The position numbers were made by a program, and so were the translations under genes. The notes beneath the pieces were generated by a model. That model did no database searches, was not told the origin of the DNA, and saw only the letters and a list, made by a program, of their open reading frames with translations. A stretch of DNA of 45,881 bases from an uncultured bacterium (GTDB taxonomy: Bacteria; Bacillota; Clostridia; Oscillospirales; Oscillospiraceae): positions 1 through 45,881 of the forward strand of contig CAOKLO010000026.1 in NCBI GenBank assembly GCA_948469375.1. Reading direction: 5' to 3'. Position 1 is the first letter of the stretch, and each line of letters opens with the position of its first letter. Below, piece by piece: positions 1-45,881 of the stretch.

Positions 1-352
1 ACGGTTTCGGCAATTGAGGCCATCCGCTACACGGAAAATGATACGACAGCATTTGATTGCCGAGCGCATTGAGAAGCGCAGGCGGAAAAAGGACGAGCTG
101 CAGGGTCAGCTTGCCATTGACATGGGAAAGCAGGTCACATTCATCACGCCGCAGATCAAAGCGTTTCTCCACTCGCTGAAACGGGGAAATGTCAACGACG
201 AGAACAACCGCCGGGGATCGGATGCCGCCCGGCTGTCCCCCGCCAAAGCGGGGCCCCTCCCGGGCAGAAGCTGGAATGAAAAATTTGCCCCGCTGCGGCG
301 GAGAGGGGCTAAATTCCAAATTGCCATGCGCCATGAAACCACTCCGATCTAA
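1..352 (+). pseudogene. Serine recombinase remnant (C-terminal part), cut by the window edge
   Basis: From about position 38 the frame encodes a lysine/arginine-rich coiled segment followed by QVTFITPQIKAFLHSLKRG and an NDENNRR stretch. This resembles the C-terminal region of large serine recombinases of clostridial conjugative and mobilizable elements. In intact proteins that arginine pair is followed by a conserved IINxFVNAVYLYDD-type end. Here it runs straight into unrelated low-complexity sequence and stops. The bases before position 38 fit the same family only in another frame (SAIEAIRY), which suggests a frameshift. No catalytic N-terminal domain is in view. I read it as decayed; the 5' part may continue outside the window. 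Confidence 0.55.
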
Positions 353-633
353 TATCCCTTTAATTTCCCATCATGTGTCGCAAGCGCCAATTGTTTTCAC
401 CCTATGTCCATGCGCCTGGCAGCCAATCGGCGGCAATTTGGCTGCCGGGTTGCTACGCAACTATTCCAGTAAAGAAAAGGGCATACGGGGGATGACACAT
501 TCGGCATCCCTGACAGCCACCCCGGGAAACGCTGCGCGTTGCCCGGGGCCCTTGCTACGCCCGCCGTGCGGGCTTGTCTTTGACCGCCAGCGGTCAAAGG
601 TGCCCAAAACGGACTGGACACTAGCAATTATAG

Positions 634-801
634 TTTTGCGTATATTGCCGGGTGGAGCAGGCCCAGGCCGTGAACGCGGCCCAGTTTATCGCCCTGGTGA
701 AGAAGTATAGCGAGATTGACGCGCTGACCCAGGCCATTGTCAATGAGTTCATCGAGCGTATCGGCGCACACGCCCCGGACAAGGCCAGCGGCCCCCGCTA
801 A
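634..801 (+). pseudogene. Second serine recombinase C-terminal remnant (DUF4368-like)
   Basis: An in-frame stretch from 652 to the TAA at 799-801 reads AAQFIALVKKYSEIDALTQA and then a NEFIERI segment. This matches the C-terminal DUF4368 region of TnpX-like large serine recombinases, in which the segment is followed by a basic RVQKIEIYYNF-type end. Here it ends early after SGPR. The frame is closed upstream by a TAG at 631-633, so the rest of the gene is missing. It is a short fossil of a mobile element, separate from the remnant at 1-352. Between them lie palindromic sequences, including TTTGACCGC/GCGGTCAAA near 580-600, and no gene I can support. Confidence 0.6.
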
Positions 802-826
802 CCGGCGCCCCTTTTCTTTCCCCCCC

Positions 827-855
827 TTGCAATTCCCCCAAAAGTATGGTATATA
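827..855 (+). promoter_or_regulatory. Sigma-A promoter for the CBS-domain membrane protein gene
   Basis: TTGCAA (827-832), a 17-base spacer and TATATA (850-855). The sequence TTGCAA recurs twice in the next 40 bases, so a second overlapping start is possible. It lies about 60 bases upstream of the ATG at 917. Confidence 0.6.
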
Positions 856-916
856 TTTTGCAATACCTTGCAAAGGGTAAATCTATACTTAACGCTTTAG
901 GAGTTGATTTGTCCAT

Positions 917-2176
917 ATGGACCCGGATAGTATGATGCTGCTGGCCGTACTGGTGGTCATGGTCGCCATGTCCGGCTACTTTTCCGCCACGGAAACGGCC
1001 TTTACCTCGCTGAACCGCATCCGCTTGAAAAGCCGCGCCGACAACGGCGACAAGAAGGCGGAAAAGACCCTTGCCCTGGCCGAGGACTACGACAAGCTTT
1101 TGTCCACCATCCTCATCGGCAACAACATCGTCAACAACGTGGCCGCCACCCTGTCCACCCTGCTGTTTATCAAGCTCATCGACGAGGTCAACGGCCCGGC
1201 GGTGTCCACCATTGTGCTCACCGTGGTGGTGCTGATCTTCGGCGAGGTCTCCCCCAAAAGCCTGGCCAAGGAGTCCCCCGAGACCTTCGCCATGTTCTCC
1301 GCGCCCTTTCTGCGCCTGTTGATGGCCCTGCTCACCCCGCTGAATTTCCTGTTCGGCCTGTGGAAGAAGCTGCTGAGCAAGCTGTTCCACAAATCGGAGG
1401 ACGAGGGCATCACCGACGAGGAGCTGGTCACCATGGTATCCGAGGCCGAGGACCAGGGCGGCCTGGACCGGGAGGAGAGCCAGCTGATCCGCTCCGCAAT
1501 TCGCTTTGACGACCTGGAGGCCGGGGACATTCTCACCCCCCGGGTGGACGTGGTGGCGGTGGAGGACGCCTCCTCCCTGTCTGACGTGGCGGCTGTGTTC
1601 GCCGCCGAGGGCTACTCCCGCCTGCCCGTGTACCATGAGAGCATCGACGACATCGTGGGCGTGATCCACCAGAAAGACCTGTTTTCCGCCCGTTACCACG
1701 GCCGGGACCAGCTGTCTCCCCTGGTGCGCCCCGTGCTCCACATCACCACGGGCACGAAAATCGACGACCTCATGCGCCAGTTCCAGCGCACCAAGACCCA
1801 GATGGCGGTGGTGGTGGACGAGTACGGCGGCACCGAGGGCATCCTCACCATGGAGGACATCGTGGAGGAGCTGGTGGGCGAGATTTGGGACGAGCACGAC
1901 GAGGTGGTGGAGCAGTTCCGCCGGCAGCCTGACGGCAGCTATCTCATTGCCTGCTCCGCCGATTTGGACGATATGTACGACCTCTTTAAGGTCACGGGCG
2001 AGTGCGACGCGGCCACTGTATCCGGCTGGGTGCTGGAGCAGCTGGGCCGGGTCCCGGAGGTGGGGGACCACTTTGTGTGGGAAAACCTGGACGTCACCGT
2101 CACCCGCGCCGAGCACCACCGGGTATTGGAGATCAAGGTTGTAGTCCTGCCCTCCGGCGAGGAAGAGGAAACATAA
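917..2176 (+). CDS. HlyC/CorC family CBS-domain membrane protein
   Basis: A 419-residue integral membrane protein of the CNNM/CorC family, linked in several bacteria to Mg2+ or Co2+ export or homeostasis. The N-terminal DUF21 (CNNM) domain, about residues 1-185, has hydrophobic segments near 5-27, 60-85, 90-110 and 125-150, with the typical [10 protein letters not shown] and IGNNIVNN motifs. Two CBS domains follow (about 200-325; TPRVDVVAV and [20 protein letters not shown] are characteristic). A CorC_HlyC domain closes the protein (about 335-415). The name haemolysin in this family is historical; transport substrate cannot be told from sequence. The gene has its own promoter at 827-855 and ends in a bidirectional hairpin at 2182-2209, so it is probably monocistronic. 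The Shine-Dalgarno GGAG lies rather far (about 13 bases) from the ATG. Confidence 0.93.
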
Positions 2177-2177
2177 C

Positions 2178-2213
2178 AAAAATGGCTCCCAGCCGAAGCT
2201 GGGAGCCATTTTT
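2178..2213. terminator. Bidirectional terminator between convergent genes
   Basis: A perfect 12-bp stem, ATGGCTCCCAGC at 2182-2193 and GCTGGGAGCCAT at 2198-2209, with a CGAA loop. It is flanked by A5 on the left and T5 on the right, so it can end transcription from both the CorC-type gene (+) and the YfhO-type gene (-). Confidence 0.9.
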
Positions 2214-4537
2214 CATGCTTTTTTCCTGTGTTTCAGCACTTCCAGTCCCACCAGAGCCAGCACCGACACGCACCCCAGCCCCACGCCGGGGACCAGTCCG
2301 GGGGCAGTGTAGCGCAGCTCGATTTCATGCGCTCCGGCGGGCAGGTCCAGCGCCAGGAAGGCATTCAGCCAGACGTCCGTCTCCGCCCTTTGGCCGTCCA
2401 CATAGGCGGACCACCCGCTCTCAGCGGGAATGGTGGTGACCAGCGTTTCCGTACCGTCCGCCTGGGCCGTCAGCCGTACCAGGCCGCTTTTCCCCACCTC
2501 TGTGACTTCTGTGCCGTCCAGCTCCTCTATGGCGGCGCACAGCTCCTCCCAGTCCAGCTCCCACAGCGTCCCGGTCCAGCCGCCTCCGTGCCGGACGGTG
2601 ATGGTGCAGCGCTCCCCCGCCTCCGGGGTGCACAGGTAGTGGATGGACATCTGCTCGCTCCTGCCCAGAGACAGGACCGTCTCTCCGTTCACCAGCACCT
2701 CCCCAACCTCTCCGGCGGACAGGTCGGCATAGATGGGCTCTCCCGCCCCGGTGAAGGTGAAGGAGGTCTCTCCCGGTCCCCGGCGCTCCTCCGCGTCGGA
2801 CACTCTGCGGAATACCACCGTTTCCTCCCCCAGCAGGCCGGAAATGAGGCTGTTTTGCCGTTCAAAGGGACCGGCCCCCACTATCTCCGGCTGACCGCTC
2901 TGGGACAGGAAGGCCAGGGGCAGCACATCCGGCGTTTTCCACAGCTTCAGCCCCTGTGCCTCGCCCAGCAGCTCATAGCCAGGCAGCTCATTTCTGCTCA
3001 TCACATACTCCATATCCAGCAACGCATCGGTGGCGGGGGTAGAACCGCTGTACACACACCAATACCAGCTCTGCGCAAACCCCAGGCTTTTGAGCGTGGA
3101 GTTCACGTTATAATTATAAAAGCTGCTGTAGTGGGTAATTCCGGGATAGCCAAAGGACAGCGGGCTGTTCAGTCCGCGTTCCTCCATGGAGCCCATGCGG
3201 AAAAAGCGCCCTCCGCTGTCCGCTTGCGCGGCGCTAACCAGTTGAGCGCTGGCCGTATAATTGGCCTGATATGCTTGATAGGAATCGGAACCATACTCCT
3301 CCTGAAGACTGGCGGCAATCCCTTTCATGTTAAAGCCCATATCCACCACAGCCAGCGCCACAAAAACCAGCGCCGCGCCCCGTCTTATTCCACGTCCCCG
3401 TATTTCCAGGGCAGCCAGCATATTAGACAGCGCCTGAACTGACAAATACAGCAGAAAAAAAGACAACAGAAAAGCATACCGGAACATAAACCAGTTGGGG
3501 TGCTGAAACAGATGCCACACCTTGTCAAGCGGAGCCAACATCATGGACAGGGCCAAAATCAGCAGCATTCCCCGTTCCGCCAGTTTCTCCCTCTTATATG
3601 GTTCCCAGAAGGAAAAATGGACCAATACCAAAACCAATACGGCCGTGCCGCAAAACACATAGGGCAGAGCATTATAGGCAAGGCCGCCGCTATACCGTCC
3701 GGGCAGGAATTGACTCAGCAGCAGTATAGGATTGCATATCACCAGCTCACTGTACACTGACGAAAAGTTGACGCCGTTGAATTTTCCGATAAACATAGCC
3801 ATCAGGGTAGGCAGCCACAGCCACGCTGTCAGTCCCAGGGCGCACGCCGCTCCGCCGAAAAACCGCCTAAGCAGCTTGGACAGCGCCGCCTTTTGCGGCT
3901 TCAGCGCAACGAGCCGGACGCACAAATACAACACGCAAAAAATGCCGATCATATAAGAGATGTACCAGGTGGAGATAAAGCACACCGTCAGCGCAGCAAT
4001 GAACGGGCCCGCGCTCCTTCCTTCCAGAATCCGCTCCAGCGCCAGCAGGATCAGGGGCAGCCAGATCACCCCGTCCAGCCACATGATGCACAACGAATAG
4101 GCCGCGTTGTAGGACATCAGCGCATAGCATACCGCGCAGATCAGCGCCGACATTCCGCAACCGGGAAAGCGCCGTTGGGCAAAAGCACAGAAGGACAACC
4201 CCGCCAGCGCAATTTTCAGCACCGTCAGCAGTGCCAGTCCCACAGGCATGGTTTCATTCGGCACAAAAAGCGTCAACAGCGACAGCGGGCTGGACACATA
4301 ATACGAAATCACCCCGATATATCCCGTCCCCAGCGCCTTGGACCAGGAGAAAAACAGGTCTCCGTTTTTCAGCGAACAAAAAAAGTTCACATATTGACTG
4401 GACATGTCGGAAACCAGCACGGTTCGATCCCCAAAAGGCGCGATGCCCAGAGAAGCATAGACCCACAGCATAACCAGTCCCGGAACCACAAAGGAAAGGA
4501 CCAGGATCAGGGCCCGCTCATGTCTCTCTTTTATCAC
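2213..4537 (-). CDS. YfhO family multi-pass membrane protein
   Basis: A membrane protein of about 774 residues related to the YfhO family. Members are implicated in glycosylation of lipoteichoic acid or other envelope polymers together with a GtrB-type glycosyltransferase. The N-terminal two thirds hold about a dozen hydrophobic segments with an early conserved DMSSQYVNFF motif. A beta-rich extracellular domain follows, including TTIPAESGWSAYVDG. One last membrane helix and a lysine-rich tail end the protein. I chose the GTG at 4537 because GGAGGGG lies 6 bases upstream; the frame stays open further upstream but overlaps the glycosyltransferase deeply. The chosen start overlaps the preceding stop by 20 bases, so the two genes are translationally coupled. 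The pairing with an upstream GtrB-like enzyme supports a role in adding sugars outside the membrane. Confidence 0.88.
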   Translation of the reverse strand: MIKERHERALILVLSFVVPGLVMLWVYASLGIAPFGDRTVLVSDMSSQYVNFFCSLKNGDLFFSWSKALGTGYIGVISYYVSSPLSLLTLFVPNETMPVGLALLTVLKIALAGLSFCAFAQRRFPGCGMSALICAVCYALMSYNAAYSLCIMWLDGVIWLPLILLALERILEGRSAGPFIAALTVCFISTWYISYMIGIFCVLYLCVRLVALKPQKAALSKLLRRFFGGAACALGLTAWLWLPTLMAMFIGKFNGVNFSSVYSELVICNPILLLSQFLPGRYSGGLAYNALPYVFCGTAVLVLVLVHFSFWEPYKREKLAERGMLLILALSMMLAPLDKVWHLFQHPNWFMFRYAFLLSFFLLYLSVQALSNMLAALEIRGRGIRRGAALVFVALAVVDMGFNMKGIAASLQEEYGSDSYQAYQANYTASAQLVSAAQADSGGRFFRMGSMEERGLNSPLSFGYPGITHYSSFYNYNVNSTLKSLGFAQSWYWCVYSGSTPATDALLDMEYVMSRNELPGYELLGEAQGLKLWKTPDVLPLAFLSQSGQPEIVGAGPFERQNSLISGLLGEETVVFRRVSDAEERRGPGETSFTFTGAGEPIYADLSAGEVGEVLVNGETVLSLGRSEQMSIHYLCTPEAGERCTITVRHGGGWTGTLWELDWEELCAAIEELDGTEVTEVGKSGLVRLTAQADGTETLVTTIPAESGWSAYVDGQRAETDVWLNAFLALDLPAGAHEIELRYTAPGLVPGVGLGCVSVLALVGLEVLKHRKKA

Positions 4538-5471
4538 AGTGTTCCCCTCCACTTTCCCGCAAGATATAAATGGGCCGCTTTTTGACCTCCAGGTAGGCTT
4601 TGGCCAGGTACTGCCCCAGGATTCCCATACAGAACAGCTGGATGCCGGATAAAAACAGGATGATACAGACCATACTGGGCCAACCGAAGGCGCTTCCGCC
4701 CCACACAAGCTGCCGGACGATCACAAAGATGATGGCGAAAAACGACGCCGCGCACAGCGCCAGTCCCAGAATAGACGCCACCGCCAGCGGCGCGGTGGAA
4801 AAGGCAATGATGCCGTCCAGAGCGTAGACCAGCAGCTTGAAAAAGGACCATTTGCTCTCTCCGCCGGAGCGCTCCACGTTTTCCGTCTCCACCCATTTGG
4901 TGCGAAAGCCAACCCAGGAAAAGATTCCCTTGGAAAAGCGGTTATATTCTCCCACCCGCAAAACGGCGTCCACCATCTGCCGGGTCATGAGCCGGAAATC
5001 CCGGGCGCCGTCCACGATCTCCGTCCGGCTCATTTTGTTGATGAGCTTGTAAAACTTTCGGGCAAACCAGGAACGAATCAGGGGCTCCCCCTTCCGGTCC
5101 ACCCGCCGGACGGCGGCGCAGTCATATTCTCCCCCGCGCACAAGCTCCAGCATTTCCGGCAGCAGCTCCGGCGGGTCCTGGAGGTCCACATCCATCACCG
5201 CCGCCAGCTCGCCTCGGGCGTGCTCCAATCCGGCGTACATGGCCGCCTCCTTGCCAAAGTTCCGGGAGAAGGACAGCCAGCGCACCCCGGGCTTTTCCTC
5301 TGCCAGCCTGCGCAGCAGCTCCAGCGTGCGGTCAGTGGAGCCGTCGTCCACAAAAATAAATTCCACATCCACACCGTCCAGCCCGGCGCACACCGCCGAC
5401 GTGTGGGCGTAGAAGGTCTCCACCGTGGCCTCTTCGTTATAGCAGGGGACGACGATGCTCAAAAGCGCCAT
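4518..5471 (-). CDS. GtrB-like polyprenyl-phosphate glycosyltransferase (GT2)
   Basis: A 317-residue family 2 glycosyltransferase of the DPM1/GtrB type, which moves a sugar from a nucleotide donor to undecaprenyl phosphate on the cytoplasmic face. The GT-A domain begins with IVVPCYNEE (residues 6-14), then FVDDGSTD (40-47), then the metal-binding DVDLQDP (94-100). Two transmembrane helices near 230-255 and 265-290 anchor the C-terminus, as in GtrB. The gene is first in a two-gene operon with the YfhO-type protein, which could be the acceptor transferase using the lipid-linked sugar. It is preceded by AGGAGG-like AAAGGAGGGGA and a near-perfect promoter at 5509-5537. Sugar identity is not visible. 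Confidence 0.92.
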   Translation of the reverse strand: MALLSIVVPCYNEEATVETFYAHTSAVCAGLDGVDVEFIFVDDGSTDRTLELLRRLAEEKPGVRWLSFSRNFGKEAAMYAGLEHARGELAAVMDVDLQDPPELLPEMLELVRGGEYDCAAVRRVDRKGEPLIRSWFARKFYKLINKMSRTEIVDGARDFRLMTRQMVDAVLRVGEYNRFSKGIFSWVGFRTKWVETENVERSGGESKWSFFKLLVYALDGIIAFSTAPLAVASILGLALCAASFFAIIFVIVRQLVWGGSAFGWPSMVCIILFLSGIQLFCMGILGQYLAKAYLEVKKRPIYILRESGGEHCDKRET

Positions 5472-5508
5472 TCAATTTCCCCTCCTTTTGCAAAATATTG
5501 CGGCAAAT

Positions 5509-5537
5509 ATTGTATCACACCCCAATTTCCCTGTCAA
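5509..5537 (-). promoter_or_regulatory. Sigma-A promoter of the glycosyltransferase-yfhO operon
   Basis: On the minus strand TTGACA (5537-5532), a 17-base spacer and TACAAT (5514-5509). Transcription should start near 5502, about 30 bases before the ATG at 5471. Confidence 0.85.
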
Positions 5538-5653
5538 GTTTCCAAAAACCCATCTCCATTTTTCCACGCATAAAACCGGACCGATTTTCACATCCTTCCT
5601 TCATACGGGCGGGCACGGTCCTGTCCGAGTATATACGGAAAGAGGTTCACGCC

Positions 5654-6811
5654 ATGAAACGAATTACCGCCCTGGGTCTGGGCCTGGTGCTTGTGTGCCT
5701 GCTCAGCGCCCCGGCTTACGCCGCCCCCGCCCAGGCCGCCGTCCCTGCGGAGGTCACCGCCCCCTCCGCCATCCTCATGGAAAAGAGCACCGGGCAGGTG
5801 CTGTGCGGGCAGAACGCCACAGCCCAGTATGAACCCGCCTCCGTCACCAAGGTAATGACCCTGCTGCTGGTGATGGAGGCCATCGACAGCGGCAACCTGG
5901 GCTGGGACGACATGGTCACCGCCTCCCCCCACGCCATTTCCATGGGCGGGTCCCAGATCTGGCTGAAGGAAAACGAGCAGCTGTCCGTCCGGGACATGGT
6001 GAAGGCGGTGACGGTGGTGTCCGCCAACGACTGCGCCGTGGCCCTGGCCGAGCACGTAGCGGGCAGCGAGACCGCCTTTGTGGAGCGCATGAACCAGCGC
6101 GCCGCCGAGCTGGGCATGGAGCACACCACCTTCCTGAACTGCACCGGCCTGCCCGCGGCGGGGCACCTGACCTGCGCCTATGACATCGCGCTGATGAGCC
6201 GGGAGCTGATTTTGAACCACCCCTCCATCCGGGAGTTCACCACCATCTGGATGGACACCCTGCGGGACGGGACCTTTCAGCTGTCCAACACCAACCGGCT
6301 GATTTTCTACTACGAGGGGGCTACGGGCCTGAAAACCGGCTTCACCGACACGGCCCTGTACTGCCTGTCCGCCACGGCCGAGCGGGACGGCATGGAGTTG
6401 ATCGCCGTGGTGATGCACGCCCCCACCTCCAACGACCGGTTTGAGAGCTGCAAAACCCTGCTGAACTACGGCTTTGCCAACTACGCCATCACCCCCATCT
6501 ATCCCGACCAGGCCATCCCGCCGGTGTCGGTGCTGCTGGGGACTCAGGACACGGTACAGCCTGTGACAGCCCGGGAATGCTCCATCCTGCTGGAAAAAAG
6601 CAAGACGGGAACCGTCACCACCCAGCTGGAGCTGTCCCCCCAGGTGGAAGCTCCGGTGGAGTCCGGCCAGAAGCTGGGGGAGCTGCGGGTATTCGTGGAC
6701 GGCGAGCAGGTGGATTCCATCGACCTGGTGGCCTCCCAGGAGGTGGCGCGGCTGTCCGTCGGCGGCATTTTCAAGCGGATGCTGAATTCCCTGTTTTTGC
6801 AGGGAGGGTAA
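5654..6811 (+). CDS. D-alanyl-D-alanine carboxypeptidase (DacF/PBP5-like, S11)
   Basis: A 385-residue low-molecular-weight penicillin-binding protein that trims the terminal D-alanine of peptidoglycan stem peptides outside the membrane. A Sec signal peptide covers residues 1-23 (MKR, hydrophobic core, APAYA cleavage region). The three active-site motifs are intact: SVTK with catalytic Ser63 and Lys66, SAN at 123-125, and KTG at 227-229. A C-terminal PBP5-like beta domain and an amphipathic end (FKRMLNSLFLQ) that may anchor the protein follow. The start at 5654 is chosen because AGAGGT lies 7 bases upstream and it gives a clean signal peptide; longer in-frame starts do not. The gene stands alone between divergent and convergent neighbours. 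DacF versus DacA/DacB cannot be settled. Confidence 0.94.
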   Translation: MKRITALGLGLVLVCLLSAPAYAAPAQAAVPAEVTAPSAILMEKSTGQVLCGQNATAQYEPASVTKVMTLLLVMEAIDSGNLGWDDMVTASPHAISMGGSQIWLKENEQLSVRDMVKAVTVVSANDCAVALAEHVAGSETAFVERMNQRAAELGMEHTTFLNCTGLPAAGHLTCAYDIALMSRELILNHPSIREFTTIWMDTLRDGTFQLSNTNRLIFYYEGATGLKTGFTDTALYCLSATAERDGMELIAVVMHAPTSNDRFESCKTLLNYGFANYAITPIYPDQAIPPVSVLLGTQDTVQPVTARECSILLEKSKTGTVTTQLELSPQVEAPVESGQKLGELRVFVDGEQVDSIDLVASQEVARLSVGGIFKRMLNSLFLQGG

Positions 6812-6863
6812 GCCCCTGCCGGGGGCGTACTTTCTGCTCGTATAGAAAGCAATCAAAGACACG

Positions 6864-6932
6864 CTTAAGGGGAGAAATCCGGCGCGTACAGCCCGCCCTT
6901 CGGGCCGCGCGCTTAGGATTTCTCCCCTTAAG
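6864..6932. repeat. Long inverted repeat between dac and murC
   Basis: A perfect 17-bp inverted repeat, CTTAAGGGGAGAAATCC at 6864-6880 and its complement at 6916-6932, encloses a second GC-rich stem (GCCCG/CGGGC with GCGCG/CGCGC). It forms one long imperfect hairpin. It has no T-run, so it is not a classic terminator. A REP- or MITE-like unit or a convergent-transcript structure are the main readings. The rest of 6812-7091 holds no gene I can support. Confidence 0.6.
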
Positions 6933-7091
6933 AATCCCCATTACGGAACGCCCTGTACGAAAGGCGGGCGCAGCCCTTTCGGCGCGTGGGGCTTTCCACT
7001 GGTGTCTCCCTATTTGTGCTGCCGCCGGTATCCAAAGCCTATGGGCAGGCGGGGTCCGCCTCCTGCGCCTGGGGGTGGACCGAACGGCAGG

Positions 7092-8471
7092 CTATGCTTC
7101 CTTGACCAGCGCTTCTCCGGCCAGATAGATGTCCCCTGCGCCGACGGTCAAAATCAGGTCCCCCGGCTGGGCGATACGCTTTAGAATTGACGTTACGTCC
7201 TCCAGGGTGGGGCAGAACACGCTCCCCGGAATTTGAGCCGCCAGGTCGGCGGAGGAAATGCCCACGTCGTTGTCCTCCCGGGCGGCAAAAATCTCCGCCA
7301 GCAGGGTGACGGTGGGGCGCTTAAGCACCTCCACAAAATCCCCGAACAACTCGTGGGTGCGGGAGTAGGTGTGGGGCTGGAAGGCGCAGACTACCCGCTG
7401 GAAGTCCAGCGCCGCCGCCGTGTCGAACAGCGCCGCCAGCTCTCCGGGGTGGTGGGCGTAATCGTCGCACACCTCCGCGCCGTGGTACATCCCCTTGTAC
7501 TCAAACCGTCGTCCGGGAAGCCGGAAGTCCCGCATTCCATCCTCCACGGCCCTGCCGGGCAGGCCCAGCGCGATGGCCGCCGCCGAGGCCGCCAGCGCGT
7601 TTTTCACGTTGTGAATGCCGGGCACAGACAAATCCAGATGGGCGTACTTCTTCCCCTGGCACACCACGTCGAAGGAGCCGAAGCCGTGGGCCATGGACAG
7701 GTTTTCCGCGTGGACGTCGCCCTGGTCCACGCCGAAGGTCATGACGGGCCGGGTCTCGCCCCGGAGGGTCATCATGGTGTTCTCGTCCTCGCAGTTGGCC
7801 ACAATCAGGCCGTTTTCCGGCACCTTGTCGGCAAAGGCCCGGAAGGAGCGCTCCACATCGTCTAAATCCTTGAAGAAATCCAGGTGGTCGGCCTCCACGT
7901 TCAAAATCACCGCCACCGTGGGGTAAAAGGCCAAAAACGAGTTGCAGTACTCGCAGGACTCCAGAATGATGGTGTCCCCATGGCCCACCCGGTGGCCCGC
8001 CTCCAGCAGGGGCAGCGTGCCTCCGATCATCACTGTGGGGTCCTTTTCTGCCGCCATAAAGATGTGGGTACACATGGAGGTGGTGGTGGTCTTGCCGTGG
8101 GTGCCGGAGATGCACAGGGCGTTTTTATAATCCCGCATGATGGCCCCCCAGGCCTGGGCCCGCTCGAACACCGGGATGCCTGCCGACAGCGCGGCGGCGA
8201 TTTCCGGATTCTCGTCATGGACGGCGGCGGTGCGCACCACGCAGTCCACCCCCTCCACGCTCTCGGGCAGGTGCCCGATGACCACCGGAATGCCCAGCGA
8301 ACGCAGATGCAGGACGGTGGCGCTCTCCCGCTGGTCGGAGCCCGTGACCTTCACCCCGGCCCCATGGAGCACCTCCGCCAGCGAGGCCATGGACACCCCG
8401 CCGATGCCCACCAGGTGCGCCCGTTTTCCCACATGTAAATAATTGCGAATATTCCTGTTATCCACACTCAT
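7092..8471 (-). CDS. murC: UDP-N-acetylmuramate--L-alanine ligase
   Basis: MurC adds L-alanine to UDP-MurNAc, the first amino-acid step of the peptidoglycan stem, in the cytoplasm with ATP. Length is about 459 residues, usual for the family. It shows the N-terminal Rossmann motif HLVGIGGVSMASLAEVL, the ATP loop SGTHGKTTTTS, the ECNSF-type central motif, and the C-terminal DDYAHHPGE. The promoter at 8537-8565 places the transcript start near 8530, so an upstream in-frame codon at 8522 would be almost leaderless and has no ribosome site. The real start is the ATG at 8471 or, with better spacing to GGGG, the GTG at 8465. The gene is monocistronic here, away from a mur-fts cluster. Confidence 0.95.
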   Translation of the reverse strand: MSVDNRNIRNYLHVGKRAHLVGIGGVSMASLAEVLHGAGVKVTGSDQRESATVLHLRSLGIPVVIGHLPESVEGVDCVVRTAAVHDENPEIAAALSAGIPVFERAQAWGAIMRDYKNALCISGTHGKTTTTSMCTHIFMAAEKDPTVMIGGTLPLLEAGHRVGHGDTIILESCEYCNSFLAFYPTVAVILNVEADHLDFFKDLDDVERSFRAFADKVPENGLIVANCEDENTMMTLRGETRPVMTFGVDQGDVHAENLSMAHGFGSFDVVCQGKKYAHLDLSVPGIHNVKNALAASAAAIALGLPGRAVEDGMRDFRLPGRRFEYKGMYHGAEVCDDYAHHPGELAALFDTAAALDFQRVVCAFQPHTYSRTHELFGDFVEVLKRPTVTLLAEIFAAREDNDVGISSADLAAQIPGSVFCPTLEDVTSILKRIAQPGDLILTVGAGDIYLAGEALVKEA

Positions 8472-8536
8472 TACCCCATATAAAAACGCAATGCGCTTTA
8501 ATATTTTTAGGACGTTTTGCATTAATAATCTTTTTA

Positions 8537-8565
8537 ATTATACAATGAAATTCCGGCAATTGCAA
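8537..8565 (-). promoter_or_regulatory. Sigma-A promoter of murC
   Basis: Minus strand TTGCAA (8565-8560), a 17-base spacer and a perfect TATAAT (8542-8537). It helps decide the murC start. Confidence 0.85.
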
Positions 8566-8650
8566 CCTACAAATCAGTATAAGCGCACCGGACAGAATTT
8601 AGACGGGTTGGACGGGCCGTAATGACAAATAATTTTGTCTCGTCCGCGCA

Positions 8651-8687
8651 AAAAAGCGGCCCGGCGGTTTTCCCCTCCGCCGGGCCG
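8651..8687 (-). terminator. Terminator of the padR-DUF4097 operon
   Basis: An 11-bp perfect stem (8657-8667 with 8677-8687, CGGCCCGGCGG type), followed on the minus strand by a T-run opposite A8651-8655. It lies just after the DUF4097-type gene ends. Confidence 0.88.
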
Positions 8688-8693
8688 TTTCTG

Positions 8694-9878
8694 TTACCAT
8701 CTGTCGTCCTGGAAATACAGGTTGATATCCCCCATTCCGGTCTCAAGCTCCAGCTTGTAGTCACCCTTGCCTTTGCGCTCGACTTTGGCGCCGCGGCTGT
8801 CCTCGTTGACGATCACGGCGCCCATGCCGGTCTTGGCCTCGTAGTCCCAATCCTTTTCGTAGCCTTCTACCTGGGCCTCCACGGTGCCCATTCCGGTCTT
8901 TGCGTCGAACTCCACGCCGCTGTACGCCTCCGAAACGCCCAGGCTCACGTCGCCCATGCCGCTCTCCAGATCCACCTCGTCATGGGCGCGGACCTCATAG
9001 CACTCGATGTCGCCCAGGCCGGTCTCGGCTTCCAGCTTTCCCACCACCTCCAGGCTGCTGACAAAGACGTCCCCCAGGCCGGTCTTGACTTTCAGCTTTT
9101 CTATCTGCGCCCCATCAGGAACGGTGATAACCACATCCATGGCGCTGGCGTTGATCCCGAAGATGTTTTTGAAGTCGTCCCAGTTGGTGATGTTCACGTG
9201 GCCGGCCCCACCGTCGTCCCGGATCTTGAGCACGCCGTCATCAACCTCCCACTTCAGGCGGTAGCCCCCCAGGGTGGAGTCGGAGCTGATGAACAGGGTG
9301 TAATCCTTCCCTCCGGTCACCGTCACGTTGGCGATGCCGGCGTCCACATCGATCTCGTGGAAGGGCTCCAGATAACCGTCCTCCATGCTCCAGAAGCCTT
9401 CGCCTGCCATAATGTTTTCAGCCTCGGCAAATATGACGCCGGGCTCCATGCCGGAAATCGCTTCCGCCTGTATGTCCTGAATAGTAGCGGCATATTCCCC
9501 ACTATCCTCGGACACAGGATCCGCCCCCACAAATCTTCCCACGAAGCGCCCCACCTGGGACGCCGCCGAGGCTATGCTGACCACCATGAGCACCAGCACC
9601 GCCGCCGTGATTCCCGCCGCCAGCGTCCAGAATTTCCGTTTCCGTTTGGGGGGCGTCCAGCTGTTGGCCTGCTCCTGGGTCACATAGCCGCCCTCCACCG
9701 CCAGGCGGCAGGACAGCGCCCAGGGGTCGCCCAGCTCGGCCACCACCTGGGCCTCCCGCTCCGGCCCGGCCTCCTCAAAATATTCCGCGTAGTAGCGCAG
9801 GATATCCTGCCGTTCCCGCTCGGGCACCCAGCGAGCCAGCCCCTCCGCCAACTCAGCCAAATAGGTGATCTTGTCCAT
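8694..9878 (-). CDS. DUF1700-DUF4097 type membrane protein (toastrack repeats)
   Basis: About 394 residues. The N-terminal 75 residues resemble the DUF1700/HAAS domain that often partners PadR regulators (LARWVPERERQDILRYYAEYF). One transmembrane helix follows near 85-108. The extracytoplasmic part is a beta-repeat DUF4097 (toastrack) domain. Its most visible feature is a motif TG(L/M)G(D/T/A)(V/I), or the variant SGMGDV, recurring about every 20-25 residues (TGLGDV, TGLGDI, SGMGDV, TGMGTV, TGMGAV, TGMGDI), each one strand of a ladder. The ATG at 9878 sits 6 bases after AAGGAGG; the ATG at 9884 is too close to it. It overlaps the end of padR by 26 bases. Such pairs often act in envelope-stress sensing, but the signal is unknown. 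Confidence 0.85.
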   Translation of the reverse strand: MDKITYLAELAEGLARWVPERERQDILRYYAEYFEEAGPEREAQVVAELGDPWALSCRLAVEGGYVTQEQANSWTPPKRKRKFWTLAAGITAAVLVLMVVSIASAASQVGRFVGRFVGADPVSEDSGEYAATIQDIQAEAISGMEPGVIFAEAENIMAGEGFWSMEDGYLEPFHEIDVDAGIANVTVTGGKDYTLFISSDSTLGGYRLKWEVDDGVLKIRDDGGAGHVNITNWDDFKNIFGINASAMDVVITVPDGAQIEKLKVKTGLGDVFVSSLEVVGKLEAETGLGDIECYEVRAHDEVDLESGMGDVSLGVSEAYSGVEFDAKTGMGTVEAQVEGYEKDWDYEAKTGMGAVIVNEDSRGAKVERKGKGDYKLELETGMGDINLYFQDDRW

Positions 9879-10188
9879 GTCCATCCTCCTTCAAAATCCA
9901 ATCCACACCGTCCCGGAAGCGCACCCATTCCCCCCGAAGCTGGGTCAGGTAGCCCTGCCCGGGAGGCGTGATGGCATAATACCTCCGGTTGCGCCCCTGA
10001 TAGGGCCTGTCGTATACGGTAAGCAGCTGCTCCCTTTGCAGCCGCCGGAGCACCGGATACAAGGTGGACTCCGAGATGTCCAGCCGCTCCTTCACCTGCT
10101 GGGTGAGGACGTAGCCGTAAGCGTCCCCCCGGGACAGCACCGCCAGCACGCATCCGTCCAGCAGCTGGGTTCCCATTGCAAACGCCAT
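9853..10188 (-). CDS. PadR family transcriptional regulator
   Basis: A 111-residue PadR-type winged helix repressor. It shows the family pattern LLDGCVLAVLSRGDAYGYVL, then SESTLYPVLRRLQREQLL (recognition helix region), the wing GRNRRYYAITPPGQ and a C-terminal dimerisation helix. The ATG at 10188 follows AGGAGGG at ideal spacing; in-frame codons further upstream lack this. It is co-transcribed with and overlaps the DUF1700-DUF4097 gene. Its promoter carries nested palindromes (10207-10231), so autorepression is likely by analogy with other PadR proteins. The effector is unknown. Confidence 0.92.
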   Translation of the reverse strand: MAFAMGTQLLDGCVLAVLSRGDAYGYVLTQQVKERLDISESTLYPVLRRLQREQLLTVYDRPYQGRNRRYYAITPPGQGYLTQLRGEWVRFRDGVDWILKEDGHGQDHLFG

Positions 10189-10206
10189 GCCATCCCTCCT
10201 TTCGAG

Positions 10207-10239
10207 CAATATTGTATTTCATATAATATTGTCTGTCAA
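10207..10239 (-). promoter_or_regulatory. padR promoter with overlapping palindromic operator
   Basis: Minus strand TTGACA (10239-10234), a 17-base spacer and TACAAT (10216-10211). The palindrome CAATATTG at 10207-10214 overlaps the -10, and a second AATATTG lies at 10225-10231 in the spacer, together forming a 25-bp inverted repeat. This is where a dimeric PadR would block RNA polymerase. Confidence 0.8.
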
Positions 10240-10591
10240 TACAAAAAGAACCAGTTTTACAAATTCTTAAAAAATGTAAATCCCTCTCTAGCCTTGTGCC
10301 GGCGCTGCTCTTTCATCTAAAATAGCGTACATCATATTGTCGTCAGTCTTAAGCCGATCACGCGCGGGGCGGCTGAATTAAAACAGTCACCCCGCACTTG
10401 GCTATATTGATCCGTTTAATACAGCTTTATACCCACTTGTCCTATCGCCGGTAATCGTAATAAAATATGATTCACCAAAACGCGCTTCCCATGAGATAGG
10501 ATTTTCTATATATTGATTGTATAATATGAAGCCCAGTCCCAGTACAGCCGCGATTGCGGCCCGCAGCCGGACGTATACCTGGGACGAATGC
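10240..10591. other. Intergenic stretch without a supported gene
   Basis: About 350 bases, AT-richer than its surroundings. A 63-codon frame on the minus strand (10593-10402) has a hydrophobic stretch (IAAVLGLGFILYNQYI) and a protein-like end, but it would start with TTG inside the T-run of a terminator and has no ribosome site. It may be a gene fossil. Confidence 0.4.
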
Positions 10592-10619
10592 AAAAAGCGC
10601 TCCCCCGAAGGGGAGCGCT
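10592..10619 (-). terminator. Terminator of the mreB-family gene
   Basis: A perfect 10-bp stem, AGCGCTCCCC at 10596-10605 with GGGGAGCGCT at 10610-10619, and a CGAA loop. On the minus strand it is followed by TTTTT. It lies about 70 bases past the stop of the MreB-family gene. Confidence 0.9.
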
Positions 10620-10631
10620 GAAAGAATAGCA

Positions 10632-10673
10632 GTCTAAACGTTTCTTTTTCGCTTCCTTTCTCTTTTCAAAGAA
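10632..10673. repeat. Dispersed TTTCTTTT...CAAAGAA repeat, copy 1
   Basis: A pyrimidine-rich unit of 42 bases ending in TCTTTTCAAAGAA, nearly identical to 45765-45807. Its second half can fold as CCTTT-TCTTT against AAAGA-AAAGG. It sits directly after the stop of the mreB-family gene and before the terminator. Confidence 0.6.
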
Positions 10674-10685
10674 AAAGGAAGGCCT

Positions 10686-11708
10686 CTAATTCATCTGATT
10701 GCGCCGACCGATGTTCATGGTGCCGTCCTGCATATCGTTGACCCAGTCCAGACTGCGCCCGGTGCCGTGGGCCACGCAGGAGATGGCGTCGTCAGCCACA
10801 TAGGTTTCAATTCCCGTGTGGGACTCAATGAGCTTGTCAAAGCCCCACACCAGCGACCCGCCGCCGGTCATAATAATCCCGTTGCTGGAGATATCCGCCA
10901 CCAGCTCGGGGGGCGTGCGCTCCAGTACACCGTGGATAGCCTCCAGAATCCGGGAGCAGGGCTCCTCAAAGGCCTCGATCATCTCGCCGGAAGTGACGGA
11001 GAACACCCGGGGCAGGCCGGTCATAAGGCAGCGGCCCTTGACCTCCATGGAAATCTCCTCCGGCCGGGGGAACACGCAGCCGATGGTCATTTTCAGCTCC
11101 TCCGCCGTGCGGTCGCCGATGAGCACGTTGTGCCGCTTGCGGATGTACTTCACCACCGCCTCGCTGAAGGCGTCCCCCGCCACCTTGATGGAGGCGGACT
11201 CCACAATGCCGGACAGGGAGATCACAGCGATATCGGCGGTGCCGCCGCCGATGTCCACCACCATGTGGCCGTCTGGCTGGGTGATGTCCACGCCTGCGCC
11301 GATGGCTGCGGCCAGCGGCTCCTCAATAAGGTACACCCGTCGGGCCCCTGCCTGGATACCGGCGTCGATCACCGCGCGCTCCTCCACCTCCGTAATGCCG
11401 GAGGGCACGCAGATCACCACCCGGGGCTTGAAGAGGTGCACGGGGGCCACCTTGCGGATAAACTCCCGCAGCATCCGTTCGGTCATGTCGTAGTCGGAGA
11501 TGACACCGTCCCGCAGCGGCCGGATGGCCACAATATTCCCCGGGGTTTTACCCAGCATCTGCTGGGCCTCGGTGCCCACCTTCAGCAGCTTTCCGGTGTT
11601 TTTGTCCAGCGCCACCACCGACGGCTCGCGCAGTACAATCCCCTTATCCTTGATATAGACCAGCACGCTGGCGGTGCCCAAATCGATCCCGATATCCTTT
11701 GCAAACAT
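10686..11708 (-). CDS. MreB/Mbl family rod-shape actin homologue
   Basis: A 340-residue bacterial actin. It polymerises under the membrane and guides lateral wall synthesis. Phosphate-1 loop GIDLGTASVLVYIKDKGIVL is at residues 7-26; VVDIGGGTADIAVISL (phosphate-2) and MTGGGSLVWGFDKLI (adenosine motif) follow. The ATG at 11708 follows AGGAG and matches the usual N-terminus; in-frame codons upstream lack support. It stands alone rather than with mreC/mreD, so it is probably an Mbl- or MreBH-like paralogue rather than MreB of the mreBCD operon. The promoter is at 11815-11843 and the terminator at 10592-10619. Confidence 0.94.
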   Translation of the reverse strand: MFAKDIGIDLGTASVLVYIKDKGIVLREPSVVALDKNTGKLLKVGTEAQQMLGKTPGNIVAIRPLRDGVISDYDMTERMLREFIRKVAPVHLFKPRVVICVPSGITEVEERAVIDAGIQAGARRVYLIEEPLAAAIGAGVDITQPDGHMVVDIGGGTADIAVISLSGIVESASIKVAGDAFSEAVVKYIRKRHNVLIGDRTAEELKMTIGCVFPRPEEISMEVKGRCLMTGLPRVFSVTSGEMIEAFEEPCSRILEAIHGVLERTPPELVADISSNGIIMTGGGSLVWGFDKLIESHTGIETYVADDAISCVAHGTGRSLDWVNDMQDGTMNIGRRNQMN

Positions 11709-11814
11709 AGTATTCACTCCTGTATATATACTGCGCCGGGCCCCGCCTGTGGGAAGTCTGCCCAAAAAGCGCTTTCAATAGTCATGTAAAACCCCACTAT
11801 GAGTATACTTGTTA

Positions 11815-11843
11815 ATCATACTAAACAATCCTTCATTTTGCAA
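11815..11843 (-). promoter_or_regulatory. Sigma-A promoter of the mreB-family gene
   Basis: Minus strand TTGCAA (11843-11838), a 17-base spacer and TATGAT (11820-11815). The leader would be about 100 bases long. Confidence 0.75.
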
Positions 11844-11920
11844 GCCCTTTTCCCTTGAATCCCCCTTAATTTTTCCATAAGGTTTTGTCTTCCACCCCGC
11901 TGTTCTCAGGCAAACACGCT

Positions 11921-12365
11921 AAAAAAGCACGTTCCCTGCTGGAACGCGCCAAACGCGGCCCCCGCGAAAGCGTTCCTCAGCCTTCCTGGGGAGAGGAAAA
12001 GGAACGGAACGGGCGGAGCTCTCTCCGCAGGGGGAAGCGGAGCAGAGCCGGGTTTCTTCTGACGACACTTAGCCCCCAGCCGTCCTACATCCGCGGCTGG
12101 GGGCTTACTTCTGGTTTTGATTGTCCAAGGGCCTGTACCTTCACTTTCTTCCGAACGCTTCGGATGGACTTGCGTTGGGGTTCCGCCTGAAACTGTTGTC
12201 TCCCTGTTTCCTCAAACAATGGTAGGCTTCAGACTGAATCTGGCTTCCGCCGCTTTGATTAAGCATGTTTGGAACGAGCCGAGGCTTCGTTTCACTTTGC
12301 GTCTCCCAATCGCAGAAAGAGTGGTGCGTTCTACGTTAATACATTGGACTCACCTTTTCCTTTCT
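11921..12365 (-). ncRNA. Candidate structured non-coding RNA, class not recognised
   Basis: No credible protein gene lies in this 450-base gap, but it looks like an RNA gene on the minus strand. A near-perfect promoter (12372-12400) should start a transcript near 12365. A small stem (CGTTCC/GGAACG, 11930-11946) followed three bases later by T6 (11926-11921) could end it. In between are many local helices: CCAAT pairing with ATTGG across a CGCA/TGCG hairpin (about 12350-12300), AACGA-GCC/GGC-TCGTT (about 12290), TTCAG-T-CTGAA (about 12235), CCGAA/TTCGG (about 12160), an 11-bp GCCCCCAGCCG/CGGCTGGGGGC stem (12072-12104) and CTCCGC/GCGGAG. I see no conserved core of RNase P RNA, tmRNA, SRP RNA or 6S RNA. 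A 27-codon frame starting GTGAAACGAAGC near 12295 is the only small peptide with a possible ribosome site. Confidence 0.5.
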
Positions 12366-12371
12366 GTCTGT

Positions 12372-12400
12372 ATTGTACGATAAACGCTCCAATTTGTCAA
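12372..12400 (-). promoter_or_regulatory. Strong sigma-A promoter upstream of the candidate RNA
   Basis: Minus strand TTGACA (12400-12395), a 17-base spacer and TACAAT (12377-12372). It is one of the best promoters in the window, yet no protein gene follows for 650 bases. Confidence 0.85.
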
Positions 12401-12433
12401 CAGTTTTTATGAAACTTTTTCAATTTAATTTTA

Positions 12434-12459
12434 CCGGCCCCGCCTGAAGGCGGAGCCGG
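12434..12459 (-). terminator. Hairpin ending the particle gene cluster
   Basis: An 11-bp stem, 12434-12444 with 12449-12459 (CCGGC, one G-T wobble, CCGCC type), closed by a four-base loop. It lies seven bases past the stop of the last cluster gene. The downstream minus-strand sequence is AT-rich but not a pure T-run, so termination may be partial. Confidence 0.65.
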
Positions 12460-12465
12460 CATTTC

Positions 12466-13059
12466 TCACCAGATGTCGTCCAGGTATCCGTCGTTTTCAA
12501 TAGCCAGCCCGTACCAGCTCAGCCCCGCATCCGCCGCGTCCCCAAAGGTGGGATGCCGTCCGGCCACCATGGCCCAGGTATTATACCAGAACACATAGGT
12601 AATATCCAAATGGCTGGGCAGAATCTCCTCGATGATGACCCGCAGCTGGTCGAATCCCTCCGGAATACCCGCCACATCGGGAAAATACACCTTCACATAA
12701 TTGGGCTGCTCCGTCTCCTCCGCCCTGGCATTGATCCCGCAGCCCCGCAGGGTATCATTGATGGCCTCAAGGGTAAAGCTGTCGCCGCTGATGCGCAGCA
12801 GCGCGGCCAGCGCCGCCCGCCGCTGTCCCACCGTGGTGCACACCGGCCGGTAGGGCAGCAGCGCCTCAATCCGTTCCAGCCCGAAATTCTCAGCTGTGAC
12901 CAGGCTCATCTCCCGGGCGGTATCCTCCAGCTCCTGCGCTCCCCCCTCCAGCTCCGCGCCATAGGCGGCCAGCTCCCCCCGGTTGACGGCGCCGGGCCGC
13001 AGATCATACACCCCCAGCGGCTGGAGCAGGTTCACCAGGCACTCCTCAAACCTCACCAT
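12466..13059 (-). CDS. Baseplate protein, gpI/XkdU (YmfQ, DUF2313) family
   Basis: A 197-residue protein similar to XkdU/YmfQ, the wedge protein that joins the baseplate to its periphery and usually to the fibres. Recognisable parts are the N-terminal LLQPLGVYDL, the middle LPYRPVCTTVGQRRAALAAL and GDSFTLEAINDTLRGCGI, and VYFPDVAGIP followed by EEILPSHLDITYVFW near the end. It begins inside the preceding J-type gene (14 bases of overlap). In most PBSX-like phages the tail-fibre gene follows immediately. Here the next feature is a hairpin and an RNA-like region, so nothing obvious binds a host receptor. Confidence 0.85.
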   Translation of the reverse strand: MVRFEECLVNLLQPLGVYDLRPGAVNRGELAAYGAELEGGAQELEDTAREMSLVTAENFGLERIEALLPYRPVCTTVGQRRAALAALLRISGDSFTLEAINDTLRGCGINARAEETEQPNYVKVYFPDVAGIPEGFDQLRVIIEEILPSHLDITYVFWYNTWAMVAGRHPTFGDAADAGLSWYGLAIENDGYLDDIW

Positions 13060-14179
13060 CCACGCCGCCTTCCTCCGCCGTATCGTCGGTCTCGCTTCCG
13101 GACGGACCGCGCTCCTTCCCGCTATCCGCGCCGTTGACGATGGTCCTCTCTCCCAGCACCGGCAGCGTGATATTGCTCAAAGGCAGGTCCTCCGCTGGAC
13201 TGACCAGCTGGCAATTGGCCACCCCGTCCACGCCGTAGATCAGCGAGATCAGCTGTGCCCTGGGCAGCGGCTGGCCCAGCCGCTCCCCGTTGAACCAGTC
13301 CTCCAGCCTGTCCCGCACCGCCTGCGCTACCTTGTCAAAGTCCCACGCATCCTTTGCCCACAGCTTGACAGCCACATCCACCGTTTCCACCGCAGGCGGC
13401 AGCACCTTCACATCACAGGCGATCTCCCGCACCCGGTCAAAATGCGCCTGGAGCGCATCCAGCAATTTCTGGTCCGGCGCCCCTCCCTGGGCGGCCGGCA
13501 CCACATCCACCGTGCCCACCCCCCGGTTTCGGGGCAGCACCGTCACCGCCGCCACTGCGTCAAATGACATGGCCGCCTGACGGTAAAACGCGTTGTTGGC
13601 CCCATTGGCCAGCCGCTGGAAGGTGGCCAACACCCGGACCCGCAGCTCCTCGTCGCTCTCCGCGTCCTGCCCGTTGGACAGCGCCTCCGGATTGGCGCAG
13701 GCCACCACTCCTATGGGCGGCATCGCCATATACACGATGGTCCCCTGTCCCACGTTGCCCGCCGCCCCGGCCTCCACCGCCGTCACGGGCGCCTCGCAAT
13801 ACGCCTCTCCCGCCGGAATGATCCCGCTCCGGTCGGTGATAAACCGCACGCCGCCCGCCGTCATGCACACGGTGCCCTGGGGCACCTGGGTATCCGCCTC
13901 CCTGGCCTCACCCACATAAAACCGCACCGTTCCCGCAGCGCAAGCGGCCCCTCTCCGGGTCACCCCCCGCAGTTTCGCGTGCTTGTCCAAGTCCTCTCCC
14001 AGAGCCGTCTGGGGGAAGCACTGCCGCCGGGTCCACTCCGCCTGGACATACAGGCTGTAAATCTGCGCCGCCACGGCGTAAAACCGCACCGCCAGCTCGC
14101 TGCTTCCTCCCGCGGTCTGGCCGGTCTGGGCCTGGAATTCCGAGGCCAGCCCCTGATAAATCTCCTCAAGCGTCATCAA
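13046..14179 (-). CDS. Baseplate J family protein (XkdT-like)
   Basis: A 377-residue homologue of gpJ/XkdT, the main wedge component that closes the baseplate ring. Signatures include the N-terminal SELAVRFYAVAAQIYSLYVQ, the beta-rich GTVRFYVGEAREADTQVPQG and FITDRSGIIPAGEAYCEAPV, and VDVVPAAQGGAPDQKLLDAL further on. The C-terminal 30 residues are charged and low in complexity, which is unusual and may be a local extension. It sits between the gp25-like and gpI-like genes, the canonical W-J-I order. Confidence 0.9.
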   Translation of the reverse strand: MMTLEEIYQGLASEFQAQTGQTAGGSSELAVRFYAVAAQIYSLYVQAEWTRRQCFPQTALGEDLDKHAKLRGVTRRGAACAAGTVRFYVGEAREADTQVPQGTVCMTAGGVRFITDRSGIIPAGEAYCEAPVTAVEAGAAGNVGQGTIVYMAMPPIGVVACANPEALSNGQDAESDEELRVRVLATFQRLANGANNAFYRQAAMSFDAVAAVTVLPRNRGVGTVDVVPAAQGGAPDQKLLDALQAHFDRVREIACDVKVLPPAVETVDVAVKLWAKDAWDFDKVAQAVRDRLEDWFNGERLGQPLPRAQLISLIYGVDGVANCQLVSPAEDLPLSNITLPVLGERTIVNGADSGKERGPSGSETDDTAEEGGVDGEV

Positions 14180-14183
14180 CGTA

Positions 14184-14540
14184 TCATTCCTCCAACTGCG
14201 CCGTCACCAACAGCGCTTCCCCCCGCCACAGCAGCTCCACCGACACCATCAGCGCATCCCGCTCCTGCCGCACCGCCGCTCCGGTAACGGTCACATCCTC
14301 CAAGCCGTCCAGCGCCTCCACGGCAAACTGCCTGGCCAGCACCTCCCAGGCGGAGGGCTTCTCCCGTCTCAGCTCTCCCATCCGGCTGCCCAGATCCGGC
14401 AAAAAGGAGAAGCTCCCCCGCTGGGCCGTCAGCCGGAACAGCGCCTCATTCAGCAGGGCCTCCCCGTCCTGCACCACCGCCACGCCGCCGTTCCCGTCGG
14501 CCACATAATCCCTGTTTTTCAACAGCAGGCTCATCTTCAC
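14184..14540 (-). CDS. Baseplate wedge protein, gpW/gp25 family (XkdS-like)
   Basis: A 118-residue protein of the T4 gp25/P2 gpW family, the conserved core of contractile baseplates, which triggers sheath assembly. The family pattern NEALFRLTAQRGSFSFLPDL, followed by GSRM, is clear; in gp25 this region carries the conserved acidic and arginine residues contacting the sheath. Length and position before the J-type gene are as expected. Confidence 0.88.
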   Translation of the reverse strand: MKMSLLLKNRDYVADGNGGVAVVQDGEALLNEALFRLTAQRGSFSFLPDLGSRMGELRREKPSAWEVLARQFAVEALDGLEDVTVTGAAVRQERDALMVSVELLWRGEALLVTAQLEE

Positions 14541-14547
14541 CGTCTCC

Positions 14548-14982
14548 CTATCCCAATAGCATCAGCACAATCCGTATAATCAGCTCCTCCAGCGTCTCAT
14601 CCTTGACATAGACCTGCCCTTCCAGCCGTATGTTTTCCGCTTCGATCACCGCGTCGGCCCCCGCCTTGACCGTCACGCCCTCTCCCTCCAGGGCAGTACG
14701 TTTCCCTTGGAGCCGCAGGCTTTTTGCCTCCACCGTCACCGCGTCGGGCACGTCTCCGTCCTGTCTGGCCCCCGCCACACAGGGGATCTCCCCCTTCCCC
14801 TGAATGACCAGCACCCGCTGCCCCACCTTGGGGGTCCAGCGGTAACCCGCCGGGGAATAGACCTGCAAGCCCCTGCGCTCACAGTCCAGCAGCGCCGCCG
14901 TCTCCCCGCCGCTCATGGTGATGACGCCCACCTGGCCCTCGCCCTGCTCTGTGGGCCGCTTCTGCTGACCGCTCAGCCACAT
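14548..14982 (-). CDS. Baseplate spike, gpV/XkdR-like
   Basis: A 144-residue protein with an N-terminal OB-fold-like half (GQVGVITMSGGETAALLDCE, VGQRVLVIQGKGEIPC) and a C-terminal half made of short alternating strands (AVTVEAKSLRLQGKRTALEG and on to IRLEGQVYV). That half looks like a triple-stranded beta-helix needle, the membrane-piercing tip of contractile tails. It is short compared with P2 gpV (about 211 residues). It ends in a hydrophobic LIIRIVLMLLG rather than the metal-binding HxH tip seen in many spikes, which is a little odd. Position between hub and gp25 supports the call. Confidence 0.7.
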   Translation of the reverse strand: MWLSGQQKRPTEQGEGQVGVITMSGGETAALLDCERRGLQVYSPAGYRWTPKVGQRVLVIQGKGEIPCVAGARQDGDVPDAVTVEAKSLRLQGKRTALEGEGVTVKAGADAVIEAENIRLEGQVYVKDETLEELIIRIVLMLLG

Positions 14983-14995
14983 ACCACACCCCTCC

Positions 14996-15949
14996 TCAAA
15001 TCATCGCGTCCACCTCGCCCAGCACCAAGGTAGTCGTCAGGCCCTCGCTGCCGCAGGACACCTCGGTCTGTGCCGCCCGATACCGCCCATTTGCCCCGCA
15101 GCCCTGCAGCTCCACCGACACCAGCTGTCCCGGCCAGGCCAAAAACGCCCCGGCCACGGTGATCCTCATCCGCACCCGCTCCCGACGGGCGGCCCGCAGC
15201 TGGTAGTCGGCATTGTACCGCATGGCGGCCGTCCCGGTGGTATTGGGGACCGTAATAATTTTTCGCGCCCGTCCGCCCTCCGCCAGGAATTGACTGTCCG
15301 ACACCCACTGGGTCCCCGTGGAGGTCCGCCGCCGCACCGCCACCTGGCTGAGCGCCCCATGCCGCTCGTCCCGGTACTCCCAGCCGGTCACCGGGTCCGA
15401 ATCCCGGACCCGCAGCTCCTCCCCGTCCCCAGGCGGGTCCAGCACCAGCCGTCCCATCCGGTCGAACCGGGGCACCACCCCGCCGTAATAGCAGGCATAC
15501 CGCCGCACCACGCTCCACTCGCTCTCTCCGCTGGACACCGTAAACCCGGTCACGGCGGGCAGCCCGCCGCCGCCCACCGCCGTCACGCCATAGGGCGCCA
15601 CATGGCCCCCCACGATATCCGCCCGGGTGGCCCTCTGATATTCCGCAGGCAAGGCCTCATTGTCCAGCAGCAGCGCCGCCATTCCCCGTCCGGACAGCTC
15701 CAGATACAGCCCGTCCTTCCCGCAGGTCACGGCATACTCGTCCACCACTCCGGTGAACACCCGCTGGCTCTCCCACTGAGCATAAAACCGGCAGGCGGCG
15801 GACAGCGCCCGCTCCTGCCCCCGTTCCCACAGGCACCGCAGAAAAAAGCTGTCACAGGGCGTGTCGGTCCCATAGCAGAACTTCCAGCCGGTCACGGTCG
15901 GCAGCTCCAGCTCCCCGCCGTTCCCCAGCCTCACCCAGCATTTTATCAT
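14996..15949 (-). CDS. Baseplate hub protein (XkdQ/gpD-like)
   Basis: A 317-residue protein matching XkdQ of PBSX-type tails, the hub that links tube end to spike (gp27/gpD fold). Seen are an N-terminal beta domain with WKFCYGTDTPCDSFFLRCLW, the Gly-rich VYFTG-like exchange of the hub barrel (QRVFTGVVDEYAV) and LSGRGMAALLLDNEA, all typical of this family. It starts in the ATGA overlap with the LysM gene upstream. No separate tail lysozyme domain is present. Confidence 0.82.
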   Translation of the reverse strand: MIKCWVRLGNGGELELPTVTGWKFCYGTDTPCDSFFLRCLWERGQERALSAACRFYAQWESQRVFTGVVDEYAVTCGKDGLYLELSGRGMAALLLDNEALPAEYQRATRADIVGGHVAPYGVTAVGGGGLPAVTGFTVSSGESEWSVVRRYACYYGGVVPRFDRMGRLVLDPPGDGEELRVRDSDPVTGWEYRDERHGALSQVAVRRRTSTGTQWVSDSQFLAEGGRARKIITVPNTTGTAAMRYNADYQLRAARRERVRMRITVAGAFLAWPGQLVSVELQGCGANGRYRAAQTEVSCGSEGLTTTLVLGEVDAMI

Positions 15950-16530
15950 ATGATCCTCACCTTCTGTCCCGGATAGATCAGGTTCGGATTTCGGATGGAC
16001 GGATTCAGCTCAATGATCCGGCTCAGCGCCACCCCATAGCGCCTGGACAGCTCCCACAGGGTATCCCCCCGGGCCACCGTGTGATACTGTCCCTGCCCGC
16101 TCTCCTCCGTCTCCGCTTCCCCGGCGGTCCCATCCGCCTCCTGAATGGGCCGGGCGGACAGCCGCACCGTTCCAGCGCCGCCCTCCACCTCCCAGAACTC
16201 AAAGGAGTAGGCCACATAGTCCCGCCGGGGCATCTGCCGCAGCTCCAGCCCCGCAAACCACGCCGTGGTGGTCATCCACACCGGATGGACCAGCACCCCC
16301 GGCGTCTCCTCATAGAACACGGTGGCCAACTGCTTAAACAGCTCGTAGGCATTCTCCCCTACGAACTCCCCCTCTCCCTTAAGCACCCGCCTGGTCTGCC
16401 CCAGGCTTTGCAGATAATGCAGCCCAAAGGGGATTTTATGGGTGGCCAGCTTTCTCTCAAAGGCGATGGAATACACCCTGGGGTTGTGGGGCCACACAAA
16501 ATTCTTAAACCGCATGGGCACAAGGATCAC
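15946..16530 (-). CDS. LysM-domain baseplate protein (XkdP-like)
   Basis: A 194-residue protein with an N-terminal domain of the XkdP/gp53 type (VWPHNPRVYSIAFERKLATH, ELRQMPRRDYVAYSFEFWE). The C-terminal LysM domain, about 145-194, runs from YHTVARGDTLWELSRRYGVA to PNLIYPGQKVRII. In contractile tails this protein bridges tube, hub and spike rather than binding peptidoglycan. GTG start at 16530. In PBSX it directly follows the tape-measure gene, which fixes the tape-measure slot to the small gene upstream. Confidence 0.85.
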   Translation of the reverse strand: MILVPMRFKNFVWPHNPRVYSIAFERKLATHKIPFGLHYLQSLGQTRRVLKGEGEFVGENAYELFKQLATVFYEETPGVLVHPVWMTTTAWFAGLELRQMPRRDYVAYSFEFWEVEGGAGTVRLSARPIQEADGTAGEAETEESGQGQYHTVARGDTLWELSRRYGVALSRIIELNPSIRNPNLIYPGQKVRII

Positions 16531-16542
16531 AGCGTCACCCCC

Positions 16543-17196
16543 TTAAAAAATCGTCATTCCGCCGTCGTACCGTCTGCTGTCCCGGCGTACGGCCCGGTCC
16601 AGCTCATCCACGGTGAGGGCGGCCGTCCGCCCCGGCTCCTCCGCTCGGACGGCCCGTCCCGCCTGCTCCACCGGCGCGGCCTGAACTGCGGAATGTCCAG
16701 CCTGGACGGTCTGCCGGTACAGTCCCTCCAGCCCCCGTTCCGCCGCCGTCAGCGGGCGCACCGCCGCGTCCAGCTCCGCCGTCTCTGCCCGGTCCCGCCG
16801 CACACGCAGCACCGCCGGCTCCACATCCCCGATCCCCGGCCTTCTCAGCACCACAGCCCCATTGGCCCCCATCACAGCCTCCGTCAACCCGTCCAGCCAG
16901 AACGCCCCTTCCACAGCAGCGTCCCGCTCAGCCATGCCGCCATCCGTTTTCAAATTCTCTTCCCATCTCTCCGTCCCGTCCGCCACTATCTCCGGCTGCC
17001 GCTCCAGCCCCCCGGCCGCCGCCGAAACACCTTCCGCCGCTGGACTCTCCATTTCCTTTTCATCCTCCAGCACGCTTCCCATTTCCACATCCAAAACGGG
17101 CGGAGCGGAGACCTCCGCCCCCAATCTCAGCGTCACGTCCTCCTGCTCTTCCTCCTCTTCCAGCAGCGCCAGCAGCTCCTCCAGCCGGTCAACCAA
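16543..17196 (-). CDS. Small protein in the tape-measure position, function unknown
   Basis: A 217-residue acidic protein starting with TTG at 17196, overlapping the chaperone stop by 8 bases. The N-terminus is a Glu-rich helix (RLEELLALLEEEEEQ). The middle is low in complexity (Ala, Glu, Pro, Arg) with no membrane segment, no long heptad and no peptidase motif. The C-terminus has a more ordered LTVDELDRAVRRDSRRYDGG. Its place between tail chaperone and LysM gene is that of the tape-measure protein (XkdO in PBSX exceeds 1000 residues). It may be an extremely short tape measure, which by the usual 1.5 angstroms per residue would mean a tail of roughly 30 nm. It may instead be a hub accessory in a particle with no true tape measure. 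Confidence 0.6.
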   Translation of the reverse strand: MVDRLEELLALLEEEEEQEDVTLRLGAEVSAPPVLDVEMGSVLEDEKEMESPAAEGVSAAAGGLERQPEIVADGTERWEENLKTDGGMAERDAAVEGAFWLDGLTEAVMGANGAVVLRRPGIGDVEPAVLRVRRDRAETAELDAAVRPLTAAERGLEGLYRQTVQAGHSAVQAAPVEQAGRAVRAEEPGRTAALTVDELDRAVRRDSRRYDGGMTIF

Positions 17197-17808
17197 CGTC
17201 CCCGCCCCCCTTCAACTCCCGATACCTATTCCAATCAAATCCGGCGTTGACCGCCCAGCTTCCCTTGGGCGCGCCGCACACCGGGCAGGGCTCCTGCTCC
17301 GCCCTGGCCCGGCACTCGGGACAAAGCCGCGCCAGTTCCTCCTCCTGGTCCAGCGCCAGATTCAGCGCGCACCACAGGTAATCCCGGTCGGTCATCCTTT
17401 TCGCCCGGTCCTCCGTGGGCAGAGCGCCAAACAAGCGGAGCACGCGCCATTGAAGGCGCTCATAACGCGCGTGCTCCAGGCTTTTTTTCGTCTGGAAATC
17501 TCCCGCTCCCCGTCCAGGGCGGAGGGATTGCACTCCCGGTTGAATTCCGCCCACCGGTCCGCCAGCCCCGCGATATCCTCCACCCGCAAGGCGTCCAATA
17601 CCGCCCGTCCACCGTCAAACACCGCTTCACCGTTCCGCTCCAGGGCCCGGGCAATGAGGCACGCATTCCGGCACAGCGCCCGCTCCCGGCCATCCTCCGC
17701 CAGGGAATCGCCCTCCCGTCGGGCCTCCAGCACCTCCCAGGCGGACAGCAGCCGCAGCTCCCCCTCATCCACCTTTATCCGGTCGGGCCCAATCCAAAAC
17801 CCGTCCAT
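17189..17808 (-). CDS. Tail assembly chaperone, made in two forms by an apparent -1 frameshift
   Basis: The zero-frame product (17808-17392, 138 residues) fits the XkdN/gpG-type chaperone. At 17488-17482 the message reads A_AAA_AAA_G in the zero frame, a classic slippery heptamer. A -1 slip gives a fusion of 109 + 97 = 206 residues ending at 17189. The extra C-terminal part (SLEHARYERLQWRVLRLFGA, TDRDYLWCALNLALDQEE) looks better conserved than the 29 residues made by the zero frame after the site. It also carries a CPEC-CPVC zinc ribbon. This is the gpG/gpGT logic of tail chaperones that load the tape measure and tube. Frame continuity supports this; I did not identify a downstream stimulatory structure. 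Confidence 0.75.
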
Positions 17809-18222
17809 TTACGCCGCCGTCTCCATCCGGTGCCCGGCCACCAGGGTCAGCTTCTCCACCACCATCTTTCCCAGCTGAGCGTCCTCCTGAATATCGCCCC
17901 ATTGACAGTTGGAGTAGATGACCTTCCGGTCCGGCTTGCAGATGACCAGGGAGAAATCCTTCATCTTGTAAAAATCCAGCCCGTCGGCAATGGCCTGATC
18001 GGTGGCATACAGCCTGGTCAGCTGAATGACATAATTTTGCGGTCCCTGCACCGTAGCCACCGGCTCCTCCTCCCCGAAGGCCTCCACCGAATAGGAGGTC
18101 CTGGTGGTCTTACAGTTGTAGCTCTGCACCACCGCCACCTTCTGCCCGTCCATCTCCAGCCAGATATCGGAGCTGGTGGGAAAGCCCGCCGCACTTAGCC
18201 CCGCGTTGATACTCGAACTCAT
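17809..18222 (-). CDS. Tail tube protein (XkdM-like)
   Basis: A 137-residue tube protein; it forms the stacked inner tube pushed through the target envelope. Family patterns are SDIWLEMDGQKVAVVQSYN near the start and a central GPQNYVIQLTRLYATD. DFYKMKDFSLVICKPDRKVI and DAQLGKMVVEKLTLVAGHR follow. The ATG at 18222 follows AAGGAGG and sits 12 bases after the sheath stop; the open frame further upstream overlaps the sheath gene and is not used. Confidence 0.9.
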   Translation of the reverse strand: MSSSINAGLSAAGFPTSSDIWLEMDGQKVAVVQSYNCKTTRTSYSVEAFGEEEPVATVQGPQNYVIQLTRLYATDQAIADGLDFYKMKDFSLVICKPDRKVIYSNCQWGDIQEDAQLGKMVVEKLTLVAGHRMETAA

Positions 18223-18233
18223 AAGCAGCCTCC

Positions 18234-19268
18234 TTAAACCGTAATGTGGGCGGACAGCCACACCTGATTCAACCCATGGGCCACCGTAAAGGCGAACTCC
18301 ACCAGGCACACCGTGGGGTCGCTGTCCAGCGCGGACACCGTCACGTCCTCATAGCCGTCGATAATCTCCCGGCTCACCCGCTTCTCCAGCTCCAACACCG
18401 TCTGGGACCGGATGGCTCCCCGGCTCTGCACGGTGTTCTTGGCCCTGCTGAACTTGGCCCGCAGCGCGTTCCGGATTCCGGGGATCACCTCATCCACCAC
18501 CAAAACGGTGGTCAGCTCCCGCCAGGTGGTATCCAACACCCCGCCGGTTTTGGTCCGGGTGGTCACGCCCCGCACCACATAGCAGCTCCCCGCCAGGGTC
18601 TCCAGCGGCGTCACACCCCCCTGCACCAGCAGATCGATGTCCCCGTCGTCATAGCCGCACTCCAGCCCTTCCAGCCCGTACAGCTGTGCGCCGCCCAGGG
18701 GAAGCGCCGGGTCGCTGTTTCCCGCGACGGCGCCCGCCGCCGCCGCGGCGCACATGGCCCCGCCGGACCCGTCGCCCGCGCCGGGGGCCACCAGCACCAC
18801 CCGTTCGCAGTTCAGCTGGGCGGCCCTCTGAGTCAGCTGCTCCACCGTCTCACCGGCCTTGCCGCCCACCACGGCGATCCGCTCCCGCCGTGCGGCAGAG
18901 CACTCCTGTACCGCCGCCTTCAGCGCCTGCTGCACGCTCAGCTCGGCGCTGTCACACACCACCACGCTCACGTCCTCAATGGCCGCCGCCGCCGCAAACG
19001 CCGCCGCGTAGTCCTCTCCGGCCGGAATCCCGTACACCACCCCGGCCCCATTGCGGATGGCCAGCTGCGCCATCCGGCTGAGCACACAGTCGCCCACATC
19101 CGCCGCCGCCTTGCTGTAGCTGGTCCACTGATAGCTTTTCTCTGCATCCGTCCGCTCCGCAGCCGCCACCACGGCCACGCTGCCGCCGCCCGCAGCCGCC
19201 GCCGTCAGGCTGGATGTCTCATAGGAGGAATACACCCCCGGCCTCTCATGCTTGGTCACCGCGTTCAT
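18234..19268 (-). CDS. Contractile tail sheath protein (XkdK-like)
   Basis: A 344-residue sheath subunit whose contraction drives the tube. It starts RPGVYSSYE-like (the conserved RPGVY opening), has an Ala/Gly-rich central domain and a C-terminal domain with WRELTTVLVVDEVIPGIRNA (donor and acceptor strands of the sheath mesh) and ALDSDPTVCLVEFAFTVAHG. It is shorter than PBSX XkdK (about 466 residues), so an outer decorative domain is likely missing. Presence of a sheath proves the contractile (myovirus) type. Confidence 0.92.
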   Translation of the reverse strand: MNAVTKHERPGVYSSYETSSLTAAAAGGGSVAVVAAAERTDAEKSYQWTSYSKAAADVGDCVLSRMAQLAIRNGAGVVYGIPAGEDYAAAFAAAAAIEDVSVVVCDSAELSVQQALKAAVQECSAARRERIAVVGGKAGETVEQLTQRAAQLNCERVVLVAPGAGDGSGGAMCAAAAAGAVAGNSDPALPLGGAQLYGLEGLECGYDDGDIDLLVQGGVTPLETLAGSCYVVRGVTTRTKTGGVLDTTWRELTTVLVVDEVIPGIRNALRAKFSRAKNTVQSRGAIRSQTVLELEKRVSREIIDGYEDVTVSALDSDPTVCLVEFAFTVAHGLNQVWLSAHITV

Positions 19269-19765
19269 TTCATTCTCCCCTTTACCTCAAAGTCCACAAA
19301 GGCCCCGCCGTCATCCATCCGAGCCACCAGCCAGGCCCTGCACCGGCAGCTGACCGTCTCCCGGTACAGCCCCTCTTTTCCCAGGAACTCCACCCGGCCA
19401 GCCTGCACCTCCAGCGCAGCCAGCCCCGCCGCGCCCCGGCACACCAGGCACTCGGTCACGGCCTCCGCCGTGCTCTGGCACATACTCTCTCCCCCGTCTC
19501 TGGGCGCGAACACATCCAGCGCCAGCGTCAGCTCCACCTCCCGCCCATAGAGCTCCCGCTCCACGCCGGACCCAGAGTCCTTTATAACGCCCAAATAGTC
19601 CTGAAATCCACCCTGCGTACACACCACCCGGCTGAGGGAGACGGCGGCCACCGCCTCCCTCCACCGGTTGGCCCGGACGCTCTCCATGGCGGCGACAGCG
19701 TTCAGCCCGTTCTCCCGCAGCTGCTCCACCACGCGCTCCCGCCACCCATTCAGCGCCCCGTTCAC
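19265..19765 (-). CDS. Tail terminator/completion protein
   Basis: A 166-residue protein just upstream of the sheath, the place of the neck-tail terminator in PBSX-type clusters. It begins with an amphipathic helix (LNGWRERVVEQLRENGLNAV) and continues with beta strands (RELYGREVELTLALDVFAPR) ending KEGLYRETVSCRCRAWLV, consistent with a terminator fold that caps the tube. Sequence identity to a named family is not visible to me, so the call rests mainly on order and general pattern. It overlaps both neighbours by 4 bases. Confidence 0.65.
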   Translation of the reverse strand: MNGALNGWRERVVEQLRENGLNAVAAMESVRANRWREAVAAVSLSRVVCTQGGFQDYLGVIKDSGSGVERELYGREVELTLALDVFAPRDGGESMCQSTAEAVTECLVCRGAAGLAALEVQAGRVEFLGKEGLYRETVSCRCRAWLVARMDDGGAFVDFEVKGRMK

Positions 19766-20097
19766 GGCGCATCCTCACCGCAGGGCCGCAATGCCAGCCA
19801 CAGGTGTGTGACCTGTCCGCCCACCCAGATGGGCCGCACCGTCATCACCTCATAGCGCCGGCCGCCCCAGCTGAGCCAGCCTCCCGGCCCCAGCTCGTCC
19901 AAGGGCAGCCCCGGCTCCGCCAGTCCCAAAAATCGGTCCTGGGAATAGCTCCCCAGCGCCCCGGCGGTATACTGCCAGTCCGCCTGCGTCATGGGCTGGA
20001 CGATGGCTATACCCCGTCCGGCCTCCTTGCCGTCCTCCCGGCAGCACACCATCTCCTGCCCATAGGTCTTGATCACCCATTCAAACGCCTCAATCAA
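19762..20097 (-). CDS. Head-closure (stopper) protein, XkdH/gp16-like
   Basis: A 111-residue, mostly beta protein. The segment RFLGLAEPGLPLDELGPGGW and then WGGRRYEVMTVRPIWVGG matches small head-tail joining proteins that plug the capsid channel after packaging. The TTG at 20097 overlaps the TGA of the gene before (TTGA), following GGGGGG(T)GA; the same frame is open for 90 codons more upstream but with alanine/glycine shadow composition. The gene lies between adaptor and terminator genes, the normal connector order. Confidence 0.68.
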   Translation of the reverse strand: MIEAFEWVIKTYGQEMVCCREDGKEAGRGIAIVQPMTQADWQYTAGALGSYSQDRFLGLAEPGLPLDELGPGGWLSWGGRRYEVMTVRPIWVGGQVTHLWLALRPCGEDAP

Positions 20098-20447
20098 CCG
20101 CTCACCCCCCGAAACACAAATCCTTCCTCCCGCAAAAAGGGCCTCATCAGCTCCAGGGCCTTCTGGGACAGCCTTCCGCCACTCCCCTCCGGCCCCTCCC
20201 TGCGCACCGAGATATCTCCCGCCGTCAGCGAGGTGATTCCCTCCAGCCCCCGGCTTCCCCGCACCCAGTCCATGACCAGCCACGCCGCCGCCAGCGGATA
20301 GGCCCCATCGCAGTCCTCCGCCGTCAGGCCGTCCCGCAGCCGCCGGTCCAGCGTCCGGCAGGCCGTGGCGCACAGCGTCCGAAGCAGCTCCTCTTCCTGC
20401 CCCGCGCCGCCCAGGGCCTGCACCAGCTCCAATACCTGTTCCGTCAT
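20094..20447 (-). CDS. Head-tail adaptor protein (gp6-like)
   Basis: A 117-residue, mainly helical protein (ELVQALGGAGQEEELLRTLC, RRLRDGLTAEDCDGAYPLAA) typical of the small adaptors that dock under the portal. The helix pattern and AAAWLVMDWVRG segment resemble the phage gp6/XkdH-neighbour DNA-packaging/connector family. ATG at 20447 lies 11 bases past the stop of the protease gene. Confidence 0.68.
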   Translation of the reverse strand: MTEQVLELVQALGGAGQEEELLRTLCATACRTLDRRLRDGLTAEDCDGAYPLAAAWLVMDWVRGSRGLEGITSLTAGDISVRREGPEGSGGRLSQKALELMRPFLREEGFVFRGVSG

Positions 20448-20457
20448 GCCCGCGCTC

Positions 20458-21327
20458 CTAAATGAGGAAGGCCCCGTCGGCAATCTCCCGCGGCACAGCA
20501 TCCTTGCCGTAGCTCAGCTGTACCTGCGGCCCCAGCAGCCGGTCCGCCTTCTCCCGGTACACCTTGATCAACCCCAGCAGCTCCTCCTCGTCCAGCTTCC
20601 CAGCCACTTTCTCCAGCAGCGCATGGCCCGCCTCCGGCTCGGCGATCCCCGCCAGCCGCACCATCTCATGCCGCAGGCTTTTGAGGTACTTGCGCCCCAG
20701 CCGGGCCTCATCCTCCAGCCTTCTGCCCGCGCTTTTGATGACCCCGGCCCTTCTCTGGGCGGGCACCGCCACAAAGGACCACTCGTAGGCGTCCGCAGCC
20801 CCGGTGAGCACCCCATGGCACACCTGCCCGCCGTACTCCTCCCCCTTCTCATGGGGGCACTCCTCCAGCGGCCGGCCGCAAACGGAGCAGATCACCTGCT
20901 TCACCTCGCACCCCACGCTGACCTCCCGCTTGATTCCGCCGTCGATTTCAGCAATCAGGGAGGCATTCTCCTCGGTGCGCATCATATAGGCCCACCCCTT
21001 CAAAAAGCGGCAGGGCCTTCCATCGGCGGTGAGCGTCCCATCGCCGCCCACCACCTCGGCGCGGTAAATCCGGGCCGTCTGCCCCCGTGCCGACCACTGG
21101 TGGTCAAACACCCCGGACACCCCCACAAACATGGTTGCCAGCTCATCCAGCGTGCCGTCGTCAAACCGCTCAAAATCCCGGTCAATGTCATTGTCGCACA
21201 GCCGCAGCGCAAAGGTATACACCTCATCCGCCTCCAGCTCCCGCCGCGCCAGCGCGTTAATCAGGGCCAGCTCCGACTCATCCGGCGCTCCGATGCCCTT
21301 CACCACCGCGTCTTTACAGATTTCCAT
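20458..21327 (-). CDS. Prohead protease/scaffold (XkdF-like)
   Basis: A 289-residue protein of the XkdF-type prohead serine protease family, which processes or scaffolds the capsid. The likely catalytic region shows DHQW with His76 and the YEWSFVAVPA strand with Ser184. A zinc-knuckle stretch, ICSVCGRPLEECPHEKG with a later GQVCHG, is known in this family. The C-terminal third is a charged helix (RRLEDEARLGRKYLKSLRHE) and may serve as scaffold. The ATG at 21327 lies 7 bases from AAGGAG and overlaps the portal stop; an ATG at 21333 is too close to that site. The gene follows the portal, but unusually it comes after the capsid. Confidence 0.82.
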   Translation of the reverse strand: MEICKDAVVKGIGAPDESELALINALARRELEADEVYTFALRLCDNDIDRDFERFDDGTLDELATMFVGVSGVFDHQWSARGQTARIYRAEVVGGDGTLTADGRPCRFLKGWAYMMRTEENASLIAEIDGGIKREVSVGCEVKQVICSVCGRPLEECPHEKGEEYGGQVCHGVLTGAADAYEWSFVAVPAQRRAGVIKSAGRRLEDEARLGRKYLKSLRHEMVRLAGIAEPEAGHALLEKVAGKLDEEELLGLIKVYREKADRLLGPQVQLSYGKDAVPREIADGAFLI

Positions 21328-22462
21328 TCCCATTCTCCTTCTCCACAGCCCCGGCCTGGGCCCGGTACAGCGCCGCCCTGGCTTCCGACTCCTCGTCCTG
21401 AAGGTTGACGTCCAGCCAGTCCACGCGCACCCGCTCGTCAAACCCCCGCAGCCGCAGCCAGACCTCGCAGATCCGCTCCACCACCGGTTCCAGCCCCCGC
21501 CGGACGGCGGCAATCTCACTGGTCAGAATATCGGCCTGCTGACTGCTCATCCGCTCGGTGGACGACCAGCTCAGCCCCAGCAAAAAGGGCGGAATCCCCG
21601 TCTTTGCCACCAGCTGCTCCAGAATCTGCCGCACGGGCACCTCGCTGTCCAAAATCTGGTTGTCCGCCCCGATGGTCCGAATCTCCACATCTCCGGCGGC
21701 CACAAAATCCCGCACGGCTCCGTCCCGGCCCGCCTGCATAGCGGCGGACCACTCCCGGGCCACCTGCCCGCACCGCTCCTGGACCGGCATCCCGTCCTCA
21801 CCCTTGCACACCACGGCGAAGCGCACATTGCCCATCCGCTCCCAGTTCTTCCCCATGGCCTCAAAGATTTTCACCAAAATTTCCACCAGGAACGGCATAG
21901 ACCGCAGCATGGAAACCCCATAAGGCGCTCCCACCTCCGGCTGAAAGGGGGTAAACAGCAGCAGCTCCTGCCGCTCCAGCTTCCGGACGGTCCCATCGCC
22001 GTCCCGGACGCACAGGGCAAAGTCCAGCGGACTGTCCCCCTCTTTGATCTCCACCCGGCTTACATCCCCGCACAGCACTGCGGCTACGCCGCGCCCATCC
22101 CGGGCGGGGACGATCTCGCCCACTGCCCGGCCGCATACAATCATGGAGTCCAGATATTGATCCAGAAAGGCCTGAATCCCTCTCTGTCCCCGTCCCACGG
22201 GCACCGTGCGCAGAAACCGCTCCAGCTCCTCCTGGGCCGCCTCATCCCGACAGGTCACCGTCACTCCGCCGCACAGCCGCACCAGCTTGTAGATGGCGGC
22301 GTCCACCACCGGCACCGCCTCTCGGATCACCCGGTACAGCTCAATCTCCCCATGGCTCAGCGGCACATACCCGGCGATCTGCGCGAAGGGGTGCTGGCCC
22401 GCGTCCCGAAGCTGGGCGGCGGCCGCAGGCGCTCCGCCCGTTCTTCGTCTTTTCCCGCCCAT
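21314..22462 (-). CDS. Portal protein
   Basis: A 382-residue portal, the 12-mer ring through which DNA enters the capsid. Family features are VIREAVPVVDAAIYKLVRLC near the start, the wing ELLLFTPFQPEVGAPYGVSM (the conserved PYG), KTGIPPFLLGLSWSSTERMS (the PPFLLG motif of SPP1/PBSX-like portals) and the long C-terminal helix ADILTSEIAAVRRGLEPVVE. It starts at the stop of the capsid gene with a short overlap. Length is at the low end for portals (usually 400-550), in line with the general economy of the cluster. Confidence 0.9.
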   Translation of the reverse strand: MGGKRRRTGGAPAAAAQLRDAGQHPFAQIAGYVPLSHGEIELYRVIREAVPVVDAAIYKLVRLCGGVTVTCRDEAAQEELERFLRTVPVGRGQRGIQAFLDQYLDSMIVCGRAVGEIVPARDGRGVAAVLCGDVSRVEIKEGDSPLDFALCVRDGDGTVRKLERQELLLFTPFQPEVGAPYGVSMLRSMPFLVEILVKIFEAMGKNWERMGNVRFAVVCKGEDGMPVQERCGQVAREWSAAMQAGRDGAVRDFVAAGDVEIRTIGADNQILDSEVPVRQILEQLVAKTGIPPFLLGLSWSSTERMSSQQADILTSEIAAVRRGLEPVVERICEVWLRLRGFDERVRVDWLDVNLQDEESEARAALYRAQAGAVEKENGNGNL

Positions 22463-23472
22463 CAGACGGTCAGCACCCGGCTGGCGTCCTCAAAGATCTT
22501 GGCATAGCCTGAAATGGTGGTAATCGCGGCCCGCTCCAGCTGCCGGTCAATAATCTTGTCGTACTCCACCATCACGTCGCCGGCCTTGACCATCTCCAGC
22601 GCATAATTCCGGTCCAGCCCGATGATCTTGCCCGCCGGCACTGCAGAGGTGCGCAGCACCTTGGCCCCCATGGGCGTAATCAGCCTTCCGGTGCCATGGA
22701 AATCCAGCCCCGCCGCAGCGTCCTGCATCTGTCTCATTCCCAGCAGCTTGGGCATGGTATCGGTTCCCACCAGCAGCGTATTGAGCTGATAGGGCTCAAA
22801 GCTGTTCCAAAAGGCCAGCAAATCCTCATAGCTCAGCTGCCCTGCGGTCTCAACCCCGATTTCCCGGGCGGCGTTGCCGTTGCCGTCGCCGTTCAAAATG
22901 ACCTGAATGGCGTCCTCCAAATGCATCCGCCCGATTTGCGCGCCGATCTGGCGCAAAGTGACGGAAAACAGGTCCAGGCGCTGGAACCGGATGGCCTCAT
23001 AGGAGGCCACCAGCATCCGCCCCCGCTTATGCAGCTTCACCAGGCTGTCCCGCGTGCGCACGGTGGTCTGCGGAATGGCCGCTCCCTCGGCCACCTGCTT
23101 GAGCTCCTTCTCATCCTCCGGCACGGAGGTAATGGACCGGTAATCCATCCCCTCGATCAGCGTCTCCGTGGCGGTGATATCCGGCAGGATATTGGCCTCC
23201 TCCATGCCCACCTTCACCGCCCGGGCGATGTACTCCGGAAACAGCACCGCCGACTGGCTGGTGGAGAAAAATTTGTCCACCAAATCGGACCCCGCGCCCT
23301 TCACCCGGATATCGAACCGCTTCAGCTGCCTCTGATAGGCGTCCAGCCCTTCCAACGCGGTGCCCCGGTACTGCTCACTGGGGTCATGCTTTTCCAGCAC
23401 CTGAGTAAAGGACCTGCCCGCCTCATGGTACATACCCTTTTCCAGCTTCAAATTGTCAAATCTCTGCGCCAT
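22462..23472 (-). CDS. Major capsid protein (XkdG-like, HK97 fold)
   Basis: A 336-residue capsid protein. Seen are an N-terminal arm (ALEGLDAYQRQLKRFDIRVK), the E-loop region SQSAVLFPEYIARAVKVGME, the KHGRMLVASYEAIRFQRLDL-type spine helix in RGRMLVASYEAIRFQR, and a C-terminal PAGKIIGLDRNYALEMVKAG typical of XkdG. The ATG at 23472 follows GGAGGAG at 6 bases; a TTG at 23499 overlapping the previous stop is less likely. The unusual point is order: in PBSX and most tailed phages the capsid follows portal and protease, here it precedes both. Confidence 0.9.
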   Translation of the reverse strand: MAQRFDNLKLEKGMYHEAGRSFTQVLEKHDPSEQYRGTALEGLDAYQRQLKRFDIRVKGAGSDLVDKFFSTSQSAVLFPEYIARAVKVGMEEANILPDITATETLIEGMDYRSITSVPEDEKELKQVAEGAAIPQTTVRTRDSLVKLHKRGRMLVASYEAIRFQRLDLFSVTLRQIGAQIGRMHLEDAIQVILNGDGNGNAAREIGVETAGQLSYEDLLAFWNSFEPYQLNTLLVGTDTMPKLLGMRQMQDAAAGLDFHGTGRLITPMGAKVLRTSAVPAGKIIGLDRNYALEMVKAGDVMVEYDKIIDRQLERAAITTISGYAKIFEDASRVLTV

Positions 23473-23495
23473 ACCGCACTCCTCCCTTCTGTCTG

Positions 23496-23843
23496 TCAAA
23501 GCTTGATGACGGCGGTCTTTTCGCCCTCATCCACCGCCAGCACCAGGCATTTCAGCCCGCCCGCAGCGCACTTGACGCCGCCCGCGCCGTCACAGGCCAG
23601 CTCCTGCCACCCCGTCTCGGGCGCGCTCCCGGTGCAGCCCACCTTCACCGCGCCGCCGATCTGAACGGCGGCTGCGCCGCCCCGCACGCCGCTCAGCACC
23701 ACGCCGCAGGGCGCGGCGCCGTCCGAGCCCAGGCCCACTGTGCCGCTGTTGGTGAGCGTCACCGCCATACCCGGCCGAACGCCCTCTCCGTCCACCTGGA
23801 AGGTGGCGACCGCCTGACCGACGCCCTCAAAACAGATATCCAT
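23496..23843 (-). CDS. Capsid decoration-like protein
   Basis: A 115-residue, Gly/Val/Ala-rich, all-beta protein, just upstream of the capsid gene. Segments such as VGQAVATFQVDGEGVRPGMA and GCTGSAPETGWQELACDGAG, and an ending in KTAVIKL, look like the small trimeric decoration proteins (DUF2190/gpD-like) that stabilise filled heads. The call rests on composition and place. A decoration protein would be of use only to a head that expands on DNA packaging. Confidence 0.6.
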   Translation of the reverse strand: MDICFEGVGQAVATFQVDGEGVRPGMAVTLTNSGTVGLGSDGAAPCGVVLSGVRGGAAAVQIGGAVKVGCTGSAPETGWQELACDGAGGVKCAAGGLKCLVLAVDEGEKTAVIKL

Positions 23844-23900
23844 CTCACATTCTCCTCCCGCGATAAAATTTTTATAGAAATCCCTTCCGGGTATTTCTTC

Positions 23901-25136
23901 CTAGAACCTTCCCCGCTCCACAAACCTGGCCGCGCTTCCGTCGCCGTTCTCCATGCTCATCACGAAGTACCGGATCTCGTCCATGGCGTGGTCAAACTCC
24001 TTCCGCACCCGGTCCTGTGTCCCATCGTCCTCCCAGCAATACCGGGCAAACTCCCTTGCCGCCGCCTCGCATCCCCGGCAGATCACAATTCTTCCATTCT
24101 TCAGCGCCTCAGCCGTCCTCCGAATTCCCTCCAGCACCCGGTTATCCGCCTTCCGCACCGTCCACCCTTCCCGTCTCAGCGCCTCGATAAAGCTGGCCGC
24201 CGAGGGGTCCACGACCACCAGCTCGACCCGCCGGTCCCCCGCCAATCTCCTCAAATCCCGGACATACTCCCCATCCGTTTTCTGCCGTCCCTCCGCCCGC
24301 GCGTCGTAGTAATACTCGCGCACCCGGTACCAAGTCCCGTCAAGCTCTCCCCAAAGCCCAAAGGAGGCCGGATTTCTGGTCCCGTAATCGCAGGAGATCC
24401 GCCACCGGGAAAAGGGCCCCTCCGGCGCCTCCGGCATCCGGTCCGCCTGGAAGAAGTCGTACACCAGCCCCTCCGCCGCGACCCACTCCCCCAGCACATA
24501 CCGCCGGTAGAAGCACCCCCGGAACATCCGCTGATACCGTTCCCGCACCTTATCCGGCAGTCCCGGATTGTCCTCCATTGTAAACCGAAGGTACAGCATC
24601 CGCTTCTCCTCCGCCTTACAAATCCACTCCTGATAAAACCAGTGCTCCGGCCCCGCCGGGTTGCAGGAGAGCCAAATCCGCCCGCCCTCTACGGAGCACC
24701 GAGCGCAGGCCTGCTCCACAAAAGATCTGGGCATCAGCGCCGCCTCGTCCAGCAGCACCCCCGCCAGCGTCACCCCCTGAATGGAGGCATAGCTTCCCTC
24801 GTCCCGCCCGCCATACAGGCAGAATACATTCTCCCGGCCCCCGCCCCGGACCACTACCTCATTCCGGCTCACCTTTTCCTCCCACCGGAACCCCAGCCCC
24901 TCCAGCACGGGCCGGGCCTGCTCCAGCAAATTCCGCCGCACCCCGTTGATGGACCCGGCGCACAGGCCAAACCTCTGTCTCCGAAAGCAGCTCATCGCCC
25001 ACAAAAAGAAGGAGACGCTCAATGCAAAGGTCTTCCCCGACCGCACCGCCCCGTCGCAGATCACGCCGTCAAACCCGTCGTCTCTCCACCAATCCAGCAC
25101 CCTCCTCTGCTTTGCTGAAAAGGTCAGCCGCTTCAC
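23901..25136 (-). CDS. Terminase large subunit (PBSX XtmB type)
   Basis: A 411-residue packaging motor. The ATPase has Walker A GAVRSGKT (29-36), Walker B GVLLDEA (126-132; Asp130, Glu131) and the coupling motif SCNP (157-160). The RNase H-like nuclease has Asp250 in RISCDYGTRNP, Asp310 in ELVVVDPSAASF and Asp386 in FDHAMDEIRYF. All expected catalytic residues are present, so nothing suggests loss of packaging. It overlaps the upstream gene by 4 bases. A 57-base AT-rich gap (23844-23900) separates it from the decoration gene and may hold an internal start or processing site. Confidence 0.95.
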   Translation of the reverse strand: MKRLTFSAKQRRVLDWWRDDGFDGVICDGAVRSGKTFALSVSFFLWAMSCFRRQRFGLCAGSINGVRRNLLEQARPVLEGLGFRWEEKVSRNEVVVRGGGRENVFCLYGGRDEGSYASIQGVTLAGVLLDEAALMPRSFVEQACARCSVEGGRIWLSCNPAGPEHWFYQEWICKAEEKRMLYLRFTMEDNPGLPDKVRERYQRMFRGCFYRRYVLGEWVAAEGLVYDFFQADRMPEAPEGPFSRWRISCDYGTRNPASFGLWGELDGTWYRVREYYYDARAEGRQKTDGEYVRDLRRLAGDRRVELVVVDPSAASFIEALRREGWTVRKADNRVLEGIRRTAEALKNGRIVICRGCEAAAREFARYCWEDDGTQDRVRKEFDHAMDEIRYFVMSMENGDGSAARFVERGRF

Positions 25137-25453
25137 GCCTCACCACCGCCCTCCGGGCGGGACAGCCCATCCAGAAACGCCTCCAGCTCTCCGTCCCGCT
25201 GCTCCTCCATCAGCTCCCGCAGCATGGCCAGCACCCGCACCTTGTCCACGAACCTGGCCTCAAACGTCCCGTTGGCGTTTCGCTTCAGCTCCGCCACCCC
25301 CGTCAGGTCCAGCTTGTCCACCTGCTCCGCATCCTCCGCCTCCAAAAACGCCAGCTTCACCACATCATTGTTTTTCCACCTCGCCAGCTTCCGCAGATAG
25401 GCCGTCAGCTCCTGTCTGAGCTTCTGCTCCTCCGATCTCTCCTGGGTCCCCAT
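25133..25453 (-). CDS. Terminase small subunit-like protein
   Basis: A 106-residue, strongly helical and charged protein in the small-terminase position (EQKLRQELTAYLRKLARWKN, DVVKLAFLEAEDAEQVDKLD, RVLAMLRELMEEQRDG). Small terminases choose the DNA to be packaged. Here the usual N-terminal helix-turn-helix of XtmA is not evident and the protein is less than half the length of XtmA (about 265), so DNA choice may be relaxed. ATG at 25453 follows AAGGAGG. Only 60 bases separate it from the rlmH terminator, with no good sigma-A promoter visible. Confidence 0.6.
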   Translation of the reverse strand: MGTQERSEEQKLRQELTAYLRKLARWKNNDVVKLAFLEAEDAEQVDKLDLTGVAELKRNANGTFEARFVDKVRVLAMLRELMEEQRDGELEAFLDGLSRPEGGGEA

Positions 25454-25515
25454 CTTAAACCTCCTTGCGCCGCAATACCGGAACATCCGTTTTGTTGCCC
25501 ATTCTGGTGCAAGGC

Positions 25516-25549
25516 AAAAAAATTTCTGGAGCGGCGTCCGCTCCAGAAA
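25516..25549 (-). terminator. Terminator of rlmH, insulating the particle cluster
   Basis: A perfect 12-bp stem (25523-25534 with 25538-25549, TTTCTGGAGCGG type), a three-base loop, and seven Ts on the minus strand (opposite 25516-25522). It separates rlmH from the phage-like cluster. Confidence 0.92.
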
Positions 25550-25563
25550 TGATCCCTCTTATT

Positions 25564-26046
25564 CTACTTATGGTAATCCGACCCCTCCTGAATTTTGAAG
25601 GCCCGGTAAATCTGCTCCAGCAGCATCACTCGCGCCAAATGGTGGGGGAAGGTCATAGGCGACATGGACAGCGTGGCCCAAGCTCCCGCCTTGACCGACG
25701 GGTGCAGCCCATAGGACCCTCCGATCACAAACACCAAATGCTTCGACGCGTTGTGGCTCCAGGCAGAGATCATCTGCGCCAGCTCCTCACTGGACCGCAT
25801 TTTCCCCTCGACGGCCAAAGCGATCACGCTGGAATTGGGCGGAATTTTCCCCCGAATCGCCTCTCCCTCCTTTTCCATCGCCGCCTGGATCTCCCCCAGC
25901 GCCGGATTTTTGGGCAGCTTCTGCTCCGCCAGCTCCACCACATTCAGCTTACAATACCCTTTCAGCCGCTTGATATACTCCGCCGCGGCCTCCTGATAAA
26001 ATTTCTCCTTTAATTTTCCCACACAGATCACTGTAACATCGACCAT
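25564..26046 (-). CDS. rlmH: 23S rRNA pseudouridine-1915 N3-methyltransferase
   Basis: RlmH (160 residues) methylates pseudouridine 1915 in helix 69 of 23S rRNA, using S-adenosylmethionine. The protein begins VTVICVGKLKEKFYQEA and carries the SPOUT knot LVFVIGGSYGLHPSV and SMSPMTFPHHLARVMLLEQI with the canonical end SDYHK. The start at 26046 gives the standard N-terminus. The gene is the familiar SCC insertion site in staphylococci; here a phage-like cluster begins 110 bases past its 3' end, although no ccr-type recombinase is present in it. Confidence 0.96.
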   Translation of the reverse strand: MVDVTVICVGKLKEKFYQEAAAEYIKRLKGYCKLNVVELAEQKLPKNPALGEIQAAMEKEGEAIRGKIPPNSSVIALAVEGKMRSSEELAQMISAWSHNASKHLVFVIGGSYGLHPSVKAGAWATLSMSPMTFPHHLARVMLLEQIYRAFKIQEGSDYHK

Positions 26047-26160
26047 CGTTCTCACAAACTCCATTCCGCTGCGTCTGGCTGCCGCTGGACATCCGCTCCA
26101 TTTCGCTGCTCGTCCTCTCCCCACGCGGCCCGCTTCGCTGGGCTCGCGCGGGGACCTCTT

Positions 26161-26946
26161 TTACACCTCAAACCAACCCGTCGCCTCACTCCTGGGCGCG
26201 GCGGCCAACTCCACATCCCGCTCTCCCAGCCCCAGCTCGCCCAGCGCCCGACCCGCGGCCTCCAGCGCCAGCCTGGGCAGATTGTTCTCCTGGGACAGAT
26301 GGGCCAGCACCACCCGCCGCGTGCCCTGCTCCGCGGCCCAGGCGGCCAGCTGCCCGCCCATCTCATTGGACAAATGCCCCCGGTCCCCCCGGATCCGTTC
26401 CTTCAAATGGAGCGGATAGGGCCCTGTCCGCAGCATTTCCGGGTCATAGTTAAACTCCCCGATCAGGGTATGGGCCCCTCTGACCCCTTCCCGGGCCTCC
26501 GGCGTGATCACCCCCGTATCGGTGCAAAGGGCCAGCTTCCGGCTCCCGTCGGTGACAAAAAAACCCACCGGGCAGGCGCAGTCGTGGCTGGTGGCAAAGG
26601 TCCCCACCTCCAAGCCGTCCACGGCAAACCGCTGTCCCGGCGCAAACACCCGGAACCGCTCCACCAGCCCGTCCCACCTTCCGCACAGCTCAGATGCCGT
26701 ACCCTCGGCGGTATACAGCGGCGCGTTCATCTGTCTGCACAGCACCGGCAGCGCCGCCACATGGTCGATATGCTCATGGGTAATGAGCACGCCGGAAATA
26801 TGCCTCAGCTCCACCCCCAGCGCCTTTAGTCCCTGGGAAATCCGCCGGGTGGAAATACCCGCGTCAATCAAAATATGTACCCGTCCGTCGCTGACCACCG
26901 CGCAGTTCCCCGACGACCCGCTGGCCAGCGTCGCCACCCTTAGCAT
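26161..26946 (-). CDS. Metallo-beta-lactamase-fold hydrolase (YycJ/WalJ-like)
   Basis: A 261-residue MBL-fold protein. It has the N-terminal TLASGSSGNCAVV signature of the YycJ/WalJ group, the metal motif THEHIDHV (His57, His59, Asp61, His62), a later TSHDCACPVGFFV and a GHLSNEMGG. WalJ acts as an exonuclease-type enzyme with roles in cell-wall coordination and DNA repair in other Firmicutes, where it is often near walKR and rlmH; the neighbouring rlmH fits. Substrate here is inferred from the family. The ATG at 26946 has no strong ribosome site upstream. Confidence 0.88.
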   Translation of the reverse strand: MLRVATLASGSSGNCAVVSDGRVHILIDAGISTRRISQGLKALGVELRHISGVLITHEHIDHVAALPVLCRQMNAPLYTAEGTASELCGRWDGLVERFRVFAPGQRFAVDGLEVGTFATSHDCACPVGFFVTDGSRKLALCTDTGVITPEAREGVRGAHTLIGEFNYDPEMLRTGPYPLHLKERIRGDRGHLSNEMGGQLAAWAAEQGTRRVVLAHLSQENNLPRLALEAAGRALGELGLGERDVELAAAPRSEATGWFEV

Positions 26947-26979
26947 ACCGGTTCACCCCCAATTTTCTCTCTTTTCCAC

Positions 26980-27012
26980 AAACAAACCGGAAAGGGCGCA
27001 CGCCCTTTCCGG
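26980..27012 (-). terminator. Terminator of murA
   Basis: A perfect 12-bp stem CCGGAAAGGGCG at 26987-26998 with its complement at 27001-27012, followed on the minus strand by TTTGTTTGT. The loop is only two bases, so the real apex is probably four. Confidence 0.85.
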
Positions 27013-27044
27013 CGAAAAAACGATCATCAATGGGCTGCAGCCCG

Positions 27045-28343
27045 TCACCCGGCTGCGGAGACCTTTCCCTGCTCCGGGTCCGGCACCTCCACCACCCGGA
27101 TATCCGCGCCAATCCCGGACAGCTTACCGATGATATCCTCATATCCCCGCTCAATATGCTTCACGTTGGAAATCTCACTGGTTCCCTGGGCCGCCAGTCC
27201 GGCCACAATCATAGCCGCACCGGCCCGCAGGTCGCAGGCCTCCATGGGCGCCCCGGTGAGCTTCTCCACACCCTCAATGATGGCAATCTTGCCGTCCACC
27301 TGGATTTTGGCCCCCAGACGCCGGAACTCCTCCGTATACCGGTAGCGGTTGTCCCAAACACCCTCCGTAATCACGCTGGTGCCCTTAGCCAAGCACAGCA
27401 CAGCCGCGATCTGGGGGTGCATATCGGTGGGAAACCCCGGATAAAACATGGTCTTGATGTTGGTCCTCTGGAGCGGCCCATGGCGCCGGACAATGAGGCT
27501 GTCCCCGTCCTCCTCCACCTCGGAGCCCATCTCCACCAGCTTGGCGGTGATACACTCCAAATGCTTTGGAATAATGTTGCAAATGCGCACCTCGCCTCCG
27601 GCGGCGGCCACAGCGGTCATATAGGTTCCCGCCTCGATCTGGTCGGGAATGATGGAGTACTCCCCACCCCGTAGCTTGTCCACGCCCCGGATCTTGATGA
27701 CGTCGGTGCCCGCACCGGTAACCTCCGCACCCATGGAGTTGAGGAAGTTGGCCAAATCCACAATATGAGGCTCTTTCGCCGTATTTTCGATCACAGTCGT
27801 ACCCTCCGCCAGCACCGCGGCCAGCATCAGGTTCATGGTGGCTCCCACGCTGGCCACGTCCAGGTAGATCTGACTGCCCTTCATGCGCCCGCCCTCGGCC
27901 TTGGCGCACATGTAGCCCTTTTCCACCTTCACCTCGGCGCCCAGGGCGGCCAGCCCCTTCAAATGCTGGTCAATGGGCCGGCTTCCGAAGTCGCACCCGC
28001 CGGGCAGAGGCACCTCCGCCTCGCCGAACCGGCCCAGCATGGCCCCCAGCAGGTAATAAGAGGCCCGCAGCTTCCGCCCCGCGTCATAGGGTATGGCCAT
28101 GCACCTGGCCCCGGTACAGTCCACCTCCACCGTCGTCCGGTTGATCATACGCACATTTGCGCCCAAATCGCGCAGAATATTCAAAAGCAAGTCCACATCG
28201 CTGATGGCGGGAATATTTTCAATGCGGCAGGTCCCCTCCACCAGCAGAGCGGCGGGAATAATACCAACGGCGGCGTTTTTTGCCCCGCTGATCTCGACCT
28301 TGCCATACAGCGGACGCCCGCCGTGAATCACATATTTTTTCAA
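27045..28343 (-). CDS. murA: UDP-N-acetylglucosamine 1-carboxyvinyltransferase
   Basis: MurA transfers enolpyruvate from PEP to UDP-GlcNAc, the committed step of peptidoglycan synthesis. The 432-residue protein shows ISGAKNAA (catalytic Lys22, Asn23) and the active-site loop PLPGGCDFGSRPIDQH with Cys117, so it should be fosfomycin sensitive. The start is a TTG at 28343, preceded by GAGGTG; it gives the standard MKKYVIHGG opening. It is transcribed alone from a promoter at 28553-28581 with a leader of about 200 bases. Firmicutes often have two copies (MurA and MurZ) and the motif alone does not decide which this is. Confidence 0.96.
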   Translation of the reverse strand: MKKYVIHGGRPLYGKVEISGAKNAAVGIIPAALLVEGTCRIENIPAISDVDLLLNILRDLGANVRMINRTTVEVDCTGARCMAIPYDAGRKLRASYYLLGAMLGRFGEAEVPLPGGCDFGSRPIDQHLKGLAALGAEVKVEKGYMCAKAEGGRMKGSQIYLDVASVGATMNLMLAAVLAEGTTVIENTAKEPHIVDLANFLNSMGAEVTGAGTDVIKIRGVDKLRGGEYSIIPDQIEAGTYMTAVAAAGGEVRICNIIPKHLECITAKLVEMGSEVEEDGDSLIVRRHGPLQRTNIKTMFYPGFPTDMHPQIAAVLCLAKGTSVITEGVWDNRYRYTEEFRRLGAKIQVDGKIAIIEGVEKLTGAPMEACDLRAGAAMIVAGLAAQGTSEISNVKHIERGYEDIIGKLSGIGADIRVVEVPDPEQGKVSAAG

Positions 28344-28552
28344 ATCAGCACCTCAGACTCCCGGCAGCACCGGGTTTAATGGTAAAGGAGGAACGCGCCC
28401 TCCGTTATGTCGCAAATAAAAGAAGGACCCGGGAAAGCATCGTTTTACTTTCAGGGGAAAGAAAGCACGGCGGAGCAGATAATCTTGCGCCGTTGTGCCG
28501 AACGGGCGGGCTTCTACCAGACGGACGCCGGGAGCCCAATTCCCACCGAACC
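28344..28552 (-). other. Long murA leader
   Basis: About 200 bases between the murA promoter and its start. I see no open frame with a ribosome site. It has GC-rich segments and a T-rich patch (minus strand near 28420) that could be part of a regulatory fold, but no known riboswitch core is recognisable. Confidence 0.35.
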
Positions 28553-28581
28553 ATTATAACACCCCGGATAAGTAAAGGCAA
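28553..28581 (-). promoter_or_regulatory. Sigma-A promoter of murA
   Basis: Minus strand TTGCCT (28581-28576), a 17-base spacer and a perfect TATAAT (28558-28553). Confidence 0.82.
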
Positions 28582-28692
28582 CCAAAACTTTCATCTTTCA
28601 CGCCCGCTTTCGTCTTTTCTCCCAACCGACCATATTTTGCCCCGCGTCAGCCCAGATATTCCGGGAAAATTGTGAATTTTCTGCGATACCCC

Positions 28693-28721
28693 TTGCAAAA
28701 TCCGGCGAAACGTATTATAGT
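28693..28721 (+). promoter_or_regulatory. Sigma-A promoter of htpG
   Basis: TTGCAA (28693-28698), a 17-base spacer and TATAGT (28716-28721). The CIRCE operator begins 5 bases after the -10, covering the expected transcription start. Confidence 0.82.
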
Positions 28722-28725
28722 ATCG

Positions 28726-28752
28726 TTAGCACTCAAAGTCAAAGAGTGCTAA
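28726..28752 (+). promoter_or_regulatory. CIRCE element (HrcA operator)
   Basis: A perfect CIRCE: TTAGCACTC at 28726-28734, nine bases, GAGTGCTAA at 28744-28752. HrcA bound here represses at normal temperature and releases on heat or protein-folding stress. It directly precedes htpG. Confidence 0.97.
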
Positions 28753-28796
28753 AATGCGCTTAAACTAAATTTATGATATACACGAGGTGCACAAAC

Positions 28797-30710
28797 ATGG
28801 CAAAAAAGCAGTTCAAAGCGGAATCCAAGCGTCTGATGGACCTGATGATCAACTCCATCTACACCCACAAGGAGATTTTCCTCCGGGAAATCATCTCCAA
28901 CGCCAGCGACGCCATCGACAAGCTGGCCTATCTCTCCCTCACCGACGACACGGTGAAAGCAAAGCGGAGCGACCTACGCATCACCGTCACCCCGGACAAG
29001 GAGGCGCGCACCCTGACCGTCTCCGACAACGGCGTGGGCATGAGCGCGGAAGAGCTGGAGAAGAACCTGGGCACCATCGCGCGCAGCGGCTCCCTCCAGT
29101 TCAAGGAGGGCATGGAGAAGGACAGCGCCGCCGACATCATCGGCCAATTCGGCGTGGGCTTCTACTCCGCCTTCATGGTGGCCGACGAGGTGACAGTGGT
29201 CACCCGCCGCCACGGCGAGGAAACCGCCCACTGCTGGAAATCCTCCGGTGCGGACGGCTACACCATCACTGAGTGCGAAAAGGACGCTCCCGGCACCGAC
29301 GTCATCATGCACATCAAGCCGGACGCCGAGGATGAAAACTACAGCGAGTACCTGGACACTCACCGCCTCCAGAATCTCATCAAAAAGTATTCCGACTATA
29401 TCCGCCACCCCATCCGCATGGAGGTGGAGGACTACCGCCAGAAGGAAAAGCCGGAGGACGCGGGAGACGACTACAAGCCTGAGTGGGAGACGGTCACCGA
29501 GGAAAAGACCATCAACTCCATGGTCCCCCTGTGGCAGCGCCCCCGCTCCAAGGTGGAGCAGTCGGAGTACGACGGCTTCTACCAGGAGAAGTTCAACGAC
29601 TGGCAGCCCCCCCTGGCCACCATCACCACCTCCTCCGAGGGCACCGTGACCTTCAAGGCCCTGCTGTTCGTCCCCTCCGCCACCCCCTATGACTTCTACA
29701 CCCGGGAATATGAGAAGGGCCTCCAGCTCTATTCCTCCGGCGTGCTCATCATGGACAAGTGCGCCGACCTGCTCCCCGACTGCTTCCGCTTCGTCAAGGG
29801 CGTGGTGGACTCCCCCGACTTCTCCCTGAACATCTCCCGGGAGATGCTCCAGCACGACCGCCAGCTGAAGATCATCGCCACGGCGCTGGAGAAGAAGATC
29901 AAGAACGAGCTGGTCAAGCTGATGAAGGACGACCGGGAGAAGTACGAAACATTCTGGTCCGCCTTTGGCCGCCAGCTGAAGTACAGCGTGGTGGACAACT
30001 ATGGCGCGAAAAAGGAGCTTCTCCAGGATCTGCTCCTGTTCACCACCAGCAAGGAGTCCAAGCTGTCCAGCCTGTCCGAATACGCGGAGCGTATGCCCGA
30101 GGGACAGGAGTTCATCTACTACGTCTGCGCCGACACCAACGAGCAGGCCGCCCGCCTGCCCCAGGTGGAGCGCGTCGCCGACAAGGGCTGGGAGATCCTC
30201 TATCTGACGGAGGAAGTGGACGAGTTCGTCATGCAGGCCCTTCAGGAGGCGTCCGGCAAAAAGCTGAAATCCGTCTCCGACCCCGACGCCCTCCCCGAGA
30301 CCGACGAGGAAAAGGCGGAGCAGGAGAAGCAGGCCGAGGAGAGCAAGCCCATCCTGGACTTTGTGAAGGAAGCCCTGGGCGAGCGCATCAAGGAAGCCCG
30401 CATCTCCAAGATCCTGAAAACCGCCCCTGTGTGCATGACGGCGGACGGCCCCATGTCTCTGGAGATGGAAAAATATTTCTCCAAGATGGAGGGCGCCTCT
30501 CCCATGGGCGCCATGAAGGCGGAGCGGGTGCTGGAGCTGAATCCCTCCGCCGCCCCCTTCGCCGCCTTGAAGTCCGCCCTGGACAGCGGCGACAGGGACC
30601 GCGCCGCCAAGTACGCTGAAATTCTGTACCACCAGGCTCTGCTCATTGCCGGTCTGCCCATCGGCGACCCCTCCGCCTATACGGAGCTGGTCTGTTCCCT
30701 GATGAGCTGA
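28797..30710 (+). CDS. htpG: Molecular chaperone HtpG (Hsp90)
   Basis: A 637-residue bacterial Hsp90 that acts as an ATP-driven dimer on partly folded cytoplasmic proteins. The GHKL ATPase shows LREIISNASDAIDKL (Glu and Asn of the first motif), DNGVGMSAEEL and IGQFGVGFYSAFMVAD. The middle domain carries FVKGVVDSPDFSLNISREML with the conserved catalytic arginine, and the C-terminal dimer domain ends near LIAGLPIGDPSAYTELV. The ATG at 28797 is preceded by GAGGTG; an in-frame ATG at 28773 lacks that. It is controlled by CIRCE, unlike htpG of Bacillus subtilis, which is HrcA-independent. It stands alone, with a strong terminator behind it. Confidence 0.97.
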   Translation: MAKKQFKAESKRLMDLMINSIYTHKEIFLREIISNASDAIDKLAYLSLTDDTVKAKRSDLRITVTPDKEARTLTVSDNGVGMSAEELEKNLGTIARSGSLQFKEGMEKDSAADIIGQFGVGFYSAFMVADEVTVVTRRHGEETAHCWKSSGADGYTITECEKDAPGTDVIMHIKPDAEDENYSEYLDTHRLQNLIKKYSDYIRHPIRMEVEDYRQKEKPEDAGDDYKPEWETVTEEKTINSMVPLWQRPRSKVEQSEYDGFYQEKFNDWQPPLATITTSSEGTVTFKALLFVPSATPYDFYTREYEKGLQLYSSGVLIMDKCADLLPDCFRFVKGVVDSPDFSLNISREMLQHDRQLKIIATALEKKIKNELVKLMKDDREKYETFWSAFGRQLKYSVVDNYGAKKELLQDLLLFTTSKESKLSSLSEYAERMPEGQEFIYYVCADTNEQAARLPQVERVADKGWEILYLTEEVDEFVMQALQEASGKKLKSVSDPDALPETDEEKAEQEKQAEESKPILDFVKEALGERIKEARISKILKTAPVCMTADGPMSLEMEKYFSKMEGASPMGAMKAERVLELNPSAAPFAALKSALDSGDRDRAAKYAEILYHQALLIAGLPIGDPSAYTELVCSLMS

Positions 30711-30739
30711 CCCGGCAGACAAAGCGCGCAAAGCAAACA

Positions 30740-30780
30740 GGCTTCGGCCGCTCCCCATGGAGCGGCCGAAGCCTTTCCCT
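30740..30780 (+). terminator. Terminator of htpG
   Basis: A perfect 15-bp stem, 30740-30754 with 30759-30773 (GGCTTCGGCCGCTCC type), a CCAT loop, then TTTCCCTTT. Confidence 0.9.
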
Positions 30781-30919
30781 TTGCATCTCATTTATGTGGA
30801 CAGGTGGTCGTATTCCCCAGACAATCGGTCAATTTGTCTTCCTTCCGATATGTTATCATTAAGTCGGCATAACTCCCCAGCCCCACCAAAAACTGCTTTG
30901 CCGGGAAAGAAGGTCCGCC

Positions 30920-31822
30920 ATGAAAGCCTCCTCATTTTTGTACCTTGCCCGCTTTGGCCTGCGTTCGGTCCTGTTCCGAAGACAGGAGCCGATTCTAGGC
31001 ACCATCATCCTGACGGACCGCTGCAACCTCCACTGTAAGCACTGCTCCGTCAACAACCTCACCTCCGTGCTCTATCCCTACCGCCAAATTCAATCCGAAA
31101 TGCGCCGGCTTTATGAAATGGGCGTGCGCATCCTGTTTTTCTGCGGCGGGGAAACCTTCCTGTGGGAGGACGGCGGGAAAACCCTGCGGGACCTGGTCGT
31201 GGAGGCCAAGGCAATGGGCTTTCTCATCGTAAACGTGGTCACCAACGGCACCTTCCCCCTGGAGCTGCCCGAGGCGGACCTGATTCTGCTCAGCCTGGAC
31301 GGCGACCGCGATCGGCACAACGCCATCCGGGGAGACACCTACGACCTGATTTTTGAGCACATCCGCCGCGCCCCGGCGGACAACATCTGCTTCTACATGG
31401 CCGTCAACAAGCTGAATCAAGCCGCTATCCCCCATGTGTGCGCCGCCGCCCGGGACACCGAACACGTCCGGGCGGTGTCCTTCAACTTCCACACCCCCTA
31501 CCCGGACACCGAAGCTCTGGCCCTGACCCGGGAGGAAAAGGCGGCCTGCTGCGCCGTCATCTCCCAGATGATGGACCAGGGCGCGCCGGTGTTCAACCTG
31601 AAAAGCGCCTTTCCCTATCTCATCCAAAACAGCTTTCCCACCCCCTGCCGCCAGTGCGTGGTGATGGAAAACGGGACCCTCAGCACCTGCGGCCGGTGCA
31701 TCCACGTCCCCGGCCTGTGCCAGCGCTGCGGCTATTTCTTTGTTGCGGAGTACACCCTCCTGTTTCGGGGGAACCTCCCCATCATCGCCGAAATGCTGAA
31801 AACCTACCTTAAATATATTTAG
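30920..31822 (+). CDS. Radical SAM protein with SPASM-like cysteine-rich C-terminus
   Basis: A 300-residue radical SAM enzyme. CNLHCKHC (Cys35, Cys39, Cys42) binds the 4Fe-4S cluster that cleaves S-adenosylmethionine; FFCGGETFLWEDGG is the GGE motif. The last 60 residues hold six cysteines in three pairs (243/246, 257/260, 267/270), a pattern like a SPASM/twitch auxiliary-cluster domain. The gene starts with AAGAAGG six bases before the ATG and is followed after nine bases by a second radical SAM gene, so they form an operon. No precursor peptide or obvious substrate gene is next to them. Peptide maturase, cofactor enzyme or heme-related function are all possible. Confidence 0.82.
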   Translation: MKASSFLYLARFGLRSVLFRRQEPILGTIILTDRCNLHCKHCSVNNLTSVLYPYRQIQSEMRRLYEMGVRILFFCGGETFLWEDGGKTLRDLVVEAKAMGFLIVNVVTNGTFPLELPEADLILLSLDGDRDRHNAIRGDTYDLIFEHIRRAPADNICFYMAVNKLNQAAIPHVCAAARDTEHVRAVSFNFHTPYPDTEALALTREEKAACCAVISQMMDQGAPVFNLKSAFPYLIQNSFPTPCRQCVVMENGTLSTCGRCIHVPGLCQRCGYFFVAEYTLLFRGNLPIIAEMLKTYLKYI

Positions 31823-31831
31823 GAGCGCCCA

Positions 31832-33082
31832 ATGAGTATCATCACCGACCTGACCCGGATGTGGCTGACCCGGTCCGTCAAGCCCTTCACCTTCCGGAGC
31901 GAATACGACCAGACCCTCCCCTTCGCCCAGTGTCAAGACTTGGGCCTTTACGTTCACATCCCCTTCTGCAAGCAAATATGCGCCTTCTGCCCCTACTGCA
32001 AGGAGCTCTACGCCCCGGACCGCTGCGCCCGGTATCTGGACGCCCTGCTCCGGGAAATCCACCTGGTGGGCGGCCAGTCCCCCGGAAAAAAGCGGGCCAC
32101 CAGCCTGTATTTCGGCGGCGGGACCCCCGCCCTGGCCGCGGACCGTCTGGCCCAGCTCATCGCCGCGCTGGAGGAGCATTTCATCATCACCCAGGGCGTC
32201 GGCGTGGAGCTTCACCCGGACAACGTGACGGTCCCCACCCTGCAAGCCCTGAAACGCGCCGGAGTCACCAAGCTGAGCATCGGCATCCAATCCTTCCAGC
32301 CGGAGCACCAGCGCACCCTGGGCCGTCCCGCGCCGGACAGGGCCGCCATGGCCGAGGCCCTGTCCCAGGTGCCCTTTGAGACCGTGTCCATGGACTTTAT
32401 CTTTGCCCTCCCCGGCCAGACCCTCGACCACCTGCGGGCGGATCTGGACGCCGCCTTCCAATGCGGGGCCAACCATGTGGCAATCTATCCCTTCATCGAC
32501 TTCTCCTTCACCTCCAGCGCAGTACCGCCCATGAGCAGGCGGGAGAAACGGGCCCTGCTGGACGGCATCACCCGCTGGTGCCTGGAGCGGGGCTGCACCC
32601 GGACCTCCATCTGGACCTTTTCCCGGGGCGGCGCAGGCTATTCCTCCATGACCCGGGACAATTTCCTGGGGTTCGGCTGCTCCGCCGCCACTCTGCTCCG
32701 GGACCAGTTCAAGATCAACACCTTTGACCTGGACGAATACTGCAAACGTGTCAACGGCGGAGCCCTTCCCACCGCTCTGACCCTCCGCTTCACCCCCCGC
32801 CAGCGGATGGTCTACTACCTGTTCTGGACGGCCTACAGCACAAAGGTGGACGCCGAAGCCTTTGCCCGCTTCTTCGGCGTCCACCTGCATGCAATGTACG
32901 GCCTGGAACTCCGCCTGGCCAAGCGTCTGGGCCTTGTCACTGAGGAAAACGGCGTCTACGAGATGACCCTCAAGGGCGCGTTCTACTACCACTACTACGA
33001 AAGCTTCTACACCCTGTCCTACATCGACAAAATGTGGGGCCTTCTCCGCGCCCAGCCCTTCCCGGACAGGATGGAGCTTTGA
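31832..33082 (+). CDS. HemN/HemW-like radical SAM protein
   Basis: A 416-residue member of the coproporphyrinogen III oxidase-like family. The opening YVHIPFCKQICAFCPYCK (Cys46, Cys50, Cys53, plus Cys56) and YFGGGTPALAADRLAQLI are diagnostic, as are LSIGIQSFQPEHQRTLGR and SMDFIFALPGQT. The C-terminal part (RQRMVYYLFWTAYSTKVDAE) is a HemN_C-like domain. Most anaerobes use HemW as a heme chaperone and need no oxygen-independent HemN. The usual HemW C-terminal details are not clear, and co-expression with another radical SAM protein points to a specialised reaction, perhaps on a tetrapyrrole. Not resolved. Confidence 0.8.
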   Translation: MSIITDLTRMWLTRSVKPFTFRSEYDQTLPFAQCQDLGLYVHIPFCKQICAFCPYCKELYAPDRCARYLDALLREIHLVGGQSPGKKRATSLYFGGGTPALAADRLAQLIAALEEHFIITQGVGVELHPDNVTVPTLQALKRAGVTKLSIGIQSFQPEHQRTLGRPAPDRAAMAEALSQVPFETVSMDFIFALPGQTLDHLRADLDAAFQCGANHVAIYPFIDFSFTSSAVPPMSRREKRALLDGITRWCLERGCTRTSIWTFSRGGAGYSSMTRDNFLGFGCSAATLLRDQFKINTFDLDEYCKRVNGGALPTALTLRFTPRQRMVYYLFWTAYSTKVDAEAFARFFGVHLHAMYGLELRLAKRLGLVTEENGVYEMTLKGAFYYHYYESFYTLSYIDKMWGLLRAQPFPDRMEL

Positions 33083-33477
33083 CCTGAGGTCCGTCCCTCT
33101 CCGCCGTCATCCCCCTAGGCATTTGCGCAGCGCCGACAGAAACAGGTCGATGCCGACGCCCTGTGCGGTCTGCCGGGCGGAGTCCATGGCGTCATTCAGA
33201 GTGCGGTTCTCGATCTGCCGGCTGGTGGTGCTGGAATACCACCAGCCGGCAGAATGGCTATGTACAGCGCATTTTTCCACGATCTTTTTATGGAACGCAT
33301 AAGAGCGGCTCCCTTTCCATATCCAGCATAAGCTTATGCTTACCACTCTTTTGAAATAAAGCACAGCAAAACAAACTGGACGGACCGCCCTATTTCATTG
33401 AGGCTGCGGATCTGGTGAATTGCCTGAACCGCCAGTCATGAATTTCAGATCTCCCGTGATACGCCCATGGAAAAGCG
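33083..33477. other. Intergenic stretch with possible gene remnants
   Basis: A minus-strand frame (about 33190-33118) encodes a protein-like tail LNDAMDSARQTAQGVGIDLF, and a plus-strand frame near 33376-33438 encodes DGPPYFIEAADLVNCLNRQS before a stop. Neither has a complete gene around it. Between them sits a perfect hairpin TCTGCCGGCTGGTGGT and its complement (33214-33253). I read this as debris at the edge of an acquired segment (the TPR gene next door). Confidence 0.4.
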
Positions 33478-35676
33478 TTATTTATGCTTTGGGACGTCAA
33501 GCAGCATTTCGATATTTTCCGTATCCATTGAGTTCAGCATGAGCGAGGCCTGTTCCAATTCCGCGTTGAGGCTGACTGCCGTCTCAAAATTCTTTTTTGC
33601 CATTTTCTTCAGACTCTCCTCAACCCTGTTTTCACCCATGCGCAGCCGGCAGTTTCCAAGATTGAAATAGGCCAGGAAATACTGCCCATCAAGCCTAATT
33701 GCCTCTTCCAAGCTTTTAACGGCATCGTCATATAATTCCTGGGCATAATAGGCGCAGGCCAGGTTGTTAAGTACGGCGGGGCTGGAATAGTATTCCAGCG
33801 CGGCCCGGTAATATTCGGCTGCCGCCGAATATTTGCCAAGCTGGTAGACGGCGTCCCCGTTGCTTTTGTTGATCCTGCAGTGGGCCTGGTACACCTTTGA
33901 TAAGCGGCTCAAGACCAGCGCCTCATTGACCGGGTCGTTCATATCCTGATAGCAATTCGCCAAAACCCTATAGTACTTAACATCCATTGGCTCCAATTCA
34001 ATTGCAATTTTTAATTCCTCAATCGCTTCACTGTTCAACTCCAATTCCCGCAGAAGAAGCGCAAGGTCATAATGCGCAATATTGCTTTCAGGGTCTTGCT
34101 CTATCGCTTTCCTGTAGCACCGCTGGCTCTCCTCAAAATACTGGTATTTCGAATATATAATGCCCAAATCAATAAAATTGTTCGGATCATCCTGAAACGG
34201 GGCAAGGAGTTCGTTCAATTCCGTTATGTCCTTCTGTATATCCTTTTCCTTATCCATATCAGCCCTGTACACCAGCGCCGTAAGCCGATAATCATTGTTG
34301 TCCTTTAATTTGATCGCCTCCCGCATATCGCAGTACGCCTTCGCGCTTGCTCCATTCCGGCAATAATAGCAGCGCGCCCGGCTCACGTAATACTGTGCCT
34401 TTGGCTCCAATTCAATCGCCTTTGTATAGCACTCAATCGCTTCCGTATACATCAGCTTCTTTTGATAGCAGCTGCCCTGGATGTTAAAGCATTCGCTGCG
34501 ATAGGCGAAAATAGACAGCGACTGGGCGGCATAGCGTATGGCATTGTCATACTTGTCCATCTCATAATATATTTTTGCCAGGTAATAGCAAGCCACATCC
34601 GAGGACTCGCTGAACTTTTGGTCATAGGATATGGCCTTGCGCAGCTCGCCGATCGCTTGGGTCAAATTCCTCTTGTCATACTGGTAAATCCCCAGGTAAA
34701 CGTATGTGTTTGGATAAAACTCATTCTTGCTTTTGGCTTCCATCAAAAGCGTCCAGCTCTCCTGGTATGCCTTGGCGTGAATATGACATGCCCCTTTGCA
34801 GGAAAGAATTTCGCCTTCATGATATTCACCACCCTGCTTGTTATACTGCAGCGCCTTGTCAAGATCGTTGAAAATGCCCTCAATAAAGCTTTGCTGAGAA
34901 CTTGAGGCGTCCGCAATCGCCTGTTCAACCGGCTTTAAGTATGGAGCGACCTCCAGCATCCTCAGTTTGACCTGACCCCTGCGAAAATAAAATGTCTCAG
35001 GCTGGATATTCTTTGCCAGCAGGGCATCGCAGCACTCCAGTTCCTTTGTATACTCATGCAGGTCATGATAGCAATAGGCCTTTCTGACCATCACACGGGT
35101 AAATACATCTTTTTGCTTGAGCCGCGTAGAGGGGATGGCATTCAGCTTTGCCAGCGCGCCGGAAAAATTGCCCAGCATCATCAGCGCGTCCGCATAGCTG
35201 ATAAAAAACCTGGGCTGCCCCGTTATTTTTCCCCGGCACTGCCGCAGATAAGCGATCGCGTCTCTGGGACGCCCCTCCGCAATGCATTCGCCTGCCTGCT
35301 TATATTCCCATGACGCCGTAAGCTCCGGGGTTGACGGGAAATCGCCGCCTTCGGCGCCTATCAAGTCTATGATCCGCTGGTCCTTCTTTCGTTCTCGCTT
35401 CCTTACGCTGCGGAGAATCATCAAAAAGACAGCAATCCCTACCAGCAGCAGCACAAGCATCGGCTTCACACAGATACATAACGCGATGATCACTGCGGTC
35501 AGAGCGGCGGCCTTCAGCAGGAGCTTGACGGAACCGCCATGGTCAAGGAACTCTATAAATCCGAAAACGCCGTCAAAAAGCCCCAAAACAGCTATCAATG
35601 CCGCAAGCAGCGTGTTCCCGATAATAGACTCTATCAAAGGCTGCTGTGAATTGGACAGGAAAATGGAAAAGTCCAT
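33478..35676 (-). CDS. Membrane-anchored tetratricopeptide repeat protein
   Basis: A 732-residue protein. Three hydrophobic segments lie in the first 90 residues (about 22-45 and a longer double span 52-90), followed by a basic linker RSVRKRERKKDQR. The rest is a series of TPR-like helical repeats, for example YTKAIELEPKAQYYVSRARC, YRKAIEQDPESNIAHYDLAL and LEEAIRLDGQYFLAYFNLGN. TPRs bind other proteins, so it is likely a scaffold on the cytoplasmic face. Base and codon use are clearly AT-richer than the flanking genes, which suggests horizontal arrival. AAGGAGAG precedes the ATG and a promoter is at 35765-35793. No partner gene is adjacent, so the function is open. Confidence 0.8.
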   Translation of the reverse strand: MDFSIFLSNSQQPLIESIIGNTLLAALIAVLGLFDGVFGFIEFLDHGGSVKLLLKAAALTAVIIALCICVKPMLVLLLVGIAVFLMILRSVRKRERKKDQRIIDLIGAEGGDFPSTPELTASWEYKQAGECIAEGRPRDAIAYLRQCRGKITGQPRFFISYADALMMLGNFSGALAKLNAIPSTRLKQKDVFTRVMVRKAYCYHDLHEYTKELECCDALLAKNIQPETFYFRRGQVKLRMLEVAPYLKPVEQAIADASSSQQSFIEGIFNDLDKALQYNKQGGEYHEGEILSCKGACHIHAKAYQESWTLLMEAKSKNEFYPNTYVYLGIYQYDKRNLTQAIGELRKAISYDQKFSESSDVACYYLAKIYYEMDKYDNAIRYAAQSLSIFAYRSECFNIQGSCYQKKLMYTEAIECYTKAIELEPKAQYYVSRARCYYCRNGASAKAYCDMREAIKLKDNNDYRLTALVYRADMDKEKDIQKDITELNELLAPFQDDPNNFIDLGIIYSKYQYFEESQRCYRKAIEQDPESNIAHYDLALLLRELELNSEAIEELKIAIELEPMDVKYYRVLANCYQDMNDPVNEALVLSRLSKVYQAHCRINKSNGDAVYQLGKYSAAAEYYRAALEYYSSPAVLNNLACAYYAQELYDDAVKSLEEAIRLDGQYFLAYFNLGNCRLRMGENRVEESLKKMAKKNFETAVSLNAELEQASLMLNSMDTENIEMLLDVPKHK

Positions 35677-35764
35677 AAAATCTCTCCTTTGCTGTTTGAC
35701 CGCTTATTATTGGGTTTCGGGCTAAAGGAATTTGAGTTTGGCTTATACATTCCATCTGTGTTTC

Positions 35765-35793
35765 ATTTTACTACATTTTTCCTGTTGTTTCAA
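35765..35793 (-). promoter_or_regulatory. Sigma-A promoter of the TPR gene
   Basis: Minus strand TTGAAA (35793-35788), a 17-base spacer and TAAAAT (35770-35765). The leader is about 80 bases. Confidence 0.7.
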
Positions 35794-35904
35794 CCAAATT
35801 TTTCCTATCTTTTCAACCACAGGTTAAAGCCGCAGGTAATTTGGAGAAAAAACCAGGAACTGCCTGAACGTTCCGCCGTGCCGCAGCACGCGGCCCCCTT
35901 TTCC

Positions 35905-35933
35905 TTGACAGCGGGAATGAGCGAGGCTAAAAT
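35905..35933 (+). promoter_or_regulatory. Sigma-A promoter of cinA
   Basis: TTGACA (35905-35910), a 17-base spacer and TAAAAT (35928-35933). An AAGGAGG ribosome site follows at about 35950. Confidence 0.82.
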
Positions 35934-35965
35934 AGGGAAAAGAATCATCAAGGAGGCCGATTTCC

Positions 35966-37252
35966 ATGAGCCATACCGTTGAAATTTTATCCGTGGGCAC
36001 TGAGCTGCTGCTGGGCAACATCGTCAACTCCGACGCCCAGGCCCTCAGCCGGGAGCTGTCCGGACTGGGACTGAACGTGCTGTATCACTCGGTGGTGGGC
36101 GACAACCCCGGCCGCCTGAAGGCCGCCGTGGAGCTGGCCCGGAGCCGGGCGGACGTGCTCATCACCACCGGCGGCCTGGGCCCCACCTGCGACGATCTGA
36201 CCAAGCAGACCCTGGCCCAGTGCTTTGGCAGGCAGCTCATCTACCACCCCGAATGCGCCGAGGGCATTCAATGCTACTTCCACCGCATGGGCAAGGAGAT
36301 GACGGAGAACAACCTCCAGCAGGCCTACCTTCCCGAGGGCTGCGACGTGCTGGACAACGCCTGGGGCACCGCCCCCGGCTGCGCCTTTGAGGCGGAGGGA
36401 ACCTATGTGGTCATGCTCCCCGGTCCGCCCAGCGAGTGCCTGCCCATGTTCCGGGAACGGGCCGTGCCCTGGCTGGCCCGGCTGAGCGAGGGGGTCATCC
36501 GCTCCCGCACCCTGCGGGTGTTCGGCATGGGCGAGTCGGCAGTGGAGTCCCTGCTGAGGGACCGGATGAACCAGCTGACCAACCCCACCCTGGCCCCCTA
36601 CGCCAAGGAGGGCGAGGTGGAGCTGCGCATCACCGCCAAGGCGGCCACCCAGGCGGAGGCGGACGCCCTCATCGCCCCCGTGGAGGAGGAGGTGCGCGCC
36701 CTGCTGGGCCATCTGGTCTACGGCGCGGACGTGTCCGGCCTGGAGCAGGTGGTGCTGGACTTGGCCCGGGAGCGGGGCCTGACCCTGGGCACAGCGGAGA
36801 GCTGCACCGGCGGGCTGGTGGCCAAGCGCATCACCGACGTGCCCGGCGCGGCGTCCGTGTTCAAGGGCGGCGTGGTGAGCTACCACTGCGAGGTGAAGGC
36901 GGGGGTGCTGGGGGTGTCCCAGGCCCTGCTGGACGAGAAGGGCGCGGTATGCGCCGAGGTGGCCCAAGAGATGGCCCAGGGGGCGCGGCGCGTTTTGGGC
37001 TGTGATCTGGCGGTGTCCGTCACCGGCGTGGCGGGCCCCGACCCCGACGAGCGGGGCAATCCGGTGGGGCTGGTATTCACCGCCCTGGCCGCCCCCGACG
37101 GGGTCTGGGTCAAGCGGCTCAACATCGCCGGCCACGCCGCCCGGCGGGACCGCGTCCGGAACCTGGCGGCCAATTATGCGCTGAACCTGGCCCGCCGCTG
37201 GCTGGCCGGGCTGGAGCCGGTGAGCCGCCGCACAGAGGGGGCCGAGCCGTGA
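35966..37252 (+). CDS. cinA: Competence/damage-inducible protein A, CinA
   Basis: A 428-residue two-domain protein. The N-terminal half is a MoaB/MogA-like COG1058 domain (EILSVGTELLLGNIVNSDAQ, TTGGLGPTCDDLTKQ) with ADP-ribose pyrophosphatase activity in relatives. The C-terminal half is the NMN deamidase domain (TAESCTGGLVAKRITDVPGA, VSYHCEVKAGVLGV, GVAGPDPDERGNPVGLVF). It takes part in pyridine-nucleotide salvage, and in some species is induced with competence; recA is not next to it here. Its stop overlaps the GTG of the next gene (GTGA), so the two are coupled. Confidence 0.95.
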   Translation: MSHTVEILSVGTELLLGNIVNSDAQALSRELSGLGLNVLYHSVVGDNPGRLKAAVELARSRADVLITTGGLGPTCDDLTKQTLAQCFGRQLIYHPECAEGIQCYFHRMGKEMTENNLQQAYLPEGCDVLDNAWGTAPGCAFEAEGTYVVMLPGPPSECLPMFRERAVPWLARLSEGVIRSRTLRVFGMGESAVESLLRDRMNQLTNPTLAPYAKEGEVELRITAKAATQAEADALIAPVEEEVRALLGHLVYGADVSGLEQVVLDLARERGLTLGTAESCTGGLVAKRITDVPGAASVFKGGVVSYHCEVKAGVLGVSQALLDEKGAVCAEVAQEMAQGARRVLGCDLAVSVTGVAGPDPDERGNPVGLVFTALAAPDGVWVKRLNIAGHAARRDRVRNLAANYALNLARRWLAGLEPVSRRTEGAEP

Positions 37253-38373
37253 GGGACTGGAAGCGGGTCCTTCTGCCCGCGGTGTGCGCCGCACTGCTGC
37301 TGGGGCTGCTGCTCCCGGCCTTCGGCGCCGCCGGAGGCGTCTACCTGATGGCGGTGAACGACACGGTGGTGGAGACCACCGCCGAGAATATGCCCCGCAC
37401 GGTGGGCGGCGTGCTGTACGTGCCCTACACCATGCTGTCCAACCAGGTCAACGGCTTCAGCCTGGGCGTCAGCGCCCTGTACAGCACCACCCGCCGCACC
37501 GTCCTGATCACCGACAACCAGCGGGGTATCATTTTCGACCTCCAGAACAACACCGCCGAGGATATTAACGGCGTTCCAGTGGCCGTCCGGGCCATGGTGC
37601 GCAACGCCATGGTGTTCCTCCCCATCGACTGGCTGTGCCAGTATTTCGGCACCATCAGCTGCACCCGCACCCGCACGCCCTACGGCACACTCATCCGGAT
37701 TACCAACAGCGCCGCCATCCTGGGCGACCAGGAATTCGCCAACGCTGCGGGCTCCCAGCTGGCGGACAACCTGCGCCGCTACCTGGAATCCGGGGGACCG
37801 GACGACGGCGTGAATCCCCTCCCCTCCGAGGAGACGGAGGCCTCCGATGCGCCCAGCGGCGCGGAGCTGTTTCTGGCCCTGCGTTCCGGCCCGGCGGCGG
37901 AGGACTGCGCCCGGCTCATCGAGGGGCAGGGCCGGCGGGCGCTGTTCCTGTTCACCCCGGAGGAGCTGGCACAGGACAGCACGCTTGCCCGCAGGATTGC
38001 CGGCGCTGGCCACACCATCGGGCTGGCCCTCACCGAAACGGACCCGGAGCGCTGTCTGGCCGAGGCGGAGCGCGGCCGGGAGCTGCTGGCCGCCGCCGTG
38101 CGGTACAACGCCCTTGTGGTGAGCGCCCCCGGCCTGGACGGCGCGGAACGGGCGGCGTTGGAAAAGAAGGGCTATGTAATCTGGTCCGCCACCGTGCGGG
38201 GGGAGGCGGCCGCCTCCGGCTTCGCCCTGGCGCAAAGCCTGAACACCCGGCGGGTCAACTACGTGGAGATTGCCTGTGACGCCGGAAGCACGGCCTTTCT
38301 CAACAGCGCGCTGCGCGCCATGGAGGAGGAAAACTGCCGGATCTATCAGGCCACCGCTCCGGCCTTATCATGA
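37249..38373 (+). CDS. Exported protein: copper-amine-oxidase-type stalk domain plus degenerate NodB-like domain
   Basis: A 374-residue protein with an N-terminal signal or anchor (residues 8-30, very hydrophobic). Residues 30-155 look like the stalk domain first named from copper amine oxidase (GVLYVPYTMLSNQVNGF, AMVFLPIDWLCQYFG). After a Ser/Glu-rich linker (about 185-205), the rest resembles a polysaccharide deacetylase barrel (LFLALRSGPAAEDCARLIEG, RIAGAGHTIGLALTETDPER). The second histidine of the zinc triad and the catalytic Asp-Asp are not visible, so it is probably an inactive binding version. It starts with GTG at 37249 inside the cinA stop. It most likely binds cell-wall glycans outside the membrane. 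Confidence 0.7.
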   Translation: MRDWKRVLLPAVCAALLLGLLLPAFGAAGGVYLMAVNDTVVETTAENMPRTVGGVLYVPYTMLSNQVNGFSLGVSALYSTTRRTVLITDNQRGIIFDLQNNTAEDINGVPVAVRAMVRNAMVFLPIDWLCQYFGTISCTRTRTPYGTLIRITNSAAILGDQEFANAAGSQLADNLRRYLESGGPDDGVNPLPSEETEASDAPSGAELFLALRSGPAAEDCARLIEGQGRRALFLFTPEELAQDSTLARRIAGAGHTIGLALTETDPERCLAEAERGRELLAAAVRYNALVVSAPGLDGAERAALEKKGYVIWSATVRGEAAASGFALAQSLNTRRVNYVEIACDAGSTAFLNSALRAMEEENCRIYQATAPALS

Positions 38374-38406
38374 AGAAGGCCGTTCGGTCCTTCGGCGATC
38401 TCCTTT

Positions 38407-39579
38407 TCAGAGGTCCAGCATAACCCGCTCGATGCCGCCGACGGCCTCCTCCACCATGGCTTCCACTTCAAGGACCTTTTCGGCCTCTTCAAGCTCCTCG
38501 ATTTTCGGCTTGGTCCGGGGGTGCTTGGGAGTAAACACGGTGCAGCAGTCCTCATAGGGCAGAATCGACGTCTCAAAGGTGCCGATTTTCCGGGCCACCC
38601 GGACGATCTCCTCCTTGTCCATGGCGATAACAGGCCGCAGAACGGGAATGGTGCACACCGCGTCCGTACACGTCAGCGCGTCCAGCGTCTGGCTGGCCAC
38701 CTGGCCCACCGACTCCCCCGTCACCAGCGCCTGTATCTCGTTTTTCTCCGCCACCCGGCAGGCAATACGCATCATAAACCGCCGCATGAGAATGGTGAAC
38801 AGCTCCTCGGGACAGGACCGCCGCAATTCCTCCTGAATTTTCGTAAACGGCACCACATGGACGCACTGCTTGCCCGTATAGGGCACCAGCAGGCGGGCCA
38901 AATCCAGCACCTTTTCCTTGGCCTCCGGCGAGGTGTAGGGATAGGAGTAATAGTGAATCATATCCACAATGACCCCCCGCTTGGCCACCATCCAGGAGGC
39001 CACGGGGGAGTCGATGCCGCCGGACAGCAGGGACAGCGCCCGGCCCCCCATGCCCACGGGCAGGCCCCCCGCCCCCGGCTCCGGGTCGGCGTGGATGTAG
39101 GCGTCAAAGTCCCGGACCTCCACGTGGACCGTCAGCTCCGGATGGTGCATATCCGCCTCTAAATGGGGATAGCGGTCGTGGAGCTCGCCCCCCACGTACT
39201 GGGACAGCTGGATGGACGTCATGGGAAAGGTCTTGTCCGCCCGCTTGGACTCCACCTTGAAGGATTTCGCCGCGCTTAGTTTGTCCCCCAGGTATTCCAC
39301 AGCGCACTTGACGATCTCGTCCTTATCCTTGGGACAGGCCCGGGCCCGGCACACCCCCACCACGCCGAACACCTTCCCCATGGCCTCCCAGGCGCCCTCA
39401 AAGTCCGCAGAGTCGTCCAGCGGCTCCACATAGGTAGTGGACTGGCGGGTATAGACCTTGAAGGACCCGTATTTTTTCAGCCGCCGCTTGACGTTGCCCA
39501 TCATTTTTTCCTCAAAGCCCCGGCGGTTCAGGCCCTTGAGCACCATTTCTCCCTGCTTGAGCAGGATAATCTCTTGCAT
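38407..39579 (-). CDS. thiI: tRNA 4-thiouridine synthetase
   Basis: ThiI inserts sulfur at U8 of tRNAs and in many species supplies sulfur for thiazole (thiamine). The 390-residue protein has an N-terminal ferredoxin-like domain and THUMP (EIILLKQGEMVLKGLNRRGF), the PP-loop ALSLLSGGIDSPVASWMVAK and the LVTGESVGQVASQTLDALT motif. It stops without a rhodanese domain, as is normal in Firmicutes, where a cysteine desulfurase gives sulfur directly. The start at 39579 (preceded by AAGGG) is the standard one. No nifS-type partner lies next to it. Confidence 0.95.
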   Translation of the reverse strand: MQEIILLKQGEMVLKGLNRRGFEEKMMGNVKRRLKKYGSFKVYTRQSTTYVEPLDDSADFEGAWEAMGKVFGVVGVCRARACPKDKDEIVKCAVEYLGDKLSAAKSFKVESKRADKTFPMTSIQLSQYVGGELHDRYPHLEADMHHPELTVHVEVRDFDAYIHADPEPGAGGLPVGMGGRALSLLSGGIDSPVASWMVAKRGVIVDMIHYYSYPYTSPEAKEKVLDLARLLVPYTGKQCVHVVPFTKIQEELRRSCPEELFTILMRRFMMRIACRVAEKNEIQALVTGESVGQVASQTLDALTCTDAVCTIPVLRPVIAMDKEEIVRVARKIGTFETSILPYEDCCTVFTPKHPRTKPKIEELEEAEKVLEVEAMVEEAVGGIERVMLDL

Positions 39580-39610
39580 AATATCCCTTGCTTTCCTTGG
39601 TTGTCCCCCT

Positions 39611-39639
39611 ATTTTACAGGGCCGGGGGAACGCTGTCAA
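39611..39639 (-). promoter_or_regulatory. Sigma-A promoter of thiI
   Basis: Minus strand TTGACA (39639-39634), a 17-base spacer and TAAAAT (39616-39611). Confidence 0.82.
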
Positions 39640-39711
39640 GGGCGGTTGTCACGCTTTGTCTGTTCGCGGCGCGCTGCTTACGACGGCTCAGCGCTTCTGT
39701 GGAAATCACCC

Positions 39712-39740
39712 TTGCCCAAACCGCCGATATGTGTTAAAAT
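39712..39740 (+). promoter_or_regulatory. Sigma-A promoter of the DUF1846 gene
   Basis: TTGCCC (39712-39717), a 17-base spacer and TAAAAT (39735-39740). Confidence 0.7.
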
Positions 39741-39770
39741 TTGGTGCGTACACATTTTTAGACAAGCGAG

Positions 39771-39812
39771 AGGGGGAACGGGGCCGTACCAGGGATACGG
39801 CCCCAAATTCAT
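39771..39812 (+). promoter_or_regulatory. Hairpin between ribosome site and start codon of the DUF1846 gene
   Basis: AGGGGGAA (39771-39778) is followed by a 9-bp stem GGGGCCGTA/TACGGCCCC (39780-39788 with 39796-39804) and then AAATTCAT before the ATG at 39813. The ribosome site is too far from the ATG in the linear message. Folding of the stem would bring it to about ten bases. The loop itself has AGGGA. Confidence 0.5.
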
Positions 39813-41297
39813 ATGCACAGGATTGGATTTGACAACCAGCGCTACGTAGACACACAGTCCGCCCGCATCCGGGAGCGCATCGCCCAGTTCGGCGGCAAGC
39901 TGTACCTGGAATTCGGCGGCAAGCTGTTTGACGACTACCACGCCGCCCGGGTGCTGCCCGGCTTCGCCCCGGACAGCAAGATCCGCATGCTTTTAGAGCT
40001 GCGGGACAGCGCCGAAATCGTCATTGCCATCAACGCCGCCGACATCGAGCAGAACAAGGTCCGGGGCGACCTGGGCATCACCTACGGCGAGGACGTGCTG
40101 CGCCTCATTGACACCTTCCGGGGAGAGGGACTGTACGTGGGCAGCGTGGCCATCACCCGGTACGCCGCTCAGCCCTCGGCAGACGCCTTCAAGCGGCGGC
40201 TGGAGGATCTGGGCGTGAAGGTTTACCTGCACTACCCCATCTCCGGCTACCCCCACGACGTGGCGCGCATCATGTCCAGTCAGGGCTTCGGCCGCAACGA
40301 CTACATTGAGACCACCCGCCCCCTGGTGGTGGTCACCGCCCCCGGGCCCGGGTCCGGAAAGATGGCCACCTGCCTGTCCCAGCTGTATCACCACCACAGC
40401 CGGGGCGTCCGGGCGGGATACGCCAAATTCGAGACCTTCCCCATCTGGAACCTGCCCCTCAAGCACCCGGTAAACCTGGCCTATGAGGCCGCCACCGCCG
40501 ACCTGAACGACGTGAACATGATCGACCCCTTCCACCTCCAGGCCTACGGGGAGACCACTGTCAACTATAACCGGGACGTGGAGGTGTTCCCGGTGCTCCA
40601 GGCCATGTTCGAGGAGATCATGGGCGAAAGCCCCTACAAATCCCCCACGGACATGGGGGTCAACATGGTGGGCAGCTGCATTGCGGACGACGAGGCGGTG
40701 TGCGCCGCCGCCAAGCAGGAGATCATCCGGCGGTACTACTCCGCCCTGTGCGACCGCCGCCGGGGGCAGGGCAGCGACGAGATCGTCTACAAATTGGAGC
40801 TGCTGATGAAGCAGGCCCACGCGGGGCCCGAGCTGCGGCCCGTCATCGCCGCCTCCGAGGCCAAGGCGGAGGAAACCGGCGAGCCCGCCGCCGCCATCCA
40901 GCTCCCGGACGGCACAGTGGTCACGGGCAAGACGTCGGATTTGATGGGGGCCACCTCCGCCGCCCTGCTGGACGCGCTGAAAATGCTGGCGGGCATCGCT
41001 GATGAGGTACATCTCATCACCCGAGAGGCCATCGAGCCCATCCAGGCGCTGAAAACCGGACACCTGGGCAGCCGCAACCCCCGCCTGCACAGCGACGAGG
41101 TGCTCATCGCGCTGGCCATCTCCTCCGCTACCGTGCCCTTGGCCACCCGGGCCCTGGACAACCTGGACAAGCTGCGGGACTGCGAGGCCCACTCCTCCGT
41201 CATCCTCACCGCCGCCGACAGCGGGACCTATGCCAAACTGGGTCTGCGGCTGACCTGCACGTCCCGGTATCAGGGGAGCCAGCTTTATCACAAATAA
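39813..41297 (+). CDS. DUF1846 family protein
   Basis: A 494-residue protein matching the DUF1846 family, common in Clostridia and other Firmicutes. Signatures are IGFDNQRYVDTQSARIRERI at the N-terminus, INAADIEQNKVRGDLGITYG and VVTAPGPGSGKMATCLSQLY, the last with a P-loop-like GPGSGKMAT. LKHPVNLAYEAATADLNDVN follows. The glycine-rich loop suggests nucleotide binding; structures of relatives exist but no firm reaction is known to me. It is probably a single-gene unit, with the aro operon promoter starting 118 bases later. Confidence 0.9.
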   Translation: MHRIGFDNQRYVDTQSARIRERIAQFGGKLYLEFGGKLFDDYHAARVLPGFAPDSKIRMLLELRDSAEIVIAINAADIEQNKVRGDLGITYGEDVLRLIDTFRGEGLYVGSVAITRYAAQPSADAFKRRLEDLGVKVYLHYPISGYPHDVARIMSSQGFGRNDYIETTRPLVVVTAPGPGSGKMATCLSQLYHHHSRGVRAGYAKFETFPIWNLPLKHPVNLAYEAATADLNDVNMIDPFHLQAYGETTVNYNRDVEVFPVLQAMFEEIMGESPYKSPTDMGVNMVGSCIADDEAVCAAAKQEIIRRYYSALCDRRRGQGSDEIVYKLELLMKQAHAGPELRPVIAASEAKAEETGEPAAAIQLPDGTVVTGKTSDLMGATSAALLDALKMLAGIADEVHLITREAIEPIQALKTGHLGSRNPRLHSDEVLIALAISSATVPLATRALDNLDKLRDCEAHSSVILTAADSGTYAKLGLRLTCTSRYQGSQLYHK

Positions 41298-41414
41298 AGT
41301 TCCTTTGCTCTTTGGAGGCAATTACCAAAGCGGCACAAAGAAACATAAATCTTCAAATTCTTTCAAATTTAGAGGTAATTGTCCCTTCCCAGCAGGCGCC
41401 AAATAAATTTACAC

Positions 41415-41443
41415 TTGCATTTCACCCCATTAAAGTATATAAT
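41415..41443 (+). promoter_or_regulatory. Sigma-A promoter of the aro operon
   Basis: TTGCAT (41415-41420), a 17-base spacer and a perfect TATAAT (41438-41443). The transcript should start near 41450, giving a 277-base leader before aroF. Confidence 0.85.
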
Positions 41444-41461
41444 ATCTCAAGATCTCAAGTT

Positions 41462-41711
41462 CATATCACAACGGCGCTGCGCGCCTGTGATATGGGTCCC
41501 CAACCAAACTCAGCGAGGTAATCACATGACCCGTTCCGACGCCCACACCTTCATCTTTACCTTTGGCTGGACTCGATTTAACGTGTCCGGCTATTTTGGC
41601 ATGGAGAAACGCGGCGTGTGAGCGAGGGGGCCGTCAGGCGGCCCCGCCTGAATTTGTATCTTTGGGAAGCTCATGGACCGCGTATCCGCGGACCATGGGC
41701 TTCTTTATTTT
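41462..41711 (+). promoter_or_regulatory. aroF leader with attenuator hairpins
   Basis: In order: a strong 5' hairpin (CATATCACA at 41462-41470 with 41486-41494, inner GGCGC/GCGCC); a leader peptide gene (41526-41621); two mutually exclusive stems, GGGGCCG/CGGCCCC (41627-41633 with 41639-41645) and CAGGCG/CGCCTG (41635-41640 with 41645-41650). Last is an intrinsic terminator stem (41667-41682 with 41687-41702, one A-A mismatch) followed by CTTTATTTT. Ribosome stalling in the aromatic codons could decide whether RNA polymerase reads through into aroF. Confidence 0.75.
41526..41621 (+). CDS. Aromatic-rich leader peptide of the aro operon
   Basis: A 31-codon frame with a good ribosome site (GAGGT, 7 bases before the ATG). 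It has five Phe (positions 9, 11, 13, 18, 24), one Trp (15) and one Tyr (23), i.e. seven of 31 residues aromatic, beginning MTRSDAHTFIFTFGWTRF. It ends five bases before the first attenuator stem and 105 bases before aroF. This is the design of attenuation leaders such as pheL: low charged aromatic tRNA stalls the ribosome here. It is too short for routine annotation. The RNA-fold consequence is inferred. Confidence 0.8.
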   Translation: MTRSDAHTFIFTFGWTRFNVSGYFGMEKRGV

Positions 41712-41726
41712 GAGAGGAGCTTTACT

Positions 41727-42749
41727 ATGGTAATTGTCATGAAGCCCGGCGTCAGCCAGGAAACCATTCAATCCCTGATCGCCCGGCTGGAGCGGGACCA
41801 CGGCGTCACCGTGGGCATCACAAACGGCGTGGGCTGTTCCATCCTGGGCCTGGTGGGCGACACCGCCCACATCGACATGGATAAGCTGTCCCTGAACGAT
41901 GACATAGACCGGGTCATGCGGGTGCAGGAGCCCTATAAAAAAGCAAATCGCAAGTTTCACCCTGGGGACACGGTGGTGGACGTGTCCGGCGTACCCATCG
42001 GCGGCGGAGATAAGTTCACCGTCATCGCTGGGCCCTGCTCTGTGGAGAGCGAAGAGCAGATCACCGGGGTGGCCCAAGACGTGAAGGAGGCCGGGGCCGC
42101 CCTGTTGCGGGGCGGCGCGTTCAAGCCCCGCACCTCCCCCTACTCCTTCCAGGGCATGGGCACCGACGGCCTGGAACTCCTGCTGGAGGCCAAGGCTGCC
42201 ACCGGCCTGCCCATCGTGTCCGAGATCATGGCCCCGCGCTATTGCGAGCTGTTCGAGGAAAAGGTGGACCTGGTGCAGGTGGGCGCCCGGAACATGCAGA
42301 ACTTTGACCTGCTCAAGGAGGTGGGCCGGCTGTCCAAGCCCGTTCTGCTCAAGCGGGGGCTGTCCAACACCTACGAGGAGTGGATCATGTCGGCGGAGTA
42401 TATTATGGCCGCGGGCAATGAGAACGTGATTTTGTGCGAACGGGGCGTGCGCACCTTCGAGACCTACACCCGCAACACCCTGGATCTGTCCGCCATCCCG
42501 GCCATCCGGAAAATGAGCCATCTGCCCATCGTGGTGGACCCCTCCCACGCCGCCGGGATGTACTGGATGGTGGAGCCCCTGGCCATGGCCGCCGTGGCGG
42601 TGGGGGCGGACGGCCTGATGGTGGAGGTCCACAACGACCCGCCCTGCGCCAAGTGCGACGGGGCCCAGTCCCTGACGCCGGAAAAATTCCGGCACCTGAT
42701 GGGCAAACTGAATCCGCTCATTGAGCTGATGGGCCGGAAATTAGTCTGA
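41727..42749 (+). CDS. aroF: 3-deoxy-7-phosphoheptulonate synthase, AroF (type I beta)
   Basis: A 340-residue DAHP synthase, which joins PEP and erythrose 4-phosphate, the first step of the shikimate pathway. The first ~70 residues form the ferredoxin-like regulatory domain of the Thermotoga type (MVIVMKPGVSQETIQSLIAR), used for feedback by Phe/Tyr. The TIM barrel has TVIAGPCSVESEEQITGVAQ, LLRGGAFKPRTSPYSFQG, VGARNMQNFDLLKEVG and VVDPSHAAGMYW. The ATG at 41727 follows GAGAGGAG. It is first in the operon with DUF6054, aroB and aroA and sits behind an attenuator. Confidence 0.96.
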   Translation: MVIVMKPGVSQETIQSLIARLERDHGVTVGITNGVGCSILGLVGDTAHIDMDKLSLNDDIDRVMRVQEPYKKANRKFHPGDTVVDVSGVPIGGGDKFTVIAGPCSVESEEQITGVAQDVKEAGAALLRGGAFKPRTSPYSFQGMGTDGLELLLEAKAATGLPIVSEIMAPRYCELFEEKVDLVQVGARNMQNFDLLKEVGRLSKPVLLKRGLSNTYEEWIMSAEYIMAAGNENVILCERGVRTFETYTRNTLDLSAIPAIRKMSHLPIVVDPSHAAGMYWMVEPLAMAAVAVGADGLMVEVHNDPPCAKCDGAQSLTPEKFRHLMGKLNPLIELMGRKLV

Positions 42750-42770
42750 CAACAAGAAAGGAGCGTCATC

Positions 42771-43103
42771 ATGGCAAAATTGGAACGCACCCTCACCGGG
42801 GATTTTGACGACATTCTGTGGCGGCTGGACCAGGCCGTGCTGAACGGCAGCATGTCCGCCACGCTGGAGGACCAATCGGATTTCTCCATCGGTTCCGCCC
42901 AGGTGGCGGTGCGGATGTACGAGCGGTACAGCGCCCTGGGCGGCAACCGGGTGGCCATGTGCCTCACCCTGGCGGGGGAGGGGGACCGCCTCCGCCTCAC
43001 CGCCATCACCGCCGGAGGCAGTCAGGCCATGTTTTTCAAGGTGAACACCTGGGGCGAAGAGGCCTTTCTGGACACCTTAGCGGCGGTTGTGGACAAACTA
43101 TAA
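42771..43103 (+). CDS. DUF6054 family protein
   Basis: A 110-residue protein between aroF and aroB, with AAAGGAG upstream. It has alternating strands and helices (RTLTGDFDDILWRLDQAVLN, GNRVAMCLTLAGEGDRLRLT) and ends with a helix (WGEEAFLDTLAAVVDKL). It resembles small DUF6054 proteins often found beside metabolic genes in Clostridia. Its place inside the aro operon suggests a modulating role, but no function can be read from the sequence. Confidence 0.65.
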   Translation: MAKLERTLTGDFDDILWRLDQAVLNGSMSATLEDQSDFSIGSAQVAVRMYERYSALGGNRVAMCLTLAGEGDRLRLTAITAGGSQAMFFKVNTWGEEAFLDTLAAVVDKL

Positions 43104-43116
43104 GGAGGAAGCAGCG

Positions 43117-44196
43117 ATGAAAGCCCTCACCGTGGCCCTGCCGGGCCGGGAATACGACATTTTGATCCAGCGGGGCATCCTGTCTCAGGCCGGGGAGCGT
43201 CTCCGCGCCCTCCTGCCCCGGGCCTCCAAGCTAGCGGTGGTCACCGATACCAACGTGCACCCGCTCTATTTTGCCAAGCTGAAAGCCAGCCTGGAGCGTG
43301 CCGGGTTTGAGTGCTGGGGCGCGGTCATCCCCGCCGGAGAGGCCAGCAAGAACCCCGGCCTGCTCACCGAGCTGTGGGAGGACTTCATGGAATTCGGACT
43401 CACCCGCACCGACGGCGTGATTGCCCTGGGCGGCGGCGTGGTGGGGGACCTGGCGGGCTTTGCCGCCGCCACCATCCTGCGGGGGGTGGCTTTTGTCCAG
43501 ATCCCCACCACCCTGCTGGCCCAGGTGGACTCCTCCGTGGGCGGCAAGGTGGCCGTGGACCTGGACCACGGCAAAAATCTCGCCGGGGCATTCTACCAGC
43601 CCAAGCTGGTGCTCATGGACCCAGACACGCTGGACACCCTGCCCCTGCCCGTGTTCATGGAGGGGATGGCGGAGGTGGTCAAGTACGGCTGTATCTGGGA
43701 CAAGGATTTTTTCGATTTCCTCACCGCCCGCCCCTCTCGAGAGCAGTTGATGGCAGATATTGAACACATTTTGTATACCTGCTGCGATATTAAACGACAA
43801 GTAGTCGCAGAGGATGAGCTTGACACCGGATTACGGATGATCTTGAACTTCGGCCACACCCTGGGTCACGCCTATGAGCTGGCGGGACATTACACCCAGT
43901 GGAGCCACGGCGAGGCGGTGGCGGCGGGTATGTGCGCCGCCGCGCAGATCGGCCTGGGGCTGGGCGTCACGCCCCCGGACGTACCCGGGCACATTTCGGA
44001 CGCCTGCGCCGCCCTGGGCCTGCCCACTCAGATTACCTGCTCTATAAACGATTACGCCGCCGCCATCGGTTTGGACAAGAAGGGCGCGGGGGCGGATATC
44101 ACCCTCATTCTGCTGGACCGGATTGGCCATACCGTCCCCCACAAAATGCCCCGGGACCAGCTTTTACAGCAGTTGGAGTCCCTGCTGAGCCGCTGA
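43117..44196 (+). CDS. aroB: 3-dehydroquinate synthase
   Basis: AroB (359 residues) makes 3-dehydroquinate from DAHP, using NAD+ and a divalent metal. Seen are the NAD-binding GVIALGGGVVGDLAGFAAAT, QIPTTLLAQVDSSVGGKVAV, the metal ligands in EVVKYGCIWDKDFF and the NFGHTLGHAYE motif with paired histidines. The ATG at 43117 follows AGGAGG by 8 bases and lies 13 bases past the DUF6054 stop. Confidence 0.96.
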   Translation: MKALTVALPGREYDILIQRGILSQAGERLRALLPRASKLAVVTDTNVHPLYFAKLKASLERAGFECWGAVIPAGEASKNPGLLTELWEDFMEFGLTRTDGVIALGGGVVGDLAGFAAATILRGVAFVQIPTTLLAQVDSSVGGKVAVDLDHGKNLAGAFYQPKLVLMDPDTLDTLPLPVFMEGMAEVVKYGCIWDKDFFDFLTARPSREQLMADIEHILYTCCDIKRQVVAEDELDTGLRMILNFGHTLGHAYELAGHYTQWSHGEAVAAGMCAAAQIGLGLGVTPPDVPGHISDACAALGLPTQITCSINDYAAAIGLDKKGAGADITLILLDRIGHTVPHKMPRDQLLQQLESLLSR

Positions 44197-44210
44197 ATGG
44201 AGAGGATACC

Positions 44211-45533
44211 ATGAACGTCACCATAACCCCCGCAAAGCTAACCGGAGCCGTCACCCCACCGCCCTCCAAGTCCCAGGCCCACCGGGTCCTCATTGCCGCC
44301 GCCCTGGCGGACGGGGAGAGCGTCATCTCCAACGTGGCCTACTCCCAGGATATTGAGGCCACCATGGACTGTCTGGAAAACCTGGGCGCGGAGTTCGTGC
44401 GGGAGGGCTCTGCCGTCACCGTCCGGGGCATGGGAGCTAACGCCATGTCCCCCCTGCGGCGGTTGGCTTACCCCCGGCTGGACTGCGGGGAAAGCGGTTC
44501 CACTTTACGATTCCTCATTCCTGTGGCTCTGGCGGTGCGGGGCGGCGGCATTTTTTCAGGCCGGGGGCGGCTGATGGAGCGGCCCCAAAAGCCCTATTTC
44601 GACCTGTTTGACGAAAAGGGCGTCTTTCACGAGCAGAAGGACGGCGTGCTCACCGTCACAGGAATGCTCACACCGGGAATGTATCGGCTCCCCGGCAATG
44701 TGTCCTCCCAGTTTGTCACCGGACTGCTGTACGCCCTGCCCCTGCTGGACGGGGACAGCGAGATCATCCTTACCTCCCCCCTGGAGAGCTGGGCGTATGT
44801 GGATATGACGCTGGATGTGCTCAAAGCCTTCGGGGTCCAGGCCAAATGGGAGAATACCAGCACGCTTTTCATACCTGGCGGGCAGATCTATCGCCCCTGC
44901 GATATGGCCATTGAGGCCGACTGGTCCCAAGCCGCCTTCTGGTATGCCGCTCAAGCGCTGGGGAACCCGGTGACGGTGGCGGGGATGAACCAGCGCTCGA
45001 TCCAGGGCGACCGGGAATTTTTGGAGTGGGTCCGGATGGTAAAAAATGAGCCCATGAACGGGGGATTCACCGTTACCACTCCCATTTGGGGAACCCCCTT
45101 GGGGGAAGCGGCGCCCGCAAGCCAGTCCAGAGGCTGTGCCGTCTCCATCGACGCGTCCCAAAATCCCGATTTGGTCCCTCCCTTGGCCGTCATGGGGGCA
45201 CTGATGAACGGTATGCTTAACATCGAAAATGCCGCCCGCCTGCGCATCAAGGAGAGCGACCGGCTGGCCTCCGTCACGGCGGTGCTCACCGCCCTGGGCG
45301 CGTCGGTGATGGAGTGCCCGGACAGCCTGACCGTCTGCGGAAAAGACCGTCTGGCAGGCGGTGTCAAGGTGGACGGCTTCAACGACCACCGCATCGCCAT
45401 GATGGCGGCCATCGCCGCCACCCGGTGTGACAAGCCTGTCACTATTACAGGCGCTCAGTGCGTAGCCAAATCCTACCCGGATTTCTGGGCAGAATATGGG
45501 CGGCTGGGCGGAAAAATTCAAAAAACGAATTGA
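44211..45533 (+). CDS. aroA: 3-phosphoshikimate 1-carboxyvinyltransferase (EPSP synthase)
   Basis: AroA (440 residues) transfers enolpyruvate from PEP to shikimate 3-phosphate. It carries PPSKSQAHRVLIAAALADG (active-site Lys), CGESGSTLRFLIPVALAV and RLRIKESDRLASVTAVL, plus FNDHRIAMMAAIAATRC near the end. Glyphosate-class assignment cannot be made with confidence from these motifs. Its start at 44211 follows GGAGAGGA. A middle segment around 45065-45135 reads TTPIWGTPLGEAAPASQSRG, longer and less ordered than in most homologues. Confidence 0.96.
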   Translation: MNVTITPAKLTGAVTPPPSKSQAHRVLIAAALADGESVISNVAYSQDIEATMDCLENLGAEFVREGSAVTVRGMGANAMSPLRRLAYPRLDCGESGSTLRFLIPVALAVRGGGIFSGRGRLMERPQKPYFDLFDEKGVFHEQKDGVLTVTGMLTPGMYRLPGNVSSQFVTGLLYALPLLDGDSEIILTSPLESWAYVDMTLDVLKAFGVQAKWENTSTLFIPGGQIYRPCDMAIEADWSQAAFWYAAQALGNPVTVAGMNQRSIQGDREFLEWVRMVKNEPMNGGFTVTTPIWGTPLGEAAPASQSRGCAVSIDASQNPDLVPPLAVMGALMNGMLNIENAARLRIKESDRLASVTAVLTALGASVMECPDSLTVCGKDRLAGGVKVDGFNDHRIAMMAAIAATRCDKPVTITGAQCVAKSYPDFWAEYGRLGGKIQKTN

Positions 45534-45543
45534 GTGATACCAG

Positions 45544-45684
45544 ATGGACACCATAAAATTGATGCTTCCCTCTGAGGCATATCTGGACCAGGTGTGGACC
45601 TACCGGCAGGAGTGCCGGGGCGCGGACATCCGTATGTTATCAACGAAAAGTACGCGCGCGACCACCAAAGCATTTATAAAATAA
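45544..45684 (+). pseudogene. Truncated GNAT-type acetyltransferase (N-terminus only)
   Basis: A 46-codon frame starting MDTIKLMLPSEAYLDQVWTY then RQEC, the typical N-terminus of a small GNAT acetyltransferase. After about 30 residues (GADIRM) the family sequence stops and 16 unrelated residues lead to a TAA. The acetyl-CoA-binding part is absent in all frames before the window end. It may be broken by an insertion or deletion. Confidence 0.55.
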
Positions 45685-45764
45685 AACACATGCTTTTAAC
45701 ATTTTTATATTGCCTCGTCTCGTGGCCGACGCAATACTTTAATTTGCTGCCCACATCGGAAACG

Positions 45765-45807
45765 GACTAAAAGTTTCTTTTTTCGCTTCCTTTTTCTTTT
45801 CAAAGAA
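45765..45807. repeat. Dispersed TTTCTTTT...CAAAGAA repeat, copy 2
   Basis: A 43-base pyrimidine-rich unit that matches 10632-10673 with about five differences, including one extra base. It lies in a gene-free tail (45685-45881) after the broken acetyltransferase. I see no gene in the rest of that tail. Confidence 0.6.
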
Positions 45808-45881
45808 CAACCTTGATTATCTCTGCAAAGCCTTGAAATACAGGCACTTTCGCGGATATGGACAAGGAATTTACTACCGAT

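What the first reader, a model, noticed from the sequence alone, without database searches (positions are those of the whole stretch)
12466..25453. Minimal, intact contractile particle with DNA-packaging genes but no phage life-cycle genes
Seventeen consecutive genes cover packaging, head, connector, contractile tail and baseplate, yet integrase, repressor, replication, lysis and fibre genes are all absent and core host genes sit directly on each side. All frames are open apart from one apparently programmed shift, and terminase keeps Walker A, Walker B, coupling and three nuclease aspartates. A dead prophage should show random decay. The economy (13 kb) recalls gene transfer agents, but with a contractile tail and in a Gram-positive anaerobe. 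PBSX of Bacillus is the nearest known logic, and it has fibre and lysis genes. Release and target recognition would need host functions encoded elsewhere.
Basis: partly seen in the sequence, partly recalled or inferred. Interest (0 to 1): 0.9.

Follow-up and report, generated by a model that had tools for sequence, protein, structure and literature searches.

The report
Inherited gut-bacterial phage-like DNA-packaging particle
A 13 kb set of genes for a small phage-like particle, without the genes a virus needs to live, appears to have been passed down with its hosts across many genera of gut bacteria, and it looks like an unrecognised gene transfer agent.

Summary
In detail: 19 consecutive genes (20 ORFs, one programmed shift) encode packaging, head, connectors, contractile tail and baseplate between rlmH and mreB. 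It is not a dead prophage. Of 58 chosen family loci 42 have at least 16 of 17 core genes. Element divergence follows RpoB divergence (Mantel Spearman r = 0.85, 30 genomes; 0.75 for head genes, 50 genomes of the order; no permutation reached either). Genes are under purifying selection, TerL catalytic residues are identical in 36 of 36, and the frameshift has a conserved A_AAA_AAA site and stem-loop. The small terminase matches only the C-terminal half of its family; [quoted passage not shown] Eight family loci in four genera lack a detectable sheath, yet terL, portal and capsid stay under selection, which favours DNA packaging over tailocin killing. Ten of 33 loci carry lysis- or adhesion-like genes behind the cluster; three searches of the window's genome found none. 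A 2026 paper reports GTA-like packaging in Oscillospiraceae, with an operon identified only in Faecalibacterium; this family is a candidate source. Packaging and transfer are untested.

The parts
25133..25453 (-). small terminase subunit, C-terminal half only (no N-terminal DNA-binding half)
   Evidence: 17 of 25 members of the alignment match Pfam Terminase_2 at E <= 1 (best 1e-6), the window's own does not; in 5 of 7 relatives scanned singly the match covers profile positions between 58 and 129 of 141, the other 2 had no match; AlphaFold model pLDDT 81.6
23901..25136 (-). large terminase subunit, PBSX family
   Evidence: TIGR01547, 168 bits, over cut-off; catalytic residues 36 of 36
23496..23843 (-). 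small virion structural (decoration-like) protein
   Evidence: phrog_4588, 6.8e-19
22462..23499 (-). major capsid protein
   Evidence: PF25209 6.8e-15; phrog_3922 3e-109
21314..22462 (-). portal protein
   Evidence: phrog_30703 7.7e-158; PF04860 below its cut-off
20458..21519 (-). prohead protease-like protein (XkdF position); start codon uncertain
   Evidence: phrog_16951, unknown function; H140 and S201 in at least 35 of 36; protease reading is inference
20094..20501 (-). head-tail connector-like
   Evidence: no family hit; position and conserved synteny
19762..20373 (-). head-tail connector/closure-like
   Evidence: no family hit; position and conserved synteny
19265..19765 (-). tail terminator-like
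   Evidence: phrog_25177, unknown function; position
18234..19268 (-). contractile tail sheath
   Evidence: PF04984 and PF17482 over cut-off
17809..18309 (-). tail tube (true start probably inside; relatives mostly about 129 aa)
   Evidence: phrog_27038, unknown function; position after sheath; lengths
17392..17808 (-). tail assembly chaperone, upstream frame
   Evidence: no family hit; position and frameshift architecture
17482..17488 (-). A_AAA_AAA slippery heptamer for -1 frameshift
   Evidence: in frame in 18 of 18 loci with a -1 overlap; only sense A7 in the element
17437..17477 (-). stem-loop downstream of the slippery site
   Evidence: z below -1 in 16 of 18 loci, median -4.0; 90 control stretches median -0.27
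17189..17554 (-). tail assembly chaperone, -1 frame extension
16543..17196 (-). 217-aa fast-evolving acidic protein at the tape-measure position
   Evidence: no family hit; position; gap between tube and adaptor in relatives; highest dN/dS
15946..16530 (-). XkdP/gp53-like adaptor with C-terminal LysM
   Evidence: PF01476 and PF07157 over cut-off
14996..15949 (-). XkdQ/gp44-like baseplate hub
   Evidence: phrog_177 2.2e-37
14548..14982 (-). spike/XkdR-like baseplate protein
   Evidence: phrog_25991, unknown function; position
14184..14540 (-). gp25/GP46-like wedge protein
   Evidence: PF07409 below cut-off, phrog_180 0.0024
13046..14179 (-). baseplate J-like protein
   Evidence: PF04865 7.6e-53
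12466..13059 (-). tail protein I / Mu gp48-like (XkdU position), last gene
   Evidence: PF10076 below cut-off, phrog_521 1.4e-19

Best explanation
It is a domesticated, vertically inherited gene-transfer-agent-like element. The host makes a small phage-type capsid with a very short contractile tail. Because TerS has lost its DNA-recognition half, TerL should start packaging almost anywhere and fill heads with host DNA rather than with the element. Shown by computation: intact genes, selection, co-divergence with the host, a TerS without the N-terminal half, a conserved programmed frameshift, and tail loss with head and packaging kept. Inferred: particle production, non-specific headful packaging, release (perhaps by lysis genes elsewhere or from co-resident prophages) and delivery to relatives.
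For: Co-divergence with RpoB: mean of nine genes r = 0.854, 0 of 999 permutations, maximum 0.51; four head genes at order level r = 0.751, 0 of 499, maximum 0.234. In 7 genomes that also hold an SPP1-type prophage portal, that portal gives r = -0.28 and the element 0.78. dN/dS 0.01-0.64 in every gene measured except the tape-measure-position gene; 0.07-0.26 for terL, portal and capsid in tail-reduced forms. TerS truncation, stated for known GTAs in general in PMC11841831 (passages read). TerL residues 36 of 36. Frameshift signal. At least 16 of 17 core genes in 42 of 58 chosen family loci, 30 genera by hand count. GTA-type packaging of host DNA reported for Oscillospiraceae (Onthomonas, 3 of 25 events), while of four bins searched there only a Faecalibacterium bin gave a GTA operon (PMC12946183).
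Against: No particle, packaged DNA or transfer has been shown. Three same-genus genomes lack it and one copy has an internal deletion (L358), so it is dispensable. No PF05105 holin, relative of the M15 protein or of one fibre was found in the window's 92% complete genome, so release and adsorption are unexplained. Phages of narrow host range can co-diverge in part, TerL alone correlates least (0.55), and the prophage control has only 7 genomes. The loci were chosen by strong TerL match, not at random. Some small genes have dN/dS of 0.6-0.9 in the distant tail-reduced pairs, several with near-saturated dS. Element GC (65%) exceeds the flanks (60%) although GC3 is similar.
Confidence: 0.68

Rival explanations
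1. A PBSX-type killing particle: it packages host DNA incidentally but its selected function is contractile killing of competitors.
For: TerL is of the PBSX family; PBSX-like tail gene order (recalled); PBSX packages 13.4 kb host DNA fragments but is described as not injecting them and acting as a tailocin (PMC12946183 passages).
Against: In 8 family loci of four genera the sheath and gp25, gpJ, gpI are undetected, while terL, portal and capsid remain under purifying selection in the pairs measured; no receptor-binding gene in the window; the tape-measure-position protein has only 217 aa.
Confidence: 0.17
2. A phage satellite or minimal phage that relies on a helper for replication, integration and lysis and packages its own DNA.
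For: Complete packaging and structural set of 13 kb; 357 capsid relatives in a viral contig collection, 29 of the 80 kept on contigs of 12-15 kb.
Against: No integrase or replication gene recognised in the cluster; no DNA-binding half in TerS to choose its own DNA; co-divergence with the host over an order; capsid relatives in named isolated phages at most about 28% identical.
Confidence: 0.08
3. A recently inactivated prophage whose structural operon has not yet decayed.
For: Empty site in three same-genus genomes; one copy with an internal deletion (L358).
Against: Same gene set in 30 genera, selection on the genes, host co-divergence and a conserved frameshift signal.
Confidence: 0.03

Closest known systems
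PBSX of Bacillus subtilis
   Same: PBSX-family terminase, contractile tail module in similar order (recalled), host DNA packaging plausible
   Different: The window cluster has no fibre or lysis genes, a truncated TerS (PBSX XtmA is full-length, recalled), a 217-aa protein at the tape-measure position (PBSX has a long one, recalled), and it co-diverges with hosts over an order; no direct sequence comparison with PBSX was made
FpGTA of Faecalibacterium (PMC12946183)
   Same: Gram-positive gut anaerobe, TerS without obvious DNA-binding domain, terminase-portal-capsid operon, particles without visible tails (section read)
   Different: FpGTA is described as podovirus-like in two operons (10.5 and 5.5 kb, the second with fibre and lysis genes); the window has a sheath and one operon. 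Homology between the two was not tested
RcGTA and other alphaproteobacterial GTAs
   Same: TerS without DNA-binding domain, accessory and lysis genes elsewhere (PMC11841831 passages); vertical inheritance (recalled)
   Different: Not contractile and in another phylum (recalled); no homology tested; activity is proven there, not here

Membership tests
gene transfer agent | packages random host DNA rather than its own genes | not testable with these tools
   needs purified particles and sequencing
gene transfer agent | delivers the DNA to recipient cells | not testable with these tools
   needs a transfer assay
[quoted passage not shown]
gene transfer agent | inherited with the host | tested here: met
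   control (7 genomes only)
gene transfer agent | structural genes under purifying selection | tested here: met
gene transfer agent | no integration or replication genes in the cluster | tested here: met
   neighbours rlmH and mreB in the window; the genome was not searched for integrases
gene transfer agent | lysis and accessory genes in the host genome | tested here: inconclusive
   three searches of the window's genome negative; such genes follow the cluster in 10 of 33 loci (one of each kind confirmed by Pfam)
PBSX-like element | PBSX-family large terminase and contractile tail | tested here: met
PBSX-like element | own fibre and lysis genes | tested here: not met
   none recognised in the window cluster
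R-type tailocin | tail without head or packaging genes | tested here: not met
   terminase, portal and capsid present and conserved
FpGTA | sequence homology to FpGTA I | not tested
   FpGTA sequences could not be fetched by name with these tools

The most novel reading that the evidence does not exclude
An order-wide Gram-positive gene transfer agent lineage whose fuller form is a capsid with a very short contractile tail and whose tail has been discarded repeatedly while the packaging head is kept, so that the selected function is DNA packaging and release; it is the unidentified source of the random host-DNA particles reported from Oscillospiraceae in human faeces.
Probability: 0.45. Interest if true: 0.88.

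Novelty: new variant of a known kind. Interest (0 to 1): 0.78.

Why it matters
PMC12946183 reports GTA-like packaging as the commonest packaging of bacterial DNA that it saw in gut particles, but identified an operon only in Faecalibacterium. A conserved cluster over some 30 genera of a neighbouring group would give gene-level targets to test whether gut Clostridia exchange DNA this way. The loss series would show which half of a domesticated phage selection keeps. It would also mean that a number of short contigs filed as viral are host genes.

Tried and rejected
LexA/SOS box upstream of terS: one near-match in the window, none at the like place in most of the relatives, rejected as a shared regulator. 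One search chose antisense ORFs as RpoB; discarded and redone. One search aligned badly placed stretches and was used only for the remark that two relatives have other sequence after rlmH. The M15 search of 28 genomes gave matches in 22, but only two cover the query in full, both at element loci (G291, G154); the rest are short matches to its C-terminal third. The fibre search matched 6 of 16 genomes, one of them the source, the others weakly; not the window's. Literature: searches, judged from their listings, showed no description of this contractile cluster in Oscillospiraceae; the library lacks most subscription papers and preprints. PMC13432834 (passages only) concerns a lytic Faecalibacterium phage. 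Rfam gave no match at its cut-offs in the window and one weak, unlikely match before mreB.
Full report
What is there. On the minus strand, from 25453 down to 12466, lie 19 genes in the order terS, terL, decoration-like, capsid, portal, prohead-protease-like, two connectors, tail terminator-like, sheath, tube, chaperone in two frames, a 217-aa protein at the tape-measure position, LysM adaptor, hub, spike, gp25-like, baseplate J, tail protein I (families). Several assignments rest on position only and are marked so in the parts. The neighbours murA, a metallo-hydrolase, rlmH and mreB were named by recognition, not by a family search.

It is a family-wide element. A TerL relative occurs in 142 of 300 genomes of the family, 65 of 106 genera, 107 of 188 of the better genomes; this count includes ordinary prophage terminases, and by hand count 109 of the 300 are at E <= 1e-140. 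The family is Oscillospiraceae by record titles: contigs of equal length appear with names (for instance 68,943 bases, L082 = G285:C8; 193,098 bases, L092 = G064:C5). I fetched 58 family loci, chosen for strong TerL matches and mostly long contigs, so not at random. Of these 42 have at least 16 of 17 core genes; 9 are reduced; 1 has an internal deletion; 4 have TerL only; 2 are cut by ends (classes counted by hand). In the window's genus the capsid pair stands before the portal, in the other genera seen after the protease-like gene. Extents in 33 complete loci are 11.6-14.4 kb. A viral contig collection holds 357 relatives, 80 kept, 29 of these on contigs of 12-15 kb. Among 50,697 phage records 14 match, 5 of them unannotated faecal contigs at 54-66%; named isolates are at most about 28% identical.

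Inheritance. Over 30 genomes, mean distance of nine element genes follows RpoB distance with Spearman r = 0.854; none of 999 permutations reached it (maximum 0.51); single genes 0.55 (terL) to 0.84. With 20 genomes of other families in the order added, four head genes give 0.751; none of 499 reached it (maximum 0.234); one terL was not found. The nearest neighbour is of the same family in 46 of 50, and two of the four exceptions are sole members of their family in the set. As a control, SPP1-type prophage portals occur in only 7 of the 30 genomes and there show r = -0.28 against 0.78 for the element; this control is small. One search used wrong RpoB frames and is discarded.

Locus. In the window and L034 the cluster lies between rlmH and mreB; L033 has mreB downstream but no rlmH hit within its fetched 3.6 kb upstream; L075-L079 have rlmH upstream; L080-L084 show none. 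Three same-genus genomes without TerL have murA, hydrolase, rlmH, about 600 bases, mreB: an empty site. rlmH lies upstream within about 3 kb in L038 and L049 and on the other strand in L059; elsewhere flanks differ. So the place is shared by some relatives but not fixed, and the element was lost or never gained in some species; I did not decide which.

Selection and coding signals. dN/dS by Nei-Gojobori for five relatives of the window and one further pair is 0.01-0.64 in the element genes measured, except the tape-measure-position gene at 0.44-0.77. TerL catalytic residues are identical in 36 of 36. Of 34 loci examined for the chaperone, 18 (window included) show a -1 overlap and all 18 have A_AAA_AAA in frame; 4 read both parts in one frame; in 12 one or both parts were not recognised. 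A stem follows in 16 of 18, median z -4.0 against -0.27 for 90 control stretches (mononucleotide shuffles); L047 and L055 lack it. By eye the stem is kept with different base pairs in different genera.

Terminase. TerS members match Pfam Terminase_2 in 17 of 25 at E <= 1, best 1e-6; the window's own gives no match. Of seven relatives scanned singly five match, at profile positions between 58 and 129 of 141. The model has a long helix, two short helices, a hairpin and C-terminal helices. [quoted passage not shown]

Tail reduction. In the family, 8 fetched loci in four genera have no detectable sheath, gp25, gpJ or gpI (L051, L070, L346, L347, L349, L351, L353, L360); L348, of one of these genera, keeps the sheath; two of the genera also hold a copy with 17 or 16 of 17 genes (L050, L060). 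In six pairs of tail-reduced copies terL, portal and capsid have dN/dS of 0.07-0.26, with dS near 1-2 in three of the pairs; smaller genes reach 0.86 in the most distant pairs. In the order sample 43 of 295 genomes match the capsid, in 33 of 148 genera; 11 of the 43 are of the own family. Of the 32 others I fetched 20: 3 show a sheath, 12 a baseplate J, 7 neither, and one with a sheath is cut by a contig end. Those 7 genomes have no baseplate J relative anywhere by one search, while both positive genomes were found; one of the 7 is only 81% complete. Diverged tail genes could have been missed. The part kept is thus head plus packaging, which argues for a packaging function. Against this, L358 keeps terminase and baseplate genes but has lost the capsid.

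Release and targeting. Behind the last gene 10 of 33 loci carry genes like a holin (L038, L040, L041, L043, L049), a CBM5/12 protein (L038, L039, L040, L048) or an M15 peptidase (L056, L058, L064); Pfam was run on one of each. In the window's genome no PF05105 holin, no relative of that M15 protein and no relative of a fibre from another family was found; the genome is 92% complete and other lysis families were not searched. How particles would leave or bind cells is open.

Mechanism. Most likely a GTA-like particle: non-specific TerS, headful TerL, small head, very short tail. If tail length scales with the tape-measure protein (about 0.15 nm per residue, recalled), 217 residues give roughly 30 nm; that this gene is the tape measure is itself inferred from position. 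All steps from particle formation on are inferred.

Literature. PMC12946183 (abstract, section 9 and passages read) reports random host-DNA packaging as the commonest mode it saw in faecal particles, 3 of 25 events in Oscillospiraceae (Onthomonas), and, of four bins searched, a GTA operon in one Faecalibacterium bin, with homologues in twelve Faecalibacterium genomes. I could not test whether Onthomonas carries the present cluster or whether FpGTA is homologous.

Noticed in passing
window about 12060-12400, minus strand: A conserved RNA-like sequence with promoter-like start and terminator-like end, roughly 310 nt here and longer in relatives, lies between the cluster and mreB and also at the empty sites of three same-genus genomes; no Rfam family reaches its cut-off.
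   Followed up: partly
G000 contigs C27 (L072), C60 (L071), C123: The same assembly holds another sheath gene, a TerL at 34% and a second TerL at 58% identity on a small contig; prophages, a second copy or contamination.
   Followed up: no
L358 (G209): Decoration, capsid, connectors, sheath and tube are undetected while terminase, portal and baseplate genes remain: an internal deletion.
   Followed up: partly
window 23646-23717: ARAGORN calls a tRNA-Arg inside the decoration-like gene; probably a false positive in GC-rich coding DNA.
   Followed up: no
L153-L232: Viral-contig records carry this capsid and, in the six whose gene order was printed, much of the cluster: probably host-inherited DNA filed as virus.
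   Followed up: partly
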